This document shows, piece after piece, positions 1-64,000 of a stretch of 64,000 nt of DNA. The DNA lies in the IMG/VR virus record IMGVR_UViG_3300019927_000008, positions 1 to 64,000 of that record; one strand, 5' to 3'. Each line of letters starts with the position of its first letter. The first letter of the stretch is position 1. The notes below the pieces were generated by a model, which was given only the letters and a program-made list of their open reading frames with translations, made no database searches and had not been told where the DNA came from. The position numbers and the translations under genes were made by a program. Source of the DNA: a virus.

Positions 1-541
1 GTGAATCGGTATCTGAGAGGTTTAGGTGAACCTTAACCTCAAGATTCTCCCAAGCTAAGGCTCTGAGACGGTGACAGACGGCATCTCGCCGTGCCAGCTT
101 TTGAGAGGGAGAACCGTACAGAGAGTTACTGAAACCTTCAAATTCGAAATTTCAGACCGTAGATCAGGAAGGGGTGTCATGAACCGTGACCACCGGGGGT
201 GAAACCGGCGAAATATGTGGGGTAAAACGGCTAATTTCAGGGAATGAAGCGATGAAATGCAGAAGAAGAGAGGCTGTGAGTGGTGAAACCCGGAGGTTGG
301 GGCAAAACACCATGAAGGATGAAGGGTGAAAATCCTGAAGTAACGAATTTGAAGGGCTGAGTATGGCTATGCTTACGATTTGAAATACGGGATTTGCGGC
401 GAGAAGGCCCGCGATCCTATCTATGTGATGGATGCACATGGGGGGATGGGGGGCCAGCGATGAAACCTGAAGGGTGAAGCCTTGAGACGAAGGATGAAGG
501 ATTGGGGGGTTATTACACCGTCTTTGCGTGCCCGCAAAAGC
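1..541. other. Purine-rich non-coding left region
   Basis: No convincing gene is seen. The + strand is markedly rich in G and A, with irregular repeats of GATGAAG, GGTGAAA and CCTGAAG between about 240 and 510. The long open frame on the minus strand here (164-688) encodes a basic, Ser/Pro-rich peptide unlike the acidic viral proteins and is taken as an artefact of purine bias. The dispersed motif (CGAGAAGG) occurs at 400-407. The region could hold a packaging or replication signal, or small RNAs, but nothing in the sequence decides this. Confidence 0.5.
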
Positions 542-542
542 T

Positions 543-770
543 TTAGTAACCCTCACCGCGTGACTGAGCCATCTCAGCCTGAATTTCGGGGTCGATCTCC
601 TCTGAAGGATGGTAGATTCGGTGAAACTCAGCGAGACTCTGATAATACTTACCAAGGGCATGAAGGACTTCCGGGTCCTTCGTTTCATCGAGGACGTTCA
701 GGGCTGTTATCTGCTCTTCGGACAGCGTGAAGGACATCTCCAAGATGTGCGAGCCGTCTTTCACGATCAT
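543..770 (-). CDS. Hypothetical protein, 75 aa
   Basis: Small acidic protein beginning MIVKDGSHILEM, with a likely helical segment rich in Glu and Ala and a YHPSEEIDPEIQ stretch. The composition fits haloarchaeal coding DNA, unlike the overlapping plus-strand frames. A promoter-like AAAGACTTATC lies about 25 bp upstream of the ATG, so the transcript is probably leaderless. It stands alone upstream of the late operon and reads away from it. No family recognised. Confidence 0.6.
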   Translation of the reverse strand: MIVKDGSHILEMSFTLSEEQITALNVLDETKDPEVLHALGKYYQSLAEFHRIYHPSEEIDPEIQAEMAQSRGEGY

Positions 771-782
771 AACTCGAAATCG

Positions 783-798
783 AGGGGAGATAAGTCTT
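783..798 (-). promoter_or_regulatory. Early-type promoter box
   Basis: On the minus strand this reads CATAAAGACTTATCTCC, matching the AAGACTYAASTC box found upstream of many minus-strand units in this window. It lies about 25 bp from the ATG at 770, the distance expected between an archaeal TATA element and a leaderless start. Confidence 0.5.
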
Positions 799-1024
799 TA
801 TGGAGACTGAAAGGGGGTGGGGGTTCTCTGAAATCCAAATCGCATTGGAAAAATCGGGATTTTTGGCCCATTTTTCGGCAAATTCCGACGCAGTTCTGCG
901 GGCGAGCCGCGCCCGACCTTCTCGCAGTCCAAATTCGAGGTAATTTCCCCGATTTTGCCCCCTTTCCCGGTGATATTTACCCCTTTTTCCTCCAAATTGT
1001 GCCTTCAGAAGTGTTCAAGGGGGG

Positions 1025-1037
1025 TGGGTATATATGC
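1025..1037 (+). promoter_or_regulatory. TATA-like site of the late operon
   Basis: The sequence GGGTATATATGCG is the only strong TATA-like element in the 470-bp gap before the late operon. If used, transcription would start near 1055-1065 and leave a leader of about 180 nt before the terminase gene. The gap (771-1238) otherwise holds the iteron-like repeats listed separately and no gene I trust. Confidence 0.45.
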
Positions 1038-1085
1038 GAGTTACCTTTCATAGTAGTGGAGGGATGTCCTGAACATCCCACCCCG

Positions 1086-1210
1086 GAAGTGTTCCCTCTG
1101 AGGGAAGGCTTCCAAGGGTTGTTCCCTAAAGTTCTACCTCTCGGGGTTAACCTCGGAGGGAGAAGTATCTAATCAGAGGGTTTGCGTAGGACCCCCGGCC
1201 TTCTCGCTGT
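1086..1210 (-). repeat. Iteron-like cluster R1 with CCTTCTCGCTGT motif
   Basis: Read on the minus strand, 1086-1099 and 1116-1129 match the 14-bp unit (AGAGGGAACACTTC, TTAGGGAACAACCC), with a looser copy around 1142-1155. The long form of the dispersed motif, CCTTCTCGCTGT, is at 1199-1210. Copies here are more diverged than at 47883-48056. The cluster sits in the leader of the late operon, so it could bind the same protein as the other three clusters. Confidence 0.5.
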
Positions 1211-1238
1211 TAAACACGAAGTAATACCTAAGAGTATA

Positions 1239-2039
1239 ATGGCGGCAAGGGAAATCACGGGAGCAGACAAAGAAGAGCTTCAAGCTCTGCGAGGCGAATA
1301 CTATAATCAGCCTCTTTCTGTGGAGGAGGGGATTCCCTTCGAGACAGCATATTGTCTGAATCCTATCGCAAAACAACCCGATCACTACGACGGCGAGCAA
1401 CGCTTCTGTAAGCGCCGTGCGGCGAAGAAAGACGAAGAGGATTACGAGGGCGGTCCGAGGGACGCGGCGGCCTTCGCGGTCTGTTGCCACTCCCACGGCG
1501 GCGACGTAGAGAAGAACGGTCACGAGCAGAAGCATCATCTGGAAGACCCGCGAACTGCGGCTATCAAACACGGCCTCGAAGCAGAGGATGACAATTTAAT
1601 TATGGACTTCGACGAATCTGAGCAGAAGCTCTTCGACTCTATCATGGAGGGTTGGCCTGAAATCTACGACTGGCCCCCGCAAGAGGAAGACCCTGCTCGC
1701 TATCGAATCCTTCGCCGTGTTGCGGTGAACGAGGTTCGTTCGGTTCGAGCTGAAGACTACATCGACGACGAAGGTGAAGTCCATATTCGCCGGATTCCGA
1801 CTGAACATGGCGAACAGACTGAAGAAGTCGAGAATCCGCTTTCGCGGGAGTACCGACTTCTGATGTCTGAAGTCACAGACCAGATGAAGGAACTTGGCCT
1901 GACTCCGAAGGAGCGTCAGAAGATGGATACGCTCGAATCTCAGGCTGACAAGGACGACGCTGTTTCCGACATCGCAAGCGAGGCGCTTTCGGACGGAGAC
2001 AACGACTACGATCCGACGCAGTTCGACGATGATGGCTGA
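1239..2039 (+). CDS. Putative terminase small subunit
   Basis: First gene of the late operon. The start chosen is the ATG at 1239 (MAAREITGADKE), because the longer frame begins with non-haloarchaeal-looking residues that overlap the CCTTCTCGCTGT motif. The N-terminal half carries a Cys/His cluster (CLNP, CKRR, CCHSH) that could bind zinc and DNA; the C-terminal half is acidic and helical. About 266 aa. Assignment rests mainly on position: four small genes later comes the large terminase. It could instead be another DNA-binding packaging factor. Confidence 0.5.
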   Translation: MAAREITGADKEELQALRGEYYNQPLSVEEGIPFETAYCLNPIAKQPDHYDGEQRFCKRRAAKKDEEDYEGGPRDAAAFAVCCHSHGGDVEKNGHEQKHHLEDPRTAAIKHGLEAEDDNLIMDFDESEQKLFDSIMEGWPEIYDWPPQEEDPARYRILRRVAVNEVRSVRAEDYIDDEGEVHIRRIPTEHGEQTEEVENPLSREYRLLMSEVTDQMKELGLTPKERQKMDTLESQADKDDAVSDIASEALSDGDNDYDPTQFDDDG

Positions 2040-2289
2040 AAACTTCTCCAGCGGATACACTCTAATCGGTGATATAGATGTGATCCGTTGGCCTGACGAA
2101 GAAGCACTCATCAATCCTCAACTGCTGGAAGGCCTCCGGCAACGCTTCGGGGGTCCAATCGTGGCGATGTGCGGCGGTCGGCACTATCAGTTTCGGCCTC
2201 GTGACCAGATCGGTCACATGACGGCGACGGTTCCGAAGCAGGATCACCACGACGAACCGAGTGCGTTCCTACTCCGAGATCAAACATGA
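2029..2289 (+). CDS. Hypothetical protein, 86 aa
   Basis: Overlaps the preceding stop by 11 bases and is followed by an overlapping small gene, so translation is probably coupled. Begins MMAENFSSGYTL; moderately acidic, with a GGRHYQFRPRDQIGH segment. Lies between the small-terminase candidate and the large terminase, so a role in packaging is possible but not shown. Confidence 0.6.
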   Translation: MMAENFSSGYTLIGDIDVIRWPDEEALINPQLLEGLRQRFGGPIVAMCGGRHYQFRPRDQIGHMTATVPKQDHHDEPSAFLLRDQT

Positions 2290-2393
2290 CAGAAACACCT
2301 GTTGAAGTCAACGAAGACGGAAAGTTGGTTCGCGCTGAAACTGAAGAGCCGGATTTCGACGAGAATCTGACCTTCGAAGGGGAAGATGGCTGA
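2286..2393 (+). CDS. Hypothetical microprotein, 35 aa
   Basis: ATG overlaps the end of the previous gene (ACATGAC) and the stop overlaps the next start (ATGGCTGA). Translation begins MTETPVEVNEDGKL and ends EGEDG; very acidic. Kept because of the perfect overlap pattern and composition. Confidence 0.5.
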   Translation: MTETPVEVNEDGKLVRAETEEPDFDENLTFEGEDG

Positions 2394-2511
2394 TCGAACA
2401 GTTGAAGTTAGCCTGACGGACACCGATATTGCGCTGGCGATGGCGCGAACGGCGTTCCTTCAGGGCTTCATGATGGGTCAGACCGCGAAGGAAGATGCGG
2501 GATCGACCTAA
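2386..2511 (+). CDS. Hypothetical microprotein, 41 aa
   Basis: Begins MADRTVEVSLTDTDIA, with a short hydrophobic, Met-rich helix (FLQGFMMG) near residue 28. Overlaps both neighbours, consistent with coupled translation in the packaging module. Function unknown. Confidence 0.5.
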   Translation: MADRTVEVSLTDTDIALAMARTAFLQGFMMGQTAKEDAGST

Positions 2512-2719
2512 CTCGGCTGAACGCTCGGTTTCTGAAGGCGGCGACCTCCCTGAAGAGTACGAAACGATCATCTCCTTCGCAAGGGAGGATCACGTCCTCG
2601 AAGCTCGGGGGCGTGGAGATACGTGGCTCTACGCAGAGAAGGATTCTCTGATGCCAACAGAACCAGCGTTCGCTACAGGCGACGAGAAAGGCGACATGAA
2701 CGACCTCGACGACATCTAA
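2495..2719 (+). CDS. Hypothetical protein, 74 aa
   Basis: Begins MRDRPNSAERSVSEGG and ends DMNDLDDI; acidic, no recognised motif. Its stop is one base before the large terminase ATG. Probably part of the packaging transcript. Confidence 0.6.
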   Translation: MRDRPNSAERSVSEGGDLPEEYETIISFAREDHVLEARGRGDTWLYAEKDSLMPTEPAFATGDEKGDMNDLDDI

Positions 2720-2720
2720 C

Positions 2721-4442
2721 ATGGATAAACTCGCTGAAACTATCGCAGAAGATGGAGACAGCGAGAAGGCCGGGCTGTTGAAGAAATGGCGTGGCGCTCC
2801 AGAGGAAATCGTTCAGGACGTGTTCCGAACACGGAACATGGAGACTGGACAGATGGAGCCGCTTCGGTTGTTCTATCCGTACCAGCCGAAGCTCCTTCAC
2901 GCCTACTTCTACGGCGGCGCGACGATCACGAACGTCTACAAGGGTCGTCGTATTGGGGTTTCGTTCATTTTCTGTGTGGCGTTGGCGATTGACGCTTTTA
3001 CAACGCCAGACGCGAACTTCGCTATTGTTTCACGCACGAAGGGGCAGTCCGAGGAACGGATTGGCGACATTCGTGACCTTCTGAAGCAGGCGAGGTTCGT
3101 GGATGAGCCAGTTGAAGATTGGCTCCAAAAAGACAACAACGCGAAGCTGATTTTCCCGAACGGCGCGACGATTCGAGCCTTCTCCGGTGATCCGAAGTCG
3201 GCTCGTGGGATGGACTCCGCGAAGACAGTCTTCGTGGACGAGATGGCGTGGCTTGAGGATCAGGCCGCGACCATGCAGGCGTTCATGCCCTTCATCAACC
3301 TCGGCAGTCACCGGCAGATGCTTCAGGTGTCTACCCCGAGGGCGAACAACGACCGCTTCCTGAAGACGCACGAACGCGGGACGCCGAAGGGAGACGATGG
3401 GGTTATCTCGGTGAAACAGCCGAGCTTTAAGAACCCCGAAGAAATCGACATCAACGAGCCGCTTTACGATCAGGATGTCGAGCCGGTTCGACCAGACATG
3501 GACGTTCAGTCCGTCGAGGTCGAACGAGCGCAAGACCCGCAAGGGTTCGCACAGGAGTACCTGTGTCGGCCTATCGCTGACGAGTACCGCTTCTTCACTA
3601 CAGAAGGAATCTATCGAGCCGCAGAACGCGGAGCGGCCCGTGTTGGTGAGAACGGCGACCTTCTCGGTGAATACAGCGGATGGTCCCCGATGACGCACTC
3701 CCGAGAGGGAGGAAAGATGGTCATGGGCGTGGACATCGGGATCGACAGGGACGACACCGCAATTGCGGTGTTCGAACACGTCGGAGCGTACCGTTATCTC
3801 AGATTCCACACACTTCTTAACCATCAGGACCTCCACGCGGTCGGGATAGAAGGTACACGGGTCAACGACCCGTCCAACGTTGCGGAATACATCTCACGCC
3901 TATGCGGTCAGATGAGCGTGGATCACGTCTTCTTGGACAAGACGGGTCCGGGTAAGGGTTTCCAGAAGGAAGTCGAAGCCCGACTCGGGAAGAAGGCGAA
4001 CGGCTTCAATTTCAGCGACAAAGACGAGATCGCCCGGATGATGGGCGACTTCAACTACGCGCTTCACAACGATCTGATGACGTTGGTTCCGGACGATCCG
4101 GTCCAGAACCAGCTTGAGGCGATTGTGAAGGAACAACGTCACGAGACTTCGAAGCCCCGTTTCTCGGGGAAGAAGCACGCCCCACAGGGCAAAGACGACA
4201 TGGCGATGGCGTTGGTCTTGGGTGCGTATCCCCCTGACTTCGACGCAGATCGCAACACGACTCCCAAACAGCGAGAAGGCGTGGCTACTGACCGAGAGGA
4301 TAGTGTCCGCGCTCAACGTAAGAATAAGAGTCGGGAAGATGGAGACTTTGCGGGAATCGTGAGTAGAACGAGTCAACGAGGCGGTACTTCTGACAGAAGT
4401 TGGGATCGGGGACGGTCCTACACCCGACGACACAAACACTAA
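2721..4442 (+). CDS. terL: Terminase large subunit
   Basis: DNA-packaging ATPase and nuclease that pumps genomes into proheads. The ATPase half shows a deviant Walker A around residues 73-81 (YKGRRIGVS), a clear Walker B with catalytic Glu at 170-175 (VFVDEM) and a coupling-motif-like LQVSTPR near 205. The RNase H-fold nuclease half has GVDIGIDRDDTA near 334, the FLDKTG strand near 400 and GKDDMAMAL near 490. 573 aa is normal for the family. Shares one base with the portal gene (TAATG). The residues SEKAG at 14-18 are encoded by the dispersed CGAGAAGG motif. Confidence 0.92.
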   Translation: MDKLAETIAEDGDSEKAGLLKKWRGAPEEIVQDVFRTRNMETGQMEPLRLFYPYQPKLLHAYFYGGATITNVYKGRRIGVSFIFCVALAIDAFTTPDANFAIVSRTKGQSEERIGDIRDLLKQARFVDEPVEDWLQKDNNAKLIFPNGATIRAFSGDPKSARGMDSAKTVFVDEMAWLEDQAATMQAFMPFINLGSHRQMLQVSTPRANNDRFLKTHERGTPKGDDGVISVKQPSFKNPEEIDINEPLYDQDVEPVRPDMDVQSVEVERAQDPQGFAQEYLCRPIADEYRFFTTEGIYRAAERGAARVGENGDLLGEYSGWSPMTHSREGGKMVMGVDIGIDRDDTAIAVFEHVGAYRYLRFHTLLNHQDLHAVGIEGTRVNDPSNVAEYISRLCGQMSVDHVFLDKTGPGKGFQKEVEARLGKKANGFNFSDKDEIARMMGDFNYALHNDLMTLVPDDPVQNQLEAIVKEQRHETSKPRFSGKKHAPQGKDDMAMALVLGAYPPDFDADRNTTPKQREGVATDREDSVRAQRKNKSREDGDFAGIVSRTSQRGGTSDRSWDRGRSYTRRHKH

Positions 4443-5998
4443 TGAGTCAACCACTTGGAGAATTTCGGGAGCCTGAAATTCCCGAAGGGGAGGATGCAGA
4501 CTTCTATACTGATTCCCCGAAGGGCGTCATCCGTAGCAGTACGGGTGGGGGATCGTCGTCGGTCGGCGGTCAGCGAGCTACCGAAGCTCCAGAGAACACG
4601 ATTCAGGAACACCGTCAGATAGCGTACACAGACCCTCACGTTCGAGAGGCTGTGATGACGTTAGTGGACTGGATCGTTGGTGATGGTTGGAACATCGCTT
4701 CTCGCTCTTACAGCGCGGCTCAAGAAGATGGCGTCGGGGCTAACCCTGACGGTCAGACTTCTGAAGAAGGTTCCAGCAACCTTCCGGATCAGACCGGAGG
4801 GGACGGCCAAGGGCAGATGTCCGACGTTGCGAAGCTTCGCCGCCTTCTCGAAGCCTCCTCCTTTTGGAAAGTCTTCGTGGATTGGGTCATCTACGCGGCC
4901 ATTGACGGGCACGCTTTCATGGAACTGGTCGTCGAGGAAGGCCAGTTCAAGCCGAAACTTCTCCCGACTAAGCGGATGAGTCGGAAGGAAGACAAATACG
5001 GCGAGCTTCAATTCTACGAGCTTGAAACTCCCGAAGGTGGGAGTGCTTCTGGTGGTAGTAGCGGCGCGAGCGGAACTAACGGTATTCGATACAAACCACA
5101 CGAAGTTGCGGAGCTAACCTTCCTCAAACATCCGAGGGACGACTTCGGACGATCTCTGATCGAGCCGATCTCGGAGCAGGCCGATATGCTTCGAGACATG
5201 GAGATCGACTACGCTCGCTTCATTGCGACGAAGGCGTACCCTCCGATCCTCTGGAAGCTCGGTGACGAGGATCACAACTGGACGGAAGATCAGGTCGAAG
5301 GTTGGATGGATAACGTGGAGAGCATCGGTCCTGACACCATGCTCGCCGCGCCTCACGACGTTGAGACAGACATCGTAGGCACTACTTCGACCAACTCTAC
5401 GGCAGGCGCAATGCGTCTGGAAGAGACGTTCCAACACTTCCAGAATCGTGTCGTCACCGGCCTCGGCGTTCCTCGTGTTCTGATGAACATGGACGCTGGT
5501 GGGCAGGGAGAGACGACGACTGCGATGCCTTCGTTCAAGCGGCGTGTGAGTCGGCTTCAGACTCGCGTGAAGAACGCCGTCGAATCCCAAATCATCATGA
5601 GTCTCCTGACGGGGACTGCTGGTTTGGATGCGGATTTCCAAGGTACTGTTCCCGAGTTTCAGTTCGGGGAACACAGTTCGGCGGAAAAGCGGCTGGAGAT
5701 CGACAAGCTCCTCAATCTGTTCAACAACGGCCTGCTGACACCTGAAGCGTTCGCGGAGCGGGCTGGAATTGACCCTGAAGAGGTTCCTGATCTATGGAAC
5801 GCAGGAAATCACCTTGAGAACCTGCGAGCGTTGGCGAACAAAGGTGATGAAGTTCAGAATCCCTCTGGTGGTAGGCCCACCGACACCGAAGGTGGCTCGG
5901 AGTCTGCTGGCGGCGAAGTAACTTCGCGGCAATCTCCGGATTCCGACTCAAGCAATGGTCGGAATAGGCGTTCGGTAACAGAGGAAGAAGCGGGCTAA
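4442..5998 (+). CDS. Portal protein
   Basis: Dodecameric ring at the unique head vertex through which DNA passes. Start set at the ATG overlapping the terL stop. About 518 aa; contains low-complexity Gly/Ser-rich insertions near residues 195-210 and an HxxxEL-type wing region (KPHEVAELTFLKHPRDDFG) typical of phage portals, followed by the long helical region (TRVKNAVESQI) and a disordered C-terminus. Position after terL and before the protease supports the call. Confidence 0.88.
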   Translation: MSQPLGEFREPEIPEGEDADFYTDSPKGVIRSSTGGGSSSVGGQRATEAPENTIQEHRQIAYTDPHVREAVMTLVDWIVGDGWNIASRSYSAAQEDGVGANPDGQTSEEGSSNLPDQTGGDGQGQMSDVAKLRRLLEASSFWKVFVDWVIYAAIDGHAFMELVVEEGQFKPKLLPTKRMSRKEDKYGELQFYELETPEGGSASGGSSGASGTNGIRYKPHEVAELTFLKHPRDDFGRSLIEPISEQADMLRDMEIDYARFIATKAYPPILWKLGDEDHNWTEDQVEGWMDNVESIGPDTMLAAPHDVETDIVGTTSTNSTAGAMRLEETFQHFQNRVVTGLGVPRVLMNMDAGGQGETTTAMPSFKRRVSRLQTRVKNAVESQIIMSLLTGTAGLDADFQGTVPEFQFGEHSSAEKRLEIDKLLNLFNNGLLTPEAFAERAGIDPEEVPDLWNAGNHLENLRALANKGDEVQNPSGGRPTDTEGGSESAGGEVTSRQSPDSDSSNGRNRRSVTEEEAG

Positions 5999-6004
5999 TT
6001 ACTC

Positions 6005-6274
6005 ATGGACGATTCTAAACACAAACAACTTGACGACATTCACGAGGAGGTCAAGGGGTCGCACGCACAGTTAGGTGCAATCAACGAGCGAACCCGAAAC
6101 ATCGAATCTCATCTCGAAGCAATTTCTGACGACGTTTCTTCGAACGCAGATGACATTAATGACCTCGAAGCGAAGGTCAAGCGAAACACGACTATCATCA
6201 ACGCGGTGACAGTCGGCCTCGGTTCCATCATCATCTGGATTTCTGACAAACTCACACGACTCAAACTATGGTGA
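6005..6274 (+). CDS. Coiled-coil protein with C-terminal membrane segment
   Basis: 89 aa. Residues 1-60 form heptad-like helices (IHEEVKG, INERTRNIESHLEAI, DDINDLEAKVKR), followed by one hydrophobic segment (INAVTVGLGSIIIWI) and a basic tail. The architecture resembles XhlA/haemolysin-type phage proteins tied to lysis or membrane attachment, though that is only analogy. Its place between portal and protease is unusual for head modules. The stop overlaps the next gene. Confidence 0.6.
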   Translation: MDDSKHKQLDDIHEEVKGSHAQLGAINERTRNIESHLEAISDDVSSNADDINDLEAKVKRNTTIINAVTVGLGSIIIWISDKLTRLKLW

Positions 6275-7026
6275 ACGAACTACAAATCGACGAGAAGCTT
6301 GCCTTCAGCGCCTCTACTGCTGAAGAGGTTGACTTCAGCCACGAAGAGTTTCAGGCCCGAGTTGGGACTGGCTTCAACGAGCATGGCGTTCGAGAGAACC
6401 GCGAGAACGGTGATCTCCAGAGCGTCGATGTTATCTTCAAGGCGATGGAGCCGGGACCTCCGGAGCGACGTAATGGGGTTCGGATCACCGGGGATTTCCT
6501 CGGGAAGGTGGCCGCAAAGGACTACGACCCGAATCCGCCTCACCTGAAGGATCACGACGCGGAGAACACATTCGCTCGTATTGGCGAAGTGAAGGATGCG
6601 TGGTTCTCTGATCGGTTGGATAATCTGATGCTGATGGTCCGGACTCCGAACGTTGAGGGGTCGCAAAACCATCAGGAGGCAATCGCTCGCTACACTCACG
6701 ACCCGCCCGAAATTCGTGATGGTTCGCTTGGCTTCGGACGCAACTACGAAGCCGCAATCAACGACGACGGCGAACCGGAGATGCAAGACGGGAAGTTCCG
6801 CGAGTTTTCGACTGTCAATTTCCCCGGCGGTTACGATGAAGGCGGCGTTGCTACCGCCTTCGCTGAAGCGGTCGATGAAGCGGCTGAAGACTTCGCTGAG
6901 GAAGTGGAGGAAGAGGCCGACGACTTCGAGATCGACACGTCCGTTCTCACGTTCGATGACCCATCGAGTGAAGGCGAGAACTTGGCGACGGACTCTGCGG
7001 TAGAAACCAACAACATCACGTTCTAA
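6268..7026 (+). CDS. Putative prohead maturation protease
   Basis: 252 aa, between portal and scaffold, where tailed viruses place the capsid protease. The N-terminal 160 residues look globular (GVRITGDFLGKVAAKDY, FARIGEVKDAWFSDRLDNLML, GSLGFGRNYEA); the rest is an Ala/Glu-rich acidic tail such as protease-scaffold fusions carry. I cannot assign catalytic residues with confidence, so the call rests on gene order and overall shape. Confidence 0.55.
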   Translation: MVNELQIDEKLAFSASTAEEVDFSHEEFQARVGTGFNEHGVRENRENGDLQSVDVIFKAMEPGPPERRNGVRITGDFLGKVAAKDYDPNPPHLKDHDAENTFARIGEVKDAWFSDRLDNLMLMVRTPNVEGSQNHQEAIARYTHDPPEIRDGSLGFGRNYEAAINDDGEPEMQDGKFREFSTVNFPGGYDEGGVATAFAEAVDEAAEDFAEEVEEEADDFEIDTSVLTFDDPSSEGENLATDSAVETNNITF

Positions 7027-7028
7027 AC

Positions 7029-7484
7029 ATGGACCTGAATTTCACACAAGTTACCTACGACGGTGAGCTGGCGGACTTCGAGGCCGAACGGCTTCGAGAG
7101 ATCATCCGCGAGTTCGAAAATGCACAGGAGTCCAACGTCGCTGAGTTCGAGGACGCGGCTGACGCACTCGACGGCGTTGATGAAAAGATCGAAGACTTCG
7201 CGGAGGCGCGACAGGCCCTTCTCGATGACATCACCGAGGCGGAAGCCTTCGATGAAGTCCCGCTGACTGAAGAGGCTCTGGAGGAGCAGTCCTTCGGCCA
7301 GCTTCAGGAGTGGCATGATTTCGTTGCCGATCATGGCGTCGAAACCGGCGACGAGACAGACGAAGCTGACGAGTCCGGTTCGGACTTCGATGACTTCGGT
7401 ACGAAGTCTCCCACCCCCGACGATGAGGATGACGAAGACTTCGCGGAAGATGCCCTGAGCGAGATGCAGGGTGTCAACTTCTAA
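7029..7484 (+). CDS. Putative scaffolding protein
   Basis: 151 aa, extremely acidic and mostly helical (FEAERLREIIREFEN, DEKIEDFAEARQALL). Located directly before the decoration and major capsid genes. Such short charged helical proteins guide prohead assembly and are then degraded by the protease. No sequence motif is diagnostic. Confidence 0.6.
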   Translation: MDLNFTQVTYDGELADFEAERLREIIREFENAQESNVAEFEDAADALDGVDEKIEDFAEARQALLDDITEAEAFDEVPLTEEALEEQSFGQLQEWHDFVADHGVETGDETDEADESGSDFDDFGTKSPTPDDEDDEDFAEDALSEMQGVNF

Positions 7485-7502
7485 AACGGGATTCAATCAT
7501 AA

Positions 7503-8042
7503 ATGACTGATTTCAACATTGCGACTGGTGAGGAACAGCCTCTCAACCGAACCGGCTTCTCGAACGTTCAGGTTGAGGGTAAGAATCAGGGCGTTCCTGT
7601 CGGCGTTGACAACTCGGGCGCAGAGCCTCAGCTTGTCCGCGCTGATGCAGACAGCGGGACTGCGATCCAAGCTGTCGGCGTTCTGTTCCCTCGTGAAGTC
7701 CTTCCTGCCGGTCAGTACGGCGGCGTCAACGCCCATCCGTGGGACGACGTGGAGGCCCAAATCTACGAGGAGAACCGCACGAAGGCGGGCGACCGCGCTA
7801 CGGTCGTTCGTAGCGGGATCGAGATGGTCAACGACGACGGCGACACGGACTTCGAGCCGAGTGAGCCGGTCTATCTGGCTCCCGGTGGTGGCTTCACACA
7901 GACGAAGCCTTCGGGTTCGGGCGACATTGTTCAGGTTCTCGGCGTTGCGACGACCGAGGTCGAGAACGAACTGGACCCCGGTAACGACGCGAAGGACCGG
8001 CTGTTCCTTGAGGTTGACGCCGACTACGAGGTTCTGGCGTAA
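7503..8042 (+). CDS. Putative head decoration protein
   Basis: 179 aa, beta-rich with repeated Gly/Val segments (GKNQGVPVGVDNSGAEP, AIQAVGVLFPREVL, GDIVQVLGVATTEV). Directly precedes the capsid gene, as lambda gpD-like and DUF2190-type stabilising proteins do. Composition and position support it; sequence identity to those families was not tested. Confidence 0.6.
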   Translation: MTDFNIATGEEQPLNRTGFSNVQVEGKNQGVPVGVDNSGAEPQLVRADADSGTAIQAVGVLFPREVLPAGQYGGVNAHPWDDVEAQIYEENRTKAGDRATVVRSGIEMVNDDGDTDFEPSEPVYLAPGGGFTQTKPSGSGDIVQVLGVATTEVENELDPGNDAKDRLFLEVDADYEVLA

Positions 8043-8078
8043 GACTCTGAACACGGCTAATTAACTCTTAATCTAATA

Positions 8079-9050
8079 ATGGCACGCCGACACGAAGTTC
8101 ACACGGCTGACGGAAAGAATATCGAAGACCTGTTGGAGATGGCGCGGACCCTCTTCGACCGCTACAACGAGGCTGACAAGCCCTTCTCGGAGATGTTCGC
8201 TGAAACGGTCAGCGAGCAGACGTTCTACCAAGAGCCTCGTCGTGACGACATCTATTGGGACAAGATCGCGGAGGGCGAACAGCCCCGTTCCATGCGCGAA
8301 GAGGACTACGAAGACGAGTGGATGACCATTCGGTCGGACACCTACTCGAAGTCCCTCGGGATGACGCAGAAGTACATCCGGCGTACTTCTTCGTCCAAGA
8401 TTCTCAACAAGCTTCGTCGCCTCCTGACTGGTGCGAAGAACACCGAGGAACAGCTCATCTACAACACGCTGACCAACGGCATCATCGACGGTTCGGGTGC
8501 ATGGTATGACATCCGTGACTTCGGTGAGTACAGCTTCGACAATTCCCACAACCACGTCTTCGGAGACACCGACGCGCTCTTCGACGACGACGGCAACGAC
8601 GACACGGCCTACGATCCGCACGAACACATCGAAGAGGCGAAGCGAGAGCTGACCCATCACGGCATGGAGGGTCCGTTCGTGGCTCTCGTCTCGAACAGCT
8701 TCAAGCGAAGTCTTCGTGACGAACTGTCGTGGGACGCTCAGTACCACATCCCGATGGCGACCGGGATGCGTTCGTCCGACGTGCGCGATCTCGACATCGT
8801 GATCGACAACGTTGCCCTCACGGAGTCTCCGTGGATGGCGGGCGACAAGTTCTACGTCACACAGGCGCAGAACGACTCTCCGGTCAAGTTCCTCGAAGAC
8901 CGCCCTGTTCAGGTCACGCGACCGAACGGCGCGGTCGTTCGGAGTCCGGGCGACCTTCTCGGTGCAAACGCGACGGCAGACTACGGGTGTCGCATGGCGG
9001 ACCCGCTCGCGGCGGTTGAGGTCAACGCGACGAACCTCACCGACAACTAA
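8079..9050 (+). CDS. Major capsid protein (HK97-type)
   Basis: 323 aa, the expected size for an HK97-fold shell protein. The N-terminal helix (IEDLLEMARTLFDRYNEAD) is followed by a central P-domain-like region and late strands (DLDIVIDNVALTESPW, KFYVTQAQNDSPVKFLEDRP). It follows scaffold and decoration genes and precedes the connectors. Codon use is the most GC-rich and biased of the late operon, fitting high expression. Confidence 0.82.
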   Translation: MARRHEVHTADGKNIEDLLEMARTLFDRYNEADKPFSEMFAETVSEQTFYQEPRRDDIYWDKIAEGEQPRSMREEDYEDEWMTIRSDTYSKSLGMTQKYIRRTSSSKILNKLRRLLTGAKNTEEQLIYNTLTNGIIDGSGAWYDIRDFGEYSFDNSHNHVFGDTDALFDDDGNDDTAYDPHEHIEEAKRELTHHGMEGPFVALVSNSFKRSLRDELSWDAQYHIPMATGMRSSDVRDLDIVIDNVALTESPWMAGDKFYVTQAQNDSPVKFLEDRPVQVTRPNGAVVRSPGDLLGANATADYGCRMADPLAAVEVNATNLTDN

Positions 9051-9079
9051 TCGGCCTAACGAGGCCGTTTGACTGATTT

Positions 9080-9556
9080 ATGTTCAACGATAAAACCGAA
9101 CTACAGTCGGACGTTCGAGAGTTTACTGGCTACACCAGTACGATGGTCCTTTCGGACGACGGCCTCGATACTGCCTACGAGACTGCGAAACGTCACATTC
9201 GCATCGAGAAGGCGCTGGAGCCGAGCTACGATTTCTACGACCCGGAGCGGGAACCCTTGGCGGCTCAAGACGCTCTGTTTTGGTACACCTGCCTCTTCGC
9301 CAAGACCGAAACTGGAGAGCTTGATGCTCAAGACCTTCAGGCTGGCGCGGTCAATCAGGACGCTCTTCTTGCTAAATCGGACAACGACGTTACGACGTGG
9401 TTCCGTAAAGCAGAGAGCGCCCTTAATTCGATCAAGCCGAGCAACATCATGCGATCCACGGCTCCCGCCCGTGATCGAGAATACGAAGCTCCGGCGTTCA
9501 CAGCGGCCCGTGACGACAGCGCGGTCGGTGGGAGTAGTGGGGACTTCGAACTGTGA
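9080..9556 (+). CDS. Putative head-tail adaptor
   Basis: 158 aa directly after the capsid gene. Mostly helical, starting with a short helix (KTELQSDVREFTGYTSTM) and a long one (AQDALFWYTCLFAKTE), like gp6/gp15-type connector proteins that bind the portal. The stop overlaps a GTG-initiated gene. Confidence 0.6.
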   Translation: MFNDKTELQSDVREFTGYTSTMVLSDDGLDTAYETAKRHIRIEKALEPSYDFYDPEREPLAAQDALFWYTCLFAKTETGELDAQDLQAGAVNQDALLAKSDNDVTTWFRKAESALNSIKPSNIMRSTAPARDREYEAPAFTAARDDSAVGGSSGDFEL

Positions 9557-9924
9557 GTTACTTCCGCTCACTTGCGGCGCAGATTCACCGCGTTGGGCGT
9601 GAAGTTCCAGTTTACCTCTACGTCGAAGATGGTGAGGATCGCTTCGGAAACCCCACAGAAGATTACGTAGAAGATAGAACCGTCCTCGCCTTCCGGACGT
9701 ACCCAAACCGAAATACAGGGATCATAAGCGATTCTGGAACAAGGTACGAAGACGAACCAGTCTTCCTTGTTCCAACCGGGCCTAACCAACCCGATCCTCC
9801 TCCTGAAGGAAGTCGTCTCGATTACGGTGACGAAACCTACGAAGTAGAAGCTCACACGGTCTATGACACGCACGTTGAGTTTTTCGGTCAACTCGTTCTG
9901 AACGAAGAAACTGGAGAACAGTAA
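9553..9924 (+). CDS. Putative head closure (stopper) protein
   Basis: 123 aa, GTG start overlapping the preceding stop (GTGAG). Beta-rich small domain (VPVYLYVEDGEDRFGNPT, YEVEAHTVYDTHVEFFGQL). Size and position match the stopper that closes the portal channel after packaging. Assignment by gene order. Confidence 0.5.
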   Translation: MSYFRSLAAQIHRVGREVPVYLYVEDGEDRFGNPTEDYVEDRTVLAFRTYPNRNTGIISDSGTRYEDEPVFLVPTGPNQPDPPPEGSRLDYGDETYEVEAHTVYDTHVEFFGQLVLNEETGEQ

Positions 9925-9925
9925 C

Positions 9926-10531
9926 GTGAGTGACATAGACATAGACATCGACGTTAAAAGAGCGGATCAGGTTCAACCAGCGTTGAGTAAAGGTCTGATG
10001 GAAGGCCTCGAAGATACTGGTAACTGGATGCTCGATGAGGGCGTCGATAAGGCGAAGGACGGCATCATGTCCGAGCCGAATCGTCGAGTCTGGAAGGGTG
10101 AAGTCAAAAACAGCTTCGTCAAAAACGAGTGGGAATTTAATCGGAGCTATTTCTGGAAAGGGAGCATCACGAACACAGCGCCTCACGCTGAATCCGTTGA
10201 AAACGGACTTCCTCCGGGGACTAACCCCACGATTCAGACACTCATTCCTTGGGTAGACGATCAGCTCGAACCGAATAGCGAAACGAAGGACTTGGCGAGG
10301 CAGTCTCACATCGAAAACTGGCAAGCGCCGCTTCGCGCACTTGCTAAAGAATACGGGACTGCTGAAGTTCTCACGACGTTCGCGGTGAAGGGCAAACTGG
10401 AGGATGAAGGGTATCAAGGGATTCACTTCATGCGCGAAGCGGAATCCTACCTTGAGCAGATGGGTAAGACCATCGTAAAAGGGAAGATCGAGAAGCATAT
10501 GCAAAATGAGCTTCGGAAGAGGGGAGTCTAA
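9926..10531 (+). CDS. Putative tail-completion/neck protein (gp10-like)
   Basis: 201 aa with GTG start. Begins MSDIDIDIDVK; a helix with the tail-completion flavour (LMEGLEDTGNWMLDEGVD) is followed by an A-HAxSVENGLPPGT turn seen in HK97 gp10-like proteins. Overlaps the next gene by one base (TAATG). Confidence 0.55.
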   Translation: MSDIDIDIDVKRADQVQPALSKGLMEGLEDTGNWMLDEGVDKAKDGIMSEPNRRVWKGEVKNSFVKNEWEFNRSYFWKGSITNTAPHAESVENGLPPGTNPTIQTLIPWVDDQLEPNSETKDLARQSHIENWQAPLRALAKEYGTAEVLTTFAVKGKLEDEGYQGIHFMREAESYLEQMGKTIVKGKIEKHMQNELRKRGV

Positions 10532-11040
10532 TGAATCTGACAGAATTAATCGAGGTTCTTTCTGCTCGATTCGACTCCGATCTTTCAGCTCCATTTCGAA
10601 CCGCCGGAGGTCCAGACGATCATCCGGTCCCCCTCGTCCTTCTCGAAGACTGGTCTACGACTGACCACAACTGGCAAAACAGTAATTTTGCCGGACAAGT
10701 AGTTGATCCCGAAGACGATACTGAAAAGCGGTATTTCCGCTTTTACTACACGATTCGGATTGAAGTGCTTGTCAAACATCACGACGACGTGCAGGCTCAC
10801 GTTCTGCTCGATCAACTTCGAAATACGCTGTTCGATCTGAAGCGCGATCCACTCTCGCTTCACAATGACGTGAACAGCGTGAAACCCGGAGGTTCAACGG
10901 GTATTAACCACAACTTCGTTGAATCTGACGAGACTGAACTTCGTCAGTCCTTCCGGATCACTTCTTTCCACGAAGTGAAAGACGACAGCTACGACACTCT
11001 CGAAGAGATTGTCAACGACTTCACCGTCAAGGAAATTTAA
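10531..11040 (+). CDS. Putative tail terminator protein
   Basis: 169 aa. N-terminal helix (LTELIEVLSARFDSDL) then strands (YYTIRIEVLVKHHDDVQAH) and helix (LLDQLRNTLFDLKRDP), the alpha/beta order of tail terminator (gpU-like) proteins. Lies immediately before the sheath gene, where myoviruses commonly keep it. Confidence 0.55.
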   Translation: MNLTELIEVLSARFDSDLSAPFRTAGGPDDHPVPLVLLEDWSTTDHNWQNSNFAGQVVDPEDDTEKRYFRFYYTIRIEVLVKHHDDVQAHVLLDQLRNTLFDLKRDPLSLHNDVNSVKPGGSTGINHNFVESDETELRQSFRITSFHEVKDDSYDTLEEIVNDFTVKEI

Positions 11041-11043
11041 CAC

Positions 11044-12357
11044 ATGGTAAACAACTACGGCGACGAAACCGAACCCGGCATCATCACAGAAGAGTCTTCC
11101 AGCAATTCCATCGAGACTTCGGGGACATCCCCGAACGACATCCTCATGGTCGGCCCTGCTGACCTCAACAACGCAAACAACCCCGCCGAAGAGGGCATGG
11201 TCTACGAGGTCGGTCGAGACACAACTGCGGAGTCTCGATTCGGTCCCCCGGAGACGAGCCTCATTACTACGGCAATTCTGGACCAACTGCGAGAAGGCGC
11301 GGCTCCTGTCTTCGCGGTTGCTCCCCCGTCTACTGACGTTACAGGGGAAGATCACAGCGGAGAAACGACCACGACAATCGACCTTCAGAACGCTCCGGCT
11401 TCGGAGATCGAAGCGGACTACACGCTCACCCTTGACGGGACTGAGCTGACACCGATCTTCGTCGAGGGCGACGTTTCGACGAAGACTCCCGAAGCGGGTG
11501 AAGCCTACGTCAATCCTGTTCAGGCTCAAGTCGAGCTTCCGGAAAGTGCGGATACGGGGACTGGCCTCACGGCTGATTACACCCACTTCGACTACGCTTC
11601 GGCCTTCGACACCCTCGCCGGTAATCAGGAGGCCGCCGAAGCTTCGGACTTCCTGATCGGTCTTCAGGAGGAAGCGACGGTTCAGCAGGATGTTGTGGAC
11701 ACCGCGAAGGAGATGTCCACGGAGCAGAACTACACAATCGCTCTGGTCACTCCCGATGGTGGTCGGCTCGATGTGGACAGCTTCGAGAATCCCTACGACT
11801 CGTCCCGTGTTCAGGTAGAGTATCCGCCCCGGTACGAAGATCGTTCGTCTGCTCTGGCCGCCTACGCCGGAACGCGAGCAAGTCTCGGCCTGAATCGTGC
11901 GCCCATCAGTCAGCCGCTTCAAACTGACAAGCGCCTGTCTGTCTCGCTTTCGAAGAGCGAGCGTGGTTCGCTGATTCAGAAGAACGTGGTTCCGCTTGAG
12001 AACCGCACCGGCGGTGCTGTCATCAAGGACGATCCGACGACAGTCACCGACGAAAACACAGACGAGTCGAACATCAAGTACGGCTTCCAGCGACTCGCGC
12101 TTGACTACACCTACGAAGTGGCCGAAGAGAACGAACAGCCGTTCATCGGTCGTCTTCACGATCCCGCTGTTCGTAACGCTCTGGCTGACCTCATCGGGGA
12201 TCAGCTTACTGCCATGAAGCAGTCCGACATCATTGATGCGTTCAATGTTCGGGTCTTCGAAGAGTCGGCTACTCGGGCGCGGCTGGAACTGGACCTCGAT
12301 GCTCCGGACCCGCTCCGGTTCATCGAGAACAAGGTCCGGATTGGAGAGATCAACTAA
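11044..12357 (+). CDS. Tail sheath protein
   Basis: Contractile sheath subunit. 437 aa. The N-terminal ISSNS-like start of sheath proteins is followed by variable domains (residues 120-200) and a conserved C-terminal region with the typical VSLSKSERGSL, LALDYTYEVAEENEQPF and final EVPIRFIENKVRI-like strand (DPLRFIENKVRIGEIN) that forms the inter-subunit handshake. It is followed by the tube gene. Its presence makes the virion a myovirus. Confidence 0.82.
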   Translation: MVNNYGDETEPGIITEESSSNSIETSGTSPNDILMVGPADLNNANNPAEEGMVYEVGRDTTAESRFGPPETSLITTAILDQLREGAAPVFAVAPPSTDVTGEDHSGETTTTIDLQNAPASEIEADYTLTLDGTELTPIFVEGDVSTKTPEAGEAYVNPVQAQVELPESADTGTGLTADYTHFDYASAFDTLAGNQEAAEASDFLIGLQEEATVQQDVVDTAKEMSTEQNYTIALVTPDGGRLDVDSFENPYDSSRVQVEYPPRYEDRSSALAAYAGTRASLGLNRAPISQPLQTDKRLSVSLSKSERGSLIQKNVVPLENRTGGAVIKDDPTTVTDENTDESNIKYGFQRLALDYTYEVAEENEQPFIGRLHDPAVRNALADLIGDQLTAMKQSDIIDAFNVRVFEESATRARLELDLDAPDPLRFIENKVRIGEIN

Positions 12358-12390
12358 CTCTCCAAGACTTAACTCACACTAACTTAATTC

Positions 12391-12879
12391 ATGCCTGACG
12401 CACCCCAAGGAGTTGACCGTATCGAGTCTGCGGCGCAGATCACTCTCGTCGTTACACGAGGAGCCGAGCAGGACGCTTCTCGTGCCGCTGAGGTTGAGGA
12501 GGTTCCGATCTCCCGCCTCGACACCACGAAGGAAGTTGACATCACGGAAGTCCGTGAGTCGAGCCTGAAGGCTACCGGCTACAGCATCACCGCGATCTCC
12601 TATTCGGGGACGATGATGTTCAAGGGTTCGACGCTTACTCGGCTGTTCCGTGGAGAAACGACTTCGCTGAACGACATTCTCTACGACGAGTCCGGCGCTC
12701 CGGTCCCTGTCAGTATCAGCATCACCCACGACATCAACGGCGAGGGTGAGACGTACACGACAGTTCTGGTCAACTCGGAGTCCTACCAAGTTCGGTCGGG
12801 AGAAGTCACCGAGACTGCCTTCGACTGGATGGCGATGAATCGTTCGACGGACAACGCGGACCTCGCTGGCGCACGCTAA
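12391..12879 (+). CDS. Tail tube protein
   Basis: 162 aa, directly after the sheath gene. Beta-rich with segments GYSITAISYSGTMMFKGS and PVPVSISITHDINGEGETY, and ends in VTETAFDWMAM, similar in layout to myoviral tube proteins. Forms the inner rigid tube through which DNA is injected. Confidence 0.75.
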   Translation: MPDAPQGVDRIESAAQITLVVTRGAEQDASRAAEVEEVPISRLDTTKEVDITEVRESSLKATGYSITAISYSGTMMFKGSTLTRLFRGETTSLNDILYDESGAPVPVSISITHDINGEGETYTTVLVNSESYQVRSGEVTETAFDWMAMNRSTDNADLAGAR

Positions 12880-12917
12880 CTGCGGTTCTGCTTTTCTTTC
12901 ACCGAAACAAACTAACC

Positions 12918-13418
12918 ATGACAGAGAACACCGAAGCTGTTGCTGAAGAAGAGCCTGAAGAAGATAGTGCGAACATCAGCCGTCTCCGAGAGATGGCACT
13001 CCGTGGTGACGACTATCGTGAAGTCATCGAGGACTTCACGTACTACGGGTTGGAGGGCGACCTCTACGTCCGTCCGCTGACAGACCCCGAGTTCCTTCCC
13101 ATCGCTTCCTTCCTCGAAGAGCGCCTTGGCCTCGATCCCGAGGAAGCTCAGGAAGCGATGGAGGAAGAGAAGGACGGTCAGGGCAACATCAGCGCCGAGC
13201 AGTTCGACAAGGAATTTGTCGCCATCATGCACCAAGCGGCGGCAACGGGGATCGACACAACCCAAGGCATCGCAGAGGGCGAAGACGAAGAGGGTGTCGC
13301 TGAAATTCTGAAAATGCTTCAGGGTGGCAAGTCCCTCGTGATCGCAGAACGGGTGTTGGAAATCTCGTCTGACGCCGAGAAGGCCGAGCAGTTTCGCAGA
13401 GATGGGGGCGGCGAGTAG
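12918..13418 (+). CDS. Tape-measure assembly chaperone, first frame
   Basis: 166 aa, acidic, helical (REVIEDFTYYGLEGDLYVRPL, FLPIASFLEERLGLDPEEA). Sits between tube and tape measure, the position of gpG-type chaperones. The next gene starts inside its last codons in another frame. The sequence GATGGGGGC at 13401-13409, right at the overlap, is a possible site for programmed frameshifting to a longer fusion. Confidence 0.65.
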   Translation: MTENTEAVAEEEPEEDSANISRLREMALRGDDYREVIEDFTYYGLEGDLYVRPLTDPEFLPIASFLEERLGLDPEEAQEAMEEEKDGQGNISAEQFDKEFVAIMHQAAATGIDTTQGIAEGEDEEGVAEILKMLQGGKSLVIAERVLEISSDAEKAEQFRRDGGGE

Positions 13419-13710
13419 TTTCAAAAACAGGATAGAGAACCATTCGAATGGAATCACCGACCTTCCCGGTGTAGACCACATGGGGGACCTGACTCCGTTT
13501 CAGAATCAGGTTCTCGACGCCGCTCAACGGAAGGAAGCTGAAGAGAAAGAGCGGAAACGCGAAGAAGCGAGGAACAACAGCGGCGGTGGTGGACAGCCGA
13601 GCCGACCTCGCAACTCTCGCGCTGGTGGTGGCGATGGAATGGGCGGTGAAGAAACCGTCCGGTACGTCAACGAATCCGAACAACCCGATCACGAAATCCA
13701 CGATAACTAA
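13402..13710 (+). CDS. Tape-measure assembly chaperone, second frame
   Basis: 102 aa frame in the +1 register relative to the upstream gene. It carries a charged helix (NQVLDAAQRKEAEEKERKRE) and a Gly/Arg-rich linker. It could be translated from its own ATG at 13402 or as the C-terminal half of a frameshift product, as with gpGT of lambda-like tails. Stop overlaps the tape-measure start (TAATGG). Confidence 0.65.
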   Translation: MGAASSFKNRIENHSNGITDLPGVDHMGDLTPFQNQVLDAAQRKEAEEKERKREEARNNSGGGGQPSRPRNSRAGGGDGMGGEETVRYVNESEQPDHEIHDN

Positions 13711-16127
13711 TGGCAGTCGATATTGACATTAACCTTGACGCTGAGGGTGTCCAATCCCGAATTAACGGGATTGCCGGATCACTTGAAGCTCTGCAACGTG
13801 CGGCTGATGATCTGGATATTGACGCCGATGCAGACTTCAGCGAGATCACCGACGAGATCGCTGAAGCGATGGATGCACTCGGGGACATCGACTTCGATAA
13901 GAAGCTTGATGGGATCGCACAGAGTCTCAGCCAAGCGGCTGACGATCTCGAAGACGCCCTGAACGCTGAGATCGAAGTCAGCCACGTTGACGCGGAAACT
14001 AACGACGGGGAAAGTAGTGGGGACGATCCTCCCCGTGACCGCAGTCCGAAAGTCAGCGAGATTAGCGGCCTCAACAACATTCTGGAAGAAATGCTTGAGG
14101 GGCCGGTCGCTGGTGAAATGTCGTCGAGTTTCGACGAAGAAAAATTCAAGGCTAACCTCGCTTCTGCGTCTGGATTTAACGAAGATCAGTTCAAAATCCT
14201 TGGTGATTACGACCAAGATCAACTGAAAGAGATTTCGAAGAAACTCGATACGACGACACAGCGTCTCACGAGCGAAGAATACGATCACATCTCCGCACCT
14301 CAGGAAGCGAACTTCGGACCCGGAGATAACTTCCATACTGAAGAGAAGGACTTCAGTTCGATGGATTGGCAACAGGTGCAACAACACGCATCTGATGCCG
14401 GAGTCTACACCCAAAACGCTGATAGGGAAACTCTGGAGCGTCGTCTTCGGAGCCAACTTCAGCGAGACGGGTTAGAAATTCGTGTAGACACCGAGAAGCT
14501 CGGAAAGGTCAGCCTCAAACAGGCGATGGACCGAAATCCGGACATCAATGCTCCGGAAACTGGTGGAGGTTTCGGTGACTTCAACAACAACGATCCTCTC
14601 GTCGAGTTACTCGCAGACTCTCTCGCTGAAGCGAAGCTCGATGCTCTGAAAAATACCCAAAGCTTCGGTCTTGGTCGAGACGGTCTTCATCAGTTTGACG
14701 ATGCGGGACTGAACGACGATATTCGTCGTTCCGAACTTTCTGATGGGGAACTATTGGACATCTACAACGAAGACCGTGGTGGGATGCCTGAAGGAGACTT
14801 CAGACCTCCCATCCCCGACATGGACACTCCCGATACTGACATGAGGGAGGTCTATGACGGGGAGATGGACACGGACTTCTTCAAGGCCTTCCAGAAGGAC
14901 GATCACTCTCAGGTCTTCAAAGGGTTCGGTTCACGGCTCGACGGCCTGAAGCCGACGATGGGTAAGTATATGCAGGTCCTCGCGGCCCTCATTCCCATCG
15001 CCGTGGCGTTGGCCCCCGCCCTTCTCGGTGTCGCAAGCGCGATGGGGGCCGTGGCCGGTGCTGGTGTTGCGATGATCGGGATTGGTCTAATCGGCCATGC
15101 CGAATCCATGAGTGGTGCGTTCGCTTCAGCAGAAGAGCGTGTCCGTGGCTTGAAACGTCAAATCTTCCAAACGATTCAGCCTACTGCACGGCTCTTCGCT
15201 CCAATCCAAGCTGAAGCGTTCGAACGTATTCCCGGTGCGATCAGGCCGATCTCTGAAGAGCTTCAAAAACTAACTTCGTTCAAAGATACAGTCTTCGCGG
15301 CTGGTGGCTCTCTGTCTTCGGGTCTTCAGAGTTTCATCTCTCTGATCGCTTCGAACGAAGACAAGATCACACAACTCACACTTCGCTTCTTGGAGTTGAC
15401 GCAAGTTGGAATCCTGAACTTCTTCAGGTTCCTCTTCAACGAAGCGTATCGTAGTCAGGACCTCTTCATCAAGGTCGGTAGGGTTCTCAAGAGCCTGATC
15501 GTTACGTTCTTCAACGTCTCGAAGGCTATCGCTCGGGTTCTCTCAACCCTCGGTCCTGTGATTCGACTGTTCGCAGGATTCAGTTCCTTGCTGAATAACA
15601 AGATCGTCGTTGCGATCTTGGGCTTCGTTTCGGTCGCTTACCTCACCATCGGAGTCCTCTCGAAGCTCGGCCTCGCCGCTTACGGAGCGTTCTCCGCGCT
15701 CGGTATGTTCGGAAGTGCTGGCTTCATTGGCTCGATGATTGCGGGACTGACAACGGTGATGGCCCACGTCACAGCTCTCATCATGGAGCTTACCGCCCTT
15801 CAATTTCAGGCGGCAACGACGGCGGCGGCCTTGGCCCTTACCGGAGTCGGAGCAATCGCAGTCGGTGCTGGTGCGCTCGCCGCAGGTTCGATCATGGCTG
15901 GAAATGATGGAATCAGAGAAGGCGGCCCCGGAGCAGGTGGCTTCCCGCGAGAGGGAGACACCATCAACAACGAGTACAACTTCACGAACTACGGAGACAT
16001 GGACTCCGCTTCTGAAGAGCGGTTCCGAACCGAGTTCAGTCGATTGGAGGGAGAAAACAAAGCGATGCAAGCTCCTGATCCTGAAGTTGGTTCAAGCTCT
16101 TCGACAACCAGCGGGCCTTCAGCTTAA
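13710..16127 (+). CDS. Tail tape measure protein
   Basis: Longest late gene, 805 aa. N-terminal acidic helices (LEALQRAADDLDIDADADFSE), a long charged middle, then strongly hydrophobic segments near residues 420-455 (LAALIPIAVALAPALLG) and 630-730, and a short acidic end. Sets tail length and is ejected ahead of DNA; by the usual rule of about 1.5 Angstrom per residue this predicts a tail near 120 nm. Followed by the baseplate genes. Confidence 0.82.
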   Translation: MAVDIDINLDAEGVQSRINGIAGSLEALQRAADDLDIDADADFSEITDEIAEAMDALGDIDFDKKLDGIAQSLSQAADDLEDALNAEIEVSHVDAETNDGESSGDDPPRDRSPKVSEISGLNNILEEMLEGPVAGEMSSSFDEEKFKANLASASGFNEDQFKILGDYDQDQLKEISKKLDTTTQRLTSEEYDHISAPQEANFGPGDNFHTEEKDFSSMDWQQVQQHASDAGVYTQNADRETLERRLRSQLQRDGLEIRVDTEKLGKVSLKQAMDRNPDINAPETGGGFGDFNNNDPLVELLADSLAEAKLDALKNTQSFGLGRDGLHQFDDAGLNDDIRRSELSDGELLDIYNEDRGGMPEGDFRPPIPDMDTPDTDMREVYDGEMDTDFFKAFQKDDHSQVFKGFGSRLDGLKPTMGKYMQVLAALIPIAVALAPALLGVASAMGAVAGAGVAMIGIGLIGHAESMSGAFASAEERVRGLKRQIFQTIQPTARLFAPIQAEAFERIPGAIRPISEELQKLTSFKDTVFAAGGSLSSGLQSFISLIASNEDKITQLTLRFLELTQVGILNFFRFLFNEAYRSQDLFIKVGRVLKSLIVTFFNVSKAIARVLSTLGPVIRLFAGFSSLLNNKIVVAILGFVSVAYLTIGVLSKLGLAAYGAFSALGMFGSAGFIGSMIAGLTTVMAHVTALIMELTALQFQAATTAAALALTGVGAIAVGAGALAAGSIMAGNDGIREGGPGAGGFPREGDTINNEYNFTNYGDMDSASEERFRTEFSRLEGENKAMQAPDPEVGSSSSTTSGPSA

Positions 16128-16139
16128 CGGATCATAAAA

Positions 16140-16676
16140 ATGAAAGAAGCACTCTACGAACTGGACATCCCTGATGATCCGACTGAAACTCTTCCGTTCG
16201 AAGTAGAAGCGGAAGACGCTGATTTCTCCTTCGCTCCATACTACTACCCTGACCGCTTCCCACAGAAGAAGGAGCGGGAACTGAACCGAAACGGTCAGCA
16301 GAGCGGTGGTGAAGGAGTAACAATCAAGAAGACGAAGAATCCTGATTTCCACGTCGCGGGGATCGTCCTCGCAGAGCAAGTCGGGACTCTCAAACGACTT
16401 CTCGATTACAACGATACGGTTTCAGTCTACTCTCCGTTGAATCCTACAGGTGGTATTCAGTCCATCGTGAAGGGTGGAGAGGTAGACGCGAATCCCGAGG
16501 GTTACGACCCTCTGAAAGAACAATGGCAGTTCAAATATACGATAGATATTGTTAGTACCGGCTTCGACGAGAACGACCGGACTAACAACCAGATCGTTTC
16601 TGCCATCGTGAACGACGAAAACACGATAGACAACGGTCAGCTTCCTAACTCCGACAACACCCAACCCTTCCAATAA
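16140..16676 (+). CDS. Putative baseplate/tube-initiator protein
   Basis: 178 aa. Central part (KNPDFHVAGIVLAEQVGTLKRLLDY) and a beta-rich second half (QWQFKYTIDIVSTGFDEND). Lies between tape measure and hub and overlaps the hub gene by one base, the place of distal-tail or LysM-type tube-initiator proteins. No LysM motif could be recognised, so the exact role is open. Confidence 0.5.
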   Translation: MKEALYELDIPDDPTETLPFEVEAEDADFSFAPYYYPDRFPQKKERELNRNGQQSGGEGVTIKKTKNPDFHVAGIVLAEQVGTLKRLLDYNDTVSVYSPLNPTGGIQSIVKGGEVDANPEGYDPLKEQWQFKYTIDIVSTGFDENDRTNNQIVSAIVNDENTIDNGQLPNSDNTQPFQ

Positions 16677-18238
16677 TGTCATCTTCGAGAAACCGCTGGA
16701 CGTTCCACTTTCCGAAAACCTCCGGCACGCATGGCGGTTTTGAAATCGCTCCTTACGAGATGACATTCAAAATGAGGCGTGGGGAGTTTGACTTCGCACG
16801 CGCTCAGTTCAATAACCAAGTCGGGGATATGATTCAGAAACACACCGATCCGAAGAACGATGATGCTCAACTCGTCGAGGCACAGCCTGTTGAGATCATG
16901 TTCAACGGTGAGCGTCTTCACACACTTTATTTCGCACCCGACTACGTAACCTACGGTGACGACGCTACGCATATCGAGCTTCACGATATGCAGGAATCTC
17001 TGGACACAGGGATTGTTGACAAAAAATGGGGAGAAGTAAGTCTTCAAGACGCTTACAAATACGTTTTCGAAAAACGCAACAACAATCTCCTGAAGGACAT
17101 CAAATTCAGCATCCCCGAACAGGTTGATACTCAACTCACCCCTTCACGGATCAACACCGGCCCGGTTCCGATCATCAGGGTTCCCGTTGACACGATTATA
17201 GAGCGAGAAGGTGGGGAGAATGAACGTGTTATAAAGGGCAAATACACTCTCGACTTCGACAACATCAGCCCTGCGAAGGCGATCTGGAAGATGAACAAGC
17301 AGTTTGGTCTTCTCACTTGGACTGATGAAGACCACAACTTGTGGGTCGGGACTCCGGAGACGATGATGACGCCTCACATCGCCGCTCCTGACGACACTCG
17401 GGTCTGGCGCTACGATAGCGATGCTGTCAACGTAAGCCATCCGAAAGACCCGATTTACGCGGTCATCATTGAGGGAAGGTGGATGGACGAAGAGGGGATC
17501 GGGAGTACCGATGACATCTTAGATTGGTTCACCCAAACAGGAGAGAGCGAAGCTATCGGAAACTCGGATGACGACGAAAACGAACGTGGTTTCGGGGATT
17601 ATCGAGCAGAAGGAGTTGCTGTTCGACCTAATGTTGATAAGCGAGAAGGCCGGGTTATCAAAAAGAAAGACGTAGACGCCAAGAAGGATTCTCTTGATGA
17701 TCTTGCTCTGAAACAACTTCGGGAAGAGAGTCGAAGTCAAAACAACGGTTCGGTAGACATCGTTCCCGAGCTTTCGGGAGAAGAAGTCAGCCGACTTGTT
17801 GATCTGGACATTGGTGACGTTCTTCAGTTAGTTCCGAATGACGATTGGTTCAAAATCCCACAACAAGATTCGGGAAGCCTGAATGGTCCCGATCCTGATA
17901 TTGAACCTCCGTTCGGTGGTCACGTTCATAATGAAGCTTACAATGTGAACGGGATCACGCACGAACTAAGTCAAGGAAACTGGACTATGAACGTCCAAAT
18001 TTCGATGTTTCAAGATATGCAGGTCGGAAGTTTCCTTCGCTTCTTCGACCCACGGTCGGGGAAATTCCTCAAAGAGGAAGACGTGTACCTCGACGCAGAT
18101 GGCATCATTCCCGACTTCTTGGATCACCCCTTCGAGAGGTCTTCTATCATGAACCAACCCAATACAAGAATTAATGAAGACGGTGAAGTCGTCGAAGTAG
18201 ATGAAGACGATGAACTGTCTGTCCGAACCAGAGATTAA
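16676..18238 (+). CDS. Baseplate hub protein (gpD/gp27-like)
   Basis: 520 aa. Opens with a short tube-like domain (FEIAPYEMTFKMRRGEFDFARAQ) including MIFNGERLHTLYF-type strands, then the region with ISPAKAIWKMNKQFGLLTW typical of late control gene D-type hubs, and ends near MNVQISMFQDMQVGSFL. Forms the centre of the baseplate that holds the spike. One base overlap on both sides (TAATG). Confidence 0.72.
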   Translation: MSSSRNRWTFHFPKTSGTHGGFEIAPYEMTFKMRRGEFDFARAQFNNQVGDMIQKHTDPKNDDAQLVEAQPVEIMFNGERLHTLYFAPDYVTYGDDATHIELHDMQESLDTGIVDKKWGEVSLQDAYKYVFEKRNNNLLKDIKFSIPEQVDTQLTPSRINTGPVPIIRVPVDTIIEREGGENERVIKGKYTLDFDNISPAKAIWKMNKQFGLLTWTDEDHNLWVGTPETMMTPHIAAPDDTRVWRYDSDAVNVSHPKDPIYAVIIEGRWMDEEGIGSTDDILDWFTQTGESEAIGNSDDDENERGFGDYRAEGVAVRPNVDKREGRVIKKKDVDAKKDSLDDLALKQLREESRSQNNGSVDIVPELSGEEVSRLVDLDIGDVLQLVPNDDWFKIPQQDSGSLNGPDPDIEPPFGGHVHNEAYNVNGITHELSQGNWTMNVQISMFQDMQVGSFLRFFDPRSGKFLKEEDVYLDADGIIPDFLDHPFERSSIMNQPNTRINEDGEVVEVDEDDELSVRTRD

Positions 18239-18621
18239 TGGAACACGGAATCATCACAGCAGTTCGATACAAAAAGGGGGTGGTACTCTGTGACGTTCAG
18301 CCTATTCGGGTAAACACACAGTACGACAATGTTCCCGTGACGAAATCCTTTGATGGATTTCATGCAATGCCGAAGCTCGGTCAGAAAGTCGGGATGATTA
18401 AACTTTCTGACGATGAACGGTTCATCACCGAAGTCATCGCTCGAAATCCGGATGGAAATTTCCCTGACTCGATGAAAAAGGGGGAAGTCGTCCTTCAGCT
18501 CGATAGCGAAACGAAACTCGCCTTCAGGAAAAACGAGAATGACAATTACGACGTGACTCTGGAAGCTTCTGGACATCTTCAGCTAACCGGAGATACAGTT
18601 GACGTGAAGGTCAAAAATTAA
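18238..18621 (+). CDS. Baseplate spike/assembly protein V-like (OB-fold)
   Basis: 127 aa. Begins MEHGIITAVRYKKGVVLCDV, an OB-fold-like strand set, contains MPKLGQKVGMIKLSDDERFI and ends with short beta-helix-like strands (HLQLTGDTVDVKVKN). This matches gpV/gp45-type spikes that puncture the envelope. Precedes a PAAR-like tip gene. Confidence 0.65.
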   Translation: MEHGIITAVRYKKGVVLCDVQPIRVNTQYDNVPVTKSFDGFHAMPKLGQKVGMIKLSDDERFITEVIARNPDGNFPDSMKKGEVVLQLDSETKLAFRKNENDNYDVTLEASGHLQLTGDTVDVKVKN

Positions 18622-18622
18622 A

Positions 18623-18991
18623 ATGCCAACTAAAAAAGTCGCAGTCGTTAGCGCGAACTGTGAAGCGACTGGACACCCCGGAGAGTGCCAAGAGCCGGTT
18701 CCCGGTGAAGTCCAAGACGCTGATGGAGATACTGACTTCACAGTCAATGGCGTTCCTGTAGCAGATCACTCTGATGTGATGCACTTCGATAGCCACGCGC
18801 ACTCCTATTCCGGCGATCCTCCGAAGTGTGGAGGCTACACAGACCACGATCTCACTCCCGATCAGGACCACGGTTTCACGGTTAACGGCGAGCCTGTAAT
18901 GCGAGAAGGTGACAGTACCACCGACCCAAGTAGCGGTGGAACAGCAGAAATTCTGGATTCTGGTGGTAGCGATCTCACAATCACAACATGA
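18623..18991 (+). CDS. PAAR-like spike tip protein
   Basis: 122 aa. Two repeats of the form D-x-T-V-NG-x-P-V (DFTVNGVPVADHSD, GFTVNGEPVMREGD) with His/Cys residues between (HFDSHAHSY, PPKCGGYTDHD) suggest a metal-binding, conical PAAR-type tip that caps the spike. Lies between spike and gp25-like genes. The initial MPTKKVAVVSANCEA also fits this family. Confidence 0.65.
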   Translation: MPTKKVAVVSANCEATGHPGECQEPVPGEVQDADGDTDFTVNGVPVADHSDVMHFDSHAHSYSGDPPKCGGYTDHDLTPDQDHGFTVNGEPVMREGDSTTDPSSGGTAEILDSGGSDLTITT

Positions 18992-19311
18992 AGGATGTTA
19001 GCCTAAATCAATTCTTTTCGATCCATTCCGATGACAACACCGGAGACATTGGAACAGTCGAAGGTCGAGAAGCCTTCGAACAGGCTGTTGTGGTGCTTCT
19101 GAATAGACTTCAGCTACAGGACTTAGGAGAGTCTTCTCAAACAGTTCCGGAGAAAGTTCGTCAGAAGGTCACTCGGGTCGCGGCTTACTTCGACGAAATA
19201 GAATCGGTTTCCGATCTTTCAGTACACAGATCGAATCAGAATCAAACGACAATCGTTGTGGAAATCGTCTACGACACAGGCGGTTATTTCCAAGAACAAA
19301 CTAATCTCTAA
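18988..19311 (+). CDS. Baseplate wedge protein (gp25/gpW-like)
   Basis: 107 aa. Starts with the order seen in gpW/gp25 proteins: N-terminal strand, an acidic helix (GREAFEQAVVVLLNRLQLQDLG), and a C-terminal strand (NQTTIVVEIVYDTG). Overlaps both the PAAR-like gene and the gpJ gene, as in other contractile tails. Confidence 0.65.
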   Translation: MKDVSLNQFFSIHSDDNTGDIGTVEGREAFEQAVVVLLNRLQLQDLGESSQTVPEKVRQKVTRVAAYFDEIESVSDLSVHRSNQNQTTIVVEIVYDTGGYFQEQTNL

Positions 19312-20597
19312 TGGGTGACATCGTAGACGGGCGGTTCCAAGAAGATACAGTTGACGCGATCCTCGACGTGATGATCGCTGACCTCGAAGCTGAGTGGGAC
19401 GAAGACCTTCCACCGGGGAAATCATCGGCTGTTCGAGAACTGTACCGTCCGATAGCTACACGGCTGGCACAGACGCAGAGAGACATCGGGCTTATCCTCG
19501 ATGCCTCTCAAGTTGAATACGCCACAGGGACCGCTCTCGACCTTCTCGTAGCTCTCATCGGAGTGACCCGAGACGGAGCGATCCGAGCGGAGGGGACGGC
19601 GACCTTCTCGCGGTCAGACCCGGCAACTGTGGACTATCCAGTTCCGCAAGGAACGGTTGTCCAGACTGTCAGCAACACTCCACTTCGATACGTGACAACA
19701 GAACAAGTCACTTTGACTGAAGGCACAACTTCGGTTGATGCAAAAATCGAGGCCGAATATCCCGGCGCAAAATGGAACGTCGGAGCCGGGATGATTGACG
19801 CTCTCGATTCTTCTGTAAGTGGAATTGAATCTGTAGACAACGCAGAAGCTATCATCGGAGGTGTTGACCCCGAGACTGACGACGAATTGCGCGAACGAGC
19901 GCAAGAAGAATTGGCTAACGGCGCGAAGGCGACGGGTCCGGCCCTCGTTTCTGGCGTGAGGTCTGTCGAAGGTGTAACCAATGTCACAGTCCTCATCAAC
20001 GACACCCCTGACGAGAATGGTCGGGGATACGGACTCCCGGCTAACTCCTTCGAACTGATCGTTACGAGCGATGGTCAACAGGATACTCGGGAAGCCGCCG
20101 CGCAAGCGGTAATGGATACGAAAGCTGTCGGGGACCCCTCGATTTCAGGAGTCAACGGCCAAGCTCTCGATGATTCTCTCAGCTACGTAGTTGAGGGTGA
20201 AATCGAAACCGAACTTCCGAACGGCCAGACACACCCCGTTGGCTTCTCGGAGTCCGTGAAGGTGGAAATATTCGTGGACGCTTCCTTCACCTACGATCCG
20301 GAAGAGTACCCCGGAGACGAGGCCGCCCAAGACTCCATCGTAGACTACATCGGAGGGTACACTAACTCCGGCTTCGAGCAGGACGGTCAGCTCTTCACGA
20401 ACGACGACGTTCTGTACGGGGAAGTCGAATACGCCCTCCGCTCCGTTCCCGGCGTTTACGACGTATCGAGTCTTGAAATCGGACTCTCTGACGATCCTAC
20501 TGGAACTTCCAACATCGACATCGGAGCTTTCGAACAAGCCATTACAGACGCACGAGATGGCGCACCGAACCTCACACTAACTTCAACTGAAAAGTAA
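19311..20597 (+). CDS. Baseplate J family protein
   Basis: 428 aa. Shows the family hallmarks: ALDLLVALIGVTRDGAIRAEG, then a VPQGTVVQT strand, the conserved SGIESVDNAEAIIGGVDPETD-ELRERAQEEL segment (near residues 165-205) and GVEGVTNVTVLIND-like strands. Makes the wedge ring that transmits the contraction signal. Followed by gpI-like gene. Confidence 0.82.
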   Translation: MGDIVDGRFQEDTVDAILDVMIADLEAEWDEDLPPGKSSAVRELYRPIATRLAQTQRDIGLILDASQVEYATGTALDLLVALIGVTRDGAIRAEGTATFSRSDPATVDYPVPQGTVVQTVSNTPLRYVTTEQVTLTEGTTSVDAKIEAEYPGAKWNVGAGMIDALDSSVSGIESVDNAEAIIGGVDPETDDELRERAQEELANGAKATGPALVSGVRSVEGVTNVTVLINDTPDENGRGYGLPANSFELIVTSDGQQDTREAAAQAVMDTKAVGDPSISGVNGQALDDSLSYVVEGEIETELPNGQTHPVGFSESVKVEIFVDASFTYDPEEYPGDEAAQDSIVDYIGGYTNSGFEQDGQLFTNDDVLYGEVEYALRSVPGVYDVSSLEIGLSDDPTGTSNIDIGAFEQAITDARDGAPNLTLTSTEK

Positions 20598-20600
20598 CTC

Positions 20601-21269
20601 ATGACTGTTGATACCAGCCCACCCGGAGACTACGACGACAACCTTGAGTGGTTGATCGACTCTCTCCCGGCTTATCTGAACAAAGAAGAGGGAAGGGGTA
20701 ACGAAGACTTCCTCCGGGCAGTTGCGAACCAACTCGATGGAATTGAGGATAGCCTCAACGAAGTCGATGACGCGCAAAACGTCCAGAACGCCCGGACAAA
20801 GGAACAGATCGACCGTCTCGCAACTCTGGTTGGTGTCAGTAAGAAAGCGAATGAATCGGTTGAACACTACCGCGCTCGAACGATTGCTCGGTATCAACTA
20901 AACACATCCTCGGGGACCGTAGGCGACCTTCTCGCTTCTTTCTCCGCGACGTTCAGTATCGACCAAGATCAGGTGTGGTACGCTGATTGGTCGAAGCTCT
21001 ACGACATGAACCGAGATGTGTTCTTCCTTCCTTATGAAGACGTGAAGGCCCATCCCCTGAACGACAGCGACATCCCTGACTTAGTAGGACGGCAGAGCGC
21101 GGCAGGGAAGACAGTACAAGCGATGTACGATGGGCCGCTTCGCCCGATCTCCGAAACAAACTACCAATCGACAGCGAACTGGACTGGCTACGAAATTACG
21201 CCGGTCGAACTAAACGACGATGGGAGCATCCCCGATGGACCAACTCCCGGCGGCCTTCTCGATACATAA
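20601..21269 (+). CDS. Tail protein I (gpI-like)
   Basis: 222 aa. N-terminal LEWLIDSLPAYLNKEEG and DFLRAVANQLDGIEDSLNEV helices, then EQIDRLATLVGVSKKANESVEHYRA, the layout of P2 gpI-like wedge proteins (LxxLAxxxxvxxwxxxxxxxxkR). Always follows gpJ, as here. Links wedge to tail fibres. Confidence 0.75.
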   Translation: MTVDTSPPGDYDDNLEWLIDSLPAYLNKEEGRGNEDFLRAVANQLDGIEDSLNEVDDAQNVQNARTKEQIDRLATLVGVSKKANESVEHYRARTIARYQLNTSSGTVGDLLASFSATFSIDQDQVWYADWSKLYDMNRDVFFLPYEDVKAHPLNDSDIPDLVGRQSAAGKTVQAMYDGPLRPISETNYQSTANWTGYEITPVELNDDGSIPDGPTPGGLLDT

Positions 21270-21272
21270 CCC

Positions 21273-22658
21273 ATGGCATACGATAGTGAACTGACAACCT
21301 TCGAGGCTCCGTCTGAGAAACGGGCGGACCCCGGAGGGTGGTACTGGAGCAAAGAAGAACCGCTCGTTGCGGAGTACATGAACTTCCTAATCTACCATGC
21401 TTCGAAGGACATCCTTCATCTGGTAGATGTTACGGAAGGGAATAACGGCGAGAAGGTCGCTAATGCTGACAAGGTGGACGGCTTCGAAGCCGACGAACTT
21501 GGTGGCTTCTCTTACGTTCAATCGAGTACACCGACTGATCTCGCAAACGGAGGTTCGTGGTATAAAGACTCGAACGGCCTGCTCTACATCTCTGATGGTT
21601 CGGAGTACGATGTTCAGCCTGATGTAAACTATCAGGAGGAGACTGACTTCAATAGTTCTACTATCTACCCGGTTACGCACGAAGTTCCTCCTCGAACTTT
21701 CGTTGATCCCAACGGAAACATCAGGCTGATCGAGGAGCAGACAGTCGTTAACTTCGAGGACGGAATCAAGCCCAACCACCTTGAGTGGAGTTGGCCTACT
21801 CCGGCGACTCTGACTCAACAGACTGGAACTATCATCAGCGGAACTGCTTCTGGTGAACTTCCGTCCTCGGGGGCGACCGAGATAGCCACACTAACTCGGA
21901 AAGTAGGAATCATCCAAGACTTCGAGGCAACGGTTCAGATGGACCTCGACGTAGCAACAAGTGGTGATTACGTCCGCGTTTCCTTCTCGGATGACGGGGG
22001 AACGCGAATCGGATTCATCCGGTTCAACGACAACTCCGGTCCTGTGGTCTGGACAGAACCCGGCGGCGGAACAACGACGGAACTACTCGCCGGATGGGAC
22101 CCCAACACGAACTACGTGATGGAGGTCGATTGGGACTTCCCGAACGATCAAGCAGATGTTACCATTAACGGTACTACTGTCACGGTCCCTCTGAACACGA
22201 ACGCAAACTCGAACTACAAGGACGTGGAGTTCACGAACGAAACCAGCAATTCTGGTTCTGCACGTTCGGTCTTCATTGACGATCTCCACACCGGGGCGCG
22301 TGAAGCAGGAGAGGTTGTACTTTCTCCTGCTATTCCCGATCACAACCAAGGATGGGACATCTTCGACGTAGATCGAACCTTCGCAGGTGAAACAATCACC
22401 ATCGACGTAGAAGACCCCGCCGGAAATGTCCTTATCTCGGACATTTCACCACGAGAAGACCTCTCGACAGCAATCAACGAAAGCGATAACTTCCAACTTC
22501 GTTGTAAGTTCTCGCGCTCGAACAACGCAAACCAACCACAAATTTCCCGCATTTTCCGTCGCTGGACGCTTCGTGCTGGTAAGCACGGATTGACGGAATC
22601 TGAAAAGAACAAACTTCGCCGCAATCAGTTCGTCATCAGCAACCTCAACTCACGATAA
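21273..22658 (+). CDS. Tail fibre/receptor-binding protein
   Basis: 461 aa. N-terminal module (residues 1-80) with FEAPSEKRADPGGWYWSKEE probably attaches to the baseplate. The centre (about 200-330) is a beta-sandwich-like region with DYVRVSFSDDGGTRIGFIRF, resembling concanavalin-type carbohydrate-binding folds. The C-terminus (LTESEKNKLRRNQFVISNLN) is helical. Likely contacts host S-layer sugars; specificity cannot be read from sequence. Confidence 0.65.
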   Translation: MAYDSELTTFEAPSEKRADPGGWYWSKEEPLVAEYMNFLIYHASKDILHLVDVTEGNNGEKVANADKVDGFEADELGGFSYVQSSTPTDLANGGSWYKDSNGLLYISDGSEYDVQPDVNYQEETDFNSSTIYPVTHEVPPRTFVDPNGNIRLIEEQTVVNFEDGIKPNHLEWSWPTPATLTQQTGTIISGTASGELPSSGATEIATLTRKVGIIQDFEATVQMDLDVATSGDYVRVSFSDDGGTRIGFIRFNDNSGPVVWTEPGGGTTTELLAGWDPNTNYVMEVDWDFPNDQADVTINGTTVTVPLNTNANSNYKDVEFTNETSNSGSARSVFIDDLHTGAREAGEVVLSPAIPDHNQGWDIFDVDRTFAGETITIDVEDPAGNVLISDISPREDLSTAINESDNFQLRCKFSRSNNANQPQISRIFRRWTLRAGKHGLTESEKNKLRRNQFVISNLNSR

Positions 22659-22660
22659 TC

Positions 22661-23671
22661 ATGCCTGTTAACTACGGAGCCGCAATAGATGGAGACGTAA
22701 CGTTTTCTTCCAATACGACACTCAAAACGATGGGTTCGTATCGGAATCTTACCGTTGAATCTGGAGTAACCGTAACTGTACCCCACGGTTCTGTTCTCCA
22801 AGTTACTGATACTCTAACCATTGAAGGAACAATAACCGTAAACAAACGGGCAGGTTCAAGTGGTTATCCAAAAGCCGGAGATGGCGCTGGTTGTTTCTTT
22901 GTGATGGCAAAAGAAATAGTGGGTAGCGGGACTATTAAATCCAATGGAGAAAGCGGTGGAAACATTGGGGGATACGATAGGTTTAATAACTTAAATAGTT
23001 ACGGAGAAAAGGGTCTTCCCCCTGCTCTTGCTGGATCATCAGATAACATCATAAAATCTGGTTCTGGTGGCGGTAATGACGCTGTTCAAAATAGTAGTTA
23101 CTCAACTGCGGTCGGAAATGGAGGAGTCTCTGCTGGTAGCGTAACTTCACGCGATCTCCTTTCAGTCTGGATTGACGAGTGGATCGTTCCATCCGCATCC
23201 GTTTCTTCACTTCCGATGGCGAAAATTCTACCCGGAGGTGGCGGTGGTGGTGGGAAGCCTGCAAATACAAACGACGGAAATAGCGAAGATTCTTCTGGAG
23301 GAGGTGGCGCTGGAGGTTCCTGTGGTGGTCTTGGCGGTCAAGGTGCATCGGGGGGAAAATCCGCTAACACTCCGATAGTTGCAGGAGTTGGTGGTGGTGG
23401 CGCTGGAGGTGTTATCGCCATAATTTGTGAAAACATTTCTAACAGTCTACTTGTTGAAGCAACTGGAGGCCAAGGTGGTATATGTGCAACAGATAACTAC
23501 CTTGATGGCGGTGGCGGTGGCGGCGGCGGTGGTGGTTTGGTTTTAGTCATTTCGACTAACAAACAACTTCCACAAACAAATCTTTCTGGAGGACCCCCCG
23601 GCGAACCCCGAAGCCCGCAACCCGGTGATGATGGTGTCCTTCAGCACATCGACATGAGTCTAATCCAATAA
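22661..23671 (+). CDS. Glycine-rich tail-tip adhesin
   Basis: 336 aa. N-terminal right-handed beta-helix-like repeat (LKTMGSYRNLTVESGVTVTV), then a C-terminal half with many poly-Gly runs (GGGGGGGKPA, SSGGGGAGGSCGG, GGGGGGGGG) separated by short variable stretches. This is the arrangement of Gly-sandwich adhesins such as T-even gp38, where the loops between Gly helices set host range. Base composition is more AT-rich than neighbours, suggesting exchange. Confidence 0.62.
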   Translation: MPVNYGAAIDGDVTFSSNTTLKTMGSYRNLTVESGVTVTVPHGSVLQVTDTLTIEGTITVNKRAGSSGYPKAGDGAGCFFVMAKEIVGSGTIKSNGESGGNIGGYDRFNNLNSYGEKGLPPALAGSSDNIIKSGSGGGNDAVQNSSYSTAVGNGGVSAGSVTSRDLLSVWIDEWIVPSASVSSLPMAKILPGGGGGGGKPANTNDGNSEDSSGGGGAGGSCGGLGGQGASGGKSANTPIVAGVGGGGAGGVIAIICENISNSLLVEATGGQGGICATDNYLDGGGGGGGGGGLVLVISTNKQLPQTNLSGGPPGEPRSPQPGDDGVLQHIDMSLIQ

Positions 23672-23994
23672 TGGCTGAAAAAAACATTTTGGTAGTTCCG
23701 CAAGGCTACCAAGGTCCAATCGACCCCGTAGTTGATGAAGTAAGAACTGATCCTGAAGCAGAGTACCCTCATACAATTCAGGAGTACGTGTCAGATGCAG
23801 GAGAAGGCGTTTTGGACCGGAATCTTGTTACAGAAAGCAAGGTTTCTGAAATCAACTCTGCTATCTTCGATTACGAAGAAGCAAAATCTAACTCTGACAC
23901 TCAAGGTCAACTCGATGCTCTTGAAATTGCCGTCTCTCACATGTGGGACGTAATCAGCGGCCAAGACATCGGTTCTGCCTCTGAAACTCAATAA
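23671..23994 (+). CDS. Hypothetical tail-associated protein, 107 aa
   Basis: Begins MAEKNILVVPQGYQGPIDP and continues as an acidic helical protein. One-base overlaps with the adhesin and the next gene suggest a fibre accessory or chaperone. No family recognised. Confidence 0.6.
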   Translation: MAEKNILVVPQGYQGPIDPVVDEVRTDPEAEYPHTIQEYVSDAGEGVLDRNLVTESKVSEINSAIFDYEEAKSNSDTQGQLDALEIAVSHMWDVISGQDIGSASETQ

Positions 23995-24179
23995 TGGTCA
24001 AAGAAAACGACGACATGGTAGACACATCTCTCCCGTGGCTCTCTCACCTCACCTACCGAGAGTGGCACGCCTTCGTTGAGGGTGTCTACTGCGGCGCAGA
24101 AGACGTAGAGCGCGAAGACTACAATCAAGAGAAGCACTACTGGCGTGTAGGCTATCTCATCGGAAAGAAACTACTCTGA
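23994..24179 (+). CDS. Hypothetical protein, 61 aa
   Basis: Start overlaps the previous stop (TAATGG). Contains a likely amphipathic helix (LTYREWHAFVEGVYCGAEDVE) and ends YLIGKKLL. Overlaps the following microprotein (TGATG). Function unknown; an alternative Met lies seven codons in. Confidence 0.55.
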   Translation: MVKENDDMVDTSLPWLSHLTYREWHAFVEGVYCGAEDVEREDYNQEKHYWRVGYLIGKKLL

Positions 24180-24346
24180 TGTTCGGAATCGACTTCATCA
24201 CGAACGTAGCGATGAACAACCCCGTGGAAATCCTACTCTGGACCCACGGGTTCTTCGTGGCGCTGGCACTCCGCCGGGGTCGCATCAAAACGATCCTCGA
24301 CAAGACACTCCCCGGACAGTCCGACAGCGAGAAGGGTGGGGATTGA
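24179..24346 (+). CDS. Small membrane-associated protein, 55 aa
   Basis: Begins MFGIDFITNVAMNNPVEI with a hydrophobic stretch (ILLWTHGFFVALAL) followed by a basic cluster, like a single-pass or peripheral membrane protein. Coupled by TGATG overlaps on both sides. Could relate to lysis, but no evidence. Confidence 0.5.
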   Translation: MFGIDFITNVAMNNPVEILLWTHGFFVALALRRGRIKTILDKTLPGQSDSEKGGD

Positions 24347-24459
24347 TGGGAGAGTACGTTCAATGCCCAAATCCTAATCAACCTGCCTGCTCCGGTGTGG
24401 TCTTCATGGGCGGTAGTTGTCCAGTCTGTCCAGAGTGCGGTTGGTCGAAGTGTGGATAG
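24346..24459 (+). CDS. Zinc-ribbon microprotein, 37 aa
   Basis: Last gene of the late operon. Seven Cys in 37 residues, with CPNPNQPACSG and a tight CPVCPECGWSKCG knuckle, so zinc binding is very likely. The stop is two bases from the tRNA-like gene reading the other way. Confidence 0.55.
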   Translation: MGEYVQCPNPNQPACSGVVFMGGSCPVCPECGWSKCG

Positions 24460-24460
24460 C

Positions 24461-24606
24461 GGAAGAGCCGGGATTCGAACCCGGAATCCGGAGTGTACGG
24501 GGACTTACTGAAAGAGCGATTAGATAGCACTCGATCATCAGCACTCCCTACTCCGATGAACTTCAGTTTAACCCGAAGCGCCTTTGTCCAATTTGGCTAC
24601 TCATCC
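24461..24606 (-). tRNA. tRNA-like gene with insertion, possibly tRNA-Leu
   Basis: The minus strand begins GGATGAGTAGCCAAATTGG and ends with a perfect T arm (CCGGGTTCGAATCCCGG) and CTCTTCC, pairing with the 5' end at six of seven positions. The D arm GTAGCCAA...AAAGGCGC is that of archaeal tRNA-Leu, and a TTAA in the loop after CTTCGGG could be anticodon UAA. At 146 nt it is about 60 nt too long, so an intron is likely; ACTGAA and TTCAGT within the extra part can pair. I could not place a standard bulge-helix-bulge, so identity is tentative. Confidence 0.55.
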
Positions 24607-24631
24607 TTGCTGAAGAAATATTCAGGGGGGA

Positions 24632-24652
24632 GTTAAGTCTTTATTACTAACG
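24632..24652 (-). promoter_or_regulatory. Early-type promoter box before tRNA-like gene
   Basis: Minus strand reads TAATAAAGACTTAACTCC, one of the best copies of the shared AAGACTTAACTC box, about 30-40 bp upstream of the tRNA-like gene and overlapping the 3' end of the next CDS. Confidence 0.5.
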
Positions 24653-25468
24653 GTGGAACGGACAGGCTGAATCAGATGAATCAATATCTTCGGTTGATGG
24701 AATGTTTCGTGTTCCCGTTTTACTAACCCACATTTCATCTCGGTAAACAGATGAATGTGAAGTGATTTTGGTCTGTGTAGTTTCTTGATCCATTTTTTCT
24801 TTTTCAGTCATGGATCGTACATTTGCATCTGTTATCATTGAATCTCTTTTAAACGGAATTACCTGAACGAGAGGAGTCCCGACATCTAAAACACCTCGCC
24901 ATTCACCTCCAGTCCAGAGGAATGGGGCATTTATTGTATTGAAGTATTGGTCCACATCAACTACTCCCGAAAAGGTCTGGAACAATTGATTCTGTCGGTT
25001 CATCGGAGAGGTGATAATAGCCGAATACCCATCCGGTGCTTTTATCGACCAATAATTGAGGAACTTGTAAATAGACCAATCATCGAGCGGGAACGAGTCC
25101 CCTCCAATTTGATCTGGACTATGGGAATCAATGAGGTCTTTTTTAAACCCCCAATCAAATCGAACATTGCTATCTTCATCTGATTCCACGTTTACTTCCC
25201 CGGCAAGTGGAATGATCCACCCCATCGTCATGGCTTCCATGAAAGGGGCGCAACGCTTTACAGAGGAATCTGATGCTCGGTTCTTATCGAGTTTGCCTTC
25301 GAGTTTTTTGTACCATTCGGGCAATACCTTGTTTGCAGGTATTGGCTCAGGGATAGCACCATAGAGTTCCTTTGGACAGACAAACTCGATGATCTCATCA
25401 TCACCAGAAAGGTGTTTGTAGCCCGACAGGTCTTTGACTCGATCAGTAACGCTGGAGAAATCAAGCAT
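24647..25468 (-). CDS. Hypothetical protein resembling DUF6065
   Basis: 273 aa. Segments IPEPIPANKVLPEWYKKL, SSVKRCAPFMEAMTMGWIIPL and SIKAPDGYSAIITSPMNR recall a family seen in large phages and marine viruses (DUF6065, from memory), whose function is unknown. Clearly more AT-rich than flanking genes and less acidic, suggesting recent transfer. Divergent from the small membrane gene at 25511; promoter box at 25488-25506. Confidence 0.6.
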   Translation of the reverse strand: MLDFSSVTDRVKDLSGYKHLSGDDEIIEFVCPKELYGAIPEPIPANKVLPEWYKKLEGKLDKNRASDSSVKRCAPFMEAMTMGWIIPLAGEVNVESDEDSNVRFDWGFKKDLIDSHSPDQIGGDSFPLDDWSIYKFLNYWSIKAPDGYSAIITSPMNRQNQLFQTFSGVVDVDQYFNTINAPFLWTGGEWRGVLDVGTPLVQVIPFKRDSMITDANVRSMTEKEKMDQETTQTKITSHSSVYRDEMWVSKTGTRNIPSTEDIDSSDSACPFHR

Positions 25469-25487
25469 GAATAAACAATCAAGCTCC

Positions 25488-25506
25488 GGAGAGTTAAGTC
25501 TTACGT
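25488..25506 (-). promoter_or_regulatory. Early-type promoter box
   Basis: Minus strand reads GTAAGACTTAACTCTCC about 25-35 bp upstream of the ATG at 25468. The spacing fits an archaeal promoter element giving a very short leader. Confidence 0.5.
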
Positions 25507-25510
25507 AACG

Positions 25511-25765
25511 ATGACGAAATTACGTGCTGTACTTGGAATCGCAGACTTCTTTGTTCCCGCAGATGTTCTAAGTAGCGTTCTTCTCGTCTTCACGATGGAG
25601 AACATCCTCGATCAACTGTTTTCAACTTACGTTCCGGCTGGACTGCAAACCGAAGCGTGGGTAGCGATCTATCTAATTGGCGCGTTAGTGGTATCAGGAT
25701 TTAATTACGCAACTGCTGGCGAAGAAGAGCTGGAAGAACTTAGCGACGACTTCGACGATCTATAG
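25511..25765 (+). CDS. Small membrane protein, possible holin
   Basis: 84 aa with two hydrophobic segments (FFVPADVLSSVLLVF near 13-27 and AWVAIYLIGALVVSGF near 48-63) and a highly acidic tail (EEELEELSDDFDDL). Size, topology and position after the late region suit a holin-like lysis protein, but archaeal holins are poorly known and this is inference. A stem-loop followed by six T lies downstream at 25985-26031. Confidence 0.55.
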   Translation: MTKLRAVLGIADFFVPADVLSSVLLVFTMENILDQLFSTYVPAGLQTEAWVAIYLIGALVVSGFNYATAGEEELEELSDDFDDL

Positions 25766-25812
25766 ATTACACCGGGTGGGTTCGGGGCGGGAGTTTGGCT
25801 TCACAGCAATGG

Positions 25813-25974
25813 TTACTCGGTGATCGCGGCTTCGGCTTGTTCTCTGATCCTGCCAGCTTCAACTTTCTCTGTCGGCTGGCGGGACTCATCCTTTTCGATA
25901 CGTTCCATTTCGGACATTACAAACGCAACTTGCCGAGGCCCTAACTCCATAACTTCATATTCTTTTCCAGACAC
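25813..25974 (-). CDS. Hypothetical microprotein, 53 aa
   Basis: GTG start with GGGGTGA a few bases upstream; begins MSGKEYEVMELGPRQ and is an acidic helix to AEAAITE. Composition is viral-like. It runs convergent to the gene at 25511. The rest of the 525-bp space between 25765 and 26291 holds the hairpin and repeats described separately. Confidence 0.5.
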   Translation of the reverse strand: MSGKEYEVMELGPRQVAFVMSEMERIEKDESRQPTEKVEAGRIREQAEAAITE

Positions 25975-25984
25975 AAAAGCTTCA

Positions 25985-26031
25985 CCCCGTTACCCCTTGG
26001 GTTAACCCCTGAGGGGTAGCGGGGCTTTTTT
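25985..26031 (+). terminator. Long stem-loop followed by T-run
   Basis: CCCCGTTACCCC at 25985-25996 pairs with GGGGTAGCGGGG ending at 26024 (one mismatch), followed by CTTTTTT. This looks like an intrinsic terminator for the plus-strand gene at 25511. The inner part (GGGTTAACCCC) also resembles the 14-bp iteron, so the hairpin may instead belong to repeat cluster R2. Confidence 0.5.
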
Positions 26032-26041
26032 GCTTTCCCTG

Positions 26042-26081
26042 TGTTGACCCCGATATGTTGACCCCACACCCTTCTCGCTGT
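26042..26081 (-). repeat. Iteron-like cluster R2 with CCTTCTCGCTGT motif
   Basis: TGTTGACCCC occurs at 26042 and again at 26056, exactly 14 bp apart, the same period as the main iteron array; on the minus strand the unit reads GGGGTCAACA. It is followed directly by the long form CCTTCTCGCTGT at 26070-26081. A TATA-like GGATATATACG lies near 26134. Confidence 0.5.
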
Positions 26082-26290
26082 AGAACTTCTTTGAGGGACT
26101 TGGGAAGTCATCCTTATTCTAACTGAAGAAGGATATATACGACCATTCAAGGAAATGTCCCCGGCTCCTATCCTCGTCCCCTATACGACCTGAACGAGGT
26201 TCGGCACGCAACCACCCGAAGATGGTCGCTTCCGTTTGCGGTGGGGTGTACTCAACCTAAGAAAAGAGTCTCCGCACCTTAAGTCTTACC

Positions 26291-26989
26291 TTATGGCGCT
26301 CGGAGACTGTTGTTGTTCAGTACGTCTTTGTACGCCGAGAAGGTCAGCGGGGACCAGTCCATCGCTTCCGAGACGACAGCCTTTGCGAAAGCTTGCGCCT
26401 CGGGTTGGGCCTTGGCGTTGTCGCGGAGATCGAGGAAGTGCATCAGGCTCCGAGCATTGGCCGAGAACGAGAGGTTGACCTTGGTCCCGAGCGGGAGGAC
26501 GTAGCGGGCCTTCTGCGGCTCTACGCCCTTCTCTTCGACGAGGTGATCGTAGGCATCGAAGGCGGCCTTGTAGTGACTATCGAAGGTCGTTTCGGCAGAG
26601 TAGTGCAGATCGGCTTCGTTCTCGTCAGGGTTCATATCGGGAAGGGTCGCGGCGGCCTCGTCGAAGTCCACGTAGCGCATGGACTGCACGTCCCAACTCA
26701 TGTGACGGTGGCGCGTGATCTGACGCTCGACGACCACCGAAAGTCCCTCTACAGCGAAGAAGGCCTGCGGGTGTTCGAAGGGACCGAAGTGGCCTCGGTA
26801 GAGCAGGTCTTCGATTAGCGCCGGGAGGTCTTTGTCGGTTTCCTCCATGGCCTTCTCGAAGTCAGCCCCGGCGAGACTGTCGTTCATGTAGTCTCCCCTC
26901 GCCGCCATCGCCGCTGTCTCGTCCGGGTTCTGCGTACTTCGGTCAGTCTTCAGTTCAACGGTGAAGCCGTAGGTGTCGTTTTCGTACAT
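26291..26989 (-). CDS. thyX: Flavin-dependent thymidylate synthase
   Basis: Converts dUMP to dTMP using methylene-tetrahydrofolate and FAD. The signature RHRxxSxxxxSxRY is present at about residues 95-107 (RHRHMSWDVQSMRY), with downstream KARYVLPLGTKVNLSFSANARS, the conserved active-site and FAD/dUMP-binding end. Start set at MYENDTYGF (26989), which overlaps the upstream gene as TAATG; the longer frame adds a basic, unlikely extension. About 232 aa. First of several nucleotide-metabolism genes. Confidence 0.93.
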   Translation of the reverse strand: MYENDTYGFTVELKTDRSTQNPDETAAMAARGDYMNDSLAGADFEKAMEETDKDLPALIEDLLYRGHFGPFEHPQAFFAVEGLSVVVERQITRHRHMSWDVQSMRYVDFDEAAATLPDMNPDENEADLHYSAETTFDSHYKAAFDAYDHLVEEKGVEPQKARYVLPLGTKVNLSFSANARSLMHFLDLRDNAKAQPEAQAFAKAVVSEAMDWSPLTFSAYKDVLNNNSLRAP

Positions 26990-27141
26990 TAGTAGTCCTC
27001 GTGGATGATTGCTCGGTTGTAGTTCGGGGCGATGCAAATGCACTCAGAGTCGGAAATATTGAGTGTCATTCCAGCGCCAGTCCCGTAGTTAACTTCTCGC
27101 TTCACTTCTCTCGAACATTGCGGACAGGGTTTCGTTCCCAT
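26989..27141 (-). CDS. Zinc-binding microprotein, 50 aa
   Basis: Begins MGTKPCPQCSREVKRE with a CPQC knuckle and a second pair, ECIC, near residue 35. Start overlaps the preceding small membrane gene (TAATG), and the stop overlaps thyX. Role unknown. Confidence 0.55.
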   Translation of the reverse strand: MGTKPCPQCSREVKREVNYGTGAGMTLNISDSECICIAPNYNRAIIHEDY

Positions 27142-27227
27142 TACGCGAACAGGAGTCCGAGGATGAAGCCGACGACGAGCGAGACGACGTGGAAAGTCTG
27201 TTCTGCGATGACGAAGGTTTCGTTCAT
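27141..27227 (-). CDS. Single-span membrane microprotein, 28 aa
   Basis: Translation MNETFVIAEQTFHVV then SLVVGFILGLLFA, one hydrophobic helix. Bounded by overlapping start/stop codons on both sides, which argues that it is translated. Function unknown. Confidence 0.45.
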   Translation of the reverse strand: MNETFVIAEQTFHVVSLVVGFILGLLFA

Positions 27228-27496
27228 GATTGGGTTTCTTCGAAGCTGTGTTCGTCGCAACGGTGCGCCTTGAACGTTCGACTGTGGGTTCGGTCCCACC
27301 AGTCGTCTCGTTCTTCAACTACGGTGTGGAAGCCGACTCTCGCAACGTGAGTAGCTTCGTTGCCGCAGTAGCAGTCTCTCCGGATCGAGAGGTCCGGTGG
27401 TAGATCGGAGTGGCGATCTTTGTAGTAGCTAACCGAGACGACGTTGTAGCGGTCGCACTCGATGTAGCTACCTTCACCGTGAACGTGATCGGTCAC
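27224..27496 (-). CDS. Hypothetical Cys/His-containing protein, 90 aa
   Basis: Contains RRDCYCGNEATHV and a later HRCDEHS, enough ligands for one zinc site. Overlaps the next gene by ATGA. Acidic, no family recognised. Confidence 0.6.
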   Translation of the reverse strand: MTDHVHGEGSYIECDRYNVVSVSYYKDRHSDLPPDLSIRRDCYCGNEATHVARVGFHTVVEERDDWWDRTHSRTFKAHRCDEHSFEETQS

Positions 27497-27717
27497 TCTA
27501 TGCTATTCCGAAATCGGTCGAACAGCTCCATCCAACCGTATTTCTCGACGAGCGGTTCCATCGGTTCTATTTTGTCCGTTTCGAAAGCGTGCATGAACTT
27601 CATCAGCTCTTTTTCCGAAAGGACATCTTCCTCTTCACCTTCGACTATCTTTTCAGCCGCTTCTTCGCTGAAGCCGATGGCTTTCAGTCGTTGGACTCTG
27701 ACGCTAATGTCGCTCAT
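27493..27717 (-). CDS. Hypothetical helical protein, 74 aa
   Basis: Start placed at MSDISVRVQRLKAIGF, since upstream residues are basic and overlap another gene. AIGFSEEAAEKIVEG looks like a UBA-type small helical bundle, followed by DVLSEKELMKFMHAF. Overlaps neighbours by ATGA. Confidence 0.6.
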   Translation of the reverse strand: MSDISVRVQRLKAIGFSEEAAEKIVEGEEEDVLSEKELMKFMHAFETDKIEPMEPLVEKYGWMELFDRFRNSIE

Positions 27718-27836
27718 GTGCTTGCCTCGCAGAACGGACAGATGAACGTTCCAACTGCGTTCTTCACGAAGAACATATCGTGTTCTTCGCAATACTTTTC
27801 GAGCATCTGATCTTCGTAGTTGCTTACGTCTACCAT
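27714..27836 (-). CDS. Hypothetical microprotein, 40 aa
   Basis: Begins MVDVSNYEDQMLEKYC and ends GTFICPFCEAST, giving a CPFC knuckle plus an upstream Cys. The stop overlaps the next ATG. Likely a small zinc protein. Confidence 0.5.
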   Translation of the reverse strand: MVDVSNYEDQMLEKYCEEHDMFFVKNAVGTFICPFCEAST

Positions 27837-27841
27837 GAAAT

Positions 27842-28030
27842 TTATTTGAATGTTTCCAGCGTAACCTGTCGTGAGTCTGGTTCGAATTTCTTACACCGAC
27901 CACCACAGGCCGGGCACTTCACATCCTCCGGGCCGTGAGAGTAGATGTGCGCTCGTTCTCCTCTCAACAAACTGGCGCTGAGGAAGAGAACGAGAAAGAT
28001 GGTGAGCGCCATAAGGTAGAGAAGAGGCAT
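27842..28030 (-). CDS. Membrane-anchored zinc-ribbon protein, 62 aa
   Basis: An N-terminal hydrophobic helix (LLYLMALTIFLVLFLSASLL) is followed by VKCPACGGRCKKF with three Cys in zinc-knuckle spacing. Would place a small metal-binding domain at the cytoplasmic membrane face. Function unknown. Confidence 0.6.
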   Translation of the reverse strand: MPLLYLMALTIFLVLFLSASLLRGERAHIYSHGPEDVKCPACGGRCKKFEPDSRQVTLETFK

Positions 28031-28447
28031 CTACATGAACGCCCCCAACTCTTCGTTGCCTCCGGAGAGGGTTGATGGGTTTTGCTCTCCGGCAATGTAA
28101 TCATGGAGATTAACCCCGTGATCTAAGCTAATTTCTCTCCACTTGCAGTCTCGTTTTTTGCTTGGGCCTTCAGACTCTTCGGCTTCTGCCCTTAGATAAT
28201 CTCCATCAAAGACAGTATATTTTTCATCGTCATTATTGTAGAAAATATAGTCTATTTTTGAAGGCATATCAACTACAAGTTTCGCTATAAACGAAGCAAG
28301 ATTATTGTAGGCGTACTCTTTCGCAACGAGAATGTACGGATTATCCATGAATTTTAATCCATAGCCAATAGTCCCGTACCCATCTTCGAATTTTCTAACT
28401 TGAGTAAACCCCATTTTGGTCAATTGTTTGCAGGCTTGATGTATCAT
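28031..28447 (-). CDS. Hypothetical protein with PolB-like C-terminal tail
   Basis: 138 aa, distinctly AT-rich, less acidic than neighbours. Includes an FEDGYGTIGYGLKF segment and YIFYNNDDEKYTVFDGDYL. Its last residues (NEELGAFM) resemble the end of the adjacent DNA polymerase (QSGLEAFM), a PCNA-interacting-type motif, and the two genes share ACATGAACGCC at their 3' ends. The gene may have been inserted by recombination at that short repeat. Confidence 0.55.
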   Translation of the reverse strand: MIHQACKQLTKMGFTQVRKFEDGYGTIGYGLKFMDNPYILVAKEYAYNNLASFIAKLVVDMPSKIDYIFYNNDDEKYTVFDGDYLRAEAEESEGPSKKRDCKWREISLDHGVNLHDYIAGEQNPSTLSGGNEELGAFM

Positions 28448-28448
28448 T

Positions 28449-31187
28449 TTACATGAACGCCTCCAGACCGCTTTGGCTTTGTGTCTGACCCATCATCGCC
28501 GCCTTGGGTTCGACCCCGAAGGAGTCGAGGATGTCTTCCATCGGATTTTCGAGGCACTTTCTCTGCATCTCCTGAACGTCAACCCGAAGACCATCCTCGG
28601 GAAGGTCACGGTGGGAGTCGAAGGCGATCACGTCAACTTCCTCACCCTCAACGGTGAGGCCGGGTTTGACCTTCGCACGCTTCGGCTTGTCTCCTTTCGC
28701 AAACTCTACGTCGAGGAGGTGGTTGGCGAACCATGCCGCTCGCGGCGCTTCGCCCCGAGGATGGTCGCCGGTCTTCGACCACGAATAGTAGTCGTCCTTC
28801 CCGGCCTTCTCGCGGTCGATCTTCTGACCAAGACCCTGCGGGATTCCGATGTAGTCCCAATCAGGATCAGCGGCGTCGATGGAACACGCCGCGTTGTGGA
28901 CCGTCTCGACGACATCTTCTTTCGAAGCTCCACGAACGATCTGCTCAAGAGCCTGCTCCTGAGTCTCCTTCGTGAGCATCGAGAAGTTCGACTTCACGCA
29001 TTGGTAGCCAGTCACGTCGAACTTGCCCTTTCCGTCAGCGACTTTCTGGTCGTGGTCGTCTCCCTCGTCCCACATCTTCAGGTAGGCGTAGTTCTTCTTC
29101 GAACCCGACATGAAGAACCGCTTGGCCCTCATCTCGACCTCGATCTCCCACCGATTGTCCGACCGTGGGATGTTGTAGTCATCGCACAACGGCGGGTAGA
29201 CTTCGTTGGTCAGATCATCACAGGAATCCTTGGCGTAGTCCAGAGTTTCCTCCTGTGACCAATCATCGGGGAACTGAACGTAATTTGAGTCCGTGTCCCC
29301 GTAGACCACTTTCACGCCATCTGCGGCCTGATTTCGGAAGTATTCCGCCGTGGCCTTGATAACGTCTTGGCCGGTGAGGGTGATCGCGGCGGCATCGTCC
29401 GGGTTGTAAAGCGGGGACCGCGCCCACCCCGAGTAGCCGTAGAAGCTGTTGTAGATCGTCTTCGTGACGTTGTAGGCTTCTGCGGCTTCGGCCCACTCAG
29501 AAGTACCGTAGGTCGCGGCGTTCCGCTCGGCCTTAAACTCGGCCTTCACTTCGTGGTACTCGTCCACAAGCTCTCGGATGATGCCGTCTACGTCGGTACG
29601 GAAGCATTGGCCGTTTGCGGCTTCCACGTAGTCCCACGAACCATCCTCCCGCTTCCCGACTTCTTCCATCATCGCCCACCACTCTTCGGAGCCTTTCTCT
29701 GCCTCGATCCGGGTGTCCGGAGAGGCGTTGAGCATCCATTGAGTCATGGGGTAGAGGCTGGCGAGGTCCACGCCACAGACGTTCCTCTTGACCCCGGAGA
29801 ACGCACTCTCAACGTGAGCGCCTTCGTAGTTCACATCGTCACCGCCACTCTCCATCGCCTCGATGACGTGGGGATTATCGTAGGCGGTTATCATCGCAAT
29901 GTCGTGTTCCCGGCACTTCCGGCGAACAGACATCTCGATGTACTCGTTGTTCTGATGGGTCCGACGCCAATCGACCCCCACCATGTCCTTCAGCCGCTTC
30001 TTGAAGCCGAGGACGTTCTCTTCTTCGTTGATCTCGACCGTGAGGCGTGTGTCCTTGACGTTGTAGTTCACGAAGCGTACCGGATCGTCTCGGTACATCT
30101 CGAAGTACCCCATATCGGGATGCTCGATCTTCGTGTCGTCCAGCTTCTCTTCCGCAACGTCGTCGAGTTTGAACGAACGAGGTTCGGTGAACTTCGTGTC
30201 ACCCCACCCGTTCATCAGATCGTATAGCGCCCTTCCCTTTATCGAGGGGAGGAAGTCGTCACCACGGCGGTCGATCTCAACCTCTGACTCCCGACTCAGA
30301 CGCTCCGGAGAGCAACTGAGGTTCTTCATCCGCTGGATGATGTGCGGGATGTCGAAGCCGTCGTTAGCCTCGTCCCCGCTGTTCCAGCCAGAGATGATGT
30401 CGGGGTTGGACTCTCGGACCCACGCCGAGAAGGTGCGGAGCATCGCCTCTTCGCTCTGCTTCGTGACGAGCTTGTCCGGTTCGTCCAACCCGAGGTCGGA
30501 CAGGCCGAGCTTCCCGTCTTCCCACGCCGAACGAGCGATTTCAGGAAGGTCGAAGAAGTCCGGAATACTCTCGCCATCGAGATCGAGGAAAACGATCTGC
30601 TCCTGTTCGTAGGAGTCGTAGGCCGCGATGCTCAGTATCCTTGCCTCACCGGGGTCGGGGAACCCTGCATCTCGGTCGTCCGTCTCGATGTCAAGAGTCA
30701 AGACGCGAGGAGTTACGTCTTTCACCTCAACAGGTTCGATCTCTTCTTTTTCGACCACGACATGACCGTCGCGTTCGGGCTTCGGGACTCGAACGCCGGT
30801 CTTCACTCCGGAGTCAACACGGAACTGTTCGGTGAAGATCGCGTCGGCTCCCCACGTTCGATCAAACTCCTGACGGAGGTTGCGAACCGAATGTGGATAC
30901 TTGGCGATAACCTTCACCAAGTCTTCCGGAGAGTCGTCGAAGCGTTCAGAGAGCGGATCAGTCTCTACCTCTTGGTACTCGATCAGCTCTTCGTAGTCGG
31001 CAGGGCGCACCTTCTCGCGTTCTTCCGCTCGGGCGAGGAAGTACGGAGGGAAGTTCCGAACGGTGATCGTTCGGGTTTCGTGGTCGCGGGTTCGACCGTA
31101 GAGTCGGACAACTACTTCATCGTAGCGAGTGTCGCCGGGGTAGAGCGTTTCGGTCGTCGTGATGTAGACATCTTCTCTTTCAGTCAT
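28449..31187 (-). CDS. polB: Family B DNA polymerase
   Basis: Replicative polymerase, 912 aa. Proofreading exonuclease: Exo I LTLDIET near 163-169, Exo II in NPDIISGWNSGDEANDGFD near 270, and Exo III YNVKDTRL near 370. Polymerase: motif A DLASLYPMT near 480, motif B KTIYNSFYGYSG near 575, and motif C YGDTDS near 635. All catalytic residues are present. The C-terminus QSGLEAFM matches the QxxLxxF sliding-clamp (PIP) motif, so it probably binds host or viral PCNA. DREKAG in the thumb region is encoded by the dispersed motif. Confidence 0.95.
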   Translation of the reverse strand: MTEREDVYITTTETLYPGDTRYDEVVVRLYGRTRDHETRTITVRNFPPYFLARAEEREKVRPADYEELIEYQEVETDPLSERFDDSPEDLVKVIAKYPHSVRNLRQEFDRTWGADAIFTEQFRVDSGVKTGVRVPKPERDGHVVVEKEEIEPVEVKDVTPRVLTLDIETDDRDAGFPDPGEARILSIAAYDSYEQEQIVFLDLDGESIPDFFDLPEIARSAWEDGKLGLSDLGLDEPDKLVTKQSEEAMLRTFSAWVRESNPDIISGWNSGDEANDGFDIPHIIQRMKNLSCSPERLSRESEVEIDRRGDDFLPSIKGRALYDLMNGWGDTKFTEPRSFKLDDVAEEKLDDTKIEHPDMGYFEMYRDDPVRFVNYNVKDTRLTVEINEEENVLGFKKRLKDMVGVDWRRTHQNNEYIEMSVRRKCREHDIAMITAYDNPHVIEAMESGGDDVNYEGAHVESAFSGVKRNVCGVDLASLYPMTQWMLNASPDTRIEAEKGSEEWWAMMEEVGKREDGSWDYVEAANGQCFRTDVDGIIRELVDEYHEVKAEFKAERNAATYGTSEWAEAAEAYNVTKTIYNSFYGYSGWARSPLYNPDDAAAITLTGQDVIKATAEYFRNQAADGVKVVYGDTDSNYVQFPDDWSQEETLDYAKDSCDDLTNEVYPPLCDDYNIPRSDNRWEIEVEMRAKRFFMSGSKKNYAYLKMWDEGDDHDQKVADGKGKFDVTGYQCVKSNFSMLTKETQEQALEQIVRGASKEDVVETVHNAACSIDAADPDWDYIGIPQGLGQKIDREKAGKDDYYSWSKTGDHPRGEAPRAAWFANHLLDVEFAKGDKPKRAKVKPGLTVEGEEVDVIAFDSHRDLPEDGLRVDVQEMQRKCLENPMEDILDSFGVEPKAAMMGQTQSQSGLEAFM

Positions 31188-31383
31188 CGCCCATGTCTCC
31201 GATGATGAGGCCAGCGCCGTACTGGATCACACCGTTACGGACGATCCCACAGTCCCCACACTCGATTTTCCCGTTTCCTTGTTTTCGAGACACCCGAATC
31301 TCTGCTTGACCGTTGCACTCCGGACAGAGGACGATGGCGTCGAACTTTAGCGTCTCTTTCTGAGCGGCTACGTCTCCGAGCAT
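31180..31383 (-). CDS. Zinc-ribbon protein, 67 aa
   Basis: Two CxxC knuckles, LCPECNG and ECGDCGIV, separated by about 20 residues form a complete zinc ribbon; the tail is Gly/Asp-rich. Overlaps the polB start by eight bases, so it is probably co-translated with the polymerase. Confidence 0.65.
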   Translation of the reverse strand: MLGDVAAQKETLKFDAIVLCPECNGQAEIRVSRKQGNGKIECGDCGIVRNGVIQYGAGLIIGDMGDD

Positions 31384-31385
31384 GA

Positions 31386-31760
31386 TTAGTTTGAGATTTT
31401 GACCCGATCTTTGTCGAACGTCCGGAACGGGGCGGTGTCCATGTCCACTTCTGCGATGTACTGTTCTTCTCCATTTTCGGCAACGCGAACCTCGCGGTAC
31501 TGCTCTTCGAAGTCTTCCGGCTTCAGCATCTTCACCGAATTTCCGACCAGAACCGCAAGCTCCGCATCTCCACTTTCGATCTGTTCTGCGTAGTCCATCG
31601 GAATCTTCACCGTGTTGTCATCGACGATGATTTCTTTCATCACGATGGTACTCTTGCCGAGTCGTTTGTTTCGACCTTCGAACCCAACGACCATCGCGGG
31701 ATCGAACGGCCAACTGATCGTCTTCCGCAGTTCCAGCAGGGGAGTGACTTGGGGGTACAT
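31386..31760 (-). CDS. Hypothetical protein, 124 aa
   Basis: First gene of the polymerase transcription unit. Beta-rich start (LLELRKTISWPFDPAMVVGFEGRN) and acidic end; VKIPMDYAEQIESGDAELAVLVG looks like a small folded domain. Preceded by a 100-bp structured leader. Not recognised; no resemblance to PCNA beyond size. Confidence 0.6.
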   Translation of the reverse strand: MYPQVTPLLELRKTISWPFDPAMVVGFEGRNKRLGKSTIVMKEIIVDDNTVKIPMDYAEQIESGDAELAVLVGNSVKMLKPEDFEEQYREVRVAENGEEQYIAEVDMDTAPFRTFDKDRVKISN

Positions 31761-31761
31761 G

Positions 31762-31870
31762 ATTGATTGTTGTGTCCCGCCGCCACGGTGCGCTCACCGG
31801 GGGCGGTTTCGAGACACAGGAGGTAGGGCCTCCTTCTAAAGACTATACTCGCGTAGAGTTAAGTCTTATC
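31762..31870 (-). promoter_or_regulatory. Promoter and structured leader of the polB unit
   Basis: Minus strand carries the GATAAGACTTAACTC box (31857-31870) followed by two stem-loops: AAGGAGGC pairing with ACCTCCT-type bases near 31830, and a nested stem closed by GTGTC/GACAC (31774-31819) enclosing CCGCC/GGCGG and CGGTG/CACCG. The start codon follows within 15 nt. It could control polB translation or transcript ends. Confidence 0.45.
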
Positions 31871-32690
31871 CTTCTATCACACCGGGCATATTCTCGATTA
31901 TTACCGACCCGAACGGTTCGTAGCTGACTGCATCGAATGGGAGGTTGTTGCTGATGATGTTGGTCAGGTTGATCTCCAACATCTGCTCTCCCGTACCGTT
32001 CTCTACCACGATGTCGATGTAGTCTCCATCAACAAGCTCACGGAAGCCGAGATTGTCGATCTCGTTCATGTCTCGCTCCGCGAGTTGCACCGGATTGAAG
32101 TTCTCTTCACCGTCGCGTCCGCGCTCTTGCACACGGTGAAGACGTTCGTAGAAGTTCGACTTCACTTCGAGGAGGTAGAAGTTATCGAAGTAGTCGTTGA
32201 GAACTTCGAAGTCGGTGACAGAACGAACGCCGTCGATGATGATGAGGTCGCTCTGGTTCGCTTTGTACTTGCCAACGCCACGGTAGTAGCGATCAGCCAA
32301 CTCGACGACCTTCTCGGGGATTTCTTCGGGGGCATCGTCCCGCCACGACCCCGCGAAGTTACCGAGGTCTTCCGAAGTGTAGTTACCACCTCGTTTCATT
32401 TCGTATTCCTCTCGGATTGCATCACCCATGCTCACGGTCGGAGCATCGTACACCTCGGAGAACATCTTCGAGACGTGCGTCTTTCCTGCACCGGGAAGGC
32501 CGCAGAGGGCAATTGCATCGGGCGCTGTGACCTGCTCTTCGAGTCGGTCGGCTACGGCTTTCCGCCGGTCAGTTGGCATCGGTGGGTTGTGACCGTTGAA
32601 CGCTCCGGGGTCTTTCAGCAGATCGACCAGCTCTTCAACGGTGTCTCGGCGCAGTTCTATGTCAACGATCTCGGGGTTTGGTTCAGCCAT
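31866..32690 (-). CDS. P-loop kinase, NMP-kinase-like
   Basis: About 274 aa; start set at MAEPNPEIVDIE. The Walker A GLPGAGKTHVSKMF lies near 80, followed by PTVSMGDAIREE, the arrangement of adenylate-kinase/dephospho-CoA-kinase-like proteins, and SDLIIIDGVRSVTDFE as Walker B, with VQERGRDGEENF as lid. Probably phosphorylates a (deoxy)nucleotide for viral DNA synthesis; similar archaeal AAA_18-type proteins are annotated as nucleotide kinases. Substrate cannot be read. Confidence 0.72.
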   Translation of the reverse strand: MAEPNPEIVDIELRRDTVEELVDLLKDPGAFNGHNPPMPTDRRKAVADRLEEQVTAPDAIALCGLPGAGKTHVSKMFSEVYDAPTVSMGDAIREEYEMKRGGNYTSEDLGNFAGSWRDDAPEEIPEKVVELADRYYRGVGKYKANQSDLIIIDGVRSVTDFEVLNDYFDNFYLLEVKSNFYERLHRVQERGRDGEENFNPVQLAERDMNEIDNLGFRELVDGDYIDIVVENGTGEQMLEINLTNIISNNLPFDAVSYEPFGSVIIENMPGVIEG

Positions 32691-32692
32691 TG

Positions 32693-32827
32693 TTAGTTGT
32701 TTTCGGGGTTTCGGTTGTTCATCGCACGACGCCAGCAGTTCGGACACATCCTTTCTCCGTCAGGGGTCGTCCGCGCCTTCTCGATTTCTACCATCCCTCC
32801 ACAGTAGCCCTCGCATTGGCGCTTCAT
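32693..32827 (-). CDS. Zinc-finger microprotein, 44 aa
   Basis: Begins MKRQCEGYCGGMVEIEKA and continues to MCPNCWRRAMNN; a CxxxC and a CPNC pair make one zinc site. IEKA lies on a copy of the dispersed motif (32776-32783). Overlaps the gene upstream by ATGA. Confidence 0.55.
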   Translation of the reverse strand: MKRQCEGYCGGMVEIEKARTTPDGERMCPNCWRRAMNNRNPENN

Positions 32828-32934
32828 GTTCCGCTTACCCCCTTCATCAGGTTAGGCCGTGGTGGTGGGGGAAATAGCAGTAGTAGAAGGATTATTACTG
32901 CTATCGCAACCATCGAGGCTTGCACCTCAGTCAT
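32824..32934 (-). CDS. Membrane microprotein, 36 aa
   Basis: MTEVQASMVAIAVII followed by LLLLLFPPPPRPN: one hydrophobic helix ending in a proline run. Overlaps both neighbours through ATGA, supporting translation. Confidence 0.45.
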   Translation of the reverse strand: MTEVQASMVAIAVIILLLLLFPPPPRPNLMKGVSGT

Positions 32935-33065
32935 CGTTGTGCTTCGATGGTATTTGCTATCTCTCGCTTCTTCGAGAGAGTGAAACGGCGCTCCCCTCGA
33001 AGCATGGCAACGATTTTATCGAGCGATTCATCGTGGAGGACGATCTGTGTGTTACCTTCACTCAT
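32931..33065 (-). CDS. Hypothetical microprotein, 44 aa
   Basis: Begins MSEGNTQIVLHDESLDK; ends with a basic helix (RRFTLSKKREIANTI). ATGA overlap with the upstream nuclease gene. Possibly nucleic-acid binding, by charge only. Confidence 0.5.
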   Translation of the reverse strand: MSEGNTQIVLHDESLDKIVAMLRGERRFTLSKKREIANTIEAQR

Positions 33066-34069
33066 TGGCCTTCTGTGGACGGGCAGATATTGTAGAAGTG
33101 ACACATTCCGTTACCCCAATGGCAGAGGTTCTGAGGTTCGAAGTCGAAGTTCCCCGGTGGCCCTTCAGCTTCTTCGTTGTCCCACTTCGGTCGCTCTTGT
33201 AGCCCAAGAGCCGCGTTCTTGATGTCGAAGCGGCGCTCCTGAACGTCGTACTCTCCGACGACCAGTTCGTCATCCTTCGGGTAGTAGATGGCAACAGCGT
33301 CTACGTCGTAGACGTGTTCGGCCATCCAGCCGTAGTATTCCGTTTCGAGGAACACGTCTTCCATCACTTCGTCGAGGAAGGGCGCTCCTTCGTATTTGAT
33401 CGTCGGGCAGGAGCCGGTCTTGTAGTCGAGGATGGTGACTCCGGAGCCGGTGACACCCGGAACGCTGGCGCTGTGAAGGATGGTGTCAGCTTTTCCCATC
33501 CACGGAATGTCCCCGACAGGCGGGCCGTTAGAGTCTATGTAGTCAGGGTCGCCACCATAGTCACTCGGCGGTTCTCCCATCCAAAACTCCGCCTCGACTT
33601 CGAGAGGACTCCACGCTTCTCGTAGCTCTTTGTCGAAGTCAACGCTTCCACCGGGAAGGCGGTCGAAGGCGTAGTTCAGGGTTCGTTTCGTTTCTTCGAG
33701 CCGCCGTAGCTCGAACTTCCAGAAGTTGCCGATGTAGTCGAGCCATTGCGAAGTCAGCTCGTAGCCATCAGGCATGAGCGGCGTGAACCTCTCGGGAACC
33801 TCCCCGGCCTTCTCGATGTGTTCTTTCAGGTTCTCGTGGAAGATTTCGAACGCTTCGTGAATCTGCCCTCCACGAGTCGTCGCCATCGTCCCCGGTGGCC
33901 GATGCTCACACCAATATTTCAGGTAGAACTTGAACGGACATTGCTTGTACGTCTTGATCCTCGATTTTGAGACGTAATCGAGGCCGTTTTCTCGTTTTTC
34001 ATCAGAGACGTTGAGGGTAGTCCCCGGAGCGATGCCGTTTAGCTTCTCGTCGGTATGGGTTTCACTCAT
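33062..34069 (-). CDS. RecB/Cas4-like PD-(D/E)XK nuclease with Fe-S cluster
   Basis: About 335 aa from MSETHTDEK. An N-terminal SKSRIKTYKQCPFKFYLKY contains the first cluster Cys; a nuclease core with GKADTILH and VTILDYKTG (the D-x(n)-D/E-x-K strand) lies near 200-220; and three C-terminal Cys occur in CHWGNGMCHFYNIC. This is the AddB/Cas4/PDDEXK_1 architecture, a 5'-end-directed exonuclease used in recombination or DNA end processing. No cas genes are nearby, so a replication-recombination role is more likely than CRISPR adaptation. Confidence 0.82.
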   Translation of the reverse strand: MSETHTDEKLNGIAPGTTLNVSDEKRENGLDYVSKSRIKTYKQCPFKFYLKYWCEHRPPGTMATTRGGQIHEAFEIFHENLKEHIEKAGEVPERFTPLMPDGYELTSQWLDYIGNFWKFELRRLEETKRTLNYAFDRLPGGSVDFDKELREAWSPLEVEAEFWMGEPPSDYGGDPDYIDSNGPPVGDIPWMGKADTILHSASVPGVTGSGVTILDYKTGSCPTIKYEGAPFLDEVMEDVFLETEYYGWMAEHVYDVDAVAIYYPKDDELVVGEYDVQERRFDIKNAALGLQERPKWDNEEAEGPPGNFDFEPQNLCHWGNGMCHFYNICPSTEGQ

Positions 34070-34289
34070 TGTAGTTGTCCCTCCACGGGTACATCGGTGA
34101 GACGCCCCAATCTGCGTCCGCTTTCCGCATTGCATCAGCGAAGACGGTTTCTGGAACGCCGTTTTCTTCGCACCACTCTCGTCCGTTGAAGTGTTCTTCG
34201 TCTCCGGGTTGGGGAAGTTGAGGTTCTACTTCATCGGCTATTGATTGTAGCCGACGTTCGTACTCTTCCCAAAACTCGGAGTTGTTCAC
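34062..34289 (-). CDS. Hypothetical protein, 75 aa
   Basis: Acidic helical protein starting MNNSEFWEEYERRLQ, with WGVSPMYPWRD near the end. Overlaps the nuclease start by eight bases and the next gene by ATGA; part of the same transcript. Confidence 0.6.
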   Translation of the reverse strand: MNNSEFWEEYERRLQSIADEVEPQLPQPGDEEHFNGREWCEENGVPETVFADAMRKADADWGVSPMYPWRDNYNE

Positions 34290-34468
34290 AGATCGTCCTC
34301 CATCTCGTTGACGTGATCGGTGATGTTCATGGCCTCGTCGCCATCAAACTCGATGACAACGCGACCCTCCTCCTCCTTCTTGATCGCGGCCTTCATGAGC
34401 ATCTGGCGGAGGTTTTCCTTCCCGAACTGCTCGAAGATGAACGCCCATTGAGCGTTTTTACTGCTCAC
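34286..34468 (-). CDS. Hypothetical protein, 60 aa
   Basis: Begins MSSKNAQWAFIFEQFG with helix NLRQMLMKAAIKKEEEG and ends in acidic residues. ATGA overlaps on both sides. Unknown. Confidence 0.55.
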   Translation of the reverse strand: MSSKNAQWAFIFEQFGKENLRQMLMKAAIKKEEEGRVVIEFDGDEAMNITDHVNEMEDDL

Positions 34469-34620
34469 CGTTTTGCCCTCTCTTTGTTTCGGAGGCGGCG
34501 CTGTCGAGCGTTCCGTGGCGCAAACTCGGGTCCGTTCTCCAGATACTCTTCAGTTTCAGCGATTGTCTGTTCGACCTCCATCGCAAGCTCGTCGATCTCG
34601 TCGTGAAGGTTTTCGCTCAT
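34465..34620 (-). CDS. Hypothetical microprotein, 51 aa
   Basis: MSENLHDEIDELAMEVEQ coiled-coil-like start, then a basic tail (RNARQRRLRNKERAKR). Overlaps the cytidine deaminase gene upstream and the 60-aa gene downstream. The split charge suggests a nucleic-acid or partner-binding tail. Confidence 0.5.
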   Translation of the reverse strand: MSENLHDEIDELAMEVEQTIAETEEYLENGPEFAPRNARQRRLRNKERAKR

Positions 34621-35045
34621 CGTGTCACCGTTTCCGGGTGTTGCGTACTCGGACTGTACGCGGGACCGATCAGGTCAGCAAGACTGTACTCGGCTGGTTC
34701 TTCTTCTTTGCCTCTGTCTTCGAGGATCGGAAGTTCATCGGTGAACTGAGCGAGGGTGTGCTGGCAGAGGCCGCACGGCCGTGCTTCGTTTTCTCCATCC
34801 TGAGAGATGGCGAGGAGCCGAAACTCCTGTACGCCATCAATGACGGCGTTGAACGCCGCCATCATCTCAGCATGAACCGAGGTGGATCGACCGGAGACTT
34901 CCACATTGGAACCTCGATAAATCCCCTTCTCGGTCAGGAGTGCGGCTCCGACTCGGTACTCCGAGTACGGAGCGAACGCTTTCTCTCGGTACTTCCGGGC
35001 GTGTTCGACCACTACGTCAGCGTGTTCGTGGTCCTTCGGACTCAT
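34617..35045 (-). CDS. cdd: Cytidine/deoxycytidine deaminase
   Basis: Deaminates (deoxy)cytidine to (deoxy)uridine. Signature HAEMMA (catalytic His and Glu) near residue 58 and PCGLCQ, giving two more zinc ligands, near 90; RVGAALLTEKG before them matches the substrate-binding strand. 142 aa is the usual size. With ThyX, the kinase and the HAD protein it forms a pyrimidine salvage route toward dTMP. Confidence 0.9.
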   Translation of the reverse strand: MSPKDHEHADVVVEHARKYREKAFAPYSEYRVGAALLTEKGIYRGSNVEVSGRSTSVHAEMMAAFNAVIDGVQEFRLLAISQDGENEARPCGLCQHTLAQFTDELPILEDRGKEEEPAEYSLADLIGPAYSPSTQHPETVTR

Positions 35046-35236
35046 TCCCGAAGCTCCTCGATCACGATGTCAGCATCTTCAGGCTGGAACGGGATCGTGA
35101 TGGTCAGCTCGTCCATCTCTTCTCGGTCGATCTCCGACTTTTCGAGCAGTTTGTCGAGATCGCTCAGGTCGTCGATGATGGCTTGCTTCTGTTCCTCGTC
35201 GATGATCTTCTGAAGTGCAGTTTGGTCTTCTGTCAT
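35042..35236 (-). CDS. Hypothetical helical protein, 64 aa
   Basis: Begins MTEDQTALQKIIDEEQKQ and is coiled-coil-like through LDKLLEKSEIDREE, then a short strand (ITIPFQPED). Overlaps both neighbours by ATGA. Unknown. Confidence 0.55.
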   Translation of the reverse strand: MTEDQTALQKIIDEEQKQAIIDDLSDLDKLLEKSEIDREEMDELTITIPFQPEDADIVIEELRE

Positions 35237-35799
35237 GCCGGGGTTTTGTAGGTCAGTAGGCGGTGTGCCGCTTCTGCGACGGTATCTACTCGAATGTAGT
35301 CACCATCGGCGTCTTGGTTGTAGGGCCAGTCGATCAGGTAACACTTGGAGCTTCCACGTTGATTGTTAACTCGCTCTGGAAGCAGGGGCTTGTCATCTAT
35401 GTAGATGTCGTACCCCATTTGCGCCTTCGTCGTGGTAGGCGCTACCGTGGCGAAGTTATCGTAGTCGATCCCCTTCTCCGCAAGCCACTTCTTCTTGCCT
35501 TCGCTGATGCCCATGTGATCTGCTTGGGCTGTCACGATGTCCACCTCGTAGTGTTCACGTAGGGAACTGACTACCTCGGGAAGGCCGGGTTCTGTCACCG
35601 GAACGTCCATCGGTCGAAGGGTCCACGAGTGCCACATCGCGGAGAGGAATCGCTCTGCTCCGAAGCGGTCGATGGGATCGTCCCAATGAGTTGCCTCATG
35701 AGGATCGCGCTCGTGATCGTCACCGAGCATCAGCTTGTAGGCGACGAGCTTCGTGTCAGCGATGGTGCTGTCGAAGTCGAGGGCGATGGTCGGCTTCAT
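35233..35799 (-). CDS. HAD-family 5'(3')-deoxyribonucleotidase-like protein
   Basis: 188 aa. HAD motif I is DFDSTIAD (nucleophile and acid Asp at residues 8 and 10), motif II in VDIVTAQADH (Thr), a Lys-containing helix (EGKKKWLAEKG) and motif IV in YDIYIDDKPLL. Proteins of this type dephosphorylate deoxynucleotides, or act as phosphatases for small substrates. Location next to cdd supports nucleotide metabolism. Confidence 0.75.
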   Translation of the reverse strand: MKPTIALDFDSTIADTKLVAYKLMLGDDHERDPHEATHWDDPIDRFGAERFLSAMWHSWTLRPMDVPVTEPGLPEVVSSLREHYEVDIVTAQADHMGISEGKKKWLAEKGIDYDNFATVAPTTTKAQMGYDIYIDDKPLLPERVNNQRGSSKCYLIDWPYNQDADGDYIRVDTVAEAAHRLLTYKTPA

Positions 35800-36134
35800 G
35801 GGTTACGCTGTCCCTTTGCGATCCTTGCAGAGCTTTCAGCGTAGCCAGCGATGTCACAGTCGTTGTCTCGGTTGTACGACCCGTTGCTGTGTCGTGACAC
35901 TTTCAGCAGGACCATCATCTGTGCCACGTCTTTCGGTGTGATGTTCGGGTCTTCACAACCACCAGCCATCAGGTACTCGTTCCAGAAGGCCGCGATGGTA
36001 GCGAAGTTATCTTCCGGAGTACCGTAGTCTCCGTCTCGCCCGTAGACAGCCTCTTCTGCCTCTTCAAGGATGACCGGGAAGTCCTGTTCTTCGTCGTCGT
36101 TGTCGCCGTGGATGGTGGGTGTTGGGTGAGTCAT
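35796..36134 (-). CDS. Phage-type protein resembling DUF6378
   Basis: About 112 aa from MTHPTPTIHGD. The order YGRDGDYGTPEDNFATIAAFW, ITPKDVAQMMVLLKVSRHS and DNDCDIAGYA matches a family common in phages (DUF6378 by memory), whose function is unknown but which resembles small all-alpha NTP-pyrophosphohydrolase-like folds. Near other nucleotide enzymes. Confidence 0.6.
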   Translation of the reverse strand: MTHPTPTIHGDNDDEEQDFPVILEEAEEAVYGRDGDYGTPEDNFATIAAFWNEYLMAGGCEDPNITPKDVAQMMVLLKVSRHSNGSYNRDNDCDIAGYAESSARIAKGQRNP

Positions 36135-36313
36135 TGGGATTCTCCGCGAACTACATTTCCGCACTTCAGCGTATCGTCGTCTCGTTCGTCTTCGTACTTC
36201 ACGATGATCGAGTTGGTCATCGGTGGGTCCATGAACGACTCCACGCCCTCGAACTTCTCAAGGACCGTTTCACCACCGATGATCTCGTGTTCGACGTGGA
36301 GTTTGATCGTCAT
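36131..36313 (-). CDS. Hypothetical protein, 60 aa
   Basis: Beta-rich (MTIKLHVEHEIIGGET, NSIIVKYEDE) with one Cys near the end. ATGA overlaps on both sides. No family recognised. Confidence 0.55.
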   Translation of the reverse strand: MTIKLHVEHEIIGGETVLEKFEGVESFMDPPMTNSIIVKYEDERDDDTLKCGNVVRGESQ

Positions 36314-36549
36314 GGATCAGGGAAACCGAGCTTTCCTTGGAGGAAGTTAGCCAACCGCTCTTGACACTCGTCGCAAAGCTCGGCTTCCATCCTTTCAGTA
36401 TCTACTTTCGTTTCGTACTTGGGCCACTCAGTAGCCCATTGAGGAGGTTTTCTTTCCCGAGTACGTTTCTCTCGTTTCACCGGGACCGACTCTTCAGGCT
36501 CTCCGGTTTGGAAGTCCCCGCAACGGTCGCATTGGAACGCCTCACTCAT
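36310..36549 (-). CDS. Zinc-binding protein, 79 aa
   Basis: FQCDRCGDF near residue 6 and LCDECQERLANF near 58 supply four Cys for one zinc; between them is a basic linker (VKREKRTRERK). This is typical of small halovirus zinc fingers. Unknown target. Confidence 0.6.
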   Translation of the reverse strand: MSEAFQCDRCGDFQTGEPEESVPVKREKRTRERKPPQWATEWPKYETKVDTERMEAELCDECQERLANFLQGKLGFPDP

Positions 36550-36922
36550 GTTCCATCTCCGACTCGTTCAGGATCACTCGGCCACCCTCTTCATCAGAAC
36601 CCCCGGCCTTCTCGAAGGCTTCACTCAGAGGCAGGCCATCCTGAATCAGGTTATCGAGCTTGACCGTAGCTCGTCCGTCAGGGGAGTTACGAACTTCCCG
36701 CTTTCCGCAGTTCTCGCAGTAACGCCGCTTGGTCCTGTAGAGCTTGAAGACCAGATGCCCTTCTCGGATGTAGGGTCCGTTCGCTTCATCTGTGTAGGCG
36801 AACACCGCATCGCTCTCAGTCCAGTCTCCGAAGTTATGGTCGCACCGCCCCATGACTTCACTCTCGTAAGTTGAGTCTTCTGTACTGTTGTCTCGCCACC
36901 AAAGCAGTTGCTTGAGTTTCAT
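36542..36922 (-). CDS. Hypothetical zinc-binding protein, 126 aa
   Basis: Contains GRCDHNFGDW and RYCENCGKREVR, plus strands YIREGHLVFKLYRTK. Acidic C-terminal third with AFEKAGGSDEEGG, where EKAG is encoded by the dispersed CGAGAAGGCC motif at 36607-36614. Role unknown. Confidence 0.6.
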   Translation of the reverse strand: MKLKQLLWWRDNSTEDSTYESEVMGRCDHNFGDWTESDAVFAYTDEANGPYIREGHLVFKLYRTKRRYCENCGKREVRNSPDGRATVKLDNLIQDGLPLSEAFEKAGGSDEEGGRVILNESEMEHE

Positions 36923-36924
36923 GT

Positions 36925-37632
36925 TCAGGTGTAGTACCCCGAGTACCGTCCGTCTCGGTCGCCGTGAAGTTCCATGTCTCCCCGCTGAACGCGGAGATAG
37001 AGGCCAAAGGCTGTCCGTTTTACCTCACGGATAACCTGACACTCGTCGGAGTCCGGGTTTCTCTTCTCTTCTTCTGCGAGTCGTTCATCGAGAGCTTCGT
37101 ACAGAGCGAGCGCACCTCGCTTGTACTGTTCAAGCTCATTGTGACCCCGAGTCACATCGAGCATGATTTCGGCCAAGTCCAACATCCCTTCCGGGCCTTG
37201 GACTCGAATCGCCTGCGAAATCTCCCGAACCCGTTCATCGCTGATGTTCTCGAACGCCATCGGGTCTGGTGATGTTTGTGGTGCTTCCGTGACTTCTGTT
37301 CCTTCGTCGATCAGCTTCGCTTCGATGTTGAGTTTCACCTCTCCATCGCCATGAGGTTCTGCCTTTACATCGAAGTTGTAGAGATCACCGTTGTCGGAGA
37401 GGACTTCGACTCGGTACTGCTGTGGTTCTCCGTGACGAGCCAGTTCAACTTTTCTCCCCACTTCGAGTCTTTCGTTTACCAAGTACCCTGTAGGGTCCGA
37501 ACCCCGGAGAGCATCACAGGTCGTCCCCAAGATGTCAGCGAAGTTTTCGTCACAGTCGATTACTTTATGATCTTTACTAAGCCTGAAGCTGGCCGCAACG
37601 ACATCAGACTTCGAAACTTGCTTTTCCTTCAT
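36925..37632 (-). CDS. PAS-domain-like protein
   Basis: 235 aa. Residues 14-70 (SFRLSKDHKVIDCDENFADILGTT, then DALRGSDPTGYLV) follow the first strands and helices of PAS folds, where DENFxxILG is a common core; strands with VEVLSDNGDLYNFDVKAE follow. The C-terminal half is helical. No kinase or HTH domain is attached. A sensor-like domain in a virus suggests response to host state; ligand unknown. Confidence 0.5.
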   Translation of the reverse strand: MKEKQVSKSDVVAASFRLSKDHKVIDCDENFADILGTTCDALRGSDPTGYLVNERLEVGRKVELARHGEPQQYRVEVLSDNGDLYNFDVKAEPHGDGEVKLNIEAKLIDEGTEVTEAPQTSPDPMAFENISDERVREISQAIRVQGPEGMLDLAEIMLDVTRGHNELEQYKRGALALYEALDERLAEEEKRNPDSDECQVIREVKRTAFGLYLRVQRGDMELHGDRDGRYSGYYT

Positions 37633-37639
37633 TTGGTAG

Positions 37640-37972
37640 TTAGTCGTCGTAGTTTACTCGGCCTGCGGCTTTTGCGTCCATTACGATGTCCATTTTCATG
37701 TCTTTTCCTCCGCAGATGATTCCACATTCCGGACACACCGGGTTTCCATCAGAAGTATATCGTGCAGGAATATCGCACTCGGGGCAGTTTACTATAGACG
37801 TTTTAACCCGTTTGTTCAGAACAAGGCCCCCCTTCTTATTACTTAGGATGGGAATACCGGGTTTGATAACCTCACCTGTGAATGGATGATGCTGTTGGTA
37901 TCGTTCGTGTGGAGAACTATCTACGCTGGTTCTCTCTACTCGCTTGTCTTGTTTTGAGTGGTGTCCTGCCAT
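37640..37972 (-). CDS. Zinc-ribbon protein, TFB N-terminus-like
   Basis: 110 aa. Basic N-terminal half, then NCPECDIPARYTSDG and PVCPECGIICGGKD, a complete four-Cys ribbon of the transcription factor B/TFIIB type (CPEC...DG..VCxxCG). The B-finger and cyclin repeats are missing. Its unit begins right after the promoter at 38008-38040. It could recruit or block host RNA polymerase; that is inference. Confidence 0.5.
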   Translation of the reverse strand: MAGHHSKQDKRVERTSVDSSPHERYQQHHPFTGEVIKPGIPILSNKKGGLVLNKRVKTSIVNCPECDIPARYTSDGNPVCPECGIICGGKDMKMDIVMDAKAAGRVNYDD

Positions 37973-38007
37973 CGAGGCATTAAGATGACTGTACTACTCT
38001 TTCGACC

Positions 38008-38040
38008 CTAAAGGACTTAAGTCCTTTGGACTTGAGTCTT
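38008..38040 (-). promoter_or_regulatory. Promoter with 18-bp palindrome
   Basis: AAAGGACTTAAGTCCTTT is a perfect 18-bp palindrome at about 38011-38028, next to GGACTTGAGTCTTAC, a standard copy of the shared promoter box in the minus orientation. The duplication of half-sites suggests binding of a dimeric regulator. Confidence 0.5.
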
Positions 38041-39322
38041 ACACAGGAGGCTCTTCGAAGTCAACCGGATAGAACCATGTCATTTCACGTTCATCGGAGA
38101 CTCCGTGAACGGTTGCCGCAGGTTCTTCCCACTCCGCAAGCGACTCTTCGAAGTCAGCAGGCGGGATGATCGCCCCGGACTCTACCACACGGTTCCCTGC
38201 GATCCCGTCGATCTGGAACGAGTGGTAGTGACCACGGTAGGCGATGTCGAATTTGTGCATATCTTTCCAATTGTACCACCGCTTCTTCCCGGCGCTTGTC
38301 CCGATGTGTTCGAGACTGTTCTGGCCGTGTCGAAGGTGGGCACGATGCCCGGACTGAAGGTCCACGGGAATCTCGTGAGGCTCACAGTCGAGCTTTTCTG
38401 CCATCTTCGCGTCTTCTTCCGGTTTCGCCCGCATCCGGAAGTTGACGAAGTTCTGAGCCTGAGAGCGAACGAACTTCACGTTGTCGTAGCCACGGTCCCG
38501 AACCCGGCGGTCGAGGGACAGGAAGAACGCGGTGTCAACGTTGTCGTCCGGACCCATGCCGTCGCCGCGAAGTTCTCCGTGATTACCCTCTTGGCAGATC
38601 ACTTGGACCGAGGCAAATTCCTTTGAAGCTCGGTCGATGAACTCCATGTAGATGTCCGAGGCGACGTTCAGTTGCTCCGGAAGGGAAAGCTCCGTCTCCC
38701 ATGGCTGGTCATCGTGGATGCCGATGCCGTGGACGTGATCGCCGCCCATGACGATGTGGAGTGTGTCGAAGTCCACACCCGCCGCTTCTTGCCGTCGCTT
38801 CAGACTGAACACCTTGTCGGAGACAGTCCGAACACGACTGATCCCGATTTCAGCATCGAACGTGGAGTTACCGTACTCGTCGTTGTACTTCGCTCCGATG
38901 TGATCGTCCGAACGATGACACACCATGTCTTCGTGGGAGTCTCGAACCGAAAGGCCGTCCTCGGGAATGGCCGGGGCGCGACCGTTCAGGTCATTGTCCA
39001 AGTATCGGATCAGCTCATGGACTTCCTCCTTGGCGCTCTTCGTGACCGAGGCCTTCGACCGGAGTTGCCCTGTTGGTTCTTCGGGGTTGATCGGGTACTC
39101 CCGAGCGTCAGGTCGATAGTAGAAGACTTTCTCCCGGCCTTCTCGCCGTGTACCGAGCGGGATTCCATCCTTCTTGACGAGAGCTTGAACGTGATCTCGG
39201 GCTGTAGATCGAGTGATCCCGAGATGTTTCTTGATGTCTTCGTAGGTCGCTTTGCCCTCATCGAGGATGAGGCCGAACACTTGTTGGCGCTTTTCCGAAC
39301 CGATTTTTGCTTTTGTTTCCAT
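38039..39322 (-). CDS. Winged-helix/metallophosphoesterase fusion
   Basis: 427 aa. Residues 1-65 form a winged HTH (KRQQVFGLILDEGKATYED, HLGITRSTARDHVQALVKK). From about 130 there is a calcineurin-like phosphoesterase: HRSDDHIGA, IVMGGDHVHG, CQEGNHGE and YRGHYHSF supply the metal-binding Asp/His/Asn set. Such cores occur in Mre11/SbcD nucleases and phosphodiesterases. Fusion to a DNA-binding domain is unusual and suggests DNA-directed nuclease or regulatory activity. CGAGAAGG at 39138-39145 lies within the HTH-linker region. Confidence 0.75.
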   Translation of the reverse strand: METKAKIGSEKRQQVFGLILDEGKATYEDIKKHLGITRSTARDHVQALVKKDGIPLGTRREGREKVFYYRPDAREYPINPEEPTGQLRSKASVTKSAKEEVHELIRYLDNDLNGRAPAIPEDGLSVRDSHEDMVCHRSDDHIGAKYNDEYGNSTFDAEIGISRVRTVSDKVFSLKRRQEAAGVDFDTLHIVMGGDHVHGIGIHDDQPWETELSLPEQLNVASDIYMEFIDRASKEFASVQVICQEGNHGELRGDGMGPDDNVDTAFFLSLDRRVRDRGYDNVKFVRSQAQNFVNFRMRAKPEEDAKMAEKLDCEPHEIPVDLQSGHRAHLRHGQNSLEHIGTSAGKKRWYNWKDMHKFDIAYRGHYHSFQIDGIAGNRVVESGAIIPPADFEESLAEWEEPAATVHGVSDEREMTWFYPVDFEEPPV

Positions 39323-39348
39323 TTAGGGATTAGAGTCGCACCGAACTG

Positions 39349-40554
39349 CTACTTCTGGATGTCGTCAGATCGCTGGTAAACAGCGCAGTCTTCACCGAGA
39401 CAGAACTGCGGCGCTTGATTAGCGATGTTCCCGCAGTTAAACTCGCTGTACTGACGAGCGATTATTTTGTCAATCTGTTCATCCGTAATCGCCTCACGGT
39501 AGCCCGGTATCTCCGAGAAGAAGTCATGGATCACTTCACGCGGAGCCTTCATTTCCACCAACCGAGCGATGATGTTCAGTTCCATGAAGTGAGACGCATT
39601 ACCATGATCGTAGGCGTCGTCTCGTTCACGGAACGCGGCGATGCAAGGTTTGTTCGAAGTCAGGAAGTTGATGTCATCGAGCGTGATGTCTTCGTTTTCC
39701 TGCTCTTCGTAGTCGTCGAGCTTTGCGTAGTTGATCTCTCCTTTCACTCCGGATGGAGAGTTATACTGATCGGGCCTTGCGTTCCGAATTGCTTGAACGA
39801 CTTTGTTCCCCGCAGATTCCGAAGGAACCCGTTTCTGATTGATCGTCCGAGGTTCTTTGGTCAGATCGAGGTAGTCGCTGACGTGAAGCTCTGAAAGCTC
39901 TTTGACGGTGATCGGGACGCACCATCGTTCCTCGTCGTCGTACTTCGCTCCGTGGTGAAGCGTGTTCGGATGGCGGGCAAGTCGCCCGAGGTCCGAAGCG
40001 TCAACGTCCACCCACGGCTCGATGTTCACGCCACCAGCCGCCGTTTCAAGCCACGACATGACTTGCTCTCCGTAGGCTGATAGCCCCGACTTGAACTGCG
40101 AGAAGTCGCCGTTGTTTGCGGCGATGGTTGGGAAGTCGAGGTACAGGTGAAGGCCTTTGTGACCGGAAAGGACCACTCGGAAGTGATCCTCTTGTCCTTC
40201 CTCGACGATAGCCGATGCAATCATTCGCGCCCGAGTCAGCAGGGCGCTCATGTCTCGCTTCCAGTCTCCGAAGTCAGTTTCTCCGTTGTTCGGATCGTAG
40301 CTCTCTCCCTCAACGTCGAGGTCGATGAAGATGCAATCGACCTTCGGGATGTTGCCGTCTCGGGAATGGCCCCGAGGGAAGGAGTAGACCGAGTAGTAAC
40401 CCGGCATCCCTCCGTTTACTGCCGCTTCCAACGCTTCGCAGAGCTTGATCCTACTCCATCGCTTGTCCTGTATCGTTCGACCGCTGGAAGACTGTCGGGG
40501 GTAGTCCGGGGCGAAGACGCCGCTTGTCTGCCACAGCGCCTTCTCGAAGTTCAC
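39349..40554 (-). CDS. Archaeo-eukaryotic primase-like protein
   Basis: About 401 aa. The GTG start at 40554 overlaps the preceding stop (GTGA). Core motifs of the AEP superfamily are seen: CIFIDLDVE (DxD) near residue 80, VVLSGHKGLHLYLDF (sGxxGxH) near 130, and WVDVDASDLGRLARHPNTLHHGA (third acid and R-x-P-N-T-x-H) near 190. The C-terminus has FCLGEDCAV with nearby Cys, possibly a metal site. Probably primes viral replication beside the AAA+ ATPase at 40905. Confidence 0.75.
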   Translation of the reverse strand: MNFEKALWQTSGVFAPDYPRQSSSGRTIQDKRWSRIKLCEALEAAVNGGMPGYYSVYSFPRGHSRDGNIPKVDCIFIDLDVEGESYDPNNGETDFGDWKRDMSALLTRARMIASAIVEEGQEDHFRVVLSGHKGLHLYLDFPTIAANNGDFSQFKSGLSAYGEQVMSWLETAAGGVNIEPWVDVDASDLGRLARHPNTLHHGAKYDDEERWCVPITVKELSELHVSDYLDLTKEPRTINQKRVPSESAGNKVVQAIRNARPDQYNSPSGVKGEINYAKLDDYEEQENEDITLDDINFLTSNKPCIAAFRERDDAYDHGNASHFMELNIIARLVEMKAPREVIHDFFSEIPGYREAITDEQIDKIIARQYSEFNCGNIANQAPQFCLGEDCAVYQRSDDIQK

Positions 40555-40709
40555 ACTACATCCTCCCCACAGATCGGACAGACACCAGTCTGAACTGGTT
40601 CGACGTTTTCGTTGCACTCTTCACACCACTCACCATCGCTGAAGGGGTCATCGTCGGCCTTTTCCCCCGGAGTGAGGGTGTTACCAACGGCGTATGGATG
40701 GTCACTCAT
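40551..40709 (-). CDS. Zinc-ribbon protein, 52 aa
   Basis: Start taken at MSDHPYAVGNTL. WCEECNEN and VCPICGEDVV give two CxxC pairs. Overlaps both the primase-like gene and the next gene; may work with the primase, though only position suggests it. Confidence 0.55.
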   Translation of the reverse strand: MSDHPYAVGNTLTPGEKADDDPFSDGEWCEECNENVEPVQTGVCPICGEDVV

Positions 40710-40908
40710 CTTCTGCCATCTCCGACACCGTTTCAACGAAGTCTTGGAATTGATCTTCCGTCAGGTACTCGATGTCATCGGGAATCATGACGACTCCCAC
40801 GTCTCGTGGAAGGAACTTCCCAAGTGTCTCTGAAAGCGATTCAGCCTGATCTTCAGTCCATTGTCCAGCTTCGAACTGGATGAAGAGTCGGCGGTCGTAG
40901 TCACTCAT
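40702..40908 (-). CDS. Hypothetical protein, 68 aa
   Basis: MSDYDRRLFIQFEAGQW start with alternating strands and helices, highly acidic. Overlaps the AAA+ gene by ATGA. Unknown, but located inside the replication cluster. Confidence 0.55.
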   Translation of the reverse strand: MSDYDRRLFIQFEAGQWTEDQAESLSETLGKFLPRDVGVVMIPDDIEYLTEDQFQDFVETVSEMAEDE

Positions 40909-42365
40909 GTTAGCGTGTTCTGGTCGGTGTCGTCGTTGTCCAGTCCGGAGTCGAAGACTTCCTCTTCCATCTCTTCGCGCTCTTCGACCTTCTCGGCAAG
41001 TTCGTTCGCTTCTTCCTCTGCGAGGTTGACCGTCGTCCCATCGAACGGATGTGTCACCAGCAGACCCTCACCTTCGAGGAACTGCTGTTCGTAGTCCATC
41101 GCAACCGCCGTTGGGTAGTTCTCGTGAACGATCTCCCGAGTCCCTTCGATGATCTCCGGCCAGTCGATGTTCACCTTCCGGCTGACCTGTTGAGCGAACT
41201 CCGAAGCCGACCACTCGTGAGGAGTTACGGTCTTGTCAGGCCGAACGTAACCCTTCGTCTTCATCGACTTGAGCATGGACCGAACGTCGTGGTTGGTGAT
41301 GTTCCAACCCTGATCGCGCATCATCGACTGAAGATGATCCACGTCGTACTGCTGTCCGTAGTTCGAGCGAAGGACATCGAGAAGGTGGAAGTCTTTGTCC
41401 TGAAGGTTCAGCGCCGACAGGACCATCTTCTCACCAAAGACTCGCATCCCGAGCCATGCGTCTTTGGGAGTGACGAGCATCGTCACGTTGTCCTTGATCC
41501 TTCGATCCCCGGTCCACATCTTCTGCGGAACCTCAAGGCGCTCGTCGTAGTGGAAGAGTGTCACGCTCTTCATGAAGTTCGAGAGCCGAGGGAAGTCACG
41601 GCGGGCCTCCGTGAAGTGTTGTGGGAGTGGGTTCTGTTTGTCCATCGCTTCGACTACGGGATTAAGGAATCCCCCCTGCGTTCCTTCCCCGTAACCGTGC
41701 ATCGGGATCGTCGAGACGTATTCCCGAATCTCGTTGGTTCGCTCTTCGCTGATGTTGTACTTGTACGTTCCCGCTTCGGCCTTCGCTTGTCGGGTGTTAA
41801 CCTGCTTGGTCAGCTCTTGAGAGTCGTCGATCCCAACGACCAACGCCCGGTTCCGAATCTCGGGGTAGTCGTTCAGGTCGGTCTGTTCGTTGTCCGACGC
41901 AAGGAACAGCACCATACACGTCGGCGGCTGTAGCGTTTGGGTGACCGTGGTTCGCTCTTCACCCTTAACGTCGGTGTAGGTGTGACTGATCGACTCACCG
42001 TCACCGTGGCGCTTCCAGATGTTTTCGAGCCAGTCCTGACCCGCGATGTTCGTCACGTCCTTGTGACGGTGTACCGGGCAGGAGTTGATCGTCCGATGCT
42101 CTTCGTAGAGAGCGGTCTTACTGAGCGAAGTCGGGATTTGATAGACCCAACTATCCGGAACACAGTATTCCGCCGCGTTGACTGTTGCGTCCTTCCCTCC
42201 GGATGAAAGCCCCGTCACTACAACGAAGCCACCGTAGAAGAAGGAGAGGAAGATTACGAGGTGTGTGTCGGCCTCACCAGCGAGTCCCCAATCCTCTCGG
42301 AGTTGGCTCACTTCGTACAGCGTCGGGTTCGTGATATTTTCAATATCCATGTTTGGTTGTGTCAC
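40905..42365 (-). CDS. AAA+-like ATPase, probable replicative helicase
   Basis: 486 aa. FVVVTGLSSGGKDATVNAA near residue 48-66 is a P-loop with Asp where Ser/Thr is usual (GKD). TCMVLFLASDNEQTDL near 150 and IRNRALVVGID near 175 fit Walker B and sensor strands of DUF927/MCM-like viral ATPases. The C-terminal half has a winged-helix stretch (NITNHDVRSMLKSMKTKGYV) and an acidic tail. Adjacent to the primase-like gene, it is the best helicase candidate; the odd P-loop needs care. Confidence 0.6.
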   Translation of the reverse strand: MTQPNMDIENITNPTLYEVSQLREDWGLAGEADTHLVIFLSFFYGGFVVVTGLSSGGKDATVNAAEYCVPDSWVYQIPTSLSKTALYEEHRTINSCPVHRHKDVTNIAGQDWLENIWKRHGDGESISHTYTDVKGEERTTVTQTLQPPTCMVLFLASDNEQTDLNDYPEIRNRALVVGIDDSQELTKQVNTRQAKAEAGTYKYNISEERTNEIREYVSTIPMHGYGEGTQGGFLNPVVEAMDKQNPLPQHFTEARRDFPRLSNFMKSVTLFHYDERLEVPQKMWTGDRRIKDNVTMLVTPKDAWLGMRVFGEKMVLSALNLQDKDFHLLDVLRSNYGQQYDVDHLQSMMRDQGWNITNHDVRSMLKSMKTKGYVRPDKTVTPHEWSASEFAQQVSRKVNIDWPEIIEGTREIVHENYPTAVAMDYEQQFLEGEGLLVTHPFDGTTVNLAEEEANELAEKVEEREEMEEEVFDSGLDNDDTDQNTLT

Positions 42366-42461
42366 GCCGTCTCGTGGGCTGACGCCGGGGAAGCCCCATT
42401 TCGGAACCTCCCCAAAAGCGGCCCACGAAACGGCACAGCAGATCAGTTACCGCGCTTTACC
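42366..42461 (-). promoter_or_regulatory. Structured leader upstream of the AAA+ gene
   Basis: On the minus strand CGTGGGC near 42430 pairs with GCCCACG near 42372, enclosing a GGGG-CTT-CCCC hairpin preceded by CCGAAAT and followed by GGCGTC. The inner part resembles hairpin 1 of the tandem-hairpin elements at 55423, 57653 and 62941 but its stem is shorter. Confidence 0.4.
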
Positions 42462-42761
42462 TCAGTCGTCTCCGAACGCTTCTTCTCGGACGTACTCTTC
42501 GTACCGCTTCATCGCCTGCCGCTCGGCGTAGACCGTGGCAAGCTCACCGAGGGCCATGATCCACTCGTCGGTGGCTTCTCGGTCGAGATCGCCCGGCTTC
42601 GTTGCCGACAGCGAGGCGTGAGCCGTGAAGGGTTCGTACTGATCGAGTTGGAGCTTTCGAGTCGCCCCAACCTCGGTACTGTCTACCGTTTCTCGAACGG
42701 TAAACTCGTCACCGTCTTCGGTTTCGAGCGTCCGTTCATCGGGGGGAGCGGGTTCACTCAT
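42462..42761 (-). CDS. Hypothetical acidic protein, 99 aa
   Basis: Start at MSEPAPPDERTLE, because the upstream extension is basic. Contains TRKLQLDQYEPFTAHASLSA and a helical C-terminus (YAERQAMKRYEEYVREEAF). Stop-start overlap (ATGA) with the membrane gene upstream. Confidence 0.6.
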   Translation of the reverse strand: MSEPAPPDERTLETEDGDEFTVRETVDSTEVGATRKLQLDQYEPFTAHASLSATKPGDLDREATDEWIMALGELATVYAERQAMKRYEEYVREEAFGDD

Positions 42762-42904
42762 GCTATCACTCCGAAGTGAAGCAGGAGCAGGTAGACGACG
42801 TAGACTCCGCCGACGATCATCGACAGAGCCAACACGAGACAGAAGGCGAACCACGCTTTGAACAGCGTGAAGATGCCTTCCGGTTCGAGGTTGTCAGTCT
42901 CCAT
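42758..42904 (-). CDS. Single-span membrane protein, 48 aa
   Basis: METDNLEPEGIFTLFK followed by a long hydrophobic helix (FAFCLVLALSMIVGGVYVVY) extending to the C-terminus. Overlaps both neighbours. Function unknown. Confidence 0.5.
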   Translation of the reverse strand: METDNLEPEGIFTLFKAWFAFCLVLALSMIVGGVYVVYLLLLHFGVIA

Positions 42905-44010
42905 CAGTCAGATCGCTCCTGTGCAACCTCTGCGGCGGCTTGCCAGTCGATCTCGTCCGGATTGTCTACCTCGTTCTCCGCGAAGTTCCGGATGTCCTGT
43001 GCGGTCGGATTGTCGTTGTTACGAGCGATGTAGTCGATCAGGTTGTCGAGGTGGTCCGGCACTCCCGAGGGGAGGCCGTCAGAGGCTCCAGACGGCTCGT
43101 CAGGAGACTCCGTATCGGTGCTACCCGAGGCGTCGGCGGTGGTCGTCCCACCGTCAGCGGCGGCCTTCTCGCTGTCAGGCGACCCACTCTGACTATCGTC
43201 GTCAGACAGGTCGTTGTCGATGTTGACGAACTCGCCCGTTCCCACATCGAGCAGGTTGGGGACTTCGTAGGTCGTCGTGTCTCCGTCTTCCCACTCCTGC
43301 GTTTCCTCCGTGACCCACAGCTCCATCGGACGACCCTCAAGTTCCTCCCGAAGCTCGGGGTCTTCCGTCGCCAGCCAGTCGTGGTCGTCGTACTTCGGGT
43401 TCTTGTCGGGTTCACCCCGAGGGGTCGGGTCTTCGCCGTTGTCGTTGATGACCGCATCTCCCATCTTCGTCACCTTCTTAGCGAAGGTGCGAACCCACGA
43501 GTTGTTGCCGAGGAGCATCGAAGCGTCGTCGGCAAGGATCGCTCCGTCTTCGATTTCGAGATCGAGGTCGTTGTTGACCGCGATGTCTCCCGCTTCTTCG
43601 ATCACTACACCGACCGGGGTGTAGAAGTAGTCGTTCCCGGCGAAGGACTCCGAGAACCCTGCGACTCGCGGGTGATCGAGGATGTCCTGCGCGGACATCT
43701 GATTGCTGTACTCGCCGGTTTCGCTCTGCTTCTCGTAGACCAGTCCGTCACTCGGGTTGAGGTTGAAGAACTTGTCTGCCGAGAAAATCTTCCAAGTGTT
43801 CGGCTTGTCGTCGCGGCGGAAGACTACGCCGTCGATCACGGCGGCGTCTTCGAAGTTGATGATGAAGCTCGTCCCGTACTGATCGTGCGTACTGGCGTTG
43901 AGATCAGTCGGGGAGAGCCGCACCGCCGCGTACTTCTGGAGCTTGAACGTCTTCTGGTCGTCGTAGTCGTTACCGTCGCCGTTGTTGCCGGAGTTGTCGT
44001 ATCGGGACAT
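42904..44010 (-). CDS. Hypothetical protein with disordered linker, 368 aa
   Basis: First gene of the helicase-primase unit. N-terminal 250 residues look globular (KTFKLQKYAAVRLSPTDLN, YFYTPVGVVIEEAGDI, MELWVTEETQEWED). Then comes a Ser/Asp/Gly-rich disordered linker (260-310) and a small helical C-terminal domain (LDNLIDYIARNNDNPTA). The layout resembles single-strand-binding or replication-accessory proteins, but no motif proves it. CCTTCTCGCTGT is at 43164-43175. Confidence 0.55.
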   Translation of the reverse strand: MSRYDNSGNNGDGNDYDDQKTFKLQKYAAVRLSPTDLNASTHDQYGTSFIINFEDAAVIDGVVFRRDDKPNTWKIFSADKFFNLNPSDGLVYEKQSETGEYSNQMSAQDILDHPRVAGFSESFAGNDYFYTPVGVVIEEAGDIAVNNDLDLEIEDGAILADDASMLLGNNSWVRTFAKKVTKMGDAVINDNGEDPTPRGEPDKNPKYDDHDWLATEDPELREELEGRPMELWVTEETQEWEDGDTTTYEVPNLLDVGTGEFVNIDNDLSDDDSQSGSPDSEKAAADGGTTTADASGSTDTESPDEPSGASDGLPSGVPDHLDNLIDYIARNNDNPTAQDIRNFAENEVDNPDEIDWQAAAEVAQERSD

Positions 44011-44084
44011 TGTTAGGTTGTGTCAGGTCGTGATCGCCTCACTCTGAGCGCCGACCTGCTACACTCAAAGAGTAGAGGTGGGGA

Positions 44085-44131
44085 CACTTGAGTCTTATGA
44101 TAAGGCTCGAAGTGGCCCAACTTGAGTCTTA
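44085..44131 (-). promoter_or_regulatory. Two promoter boxes of the helicase-primase unit
   Basis: Minus strand has TAAGACTCAAGTTGGG at 44119-44132 and TAAGACTCAAGTGTCC at 44085-44098, about 33 bp apart. The nearer leaves a leader of about 60-70 nt before the ATG at 44010. Two copies in tandem may allow regulated or staged use. Confidence 0.5.
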
Positions 44132-44140
44132 ACCTCTAAT

Positions 44141-44192
44141 GCCGAGTGGTGGGAGTTGAACCACCATACGACGGCCTGATTACCGACTCGGT
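44141..44192 (-). ncRNA. tRNA-like minihelix (acceptor plus T arm)
   Basis: Minus strand 44192-44186 (ACCGAGT) pairs at six positions with ACTCGGC at 44147-44141. Inside it GGTGG/CCACC closes an eight-base loop beginning TTCAACT, as in a T arm. No D or anticodon arm fits in the 20 nt between. It could be a decayed tRNA, but two similar minihelices exist at 55966 and 58966. Confidence 0.45.
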
Positions 44193-44332
44193 GCTTGGTC
44201 GCGCACGTCTGCGCTAACAAGCTTCTGCTCCGGAGCGTGGTCAGCGGGAAGGGCGCTGGCTCTACCCCGTTTCCGGTCGTGGCACTTGCACTTGCATCGG
44301 TCCCCACACGGTTCGCAGATACAGTCAGGCAT
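44180..44332 (-). CDS. Cys-rich microprotein, 50 aa
   Basis: MPDCICEPCGDRCKCKCH packs six Cys and one His into 18 residues, metallothionein- or zinc-knuckle-like; the rest is unstructured. The ATG overlaps the upstream membrane gene. The last codons overlap the tRNA-like minihelix, so the C-terminus may be incidental. Confidence 0.45.
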   Translation of the reverse strand: MPDCICEPCGDRCKCKCHDRKRGRASALPADHAPEQKLVSADVRDQAPSR

Positions 44333-44642
44333 CGACTACCTCCGTGTTGAGGTTCACTCCGTCGTCGTCTTCTTTCTCGATTGCCGGGTCGGGTTTGTCC
44401 GGCTGTTCGGAATCTGATTCCATGTTTTTCTTCCGGGCTGGTTTGTGTACGTCGTGTCTCTTGATGCTACCAGTTGGCTCTGCTAACCCCGAAAGAGCCG
44501 ACCACCCGGCCTTCCCGAGGCGATCAATGCTACTTCCGATTCCTTTTGCACAGTAGATGCCGAACGCCGCGCCGAACCCAAGCACGAACGCAAGAGTTGC
44601 GAACGTGAACAGGGCGATTACTGTGAGTTGAACTTCTGACAT
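44325..44642 (-). CDS. Membrane protein, 105 aa
   Basis: N-terminal hydrophobic region (VQLTVIALFTFATLAFVLG, then FGAAFGIYCAKGIG) makes one long or two short membrane spans, followed by a basic then acidic cytoplasmic tail (KRHDVHKPARKKN). Start set at the second Met (44642). Function unknown. Confidence 0.55.
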   Translation of the reverse strand: MSEVQLTVIALFTFATLAFVLGFGAAFGIYCAKGIGSSIDRLGKAGWSALSGLAEPTGSIKRHDVHKPARKKNMESDSEQPDKPDPAIEKEDDDGVNLNTEVVDA

Positions 44643-44667
44643 CATTCCAAATTTCGGAACAGCGATC

Positions 44668-45123
44668 TTACTCGGAGTCGTCAGCTTCTTCAGCGTCTTC
44701 AGCTTCTTCGGTGTTTTCGGAGACGAGCTTGTCCCACATCACGGTCGGATTTCCGTTTTCCAACTCGACCGGGACGACCATCCCTTCGATTTCTTCGAGC
44801 GTATCGAGTCCGACGTTGAGGGCGTTCAGAAGGTCGAGCAGATCAGACTCGACATCTTGGTGACCGTTGGGGAGGTCGAAGATGAGACAGCCAGCTTCGA
44901 CGTTCTGGTCTACATCGAACGGAATGACGATCTTCCACTCACTCTGGAAGTATCCTCCGAAGTCGCGCATCTCCGGTTCTTCGAGGACCGCTTCGAGAGA
45001 GCGACCACGAAGGAAGGCAGTTTCATCAACTGCCATCCGGACTGCTTCTGCGCCGGTCGGTGTCGGATCGGTGGTAGTGGGACGGAACAGCTTCGAGACG
45101 ACGGTTGCGATAGTGTGAATCAT
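44668..45123 (-). CDS. Hypothetical protein, 151 aa
   Basis: Start at MIHTIATVVSKLFRP (45123); the longer frame runs into tRNA-Gln. Middle part is folded (SEWKIVIPFDVDQNVEAGCLIFDLP), with a helical SDLLDLLNALNVGLDTLEEI, and a C-terminus of Glu/Ala/Asp repeats. It directly follows the tRNA region in transcription order. Confidence 0.6.
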   Translation of the reverse strand: MIHTIATVVSKLFRPTTTDPTPTGAEAVRMAVDETAFLRGRSLEAVLEEPEMRDFGGYFQSEWKIVIPFDVDQNVEAGCLIFDLPNGHQDVESDLLDLLNALNVGLDTLEEIEGMVVPVELENGNPTVMWDKLVSENTEEAEDAEEADDSE

Positions 45124-45164
45124 TGGTATGGTGTGGATGGTTGTCGGTCGGTTCCTCACCGCAA

Positions 45165-45237
45165 TAGTCCGGGGAGGATTCGAACCTCCGGCATCGGCTC
45201 CAAAGGCCAATATGTTTGGCCGCTACACCACCGGACT
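45165..45237 (-). tRNA. tRNA-Gln(UUG)
   Basis: 73 nt: acceptor AGTCCGG/CCGGACT with discriminator A, D arm TGGTGTAGCGGCC, anticodon arm TTGGC-CTTTGGA-GCCGA giving anticodon UUG, T arm GGAGG-TTCGAAT-CCTCC. All stems pair. The sequence is very close to what I recall of haloarchaeal tRNA-Gln. Serves CAA/CAG codons in viral mRNA. Confidence 0.92.
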
Positions 45238-45371
45238 GAATGGAGAGGTGTGTAACTTCTCTCCACCTTACAGCAACCGAGGGAACCAGTCTCGATTGGG
45301 TTGGGGTGAACCGCGAACCTCGCTTTGTGTTTTCTGCTCTATTCAGCACCGCTCCTCCGACATCGGAGGAA

Positions 45372-45444
45372 TGGAGACGGAGGGATTCGAACCCCCGGTG
45401 TGCCGCCGGATGGCGACCACGATACCTGACTTCGCCACGTCCCC
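45372..45444 (-). tRNA. tRNA-like, anticodon arm irregular
   Basis: 73 nt with good acceptor (GGGGACG/CGTCTCC, one G-U), D arm (GCGA/TCGT) and T arm (GGGGG-TTCGAAT-CCCTC). The anticodon region GGTCGCCATCCGGCGGCA does not give a five-pair stem with a seven-base loop. The only T that can be position 33 would imply CCG (Arg), which is weak. Either a decayed tRNA or a non-decoding tRNA-like RNA. Confidence 0.6.
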
Positions 45445-45761
45445 TCGGGCCGTTTTCAGGCCCTTTAGATCAAACACAATTAGGGTATGATCTTGTTCGA
45501 CAATTGTGGGCGGCGCGACTCTTATCGCCCCTCACCTCGGGTGTCACCTCCGTTCTACCGGAGATCATCACTACCGAGTGCTTCGGTTAGGACCCGGTTC
45601 TATGTTTCGTTAGACTTGAATCACCAGACTTTGAATCTTTCGTTTGGGTGTTAAAATGGGGTTTAATACTGAAACGTGACGACCCCAATTTCACGTTTCG
45701 CAGGCCGCTTATTGGCCTCGGTCCAGAGAGGCGGCCTTTCTCTCCTTTCCTCGAACGGCCA
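45445..45761. other. Non-coding spacer in the tRNA region
   Basis: No gene seen. It contains the short hairpins expected between tRNA genes, for example ACCTCGGGTGT and a CCGTTCTACCGG stem, a GACTTGAATC box near 45613 resembling half a promoter box, and an AATTTCACGTTTCG stretch. The minus-strand open frame spanning 45587-46591 is an artefact of several tRNA-like genes. Confidence 0.4.
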
Positions 45762-45837
45762 TACGGAAGCCGGGATTTGAACCCGAGTCTCCCTACCATA
45801 CTGGCAAGGAATCGTGGCCGGACTCGACTACTTCCGT
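45762..45837 (-). tRNA. tRNA-like, possibly tRNA-Gly(GCC)
   Basis: 76 nt: acceptor ACGGAAG/CTTCCGT perfect, D arm GTCG/CGAT, T arm TCGGG-TTCAAAT-CCCGG. The loop TTGCCAG would give GCC (Gly), as in archaeal tRNA-Gly, but the bases flanking it do not make a normal stem; TGCCA-GTA-TGGTA forms a competing hairpin. Identity therefore tentative. Confidence 0.55.
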
Positions 45838-45981
45838 GGTGATTTTTAAGCGCCACAACGTTTCCTCCCGCTATCACGGGTATGTCACTCGGCGCTCGAA
45901 ACGAGAGGCGACCTCGCTTCGTCGGGCTGTTGCCAACGTTGCCCTCGGTAGCAGTTGTTCGACCGGGTGCAAGCCGGTAAG

Positions 45982-46061
45982 TGGGAGATGGGGCCTCGAA
46001 CCCCGTTCGTGCGGTCATTGCCGCGATACTTTCGCCAAGCCGTGCGCCTCGGCTACTCCCT
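45982..46061 (-). tRNA. tRNA-like, anticodon not assignable
   Basis: About 80 nt. GGGAG/CTCCC acceptor pairs, D arm GCCG/CGGC, and T arm CGGGG-TTCGAGG-CCCC are seen. The interior folds as two small hairpins (GCGA-AAGTA-TCGC and GCGG-CAATGA-CCGC) rather than an anticodon arm. Discriminator A. Probably a degenerate or non-decoding tRNA-like element. Confidence 0.5.
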
Positions 46062-46172
46062 ATGAGAGTTGAGATAACCGGGCATCCCTCACCCCGGAGT
46101 CGCGGATTCCCCGACCCACGCCCATCGAGGGGCATGGTCATCGAGGCTCCACCGGAGCGACTGTCCGGCTCA

Positions 46173-46258
46173 AGAGAACGGAGGGATTCGAACCCTCGTG
46201 TTGCTGTTTCACCTTCTGGATGGGAAGGTCGCGTTCGGCCAGACTGCGCTACGTTCTC
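46173..46258 (-). tRNA. tRNA-like, long variable region
   Basis: 86 nt. Acceptor GAGAACG/CGTTCTC perfect, T arm GAGGG-TTCGAAT-CCCTC perfect, and a strong five-pair anticodon stem CCTTC/GAAGG. The loop CCATCCA lacks the T expected at position 33, and the formal anticodon AUC is not used in archaea. A 14-nt variable region follows, as in Leu/Ser tRNAs. Transcribed identity unclear. Confidence 0.55.
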
Positions 46259-46312
46259 GGAATGGCGTCGTTGGGTGAGGCTTACTGATCCCGACGCCTG
46301 AGGATCAGCCAA

Positions 46313-46386
46313 AGCCAGTCCCCGGATTCGAACCGGGGAAGTCTTCCTTACAAAGGAAGTGCTTGAACCACCCAAGCTCGACGGGC
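46313..46386 (-). tRNA. tRNA-Thr(UGU)
   Basis: 74 nt: acceptor GCCCGTC/GACTGGC (one mismatch), D arm GCTT/AAGC, anticodon stem CTTCC/GGAAG with loop TTTGTAA giving UGU, T arm CCCGG-TTCGAAT-CCGGG. Decodes ACA/ACG. It is the first tRNA of the minus-strand cluster, about 170 bp after a promoter-like GAGTCTTA box. Confidence 0.88.
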
Positions 46387-46552
46387 ACGTCGAAAGGAGT
46401 GAGGAACGGAGCGACCAGCTCCGTTGATCCCGACCGACGACGGGACACAACCACCGAGGAGAAAAGCCCCGGTCGGAGAAACAAAGAGTCTCAGTCATGT
46501 TCTCTGTGTTCCTCCGTACTATACCCAATAGGCCTAAGAATAAAAGTCCATC

Positions 46553-46567
46553 GCTTCGAGTCTTAGG
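46553..46567 (-). promoter_or_regulatory. Promoter box of the tRNA cluster
   Basis: Minus strand reads CCTAAGACTCGAAGCG, a variant of the shared AAGACTYAASTC box, upstream of tRNA-Thr. The region 46387-46646 has no gene; on the plus strand GGACTTAAGTCGG near 46608 sits about 30 bp before the zinc-finger gene and probably promotes it. Confidence 0.4.
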
Positions 46568-46646
46568 GATTGGGGGATTTGTCGTAAGCATAACCTCTGG
46601 AACAGGAAAGGACTTAAGTCGGAAAAGCTCGAATCTTTGGGTGTAG

Positions 46647-47258
46647 ATGACACGATCATCTCAGAAAGTTCCGGATGGCGGTTCGAGTAAGAAGAAGAAG
46701 CACAGGAATGAAGAGAAAACTGTAATCTGCCCTGTAGAAGGATGTGATAAGGAAGTTCTTTCTCGGGGCTTACATCTCCATATCTACCGTTCAAGTGGGA
46801 ACGGTCACGGAGAGAGCAAAGATATTCCAGACCACATCAACTTAGAAGACGCAGAAGTTGTTGGTGAGCGTAATGTGACCATGGAGTACCCCGAGAAGAG
46901 AGAATCCGAGAAAGTGGCTCGGCTCTGTCCGTACTGTGAGCGTCCGTTTCGGGGAAAGCACGGAGTAATGATTCACCTCGGTCAGATGAAAGGCAGGAAG
47001 AACCACCCGGAGGACGGCCCGGATCAATTCGAACCCGACGATTTCGCCATCGTTCATGTTGACGAGAACGAGAACGTTGTCGAAGTGATCGAAGAAGGTG
47101 ACGCCGAGGCCATGCCTTCGACGCAACGACGCCGAGAAGAGGCAGGGGAACTTGGTTCGTTGAGTCCCGAGAAGGTTCGAGAGTATATTGACGACCTTCG
47201 AGAACAGGGTCTTGACGAAGAGGCTGATCGGGCTGAGACGATGCTACTCTCCGACTGA
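46647..47258 (+). CDS. C2H2 zinc-finger protein
   Basis: 203 aa, on its own plus-strand island. First finger in VICPVEGCDKEVLSRGLHLHI near 27-50; second in LCPYCERPFRGKHGVMIHLGQ near 92-115, classical Cys2His2 spacing. Basic N-terminus (KKKKHR) and a helical acidic C-terminus (PEKVREYIDDLREQG). Likely a sequence-specific DNA-binding regulator. Lies about 600 bp from the iteron array and is a candidate to bind it. Confidence 0.75.
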   Translation: MTRSSQKVPDGGSSKKKKHRNEEKTVICPVEGCDKEVLSRGLHLHIYRSSGNGHGESKDIPDHINLEDAEVVGERNVTMEYPEKRESEKVARLCPYCERPFRGKHGVMIHLGQMKGRKNHPEDGPDQFEPDDFAIVHVDENENVVEVIEEGDAEAMPSTQRRREEAGELGSLSPEKVREYIDDLREQGLDEEADRAETMLLSD

Positions 47259-47786
47259 CCACTCGTTTTCGAAGTAGCTTTTGTCGTACTGCAAATCCTT
47301 GTTCCGAGAGTAACTCTCCCGAATAGCGTCGGCGTATTCCATGAGATCGAGGAACCCGGCCTTCTCGGTGTGGAGTCCATCTTGCATCCTCGGGATGATT
47401 TCTTCGAGCATCAGCACGGCTCTCTCGTAATGAGTGACCAAGTAGGGCATCAGAGGCCGGAGGAACCGTTCAAGGTCGTCCGGCTTCTGGCAAATCCACT
47501 CATAACTTCGACTGGCGAAGCGGTCACTCTCTTTCTCGTTGAGTTTGTAGCTGATTCCGTGATCTTCACAGTAGGCCATCAGCTTCCCGATTACCGGATC
47601 GTTGTTGTTCGCTGGTCTGTTCATCCTCGCCATAGCCGTGAACTTGTAGCCGTTCTTGTAGCTGTCGTCTTTGGCGATGTGGATGCTCAACGTCCCTGCC
47701 GCGTCGAAGACACCAGCAAGGTGAGCAAGGTCTGTTTCGTCCACAGCGATGTTGTCTTGAACCTGATTGCTTGTATCTGTTGTCAT
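47244..47786 (-). CDS. LAGLIDADG homing endonuclease-like protein
   Basis: 180 aa. LAHLAGVFDAAGTLSIHIA near residues 21-39 matches the LAGLIDADG motif, with the catalytic Asp kept; the rest (YEWICQKPDDLERFLRPLMPYL) resembles single-motif intron-less homing enzymes. Convergent with the zinc-finger gene, overlapping its 3' end by 15 bases. Would act as a dimer. EKAG near residue 142 is on a copy of the dispersed motif (47360-47367). Confidence 0.7.
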   Translation of the reverse strand: MTTDTSNQVQDNIAVDETDLAHLAGVFDAAGTLSIHIAKDDSYKNGYKFTAMARMNRPANNNDPVIGKLMAYCEDHGISYKLNEKESDRFASRSYEWICQKPDDLERFLRPLMPYLVTHYERAVLMLEEIIPRMQDGLHTEKAGFLDLMEYADAIRESYSRNKDLQYDKSYFENEWSVGE

Positions 47787-47882
47787 GGTTTACGTTTATC
47801 CTCACATGGTTTAATCCTTGTGTAAGACTCAAGTCGCAAGTCTTTTATTCTTACACCCTCTTGTTATAGTGTAGGCAAGTTC

Positions 47883-48056
47883 TGTAGGGTTTACTCATAG
47901 GAGTTACCTCTGTAGGGTTAACTCCACAGGGGTAACACCATTTGTTGTTCACCCACACCCTTCCCGCTGTAAGAAGTAAGGTAATACCTGTAGTGTTTAC
48001 TCTGTAGGGAACACCCTGTAGAGTACAACAGTATATGTTACCTATAGGGAACACCC
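47883..48056 (+). repeat. 14-bp iteron array, candidate replication origin
   Basis: Tandem 14-bp units: four at 47883-47938, four at 47975-48030 and one at 48043-48056. Best copies are TGTAGGGTTAACTC, TGTAGGGAACACCC and TATAGGGAACACCC; consensus TGTAGGGTNAACAC. The 36-bp gap between the two blocks holds CCTTCCCGCTGT (47959-47970), a one-base variant of the long dispersed motif. AT-rich sequence and a TATATG lie next to it. This is iteron-type origin architecture, directly before the TFB-like gene. Confidence 0.65.
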
Positions 48057-48089
48057 CCTCTGGAGCTTTGCCTGAAGTCTAATTGAACG

Positions 48090-48590
48090 ATGGAAGAACA
48101 TGAACCTAACCAGCCGCCTGATGTAATCACGAGCGACACAGACAACGCGACCGTTGTCGATCCGAAGGAAGCACCGCCACAGAAAAGAGCCAAATTCCGA
48201 CGATTCAGGGCCTACAACCGAGGTATTTGGAACGGCCCGAAGCGTGAAGACAAGGAAGTTTCGCACCGTCAGGACAACCTTCACCGCTATGACTCAATTT
48301 CATCTACTTTGGGTCTTACAGACTTTCAGAAGAGTCGGGGACGAAACTTCATCGACTCTCTGGACCTCGGGTCTTTCAATAAAGGGAGTGAAGGAATTGA
48401 TGAGATCGCCTTCTGCGTCTGTGTTGTCGTGGTGAATATGGACAACGAAGGGACTCGGTATTGGCCTCATCCACAGCGAAGTCGTGAGGACAATGACGAG
48501 TTGTTCGTTGATTTCTCTGAAGAGCTTGACTTCGGGGTCAACGATCAGATGAGTCTTCTTCAGCGAGTGAAGTCGAGGCTACCAGTCTGA
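48090..48590 (+). CDS. TFB-like (single cyclin repeat) protein
   Basis: 166 aa. Basic N-terminal part (KRAKFRRFRAYNRGIW), then YDSISSTLGLTDFQKSRGRN and GSEGIDEIAFCVCVVVVNMD, which follow the helix order of one cyclin fold of archaeal TFB (I..I...LGL....... then GRSxE..A...). No zinc ribbon. Might act with or against host TFB, perhaps on the shared AAGACT promoter box. Resemblance is moderate. Confidence 0.4.
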   Translation: MEEHEPNQPPDVITSDTDNATVVDPKEAPPQKRAKFRRFRAYNRGIWNGPKREDKEVSHRQDNLHRYDSISSTLGLTDFQKSRGRNFIDSLDLGSFNKGSEGIDEIAFCVCVVVVNMDNEGTRYWPHPQRSREDNDELFVDFSEELDFGVNDQMSLLQRVKSRLPV

Positions 48591-49072
48591 TGGTCACAAT
48601 TGAAATCCTTCGGGATAACCGGGAGCAGAAGCCGTGGGAGTTTGACAACTTCGACGTTAAGACGAAGGATGTGACTCTTGAGACGGGAGATTACTCTCTC
48701 GCAACTCTCTGTGACCATGATGAAGAGCTTGATACATACTATCCGGAGTATGCTATCGAGCGGAAGTCCGGTGATGACTTCATTTCGAGCATCACTCAGA
48801 ACCGGAAGCGGTTCGAGAACGAAATCAAGCGTGCTTCGGAGTGGGATTCACCGTTGCTGGTGTTGATCGAGGAGCCGAAGGAGGCGACTCGATACAGCAG
48901 TCACTTTATCGACTACTTCGATATTGACCGATCACAGGTCTTCGGAACGGTCGAGAAGTGGGAACGGTACTACAACGTGAAATTCAATTTCGCCGGGACG
49001 AGAGAACATTGTCAGCAGATTGCTGACGCCACTCTTCGAAGTCAACTCCGTGCGGGCCTTCTCGGTGATTGA
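48590..49072 (+). CDS. ERCC4/XPF-type nuclease domain protein
   Basis: 160 aa. Contains DNREQKPWEF near residue 9, TLETGDYSL near 29 and AIERKSGDDFISSI near 55, i.e. the GDx(n)ERKxxxD nuclease signature, followed by RKRFENEIKRAS. Only the nuclease domain is present; helicase and HhH2 are absent. Structure-specific flap/fork endonuclease; may resolve replication or recombination intermediates. One-base overlap with the TFB-like gene (TGATGG). Confidence 0.85.
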   Translation: MVTIEILRDNREQKPWEFDNFDVKTKDVTLETGDYSLATLCDHDEELDTYYPEYAIERKSGDDFISSITQNRKRFENEIKRASEWDSPLLVLIEEPKEATRYSSHFIDYFDIDRSQVFGTVEKWERYYNVKFNFAGTREHCQQIADATLRSQLRAGLLGD

Positions 49073-50080
49073 TTATTCGAAGTAGTCTCTCCGTTGTTCC
49101 TGTTTCTCTTCTTCAGTTCGAACTTCGTAGTGTTTGTCCATGATACGCTGGCTCACATCACATCGGTCGGAGATGTACTTGTCGGGGATTTCTTCACGAC
49201 GGTAGTCGGTGATGACGAGTTTTCTGATACCGTGAGGATTGACGATTGACGGACATCCGTTCGGGTTGTCGGTGTATCCTGCGATGGAACACGCTTCTTT
49301 CGTTGTTCCATGGGGACATTCGAGGCCGATCTGACACGGTTGAGTGAGTCTGTAGACCGCTCTTCGGAGTGTGGACTTCGAAGGTCGCCCTTGGGTTCCG
49401 GTCAGGATTGGCTTCCGTCCGTACTTGTCATCGGTTTTGATCCTCACATCGTCGATGTAGTCGCAAAGAACATCGGTTGTTTCTTCGGAGAGGGTTGTGG
49501 CTCGTTGCCCACTTTCTCCATTTTTAAGTGGAGTGTCTTCTTCGGGTCGGTGTCGGAAGCGAAGGCGTCGTTCGTCGCGGTCGAAGTCTCGGAGATCGAG
49601 GCCGTGGGCCGCGCCGATCCTGACGCCGATGCCGTAGAGGATGGTCCAGAGGGCGTGGTCCCTCGAAGCGTAGTCGTAGCGTTCGAGGTAGGCGTCGATC
49701 TTTTGGGCGTGATCTGACGGGAGTGAGACGGTGCGAACGTCTTCGTTTTTGCCAAGGTCGGGAACGTCGATACGCTGAGTGAGGCCTTGATCGACGACTT
49801 CCATCTTTTCGAGGAATTTGACCCACACTCTGATCGTAGACATTTGGGTGTGGAGGGTGACGTTGTTGAGGTCGCCGTCTTGCTGTCTCCATGCTTTGTA
49901 TTGGATCAGGAGCTTGCCGTCAAGCTCTTGGGTAGATTCCACCCCCTTCTCGCTGGCCCACCTGATGAGGTGTTTCAGTCTGTAGCGATGGGATTGGAGT
50001 GTGTTTTCTTGTAGGTCTGTTCGTCGGTGGTCGAGGTACGTTTCGACCGCATCCTTGATGCTCATGCTCGTATCGCTCAT
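49073..50080 (-). CDS. int: Tyrosine recombinase (integrase)
   Basis: 335 aa from MSDTSMSIKDAVETYLD; the longer frame would read through the attP tRNA segment. N-terminal SAM-like core-binding domain (NTLQSHRYRLKHLIRW) to about 110. The catalytic domain has Arg in GIGVRIGAAHGLDL near 185, the beta-hairpin Lys region near 220, HGIRK (H-x-x-R) near 285 and the nucleophile Tyr in MDKHYEVR near 320. All key residues are present. Integration into a tRNA gene is expected; see 50177-50217. Confidence 0.88.
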   Translation of the reverse strand: MSDTSMSIKDAVETYLDHRRTDLQENTLQSHRYRLKHLIRWASEKGVESTQELDGKLLIQYKAWRQQDGDLNNVTLHTQMSTIRVWVKFLEKMEVVDQGLTQRIDVPDLGKNEDVRTVSLPSDHAQKIDAYLERYDYASRDHALWTILYGIGVRIGAAHGLDLRDFDRDERRLRFRHRPEEDTPLKNGESGQRATTLSEETTDVLCDYIDDVRIKTDDKYGRKPILTGTQGRPSKSTLRRAVYRLTQPCQIGLECPHGTTKEACSIAGYTDNPNGCPSIVNPHGIRKLVITDYRREEIPDKYISDRCDVSQRIMDKHYEVRTEEEKQEQRRDYFE

Positions 50081-50176
50081 AGCATATCCTGTGATGCGAG
50101 CAGTCCAGAGGATAAGGCGGTGCGGAGGGTGGTAGCGTTGCGGAAAGAGGGTCTGTGACGGGCCGTAAGGCCCGAA

Positions 50177-50217
50177 CATGACCCGATTGGTCCGCGGTTC
50201 AAATCCGCGTTGGCCCA
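50177..50217 (+). other. Putative attP core (tRNA 3' half)
   Basis: The 41 nt read as the 3' part of a tRNA: CATGACCCGATTGG (anticodon CAT, loop, stem 3' side), CGCGG-TTCAAAT-CCGCG T arm, and TTGGCCC plus A. The upstream 5' half is absent, as expected where a virus restores a target tRNA on integration. It most resembles archaeal tRNA-Ile or Met-type genes. It lies about 100 bp from the integrase start. Confidence 0.65.
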
Positions 50218-50398
50218 CCTTCTGAACTACTGACATCCAATGACCAGACGTGGCTCTACCCTATTTAAACCACCGACGAAACCGAGTGTTCAGTCCATCC
50301 AGAAATGGACGGCGCTCTTCACGTCATGCGATTATCTTCAGTCGAAACGGTCCACAGCGAGAAGGTCGCCGCGCCTCACTTCAGTCGAAACTACGAGG
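50218..50398. other. Spacer between attP and zinc gene
   Basis: No gene seen. A host-like TTTAAATAGGG (minus strand, about 50262-50274) could be the integrase promoter, giving a transcript that includes attP. The dispersed motif (ACAGCGAGAAGG) is at 50354-50365. Confidence 0.4.
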
Positions 50399-50653
50399 TT
50401 ACTGCCCTGTTAGCTCTTCCATCTCCTCGATACCATGGACGAGGATGGTCGGAGCCGTTGGTGTTCTCTGACCGAGGTCCACCGAATCATTACCACAGTC
50501 GGGACATCCGAACGTCACTTCTTTCCCTTCTTCATCGACCCGATCTTCTCGGTTGAGGTAGAGTGCGAACGGCTCTTCGAAGTCACACTCCGGACAGGTG
50601 ATGAACGCTTTCACCATCTCGGCCTTCGTCTTGAGGTCATCAACTGTTGTCAT
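50399..50653 (-). CDS. Zinc-ribbon protein, 84 aa
   Basis: ITCPECDFEEPFAL and FGCPDCGNDSVDL form a standard zinc ribbon between residues 19 and 56; the tail is acidic. ATGA overlap with the upstream gene. Unknown partner. Confidence 0.65.
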   Translation of the reverse strand: MTTVDDLKTKAEMVKAFITCPECDFEEPFALYLNREDRVDEEGKEVTFGCPDCGNDSVDLGQRTPTAPTILVHGIEEMEELTGQ

Positions 50654-50922
50654 GGTTTTTCCGAAGTGATCCGTAGCTCGTCCGACGTAGCCTCAACCTC
50701 TACCCACTCATCTTCGTCGTCAGGCTCCAACTGAATTGCGTCGAACGTCGCCCGAAGTCGAAGACCACCGACGAGGACTTGACTCTGATCGCACTCGAAG
50801 TGGGTCAAATCTCCATCGTAAGTCCCGATGACAACTACTGTCGTAGTGTCTTCTTTCGGAGCGATTTCTACGTAGTCGAATGTCATTACTCCACTAACCG
50901 TACCGTCGATTGTTTCAACCAT
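50650..50922 (-). CDS. Hypothetical beta-rich protein, 90 aa
   Basis: Alternating strands (TVSGVMTFDYVEIAP, TTVVVIGTYDGDL, LVGGLRLRATFDAIQL) suggest an OB- or SH3-like small domain. Overlaps both neighbours. Function unknown. Confidence 0.6.
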   Translation of the reverse strand: MVETIDGTVSGVMTFDYVEIAPKEDTTTVVVIGTYDGDLTHFECDQSQVLVGGLRLRATFDAIQLEPDDEDEWVEVEATSDELRITSEKP

Positions 50923-51133
50923 GTAGTGTTTTCTCCTTTAGCACGAATTGCCATTTGTCTTGCTGTACCACGTTTTCATCCCACTCTACTTGGTGGGAAA
51001 CGTAGGGATGATAGTCTTCAAGGTAGTCGAGAACGGCTTCTTTTGCCGCCTCTTTCGTTTCTCCGATCTTCGTACAGAAGACAGCCTTCGACTCATCTAC
51101 CGGCATCGCCATCGCCAGATAGACATTACTCAT
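50915..51133 (-). CDS. Hypothetical protein, 72 aa
   Basis: Start at MSNVYLAMAMPVDES; the longer frame is basic and overlaps the membrane gene. Contains KEAAKEAVLDYLEDYHPYV, an amphipathic helix. Unknown. Confidence 0.55.
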   Translation of the reverse strand: MSNVYLAMAMPVDESKAVFCTKIGETKEAAKEAVLDYLEDYHPYVSHQVEWDENVVQQDKWQFVLKEKTLHG

Positions 51134-51374
51134 GGACCATCCTCTGTTCAGCATCGTAGGTTCCGACGAACGCTCCGAGTCCAACCGTGAACAGGAACCC
51201 ACCGACGTTCGTGAAGAACGGTTTCCATGGGTTCGGCTCGAAGCTCGTTGACTCTTGGCAGGTCCCTCCTGCGAAGTTACAGTCCATCTCTGTCGAAGTA
51301 GTGCCAGCACTCATCAGGAGGCCGACACCGATCAATACCAGACCGACGATTGCGATTTTAGTTCCAAGTTTCAT
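51126..51374 (-). CDS. Two-span membrane protein, 82 aa
   Basis: Hydrophobic segments IAIVGLVLIGVGLLMSAG at about 7-25 and FFTNVGGFLFTVGLGAFVG at about 52-70, with two Cys in the external loop (MDCNFAGGTCQE) that may form a disulfide. Located directly after the XPD-like helicase gene. Confidence 0.6.
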   Translation of the reverse strand: MKLGTKIAIVGLVLIGVGLLMSAGTTSTEMDCNFAGGTCQESTSFEPNPWKPFFTNVGGFLFTVGLGAFVGTYDAEQRMVHE

Positions 51375-51378
51375 TTGC

Positions 51379-53193
51379 CTACTGTCTCCACGGAGCCGCC
51401 TTCGGGAAGTCCCAATGGGTCGGAGCTTCGTCGGTGATCGCCTCGACGAAGTAGTCCGGAGGGTTCGTCCGGCTCATCACCGTGTCGAACTTCTTGTCGA
51501 TCACGTAGAAGCTCGCGGCTTCTTCAGGCTCCGGACCCCGAACCGCCCGTCCGACAGCTTGGATGATGTTCGTCGCCGCCTTCTCCATGTACCATTGCCA
51601 CTCGTTCTGCTCGTTGAGCAGATAGGAGACACGACTGTCCCCCATGTAAGCGTAGGGGACTTTGACGAGGACTTGCCACCGACACCGATCTTCGTAGAGG
51701 TCTGTCCCCTGCATCATGGTCGGAGAGATCAGGATGTCTTTGTCGCTGTTCTGCCAGCGGTCGATGATGGCGTCCTGATCGAAGTCTTCTTCGTGAACGA
51801 TGCAGTTCTCTTCACCGAGGGATTCTCCTATCTTCTCCGCTCGGCTGTAGGACACCGAATGGATCAGACCCTTCTCTCCCTTGTGATGGGAGTGAATCTC
51901 ACGGATCATGTCCATCGCTTCGGGCCAGTTCTTCTCTTCATCATCGCCGGACATCTCACCGACCATCGTGTTGAGGTGAATCCGACGATGATCCACCGGG
52001 AAGGGCGTGGGTTTCGAGATGAACTTTGTACGCCCCGGAAGGCCGAGCCGTCGCGCCCACTTCTTGACGTTACCCCGGAAGGGGATCGTCGCTGAAGTGA
52101 TGAGCCGACGCCGACCACGGGACCACACGAAGTCAGCGAGGAAGTCGTCAACCCGAACCGGCTTGACTTCGATTCCCTTCGTTGTTTCTCTGGACCCCGG
52201 AATCCGCACTTCGTTGATGTTGACGACCCAACCACGCCCCGCTTCGTAGGTCTTGAGACAGTAGTCGAGCTTCCGGAGGATGTCTTCACACTCTTCGACT
52301 TGGCTCTGCTTTTCCTCGATGTCTTCGTACTGATCGACGAAGTTCGAAGCTCGCCCTCTGATCTCCATGAGAAGGTCTTCGACGTGTTCGAGGCGATCAG
52401 CGTTCCAGTCTGCGCGATCACCAGCATCACCGTAGACTTCTTCGGGAAGCGACCACGGCGAGAGAGTGAAGCCAGCGAAGAGGCTCGATGCCTGTCCTTC
52501 GGAGTTGTGACCCTCGTCTACCGTGACGAGATCACGCCGGTCGAAGGAAATCTGCTCGCCACTCTCGATCCGAACCGGAACGTAGTTGTCTACGATCAGC
52601 ATTGCGAAGGTGAGAACACCGATCCCATCCTCCATCGCTTCGGCTTTTGCTCTCCAGTAATTACACCCGGCCTTCTCGCGGCAAGACTCGTCGGGAGAAG
52701 AACGAACAGGACAGTCAGCACAGTTCGTCCCACCTTCTTCGCAGTAGTAGTCTCGCCGCGACTTCAACATCGAGACGTAATCCTGAAGGTCGTCGTCTTC
52801 AGCGAGTTGGTTACGGAGTTGCTTCTGCGGTGTCGTGTAGAACGACTTCCCTGATTGAAGCCCGTCGATGCTGACGCCGAAGTGATCCCGAAGCTCGTCC
52901 TGTCGCTGGTTCAGCGCCGTGATGACACGGCCAACAGCGACGTTGAACGGCGACTTCCCGATCCCGGTCGGCCCCTCGATGATTACGTTGTCGTAAGAGT
53001 CGAGGAAGAAGGCATCGAGTGTTTCGTACAGGATTTCATCCTGATAGTCTCGAAAGCCGGGGAACGGGAACAGTTCATCACCGATGTCGTGAAGGTACGA
53101 CTTGAAGCCCTCCCGCGTTTCGGGGTAGTCCGAGTATTTGGTTTCGAGCGATACCACAGGGTCCGTATCGAGCATCATTGAGAATGGATTCAT
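51379..53193 (-). CDS. XPD/DinG-like Fe-S helicase
   Basis: 604 aa superfamily 2 helicase. Q-like FRDYQDEIL, Walker A IIEGPTGIGKSPF near 70, an Fe-S domain with Cys in YYCEEGG, NCADCPV and CREKAGCNYW near 150-180, DEGHN (DEAH box) near 228, and motif VI IIQAVGRAVRGPE near 550. Moves 5' to 3' on ssDNA in this family. Likely used in repair or fork processing. The cluster residue block REKAG is encoded by the dispersed motif (52671-52678). Confidence 0.88.
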   Translation of the reverse strand: MNPFSMMLDTDPVVSLETKYSDYPETREGFKSYLHDIGDELFPFPGFRDYQDEILYETLDAFFLDSYDNVIIEGPTGIGKSPFNVAVGRVITALNQRQDELRDHFGVSIDGLQSGKSFYTTPQKQLRNQLAEDDDLQDYVSMLKSRRDYYCEEGGTNCADCPVRSSPDESCREKAGCNYWRAKAEAMEDGIGVLTFAMLIVDNYVPVRIESGEQISFDRRDLVTVDEGHNSEGQASSLFAGFTLSPWSLPEEVYGDAGDRADWNADRLEHVEDLLMEIRGRASNFVDQYEDIEEKQSQVEECEDILRKLDYCLKTYEAGRGWVVNINEVRIPGSRETTKGIEVKPVRVDDFLADFVWSRGRRRLITSATIPFRGNVKKWARRLGLPGRTKFISKPTPFPVDHRRIHLNTMVGEMSGDDEEKNWPEAMDMIREIHSHHKGEKGLIHSVSYSRAEKIGESLGEENCIVHEEDFDQDAIIDRWQNSDKDILISPTMMQGTDLYEDRCRWQVLVKVPYAYMGDSRVSYLLNEQNEWQWYMEKAATNIIQAVGRAVRGPEPEEAASFYVIDKKFDTVMSRTNPPDYFVEAITDEAPTHWDFPKAAPWRQ

Positions 53194-53447
53194 TAGTCGT
53201 CAGCCGCCTTGAAGTCAGCATCGAGCGTTTTGTAGTGCGTCTTCTCTACTTCGATCTTCTCGGCTCGCTCTCGAAGCTCCGCTTTCACAGCGTTCGAAGA
53301 GACACCCGCTCCGGTCGAGAGCTTCTGAAGTAGCCGTTCCGCCTCTCGATCATCGAGGGTGATCGTTTCTTCTCTCTTCGTCTGAACGTCTTTGTCTGTT
53401 TCTTCGCTGTTCTCGTGCGTCTCCCAACCGACTGTGATTTGACTCAT
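53193..53447 (-). CDS. Hypothetical helical protein, 84 aa
   Basis: Acidic N-terminus, then DREAERLLQKLSTGAGVSSNAVKAEL, possibly a small HTH or helical pair, and a basic-acidic end. One-base overlap with the helicase. Perhaps its partner. Confidence 0.55.
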   Translation of the reverse strand: MSQITVGWETHENSEETDKDVQTKREETITLDDREAERLLQKLSTGAGVSSNAVKAELRERAEKIEVEKTHYKTLDADFKAADD

Positions 53448-53448
53448 G

Positions 53449-53631
53449 TTATTTTTGAGGTGCGATCAGAATTATTCCAAGGATCGCCGCCGACAGCGAC
53501 CCGACCATCGCTCCGAAGGATATTGCTGTGAAGACACCCCCACCATAGCCTGTCACATCGAGGAGGGCCATGGTTATGACTGCGGTTAGGGCTGTCCAAC
53601 ACGACGCTAAGATCATTTCGTGGTCTGTCAT
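53449..53631 (-). CDS. Two-span membrane protein, 60 aa
   Basis: Start at MTDHEMILASCW, which overlaps the upstream stop as ATGA. Hydrophobic segments LTAVITMALLDVTGY and FTAISFGAMVGSLSAAILGIIL. Function unknown; size resembles small pore or immunity proteins. Confidence 0.55.
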   Translation of the reverse strand: MTDHEMILASCWTALTAVITMALLDVTGYGGGVFTAISFGAMVGSLSAAILGIILIAPQK

Positions 53632-54065
53632 GGAGTGAATCGAAGTACCCACTTTTTCCAAGAGATCACTACTTCGCCGCTGTCGGGATCGGGGTCAACA
53701 CTAACAAGCTCCGATTCTTCGTCACCGGAGACGAATCTTTCTTCGACTTCGATCACGGCCTTCTCGATGTAGTCGTCGAGTTGATCCCACTCACCTCCTA
53801 TCTCGGGAAGGTCGTGTTCCGTTCCGGAGAGATCGGTCAGAGTGTCGTACTCGAAGCGGTACGTCTTCGTCTCTTCGCACTCCCACCCTTCACCGTAGCG
53901 CCCTTCGACGTAGCGACATTGGAGGTGGAAGATCGCCGCTCCATCCTCGATGATGGGGTCGGCTCGGTGGTCATCCATCTCCCACTCGTGTTCGTGGTGA
54001 TGGGGTTCGATGATGCCTCCCCGGATGAGGTCGCGTCGGGAAGTACCGGGTGGGTAGCCCCCCAT
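53628..54065 (-). CDS. Hypothetical protein, 145 aa
   Basis: Starts MGGYPPGTSRRDLIRGG with a His-rich segment (EPHHHEHEWEMDDHRAD), then a folded acidic part (YRFEYDTLTDLSGTEHDLP). The His cluster may bind metal. Coupled to a zinc microprotein gene upstream (TAGATG). Confidence 0.6.
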   Translation of the reverse strand: MGGYPPGTSRRDLIRGGIIEPHHHEHEWEMDDHRADPIIEDGAAIFHLQCRYVEGRYGEGWECEETKTYRFEYDTLTDLSGTEHDLPEIGGEWDQLDDYIEKAVIEVEERFVSGDEESELVSVDPDPDSGEVVISWKKWVLRFTP

Positions 54066-54170
54066 CTACAACCCTCCGTTAAGGCTACTGTTCTGACACT
54101 CGGTACAGACATCGCCTATGTTCAGAACGGCGTTGCTACACCCTATTTTACGACACTTGATTACACTCAT
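54066..54170 (-). CDS. Zinc-ribbon microprotein, 34 aa
   Basis: MSVIKCRKIGCSNAVL followed by GDVCTECQNSSL: CxxxxC and CTEC form one zinc site. Start overlaps the next upstream gene's stop and the stop touches the next ATG. Very likely translated. Confidence 0.5.
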   Translation of the reverse strand: MSVIKCRKIGCSNAVLNIGDVCTECQNSSLNGGL

Positions 54171-54460
54171 TACAGGATTTCCTTCCCACAGTCTTCGCAC
54201 CGCGCTTTCTGCACCGGAGGCTCGTCCGGGTGGCGTTGCACTTTACCACTCTCGATGTTCACCGATCCACAGTACGGGCAATCACCGAGGCCATTGATTT
54301 CCAGAAGTGCCCCCGTTGAGTTGATCTGGATTCGGTCATCATCGAGAATCCATTTCAGGGCTTTCGCTTCACCAACAGCACGTTTCCCTCCACGTTCTTC
54401 TGGAATGTATTCACCGTCCAGTTCAGCCAGCTTGTCTCGAACTTCTTTTTCTGATTTCAT
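54170..54460 (-). CDS. Zinc-binding protein, 96 aa
   Basis: Helical N-terminus (KSEKEVRDKLAELDG), then LGDCPYCGSVNIE and KARCEDCGKEIL ribbon at the C-terminus. May bind nucleic acid. Upstream gap of 24 bp carries CTTCGGAGAC only. Confidence 0.6.
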   Translation of the reverse strand: MKSEKEVRDKLAELDGEYIPEERGGKRAVGEAKALKWILDDDRIQINSTGALLEINGLGDCPYCGSVNIESGKVQRHPDEPPVQKARCEDCGKEIL

Positions 54461-54484
54461 GACTTATGTCTCCGAAGTTGCGTC

Positions 54485-54892
54485 TTACCGAACGAAGTCC
54501 CGAAGGTTCGACAGCCCGGCCTTCCCGAGGCCATCAACATCCAGAAGCTCACCATCATCCGCTTGCTGAATGTCCAGAGTGGTACTGTAGCCGTCATCGT
54601 GGAGATTATCAGCCGTCTTCTCCCCGATGTAATCGACTTCGGACCAGTCCATCTCATCGAGGTCCATCATGTCGATGCCGGAGTCGGGTTTGTGTTCGAA
54701 GTGCCCCGCTTCGATCTCGTTGTTGAAGGACACTCTTCGCTCCATCCGGTGTGTGTTGTCCTTGTTCCGACCCGGAGTGTCACTCCGTAGCAGAACGATC
54801 TCTTCGTCGATGTAGAGAATCTGAACGTGTTCGTTGTGTCGCGTTTCGTAGACCTGTCCAGCTTCGGGTTCGACTTGAGTGATCTCTTTCAT
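54485..54892 (-). CDS. Helix-hairpin-helix protein, 135 aa
   Basis: Start at MKEITQVEPEAGQ. N-terminal strands (HVQILYIDEEIVLLRS), then a C-terminal (HhH)2-like domain: VDYIGEKTADNLHDDGYST, then LLDVDGLGKAGLSNLRDFV, i.e. two GxGxx(T/G) hairpins as in RNA polymerase alpha C-terminal or Rad51 N-terminal domains. Non-specific DNA binding is likely. Confidence 0.65.
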   Translation of the reverse strand: MKEITQVEPEAGQVYETRHNEHVQILYIDEEIVLLRSDTPGRNKDNTHRMERRVSFNNEIEAGHFEHKPDSGIDMMDLDEMDWSEVDYIGEKTADNLHDDGYSTTLDIQQADDGELLDVDGLGKAGLSNLRDFVR

Positions 54893-55080
54893 CATGTATC
54901 GTGGTATGCCGCGATCCAGTCTTCGTAGCCTCGCTCTTCTGCCTCGTCGTTCAGTAGACTGACGAGGAACGTTCGGTGGTGATCCTTCAGCGGCCACGGA
55001 TCACTAACCATCATCAATTCGAGGAGTGTACGAAACTCCCAATAGCTCAGATCAGGGTTCGCATCTCTCGGGGTTTTCAT
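54892..55080 (-). CDS. Hypothetical protein, 62 aa
   Basis: MKTPRDANPDLSYWEF start, Trp-rich helical (LLELMMVSDPWPLKDHHRTF). Overlaps neighbours by one and four bases. Unknown. Confidence 0.55.
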   Translation of the reverse strand: MKTPRDANPDLSYWEFRTLLELMMVSDPWPLKDHHRTFLVSLLNDEAEERGYEDWIAAYHDT

Positions 55081-55388
55081 GAATCAGGCTCGTTGAGGTC
55101 CACGTCCTCCCACTCGTCTTGAAGTTCTTGCTTCGTGATGCTGTTCTCGACTACATCAGCTAACTCTCGGATGTAGTTCGCCAACGGCGTCGGGTCTTCC
55201 TCGAAGCCATCTTCTTCCTCGATGGCGTCAGCAAGTTCCCGAGCTTGGTCAGCTTCGTAAGCCGCTTCTTCACCACCTGCGGTGATGATAACCGTGAATC
55301 CACTCTCGGTCGTTGTCGCTTTGATTTGGCCCGTCTCTTGGTTCAGAATACTTTTCGTCACGTACTGCTGTCGTTCTGTTTCTTTCAT
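55077..55388 (-). CDS. Hypothetical acidic protein, 103 aa
   Basis: MKETERQQYVTKSILNQ; a beta-hairpin (FTVIITAGGEEAAYEAD) and acidic helices. A TTATAATGG box about 25 bp upstream suggests an own leaderless promoter, separate from the hairpins at 55423-55484. Confidence 0.55.
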   Translation of the reverse strand: MKETERQQYVTKSILNQETGQIKATTTESGFTVIITAGGEEAAYEADQARELADAIEEEDGFEEDPTPLANYIRELADVVENSITKQELQDEWEDVDLNEPDS

Positions 55389-55422
55389 GTAGCGTGGTTT
55401 TCGGTTCCCATTATAAGGACTT

Positions 55423-55484
55423 GGGCATCGTCAGGGCAACAGCGTCCATCTCGTTGCCAACACCGGGAAGCCCGGTGTTTCGCC
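55423..55484 (-). ncRNA. Tandem-hairpin element, copy A
   Basis: On the minus strand: CGAAACACCGGG-CTT-CCCGGTGTT (hairpin 1, nine pairs, 55459-55479), then GGCAAC...GTTGCC (hairpin 2; 55453-55458 with 55435-55440), then CTGACGATGCCC. It lies between the stop at 55487 and the next gene. Copies B and C keep both stems with different bases. Confidence 0.55.
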
Positions 55485-55486
55485 CG

Positions 55487-55636
55487 TCAGAAGTCTCGCG
55501 CCGTTCGCTCTTCGAGGTGATCCGGACAGAGTTTGTCTCCATCGTAGTCATGGAGATTGTCTGTCGCGGTGCAATGCTCACAGGTTTCCTCACTTTCATT
55601 CCCCCAAGGGGTTATTCCGGGGATTCTATCCATCAT
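55487..55636 (-). CDS. Zinc-binding microprotein, 49 aa
   Basis: MMDRIPGITPWGNESEE then CEHCTATDNLHDYDGDKLCPDHL: CEHC plus CPDH make a zinc site. Start overlaps the upstream stop. Followed by the tandem-hairpin element, copy A. Confidence 0.6.
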   Translation of the reverse strand: MMDRIPGITPWGNESEETCEHCTATDNLHDYDGDKLCPDHLEERTARDF

Positions 55637-55955
55637 CTTGAACCACATCGGTTGCCGCTCGTTCAGCGGCGTCAGCAGGCTGTTCAGCGAGGGCCGCGTG
55701 TTCTTCCACCACGTCGATGAAGGTGTTGATGATCGTCTCCGAAGTCGCTCGCTTAGAGACGCTTGTGCCTTGCTTGGCGTGCGTCTCTTTGACGAGTCGG
55801 TCGAAGGCGAGGGAATCATTCTCACGAAGCTCCTGTGCTTCGTCAGCGAACGAAGCGCAGGCCGCCGCCGCTCGGAACGCCGCCGTGTTCCGAACCAGAT
55901 CAGCCAGTTCGTCGTTGCTCATACTGCCGAGAGCTTGTGGGTTGTCGTCAGCCAT
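55626..55955 (-). CDS. Hypothetical Ala-rich helical protein, 109 aa
   Basis: MADDNPQALGSMSNDELADL, with Ala-rich helices through the whole length. Its leader contains the tRNA-like minihelix 55966-56006, 11 nt from the ATG. Unknown function. Confidence 0.6.
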   Translation of the reverse strand: MADDNPQALGSMSNDELADLVRNTAAFRAAAACASFADEAQELRENDSLAFDRLVKETHAKQGTSVSKRATSETIINTFIDVVEEHAALAEQPADAAERAATDVVQDDG

Positions 55956-55965
55956 TGTAACCTCA

Positions 55966-56006
55966 AGGGGTAGCGGGGAGTCGAACCCCGCGCCGCCACT
56001 TACCCT
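55966..56006 (-). ncRNA. tRNA-like minihelix (acceptor plus T arm)
   Basis: Minus strand: AGGGTA at 56006-56001, a 9-nt link, then GCGGGG-TTCGACT-CCCCGC (T arm, 55973-55991) and TACCCCT at 55972-55966. The two ends pair with one bulged C. No D or anticodon arm is present. The same six-pair T-stem and seven-base TTCGACT loop occur at 58966-59008. It sits between promoter box and start codon. Confidence 0.5.
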
Positions 56007-56011
56007 AAGAC

Positions 56012-56033
56012 TCTACTGCTTTAGAGTTAAGAC
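56012..56033 (-). promoter_or_regulatory. Early-type promoter box
   Basis: Minus strand GTAAGTCTTAACTCTAAAGCAG, followed by AGAGTCTTAGGG. It overlaps the 3' end of the gene at 56027 and drives the unit starting at 55955. Confidence 0.45.
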
Positions 56034-56716
56034 TTACGGTCCCACAACACCTCCGGAAGAACTTCTCGATAGAAGGCTGTATGCCGAGCGTGTTCCTCTC
56101 GCTGGTAGTCGTAGATGGCCCATTGGATCAGGAATGGAGGCATCCCGAGAGGGTTCGGAATCTCACCGATTATCTCTTCGCAGGTTTCGAAGTAGTCTTT
56201 CGAAGAGGTGAAGTTGAGAGCGTTTCCGGTTGACTCTTCAAGACCTGCGAAGTTAGCGACGTTCGAATCAACGCAGATGTATTCATAGAGTCCGGACATC
56301 GCCAGCATGAACGAAGCCTTCCGATAAGAAACTCCTTTCAGCTCATCGACGACGACTTCGAGAAGTTCTTCGAAGCGACCTTCCCGAGCATGGCATCGAA
56401 CTGCCTCTGCCAGTAAGTCCCACTCCGTGTTTTCGAAGCCGTTCGTGATCCACTCTGTCTTTTGGTTCCCGTAGACAGTCCCGGCGGCGGCCTTCCCGAG
56501 GTCGCTCCCCGAAGCCCACTCTGTAAAGGAACGCTCGTGACGTTCCAGTCCGGTTTGGATAGAGAAGACAGCGAAGACATAGCCGTTCCGTAGTATCTCT
56601 TCGGCCTTCTCTACGGTTCCGGAAAGGAGAAGTGTTCGGGTCTTTTCTGCGCGAGTCAACGACTGAACGTAATCTGGATGGTGGTCACTCATCCAGCCTT
56701 CGAGTGTTTCATACAT
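56027..56716 (-). CDS. HhH-GPD-like DNA glycosylase
   Basis: 229 aa from MYETLEGWMSDHHPD. Residues near 150-185 (VVDELKGVSYRKASFMLAM, then YICVDSNVANFAG) match the helix-hairpin-helix plus Asp of the endonuclease III/AGOG superfamily (GVxxKxAxxxL ... xxDxxV). The catalytic Lys seen in bifunctional members is not obvious, so it may be monofunctional. A base-excision role for viral DNA is likely. Confidence 0.55.
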   Translation of the reverse strand: MYETLEGWMSDHHPDYVQSLTRAEKTRTLLLSGTVEKAEEILRNGYVFAVFSIQTGLERHERSFTEWASGSDLGKAAAGTVYGNQKTEWITNGFENTEWDLLAEAVRCHAREGRFEELLEVVVDELKGVSYRKASFMLAMSGLYEYICVDSNVANFAGLEESTGNALNFTSSKDYFETCEEIIGEIPNPLGMPPFLIQWAIYDYQREEHARHTAFYREVLPEVLWDRKS

Positions 56717-56732
56717 AAGGGATGGTTGTGCC

Positions 56733-57218
56733 CTACGGGAGAACCGAACGAGTCCCGTCGAGCTTCTTCTGACTGCCGCAACGCCGGTCAGGTTCGTTCT
56801 GCTGAAGCCACTCATCGTACTCGGGATAGTGGTCAGCGAAGCGAGTCTGATACTGTTCGTTCAATGCTTCGATGGCGTCAAGTTCGGTTGGCGACCAAAG
56901 GCCAGAATTGAGAGCCGGTTCTCGGTGGTGGAGATGAGGCCACGCTGTAACGTAGACGAGATGCCCTTCTTCGTGGAAGCCGACTATGAGGTAGTATGCC
57001 ACACCAGCACCCCATACCTTCCGAAAGCAAGCACATCCATCACCGTTGTCTCGTAAGTCCCCCTTCGTAACTGCATCGTAGATCACCTTCCCGTTCAGGA
57101 ACCGCTTCCGTTCCTTGAACCGCTGAAGGAAGTGCGGGAGCGGTGAGTAGCGAGAAGGGCGGCGGGGGTAATTCGATGGGTCGAACGCCCGGCTTCGGTC
57201 GAGGGGGAGGGTCTTCAT
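56733..57218 (-). CDS. Hypothetical protein, 161 aa
   Basis: Basic N-terminus, then FLNGKVIYDAVTKGDLRDNGD, AYYLIVGFHEEGHLVYVTAWP and WSPTELDAIEALNEQY. The strands resemble small RelE/DUF4258-like barrels but no toxin partner is next to it. The CGAGAAGG motif is at 57151-57158. Confidence 0.55.
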   Translation of the reverse strand: MKTLPLDRSRAFDPSNYPRRPSRYSPLPHFLQRFKERKRFLNGKVIYDAVTKGDLRDNGDGCACFRKVWGAGVAYYLIVGFHEEGHLVYVTAWPHLHHREPALNSGLWSPTELDAIEALNEQYQTRFADHYPEYDEWLQQNEPDRRCGSQKKLDGTRSVLP

Positions 57219-57472
57219 GCTGGCCGAACGAAGGCGTCAGGATCGAGCATGGCACGTTCGATGATGAACTGTGCCGTCTCGTATCCCTTCCCTTCGGGAG
57301 CCTCAAACTCGGCAGAGTCGATCTCCCGAGTCGGTCCATCTTGGTAGTCGATCTCCGCCGCTTCCGGACTCTCCGTAAGTTCCGTGTTCGGAGAGTTTGA
57401 CGGAGCGGAGTTTTGTACGAAGACGGAACTTCGTGTTTCGTAGAACAGCGAGAGGTGTGTAACGTCGCTCAT
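57215..57472 (-). CDS. Hypothetical acidic protein, 85 aa
   Basis: Start at MSDVTHLSLFYETRS (57472), overlapping the upstream stop. Ser/Glu-rich, with a helical end (GYETAQFIIERAMLD). Unknown. Confidence 0.55.
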   Translation of the reverse strand: MSDVTHLSLFYETRSSVFVQNSAPSNSPNTELTESPEAAEIDYQDGPTREIDSAEFEAPEGKGYETAQFIIERAMLDPDAFVRPA

Positions 57473-57609
57473 TGGTCGTTCCTCCACGTCATCGCTTCAG
57501 CGAAGCGGCCCATGATCGCGCCGAGGCTGGTCGTGTCGTACTGTTCTTGAATGTTCACGTCGCTGTAACTATAGCCGCCGGATGTAGACTGCGTGTTTTT
57601 GTGTTCCAT
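57469..57609 (-). CDS. Hypothetical microprotein, 46 aa
   Basis: MEHKNTQSTSGGYSYSD start, then helix LGAIMGRFAEAMTW. The longer open frame to 57930 runs through the tandem-hairpin element and is not used. Leader of about 140 nt contains copy B of that element. Confidence 0.5.
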   Translation of the reverse strand: MEHKNTQSTSGGYSYSDVNIQEQYDTTSLGAIMGRFAEAMTWRNDQ

Positions 57610-57652
57610 TAGGGATTTAGACTGCGTGTCACACTTTCCAACCCCCCTCAAG

Positions 57653-57722
57653 GGTTGATGGCCTTCCTCTTCATGGGGAACGCGGCCAGTCGTTCCCGAC
57701 GCCGGGAAGCCCGGCGTTTCGT
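57653..57722 (-). ncRNA. Tandem-hairpin element, copy B
   Basis: Minus strand: CGAAACGCCGGG-CTT-CCCGGCGT (hairpin 1; 57699-57706 with 57710-57717), then GGGAAC...GTTCCC (hairpin 2; 57692-57697 with 57676-57681), then CCATGAAGAGG. Stem bases differ from copy A at paired positions on both sides (AC/GT to GC/GC), so pairing is kept. Located between the stop at 57758 and the gene at 57609, just after a GAGTCTTAG promoter box. Confidence 0.55.
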
Positions 57723-57757
57723 CATTAAGATCGAAGCCCGTCGCTCCGAGTCTTAGC

Positions 57758-58921
57758 CTACTGCGAGGTGGCTTCCTCCAGACGTTCTTCGGCGTCGTTG
57801 ATCCGGCTCCGAGTTTCCTGCGGGATCGGTGCGCCGTTCGCCGCGTTCTGGATGTCCTGACGGCGGCGGAAGAAGGCCCGAAGGTCGTCGTAGACATCTC
57901 GGGGAGCGACCTGTGCCTGCCGAAGGCCACGCTCCTTGGCGACCTGTCGGACGGCGGCTTCCACCGAAGGAAGCTCGCTGTAGCTCCGGTACACCTCTTC
58001 GAGAAGGTCCGGGTCCACCTCGAAGACGCCTTCGAACTGCTCCTGATCGGTGAAGACCGGCTCCGTGATGTAGCTGAAGAACCGCATCAGCATCGCCAGC
58101 TCGTTCACCGAGCAATGGCAGTACGGGTTGAAGAGAAGCCCGTCAGCGAAGTCCGGCTCGACGTTGAACGCCGACCGAATGTCGTGCTTGTCGTCGGAGT
58201 GGGAGTGCTGAAGGCCACACTCATCGACCGGACACTCGAAGGATCGAACCGAAGAAGAACCACCACCGATCATGGACTGAGCGTCCTGAAGAACGCCCAT
58301 CACTTCGCCGTCCACGTCGGAGTCCATGTCGGACATGAACTGTTCGAGGGTGTTACTCATGCTCTCACTTCGACCCTCATCGAGCGTGCTGTGGTTCCCG
58401 AGGCTCCACATCCGAACTTCGTAGCTCTCTTCGTCGTCTTCAGTCGCGGTCTGTTCCTCGTCGTTGCCGTCGCCGTTCTGCATGAAGTCGTACATGGTGG
58501 TGTTGTCTTCGTCGTCGTCGGTTTCTGCACTTTCCGTCTCGTCGTCGCTGAAGAGGACGGGTTCGATCTCGGGGTCTTCGTCGGTTGCCTCACTTTCCGA
58601 CTCGTCGCCTTCGAACAGTTCGGGGTTGATCTCTACGACTTCGTAGTCGTTGAAGAGGTCCCGAGAGTTTCTGACCGAGGCGAAGTAGTGAGCTTTCTCT
58701 TCGTCGTCGTAGACACTATCATTGTCTATCGCTTCTTGAACGTCACCAGTTTCCACGTTGACGATTGCGAACTTCGTTTCACTACTCCGTTCTTCTACGT
58801 GGTAGGAACCATCTCGGACGATGGATCGAGTCATCCGAGACGCCCTACCCTTTGCATCACCTTTGTCGTCGTAGGTTTGGTACTCTGTACCGTCTTCGCC
58901 AACTACTACGTATTCCGTCAT
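57758..58921 (-). CDS. Hypothetical acidic protein with Cys/His cluster, 387 aa
   Basis: N-terminal 100 residues folded (YVVVGEDGTEYQTYDDKGDAK), a long Asp/Glu-rich disordered middle (residues 105-170), then ECPVDECGLQHSHSDDKHD and LFNPYCHCSVNELAML, a plausible zinc site, and a helical end. It is the first gene after the promoter at 59018. May be an abundant early regulator; no family recognised. Confidence 0.55.
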   Translation of the reverse strand: MTEYVVVGEDGTEYQTYDDKGDAKGRASRMTRSIVRDGSYHVEERSSETKFAIVNVETGDVQEAIDNDSVYDDEEKAHYFASVRNSRDLFNDYEVVEINPELFEGDESESEATDEDPEIEPVLFSDDETESAETDDDEDNTTMYDFMQNGDGNDEEQTATEDDEESYEVRMWSLGNHSTLDEGRSESMSNTLEQFMSDMDSDVDGEVMGVLQDAQSMIGGGSSSVRSFECPVDECGLQHSHSDDKHDIRSAFNVEPDFADGLLFNPYCHCSVNELAMLMRFFSYITEPVFTDQEQFEGVFEVDPDLLEEVYRSYSELPSVEAAVRQVAKERGLRQAQVAPRDVYDDLRAFFRRRQDIQNAANGAPIPQETRSRINDAEERLEEATSQ

Positions 58922-58965
58922 GGGTTGTGTCCCGTCTATTTCTGCCGCGCCTCGGGGTGGCGCAA

Positions 58966-59008
58966 AGCCCGTCCCCGGAGTCGAACCGGGGGAAGACCAT
59001 CACGGGTT
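58966..59008 (-). ncRNA. tRNA-like minihelix (acceptor plus T arm)
   Basis: Minus strand: AACCCGT (59008-59002) pairs at six of seven positions with ACGGGCT (58972-58966); in between is the T arm CCCCGG-TTCGACT-CCGGGG (58973-58991) after a 10-nt link. No D or anticodon arm. It lies between the promoter box and the start codon at 58921, as at 55966. Confidence 0.5.
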
Positions 59009-59017
59009 AAGACTCGG

Positions 59018-59036
59018 GTTGCAGGGAGTTAAGTCT
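59018..59036 (-). promoter_or_regulatory. Early-type promoter box
   Basis: Minus strand GATAAGACTTAACTCCC, a near-perfect copy of the shared box, followed about 20 bp later by GAGTCTTAACCCG, a second half-like copy. Drives the unit starting at 58921. Confidence 0.5.
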
Positions 59037-59707
59037 TATCTTCTATCCGGAGTGTTTTCGATGGCCCACAACGCCTTCGCCACGAATTGAAGCTCCGAGA
59101 TGGTAAGTCGATACTCACCAACCTCCCGTTTGACGTGATCTTCGGGAGACTCGATTTCTACGTCGTAGGCTTCGACCTTCGAACCAGCCCCGATGATCGA
59201 ACCGTCACGGTTCTTGCTGATGACATCGGGATGGTAGAAGTCACCTTCGTAGGTCAACAGAACGTGACCGTTGATGAACCACCCACCTTCCCGCTCTTCG
59301 ATCCGCTCCGACAGCGGCTCGACGAAGGCTTCGAGAGCTTCGACCCTCACCATGTCTTCCCGCACCTTCTCGAAGAGATTGATGATGGGTTGAACGCTCT
59401 TTCCATCCCCCTCTTCGTACATCTCTGCCATCGCCTCGATCAGGTCGGTCTTGTGATGAGCGCCGAGGGTCAGATCAGTATTTCCAACCCGAAGGGTGTA
59501 GGCCTCATCATTTGAAGGGATGATGGTTACTCTCGGCTCTTCTTCGGCTCCTTGAGACTGCCAGACTTCGTTTCCTGCATCGAGAAGCCCGGCAAGGCCA
59601 TGACCGTAGATCAGCTTGTTGTAGTCCGAAGACTTCGTTCTGGTTACTGTGCTTCCATCATCCGTCATAACGAGGTAGTTAGTCCCGTTATCGTCTAAGA
59701 CTTGCAT
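59036..59707 (-). CDS. Hypothetical protein, 223 aa
   Basis: Begins MQVLDDNGTNYLVMTDDG; beta-rich N-terminal part (ADEEPRVTIIPSNDEAYTLRVG-like) and a helical NLFEKVREDMVRVEALEAFV; C-terminal GEYRLTISELQFVAKAL. Several halovirus regulators have such two-part layout, but no motif is diagnostic. Confidence 0.55.
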   Translation of the reverse strand: MQVLDDNGTNYLVMTDDGSTVTRTKSSDYNKLIYGHGLAGLLDAGNEVWQSQGAEEEPRVTIIPSNDEAYTLRVGNTDLTLGAHHKTDLIEAMAEMYEEGDGKSVQPIINLFEKVREDMVRVEALEAFVEPLSERIEEREGGWFINGHVLLTYEGDFYHPDVISKNRDGSIIGAGSKVEAYDVEIESPEDHVKREVGEYRLTISELQFVAKALWAIENTPDRR

Positions 59708-59709
59708 TG

Positions 59710-59925
59710 TTACGTTTGCTGTTTCGTTTGTGGGGGATTCTCATTTTGTCCGGTTTGGTCGTACAATTCCATTGCATCGAAGCACTCGTTGCATGAGAAG
59801 CAACGGAATGTGTATCCAGACTTATCTCGGTTCACTTGCCCTTCGCACTTCGGGCAAACCCAACGCCACGGTTCATTAGGATCGGGTTTTCCCCGATCTG
59901 CACTACTGATTTGAGAGGGTTTCAC
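59710..59925 (-). CDS. Zinc-ribbon protein, 71 aa
   Basis: WVCPKCEGQVNRDKSG and FRCFSCNECFDAM, a four-Cys ribbon like those of TFS/RPB9 or archaeal ribosomal-type zinc proteins. Gln/Asn-rich tail. Overlaps the 3' end of the GHKL gene by 23 bases. Confidence 0.65.
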   Translation of the reverse strand: MKPSQISSADRGKPDPNEPWRWVCPKCEGQVNRDKSGYTFRCFSCNECFDAMELYDQTGQNENPPQTKQQT

Positions 59926-62743
59926 GTAGCTCTTCGCCGCTCTTCTTTGCCGGGTCGATCCCGAGATCGTGGAAGCCGAGGTACAACTGCGCCTTCTTGT
60001 CGTCCAACGACGAAGGCATCATGTCGTAGATTTTGCTACCGTCTTCCCACTTCGGAGTGCTGTCCATCAGCTTGTACGTCGAGAGGGAACCGGAGAGTTT
60101 GTACCACTTCGAAGGGTTACGACGTTCGTACTTGCTCCGACTAAGCCGAAGGCAAGTGAAGTTCGGACGCCGAAGACTCTCTCCGTTACGACTCAAGTAA
60201 TTGAAGACCCATTGCGCTCGGTCCAAGACCTCCTTTCCAGCGACGGCGTAGAGGGTGTCTCGCTTCTCCGCTTCGTCAACATCGCTCGGATCATCGTCGC
60301 TGTGATAACCACCATCGTAGTTATCGAGGACTTTCAGCCAGTCGATCTGATCCCGAACGTCGTCGAGAACACGTTCTCGAACCCCTTCCATGTCGTCACC
60401 GAGGAGCTTCGTCGAAGTCGCGTGACCCCTTACTTTAGGCTGGTAGGTCAGAACCACCAACCGATCATCCGTCACCAACTCTTCGGGCGTCATCGCTCCG
60501 TCTTCGGTGGCGATCAGAGTGGACCGTGACCACTCTTTGTATTCCTCGATGGTGACGACGTTATCGACTCCTTCGAACTGCTCACGCTCTTTCTTGCTGA
60601 CGCAAGCGATGGCGGCGTAGTCAGCCATGCCGTAGTGATCGCTGATGTTAGGCCCCTTGCCCTTCCCGAAGAGAATCAGCTTGTCGTGACCACCGATCCG
60701 CTTCCCTTTGTTGAGTCGATCTCGAACCCGCTTGATCGAGGTTCGCTGGTCGATGGAAGACGAATCTCCGTCGCTTCGAATCTTGAGGTTTCGTTCCTCG
60801 ACCTTCTCGGCCTTCGACTTTCGACCGAACTTCTTGCCCTTCTCAACACGATCCCGGTGAATGGAGTCAGGAACGTCGTAGTCGTGATCGTCGTCCTGCT
60901 TCAGCGGGACATTCTTCAGCTTCTTGAAGCCGAAGTTCTCTTTGAACGGAGTGTACTTCGAAGAAGACACCACGATGATTTCTACGTCATCATGGGTGTT
61001 CTTCGCAACCTTCCAGTATTTCGTGAAGTTCCCTCCGGTTGAAGCCGCCATGTAGACTTCTCCGGGGTCGTTCTTCAGAAGCTCACCGAGCATCATCTCC
61101 CGTCGCCGTCGCTTCTTCGTCGAAGAAGACGCGCTTCGATGACAATGCTCGATCTTATTGAACAGCCCGTAAAGCTGATCGAGACTTTCGTCGTCGAAGT
61201 CCGGAAGTTCATCTCGCTGGTTCATGAAGCCCTCGAACTTCCGACGCTTCTTGAGAACACGACGATGGCCGTGGTAGTTGACCATCTTCTTGAAGAGGTT
61301 CCAGTCTTCGGGCTTGCCTCGAATAGCTTCAGCGGGATGGTCAGCCTCTTCCATCCGCTCTGCGATCTTGCTGACCTTGCTCACTTCTTTGGACTTCACC
61401 GTTTCCTGAACGTGAGCGAAGAACCGCTTCGTCTCCGAAGACTTCTTGAGTCGGTCCCGGTCCCCGGTGGGTTGAGGCATCGGAACGTCGTCGTCGTGAA
61501 GTTTGGCGATCTGATCTTCGTGCTTCGTCGTTCGGTACACCTTGTTGTTGTAGTGGTAGAAGCCACGGTGGGGACCGGCGACGATCCGACTCTGTTCGTC
61601 GTGAAGCTGAATCGCACAGTCCCAAAACGTCTTGATGTTGTACCGGGTGTTTCGGTCGATGGCGATGGAGACGAGGAAGGTGTCTTCATCATCGCTACTT
61701 CCGTATCCCGAAGTGTCTATCACATCAGGACCGGCAACCACCGAAAACTCACCGGGGCGATCCACCACTACTTCAGGATCGTCGTAGCTCTCGATGAAGT
61801 TCGAGGCTTCATACTCTTCTTCGACCGGGGTAGCTCCGGCATCGTGTTCCCGGTACAGCACCGGGATACGAAGCTGTTCGGTGTAGTCTTCGATCCAACT
61901 CTGAAGGTTGGATAGGTCGAAGCTATCCTGAACAGGGAGCTTGAAGCGAGTCCCGAAGAACCCATCTTCGACTTCACCGGGAAGGGCGTTGGCTCCGCCG
62001 AGGTAGCTGTAAGCCCGGAAGCCTTCTCTGGTTCCGCCGTTTTCGCTTGGCTGGATGCTCCGAGTCTCTACTTCCATCCCGCCATCCTTTCCGTGAACCA
62101 GAGCCGACGACTCGGAACCGACACCGAACATCCCGCCGGTTTCTTCGTCGTCACCATTGCCACCTTGGAAGATTGTGTTGAAGTCTCCCGCAAATTCGAC
62201 GGGAGTCATGCCGATCCCGTTGTCTTCGGTGATGATCCGCCGAGCGTCGAGGAACACATCGAAGGTGATCGTCGGATCGTAACCGAGGGTTCTGGCCGCC
62301 TCAACCACCTCACTAATGGGTCGAGGGACTTCCATGACTCGAACGTCAGAGGGATTATCCATGTCGTCTTTCGACGCCACGGTTTCTCCGGTTTCAGCAT
62401 CGACGAACTTCGTGATGGTGAGCCACCCTTCGGGGTACTCCGGGGAGTGCCGGATCAGGTCTTTACAGCGTCGAATACAGGCCGTCTCGTGGTTCTGGAG
62501 CCATTCCCGAGGCCATGCCTTGTCGCTTTCGTAGATGAAGTCCGAGAGAAATTCTCCTGCTCCCTTCGCTGACTGCGTTTCGAGAGCCGACCGTCCGATC
62601 TCCTGAACGAGCTGATGATCCTCACCAACCGCTCCGATGTCCTTCACTTGAGTCGAACCCCACGACTTCGACTCGTCGATAACCGGGGCTTCAGTTTCCG
62701 CTTCTTTCTGCTCCATCGTCGTAAGTTCGGTGTTGTCACTCAT
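59903..62743 (-). CDS. GHKL ATPase, very large
   Basis: 946 aa. N-terminal Bergerat ATPase: N box WLQNHETACIRRC near 85, G1 RIITEDNGIGM near 168, G2 ETGGMFGVGSESS near 200, the motifs of gyrase/Hsp90/MutL/TopoVI-B/MORC proteins. The remaining 700 residues hold basic regions (KSSTKKRRRRE, KGKKFGRKSKAEK) and no TOPRIM motif that I can see. T4 rIIA and similar phage proteins have this type of domain and size. It may be a type II topoisomerase-like subunit,  remodelling ATPase or defence-related factor; inference only. Confidence 0.7.
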   Translation of the reverse strand: MSDNTELTTMEQKEAETEAPVIDESKSWGSTQVKDIGAVGEDHQLVQEIGRSALETQSAKGAGEFLSDFIYESDKAWPREWLQNHETACIRRCKDLIRHSPEYPEGWLTITKFVDAETGETVASKDDMDNPSDVRVMEVPRPISEVVEAARTLGYDPTITFDVFLDARRIITEDNGIGMTPVEFAGDFNTIFQGGNGDDEETGGMFGVGSESSALVHGKDGGMEVETRSIQPSENGGTREGFRAYSYLGGANALPGEVEDGFFGTRFKLPVQDSFDLSNLQSWIEDYTEQLRIPVLYREHDAGATPVEEEYEASNFIESYDDPEVVVDRPGEFSVVAGPDVIDTSGYGSSDDEDTFLVSIAIDRNTRYNIKTFWDCAIQLHDEQSRIVAGPHRGFYHYNNKVYRTTKHEDQIAKLHDDDVPMPQPTGDRDRLKKSSETKRFFAHVQETVKSKEVSKVSKIAERMEEADHPAEAIRGKPEDWNLFKKMVNYHGHRRVLKKRRKFEGFMNQRDELPDFDDESLDQLYGLFNKIEHCHRSASSSTKKRRRREMMLGELLKNDPGEVYMAASTGGNFTKYWKVAKNTHDDVEIIVVSSSKYTPFKENFGFKKLKNVPLKQDDDHDYDVPDSIHRDRVEKGKKFGRKSKAEKVEERNLKIRSDGDSSSIDQRTSIKRVRDRLNKGKRIGGHDKLILFGKGKGPNISDHYGMADYAAIACVSKKEREQFEGVDNVVTIEEYKEWSRSTLIATEDGAMTPEELVTDDRLVVLTYQPKVRGHATSTKLLGDDMEGVRERVLDDVRDQIDWLKVLDNYDGGYHSDDDPSDVDEAEKRDTLYAVAGKEVLDRAQWVFNYLSRNGESLRRPNFTCLRLSRSKYERRNPSKWYKLSGSLSTYKLMDSTPKWEDGSKIYDMMPSSLDDKKAQLYLGFHDLGIDPAKKSGEELRETLSNQ

Positions 62744-62918
62744 TTTCGTAGAGGGGGGTAACGTCGATTGCTTTCACGCCATCCATTCCTTCGAACCGCT
62801 CATCGGGGTGTTCAAAAGTGACACTCCAATGGGGATCGAACGCCGGTGATTGCTTACTCCAATCAGGATTATCCGGAACGACCTGATAGACGTAGGCAAC
62901 TGGTTCTTTGTCTTTCAT
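62736..62918 (-). CDS. Hypothetical protein, 60 aa
   Basis: MKDKEPVAYVYQVVPDN then WSVTFEHPDERFEGMDGVKA; resembles small phage proteins of unknown function found by fibre or kinase genes. Overlaps the GHKL start by eight bases. Leader contains tandem-hairpin element, copy C. Confidence 0.55.
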   Translation of the reverse strand: MKDKEPVAYVYQVVPDNPDWSKQSPAFDPHWSVTFEHPDERFEGMDGVKAIDVTPLYENE

Positions 62919-62940
62919 TCGAGATTAGTCCCTAAGTCAT

Positions 62941-62998
62941 GGGCATCATCAGGGGAAGGGCGACTAACTCCCTCCCAACAGGGACGATCCCTGTTTCA
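62941..62998 (-). ncRNA. Tandem-hairpin element, copy C
   Basis: Minus strand: GTGAAACAGGGA-TCG-TCCCTGTT (hairpin 1; 62977-62984 with 62988-62995), then GGGAGGG...CCCTTCCC (hairpin 2 with one bulged base; 62970-62976 with 62953-62960), then CCTGATGATGCCC, close to the end of copy A. Stem sequences are almost completely different from copies A and B while pairing is kept. Lies 22 nt before the gene at 62918. Confidence 0.55.
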
Positions 62999-63000
62999 CC

Positions 63001-63056
63001 CTAAGACTCTACTCCTAAGAACTTGAGTCTTTCTAATAGAATAGAGTCTTAACCCA
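63001..63056 (-). promoter_or_regulatory. Cluster of promoter boxes
   Basis: Minus strand has TTAAGACTCTATTC (about 63040-63053), AAAGACTCAAGTTC (63019-63032) and AGAGTCTTAGGG (63001-63012). Three copies of the shared box in 55 bp precede the GHKL unit, overlapping the 3' end of the upstream gene. Confidence 0.5.
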
Positions 63057-63305
63057 AGCGATAACCCTGTCTTTCAACCCCGCGCCCTTCTCGCTGTTAC
63101 CGCTACAGTTAGAATTAGGGTTAACCCCTGTAGGGTCAACACTATAGGGAACACCCTCTGACTGTTCTTCCTCTTCTTCATCATCATCGACGAGGAAACG
63201 CGACGTGTCCCCTTCGAGAAGCTTCGAAGTTCCTTCGACTGTCGCTTGTTCTTCATCCGGTTCATCCTCGGGAAGGTCGGGGTCGATGAAATCGTAATCC
63301 TTCAT
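63033..63305 (-). CDS. Hypothetical acidic protein, 90 aa
   Basis: MKDYDFIDPDLPEDEPDEE start, very acidic to residue 48; the C-terminal part (GVPYSVDPTGVNPNSN, SEKGAG) is encoded by the iterons and long dispersed motif of cluster R4 and then ends in a hydrophobic tail (VIAWVKTLFY). The repeats therefore sit inside or have extended this gene. Confidence 0.5.
   Translation of the reverse strand: MKDYDFIDPDLPEDEPDEEQATVEGTSKLLEGDTSRFLVDDDEEEEEQSEGVPYSVDPTGVNPNSNCSGNSEKGAGLKDRVIAWVKTLFY
63086..63156 (+). repeat. Iteron cluster R4 with CCTTCTCGCTGT motif
   Basis: Three tandem 14-bp units: TTAGGGTTAACCCC (63115-63128), TGTAGGGTCAACAC (63129-63142) and TATAGGGAACACCC (63143-63156), the last identical to a unit of the main array. 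The long motif CCTTCTCGCTGT is at 63086-63097. Located within the 3' part of a CDS. Confidence 0.6.
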
Positions 63306-63586
63306 GAATCAAGTCCGTAGTCGATGGAGTTGTTGTTGGTTATCATCCACTCTGTTCCAGATGGGAAGAAGCCCTTATCTTCTCCATCGAAAGCGAAGTG
63401 ACCTTTCACCACTTCACCATCTTCCCAACAGACAGCGAAGCTCCATCCTTCGTGGTAGATGAAACCCACTTCGTCACCATGTTCGTAGTCTTCTCTTGCA
63501 GTTATTCGGTACAGAACTTCGGCGTCTTCTGCCCTCAATGCCGCCTCGAATCTGTCAATCGGTTCGTTGTCGAAGGGATTACTCAT
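63302..63586 (-). CDS. Hypothetical protein, 94 aa
   Basis: Helical start (IDRFEAALRAEDAEVLYRI) then strands VGFIYHEGWSFAVCW and VVKGHFAFDGEDKGFF. Overlaps neighbours by a few bases. Unknown. Confidence 0.55.
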   Translation of the reverse strand: MSNPFDNEPIDRFEAALRAEDAEVLYRITAREDYEHGDEVGFIYHEGWSFAVCWEDGEVVKGHFAFDGEDKGFFPSGTEWMITNNNSIDYGLDS

Positions 63587-63785
63587 GTCGGAACCAAATC
63601 CTGTTACCCTGTTGGTAGTCTTCTTCCCACCCCAACTGCTCCATCTCTCTTCGGAGATGCTTCACGTCAGTCTCTCGAACCTCCAACACGGCTGTTTCAA
63701 GCCCGTTGGAACTGTTGTAACGTTTCACCACCAACGCTCCGCTGATGAAGTCTCCGACGCTGACATCCTGTGCTTCGAGCATCAT
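63579..63785 (-). CDS. Hypothetical protein, 68 aa
   Basis: MMLEAQDVSVGDFISGALVV, a strand-rich start, then a helix (VKHLRREMEQLGWEED). Overlap ATGATG with the upstream gene. Unknown. Confidence 0.55.
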   Translation of the reverse strand: MMLEAQDVSVGDFISGALVVKRYNSSNGLETAVLEVRETDVKHLRREMEQLGWEEDYQQGNRIWFRHE

Positions 63786-63952
63786 TCTACGAACCTCCGG
63801 AGAACTTCATCATCAGCGAGAGCCATGATCGACCATGCTTCGGGGTACTCTTCTCGAAGCTCCATCACTTTCTTTGCACATTCTTCAGCTTCTTCGAGAG
63901 TGAAATCACCATCTTCGAGATGCTGTTTCATCTGAAGAGCAACGAGACTCAT
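63782..63952 (-). CDS. Hypothetical helical protein, 56 aa
   Basis: MSLVALQMKQHLEDGDFT then EEAEECAKKVMELREEYPEA, a tetratricopeptide-like helix pair. ATGA overlaps on both sides. Unknown. Confidence 0.5.
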   Translation of the reverse strand: MSLVALQMKQHLEDGDFTLEEAEECAKKVMELREEYPEAWSIMALADDEVLRRFVE

Positions 63953-64000
63953 TCTTCACCTCCAAGGGGTTCGAAGCCAGCGATCTGATGCGTCGGGGAA
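63949..64000 (-). CDS. Partial CDS, C-terminus only
   Basis: Open frame entering from the right edge and ending THQIAGFEPLGGEE, with its stop overlapping the next ATG (ATGA). GGAGGTGA precedes that start. Too short to identify. Confidence 0.45.
   Translation of the reverse strand, partial: SPTHQIAGFEPLGGEE

Follow-up and report, generated by a model that had tools for sequence, protein, structure and literature searches.

Minihelices resembling the top half of tRNA in the leaders and intergenic regions of haloviruses, and the possible trimming of viral mRNA there by host tRNA-processing enzymes

Introduction

Structures that resemble tRNA can mark the sites at which a longer RNA is cut. In Haloferax volcanii, a t-element upstream of 5S rRNA is processed by tRNase Z, and t-elements placed on both sides of a crRNA have been used with RNase P and tRNase Z to release it in vivo (PMC4326828; PMC4946936). 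In mitochondrial transcripts, tRNAs or tRNA-like structures between cistrons serve as proposed cutting signals. Viruses also mimic the acceptor and T domain of tRNA, as in plant RNA viruses and the tRNA-like RNAs of gammaherpesviruses, where the structures are found at the 3' ends of RNA genomes or in pol III transcripts, not in the mRNA leaders of DNA viruses.

Among haloviruses, the papers on HF2 discuss a tRNA-like attP, tRNA genes, class I and II promoters, and a hammerhead ribozyme, and they note that long primary transcripts may be processed. The class I intergenic repeats (promoters IR1-IR6) of HF2, a virus of the same family, are DNA promoters with TATA and initiator motifs that by eye resemble those described below, while the hammerhead II ribozyme before the helicase gene of HF1-group viruses is a predicted RNA-cleaving element in an intercistronic leader, although with another fold. 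In HF2 and Serpecor1 it is predicted just before the helicase gene (10292-10359 of the record designated L009) and is another possible leader-cutting element. In addition, a "partial tRNA-Arg" was noted in Serpecor1 and HRTV-8 (PMC7230728), which now looks like one of the elements that we describe here.

Here, we examine a stretch of 64,000 nucleotides (the window), positions 1 to 64,000 of the 71.8-kb IMG/VR virus record IMGVR_UViG_3300019927_000008. A preliminary description, made from sequence alone, had proposed that elements at 55966-56006, 58966-59008 and, less perfectly, 44141-44192 consist of a T arm stacked on an acceptor-like stem without D or anticodon arms, and that two of them lie between an early promoter box and a start codon. 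It further suggested that they could be cut by RNase Z or RNase P to give defined mRNA 5' ends, or act as decoys or translational signals. Compared with the Haloferax t-elements, the elements reported here lie in viral mRNA leaders and between viral cistrons, with a conserved GG-containing bulge and, in Hafunaviridae, a promoter fused to the 5' side. The processing enzymes tRNase Z and RNase P exist in the hosts. Compared with mitochondrial punctuation, they belong to an archaeal DNA virus and are minimal minihelices that often have their own promoter. Compared with the HF2 intergenic repeats, the minihelix is a transcribed RNA element that was not described in that work.

Results

Setting and structure of the elements

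The proteins of the window match Hafunaviridae (HSTV-2, HRTV-7, HCTV-6), with a Rad3-like helicase nearest to that of HF2-group viruses. By comparison with HF2 (PMC8707807), the minus-strand region at 51-64 kb is the early arm. The features of the three sites are as follows.

55968-56005 (minus): E1, minihelix core with a 5-bp acceptor, 9-nt bulge AGTGGCGGC, 6-bp T stem and loop TTCGACT; covariance model match 55966-56008, E 6.5e-12, with E1 in the training set
58968-59006 (minus): E2, minihelix core with a 5-bp acceptor, 10-nt bulge GATGGTCTTC, 6-bp T stem and loop TTCGACT; model match 58966-59009, E 3e-9, with E2 in the training set
44142-44191 (minus): E3, degenerate variant with a 6-bp acceptor, 20-nt insert containing GGTAATCAGG and T arm with 8-nt loop TTCAACTC
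56026-56036 (minus): TATA-like box TAAGTCTTAAC of E1
56006-56013 (minus): GAGTCTTA box of E1, aligned by eye with the gamma/initiator motif of HF2 class I promoters
59028-59038 (minus): TATA-like box TAAGACTTAAC of E2
59008-59015 (minus): GAGTCTTA box of E2
58947-58963 (minus): second hairpin (stem GCGCC/GGCGC, loop ACCCCGA) directly downstream of E2
55965-55966 (minus): predicted tRNase Z cut in E1, between nt 73 (T55966) and nt 74 (T55965), leaving a 10-nt leader TGAGGTTACA before ATG; inferred from the ruler and T74 rule described below
58965-58966 (minus): predicted tRNase Z cut in E2, between nt 73 (T58966) and nt 74 (T58965); inferred in the same way
55626-55955 (minus): ORF after E1, 109 aa, without a Pfam or PHROG family
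57758-58921 (minus): ORF after E2, 387 aa, phrog_30610 (unknown function), homologous to Mincapvirus gp90, which also has a leader element
42904-44010 (minus): ORF downstream of E3, 368 aa

The observation is confirmed, and it is much wider than first reported. E1 and E2 share one plan: TAAG(A/T)CTTAAC, a spacer, GAGTCTTA, 0-1 nt, the 5' acceptor strand, the bulge, the T arm, the 3' acceptor strand, the leader, and a start codon (55955 and 58921). From 56005 to 55968, E1 reads GGGTA, AGTGGCGGC, GCGGGG, TTCGACT, CCCCGC, TACCC. From 59006 to 58968, E2 reads CCCGT, GATGGTCTTC, CCCCGG, TTCGACT, CCGGGG, ACGGG. A descriptor with a TTCRANY loop, at least 5+5 bp and at least 11 bp in all gave two hits in the window against 0.045 per dinucleotide shuffle, and two or more hits occurred in 3 of 6021 shuffles. 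Neither element is a full tRNA. ARAGORN and Rfam (RF00005), the latter run up to E=5, returned no match at E1, E2, or E3. The same early promoter (GAGTCTTAGGGTGAA) also occurs at 63001-62918 (minus), where it is followed by a hairpin ACAGGGATCGTCCCTGT with no T loop that may be a substitute for the minihelix.

The third site is real but different. Its core, 44191-44142 (minus), reads CCGAGT, a 20-nt insert, GGTGG/CCACC closing the loop TTCAACTC, and ACTCGG. The AGTCTTA boxes there, which read TAAGACTCAAG, lie downstream of the element on its own strand, so that E3 is upstream of the promoter boxes of the ORF starting at 44010. Placement between an early promoter box and a start codon therefore holds for E1 and E2 only, as the preliminary description had stated. 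E3 shares GGTAATCAGG with the variant before Mincapvirus gp95 and is a positional homologue of acceptor-plus-T-arm elements in two related IMG/VR contigs, L001 (19841-19883, E 2.6e-5) and L002 (19708-19748), 130-150 nt before a conserved start codon. It lies next to a cluster of five predicted tRNA genes at 45165-46386 (minus; Gln, one of unclear type, Tyr, Asp, and Thr), and it would fit a cutting signal between the nearby tRNA genes and the mRNA. Elsewhere in the window, a 147-nt tRNA-like gene at 24460-24606 (minus; Rfam tRNA, 31.4 bits) seems to hold an intron or large insert, with an AAGACTTAACTC box just upstream.

Distribution among haloviruses

The same box and element occur at two corresponding early positions in L001 and L002. 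In HF2, the element is found at 2906-2944 and 4375-4414, before HrrHF2_010 and HrrHF2_035, and the HF2-group viruses examined have both. Mincapviruses have it before gp89 and variants before gp84, gp90, and gp95, while Laminvirus HRTV-25 has a variant before gp106. The gp90 and gp84 leaders (about 7600-7646 and 10066-10108 in the Mincapvirus record L007) have the same 7+5 or 6+5 geometry but a loop TTCACGA, which is not a standard T loop, and a 14-nt insert AGNNTAAGACNCCN, and are possibly a second, different class of leader RNA. In HRTV-7 (L011:8584-8628, minus), the annotated start of gp84 (8585) abuts the element, and a start at an ATG about 60 nt downstream is likelier. The situation is similar for HRTV-25 gp106.

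A covariance model built from 17 sequences (R1) hit every one of 17 Hafunaviridae-type records searched whole, including HF2, with a best E below 1e-7, in each case with the element before early genes. Because the training sequences were chosen by a pairing descriptor, this result is partly circular. However, three matches were not in the training set: the L001 site given above and sites in two other halovirus families, HCTV-2 (Saparoviridae, E 3.6e-7) and HFTV1 (Haloferuviridae, E 2e-5). In both of these viruses the element lies between cistrons with no evident promoter, between gp71 and gp70 in HCTV-2 and straight after the gp62 stop codon in HFTV1, 14 nt before the PCNA gene and inside gp62-gp65, which is described as one early cluster. 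In HFTV1 the paired core ends at 35096, and the 12-layer ruler described below would place nt 73/74 at 35098/35099. R1 had no match in HVTV-1, HVTV-2, HCTV-5, phiCh1, or Hardycor1, and only weak matches in HGTV-1 (best E 0.006), most of which covered only the T arm.

Other searches added little. IMG/VR scans with the 387-aa ORF and a 946-aa ORF found no relatives, while the 109-aa ORF found two. Further IMG/VR scans with HF2, HCTV-6, HFTV1, and HCTV-2 proteins gave nothing beyond contigs matching the isolates. A pattern scan of genome contigs gave only one hit, in a Saprospiraceae MAG.

Covariation and anatomy

Both stems show strong compensatory change. Across 18 distinct sequences, 89% of cells were paired compared to 57% when shuffled, and 70 cells had changes on both sides with pairing kept, compared to 21 +/- 4 in shuffles. 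Sliding the partner by one column dropped pairing from 89% to 53-55%. Within one orthologous leader set (HF2 locus 2, 93% identity), RNAalifold predicted the acceptor, the T arm, and the second hairpin without guidance, and the acceptor held two pairs with double changes (T-A/C-G and C-G/T-A). The acceptor strands must therefore pair in RNA. The hairpin in HF2-group leaders that is equivalent to the one downstream of E2 also covaries. When MAFFT and RNAalifold were applied to all leaders, only the T stem was found, because bulge lengths differ. Folding energies of single sequences were not unusual, and their z-scores are uninformative.

In E1, E2, and the class A copies, the loop TTCGANT closed by G-C is the standard T-loop sequence. 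The bulge nearly always holds a GG (AGNGGCGGC in class A), and we infer that it may dock on the T loop as G18G19 of the D loop does. The acceptor and T stems total 12 layers, as in tRNA (5+6 plus a terminal A.C, 6+6, or 7+5), except in two copies with 13 (7+6), and no CCA is encoded. Five Watson-Crick pairs in the acceptor is, however, short. Counting from the loop, nt 73 varies, while nt 74 is T in 15 of 17 leader elements, against 14-25% expected, and in 10 of 12 viral tRNA genes. This pattern was noticed after the fact, and the 17 loci are not fully independent.

A natural exchange between tRNA and minihelix

In haloferacalesviruses, class I promoter IR2 is followed by a leader before the prohibitin gene. 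Six viruses (HF2, Hardygib1, HRTV-5, HJTV-1, HRTV-16, and HRTV-10) have a complete tRNA-Arg there, while three (Serpecor1, HSTV-4, and HRTV-24) have a minihelix, CGAGTT..AACTCG with T loop TTCGATT, in exactly the same slot, between the same flanks, and followed by the same N73|TGCGGTGTA. This minihelix was earlier called a partial tRNA-Arg with a 28-nt deletion (PMC7230728). The stems of the minihelix are paired, so we read it as maintained. A tRNA in a leader has to be cut out to work.

Promoter geometry and transcript ends

HF2 class I promoters carry alpha, beta (TATA), and gamma motifs and start at a G in the gamma motif, with the TATA box beginning at -26. In the window, TTAA lies at -25 to -22 from the first base of E1, and this spacing and the initiator-like GTCT..TAG-GTGA motif agree with those promoters by eye, although the full 58-bp repeat is absent. 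We predict starts at the first base of E1 and 1 nt before the stem of E2. The one measured 5' end near such an element, T-4384 of HF2 (PMC8707807, primer extension), lies 9 nt further in, within the bulge of the 4375-4414 element and not at the expected cut near 4415. Such RNA keeps the T arm and lacks the 5' acceptor strand, so the cut is either inefficient there or the end is a start site. It could also be a processed end or a reverse-transcription stop. This is the main observation that does not fit our interpretation, and it speaks against complete cutting at nt 73.

Discussion

Our results are most consistent with the view that these elements are viral t-elements, that is, RNA minihelices that copy the acceptor stem and T arm of tRNA, with a short GG-containing bulge in place of the D and anticodon arms, placed in 5' leaders and between cistrons. 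The sequences themselves establish the structure, its conservation and covariation, its position before start codons, its interchangeability with a full tRNA gene at one leader slot, and a tRNA-like 3' cleavage context. What we infer, from sequence alone, is the cleavage: that host tRNase Z recognizes the T arm and cuts after nt 73, removing the minihelix and giving the downstream mRNA a fixed 5' end, in many cases next to a second hairpin and then the ribosome-binding region. On read-through RNA from upstream genes, RNase P could cut the other side, such that the element would punctuate polycistronic RNA as tRNAs do in mitochondria. The exchange with tRNA-Arg, the 12-layer ruler, the T at position 74, the intercistronic copies, the covariation, and the Haloferax precedent all favor this view, in which we have moderate confidence. 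The T-4384 end of HF2, the short acceptor of five Watson-Crick pairs, the TTCACGA loop of the Mincapvirus gp84/gp90 site family, and the ordinary folding energies of single sequences count against it.

The interpretation offered in the preliminary description is thus partly supported. These are acceptor-plus-T-arm minihelices in leaders, and processing by RNase Z and RNase P is the best-supported function. Two outcomes that had been named in advance as refuting it were not observed, since no full tRNA is present and promoter geometry places the predicted start of transcription at the element, not downstream of it. Yet, in promoter-initiated RNA, E1 and E2 should have almost nothing 5' of the stem, so RNase P would matter only for read-through RNA. 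The third copy has another architecture, and no evidence was found for decoys. The claim that no archaeal viral leader of this kind had been described agrees with the open-access papers that we could search, none of which describes such elements in halovirus leaders, but this kind of RNA is known in Haloferax, and the partial tRNA-Arg had been noted.

Alternatively, the minihelix could remain uncut on the mRNA as a 5'-terminal, tRNA-like cap that protects against 5'-3' decay or recruits a T-loop-binding protein or the ribosome. This is the main rival. With the predicted start sites and the TTA|G initiator, mRNA would start with a paired end, a second covarying hairpin follows, and T-4384 in HF2 keeps the T arm. 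Nevertheless, we consider it unlikely, because it does not explain the exact swap with a full tRNA gene, the T74 signature, or the intercistronic copies with no evident promoter.

Other explanations are less plausible still. That the elements are decaying, nonfunctional remains of tRNA genes might be suggested by the earlier description of the Serpecor1 element and by the position of E3 next to a tRNA cluster, but neutral decay would break pairs, while we observed compensatory changes in both stems and an invariant T loop across genera, with the same plan at unrelated genes and in three virus families. A DNA-level operator or promoter inverted repeat would be in keeping with the adjacency to promoter boxes in E1, E2, and the HF2 group, yet it is very unlikely given the strand-specific T-loop sequence, the split acceptor helix with a 9-20 nt insert, stems whose sequence is free to vary as long as they pair, and copies with no promoter nearby. 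Finally, tRNA 3' fragments serve as attP in HF2-type viruses (PMC8707807), but, on position and stem structure, we rejected the reading that the elements were left by integrase-mediated recombination. The candidate attP is elsewhere, where a tRNA 3'-half-like sequence (CGCGGTTCAAATCCGCGTTGGCCCA; about 50160-50215, plus, with a T arm at about 50197) spans the start of a tyrosine integrase gene (49073-50236, minus), while E1 and E2 have different stem sequences and a pairing 5' acceptor strand, which an att fragment lacks. A possible att repeat occurs in L002, where two copies of a tRNA 3' end (GTTCAAATCTCGGCCAGCGCA) lie about 166 nt apart (13629 and 13795) at a tRNA-Gly.

A broader hypothesis is that tailed viruses of haloarchaea, across at least three families, use minimal tRNA mimics as a general system of mRNA punctuation, in which host tRNase Z and RNase P make the 5' ends of early viral mRNAs, and full tRNA genes and minihelices are exchangeable parts. 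The evidence does not exclude this possibility, although we regard it as slightly less likely than not. HF2 and HFTV1 are model haloviruses whose transcripts have been mapped (for HFTV1, infection RNA-seq in PMC12542753), and shorter-than-expected HF2 mRNAs were attributed to unexplained processing. A conserved leader RNA that can stand in for a tRNA gives a testable cause. If true, our interpretation would add a structured-RNA family that Rfam does not match at these sites, it would give an expression-tuning part for haloarchaeal genetics, and it would be a case of a DNA virus handing the maturation of its mRNA 5' ends to the tRNA-processing enzymes of its host.
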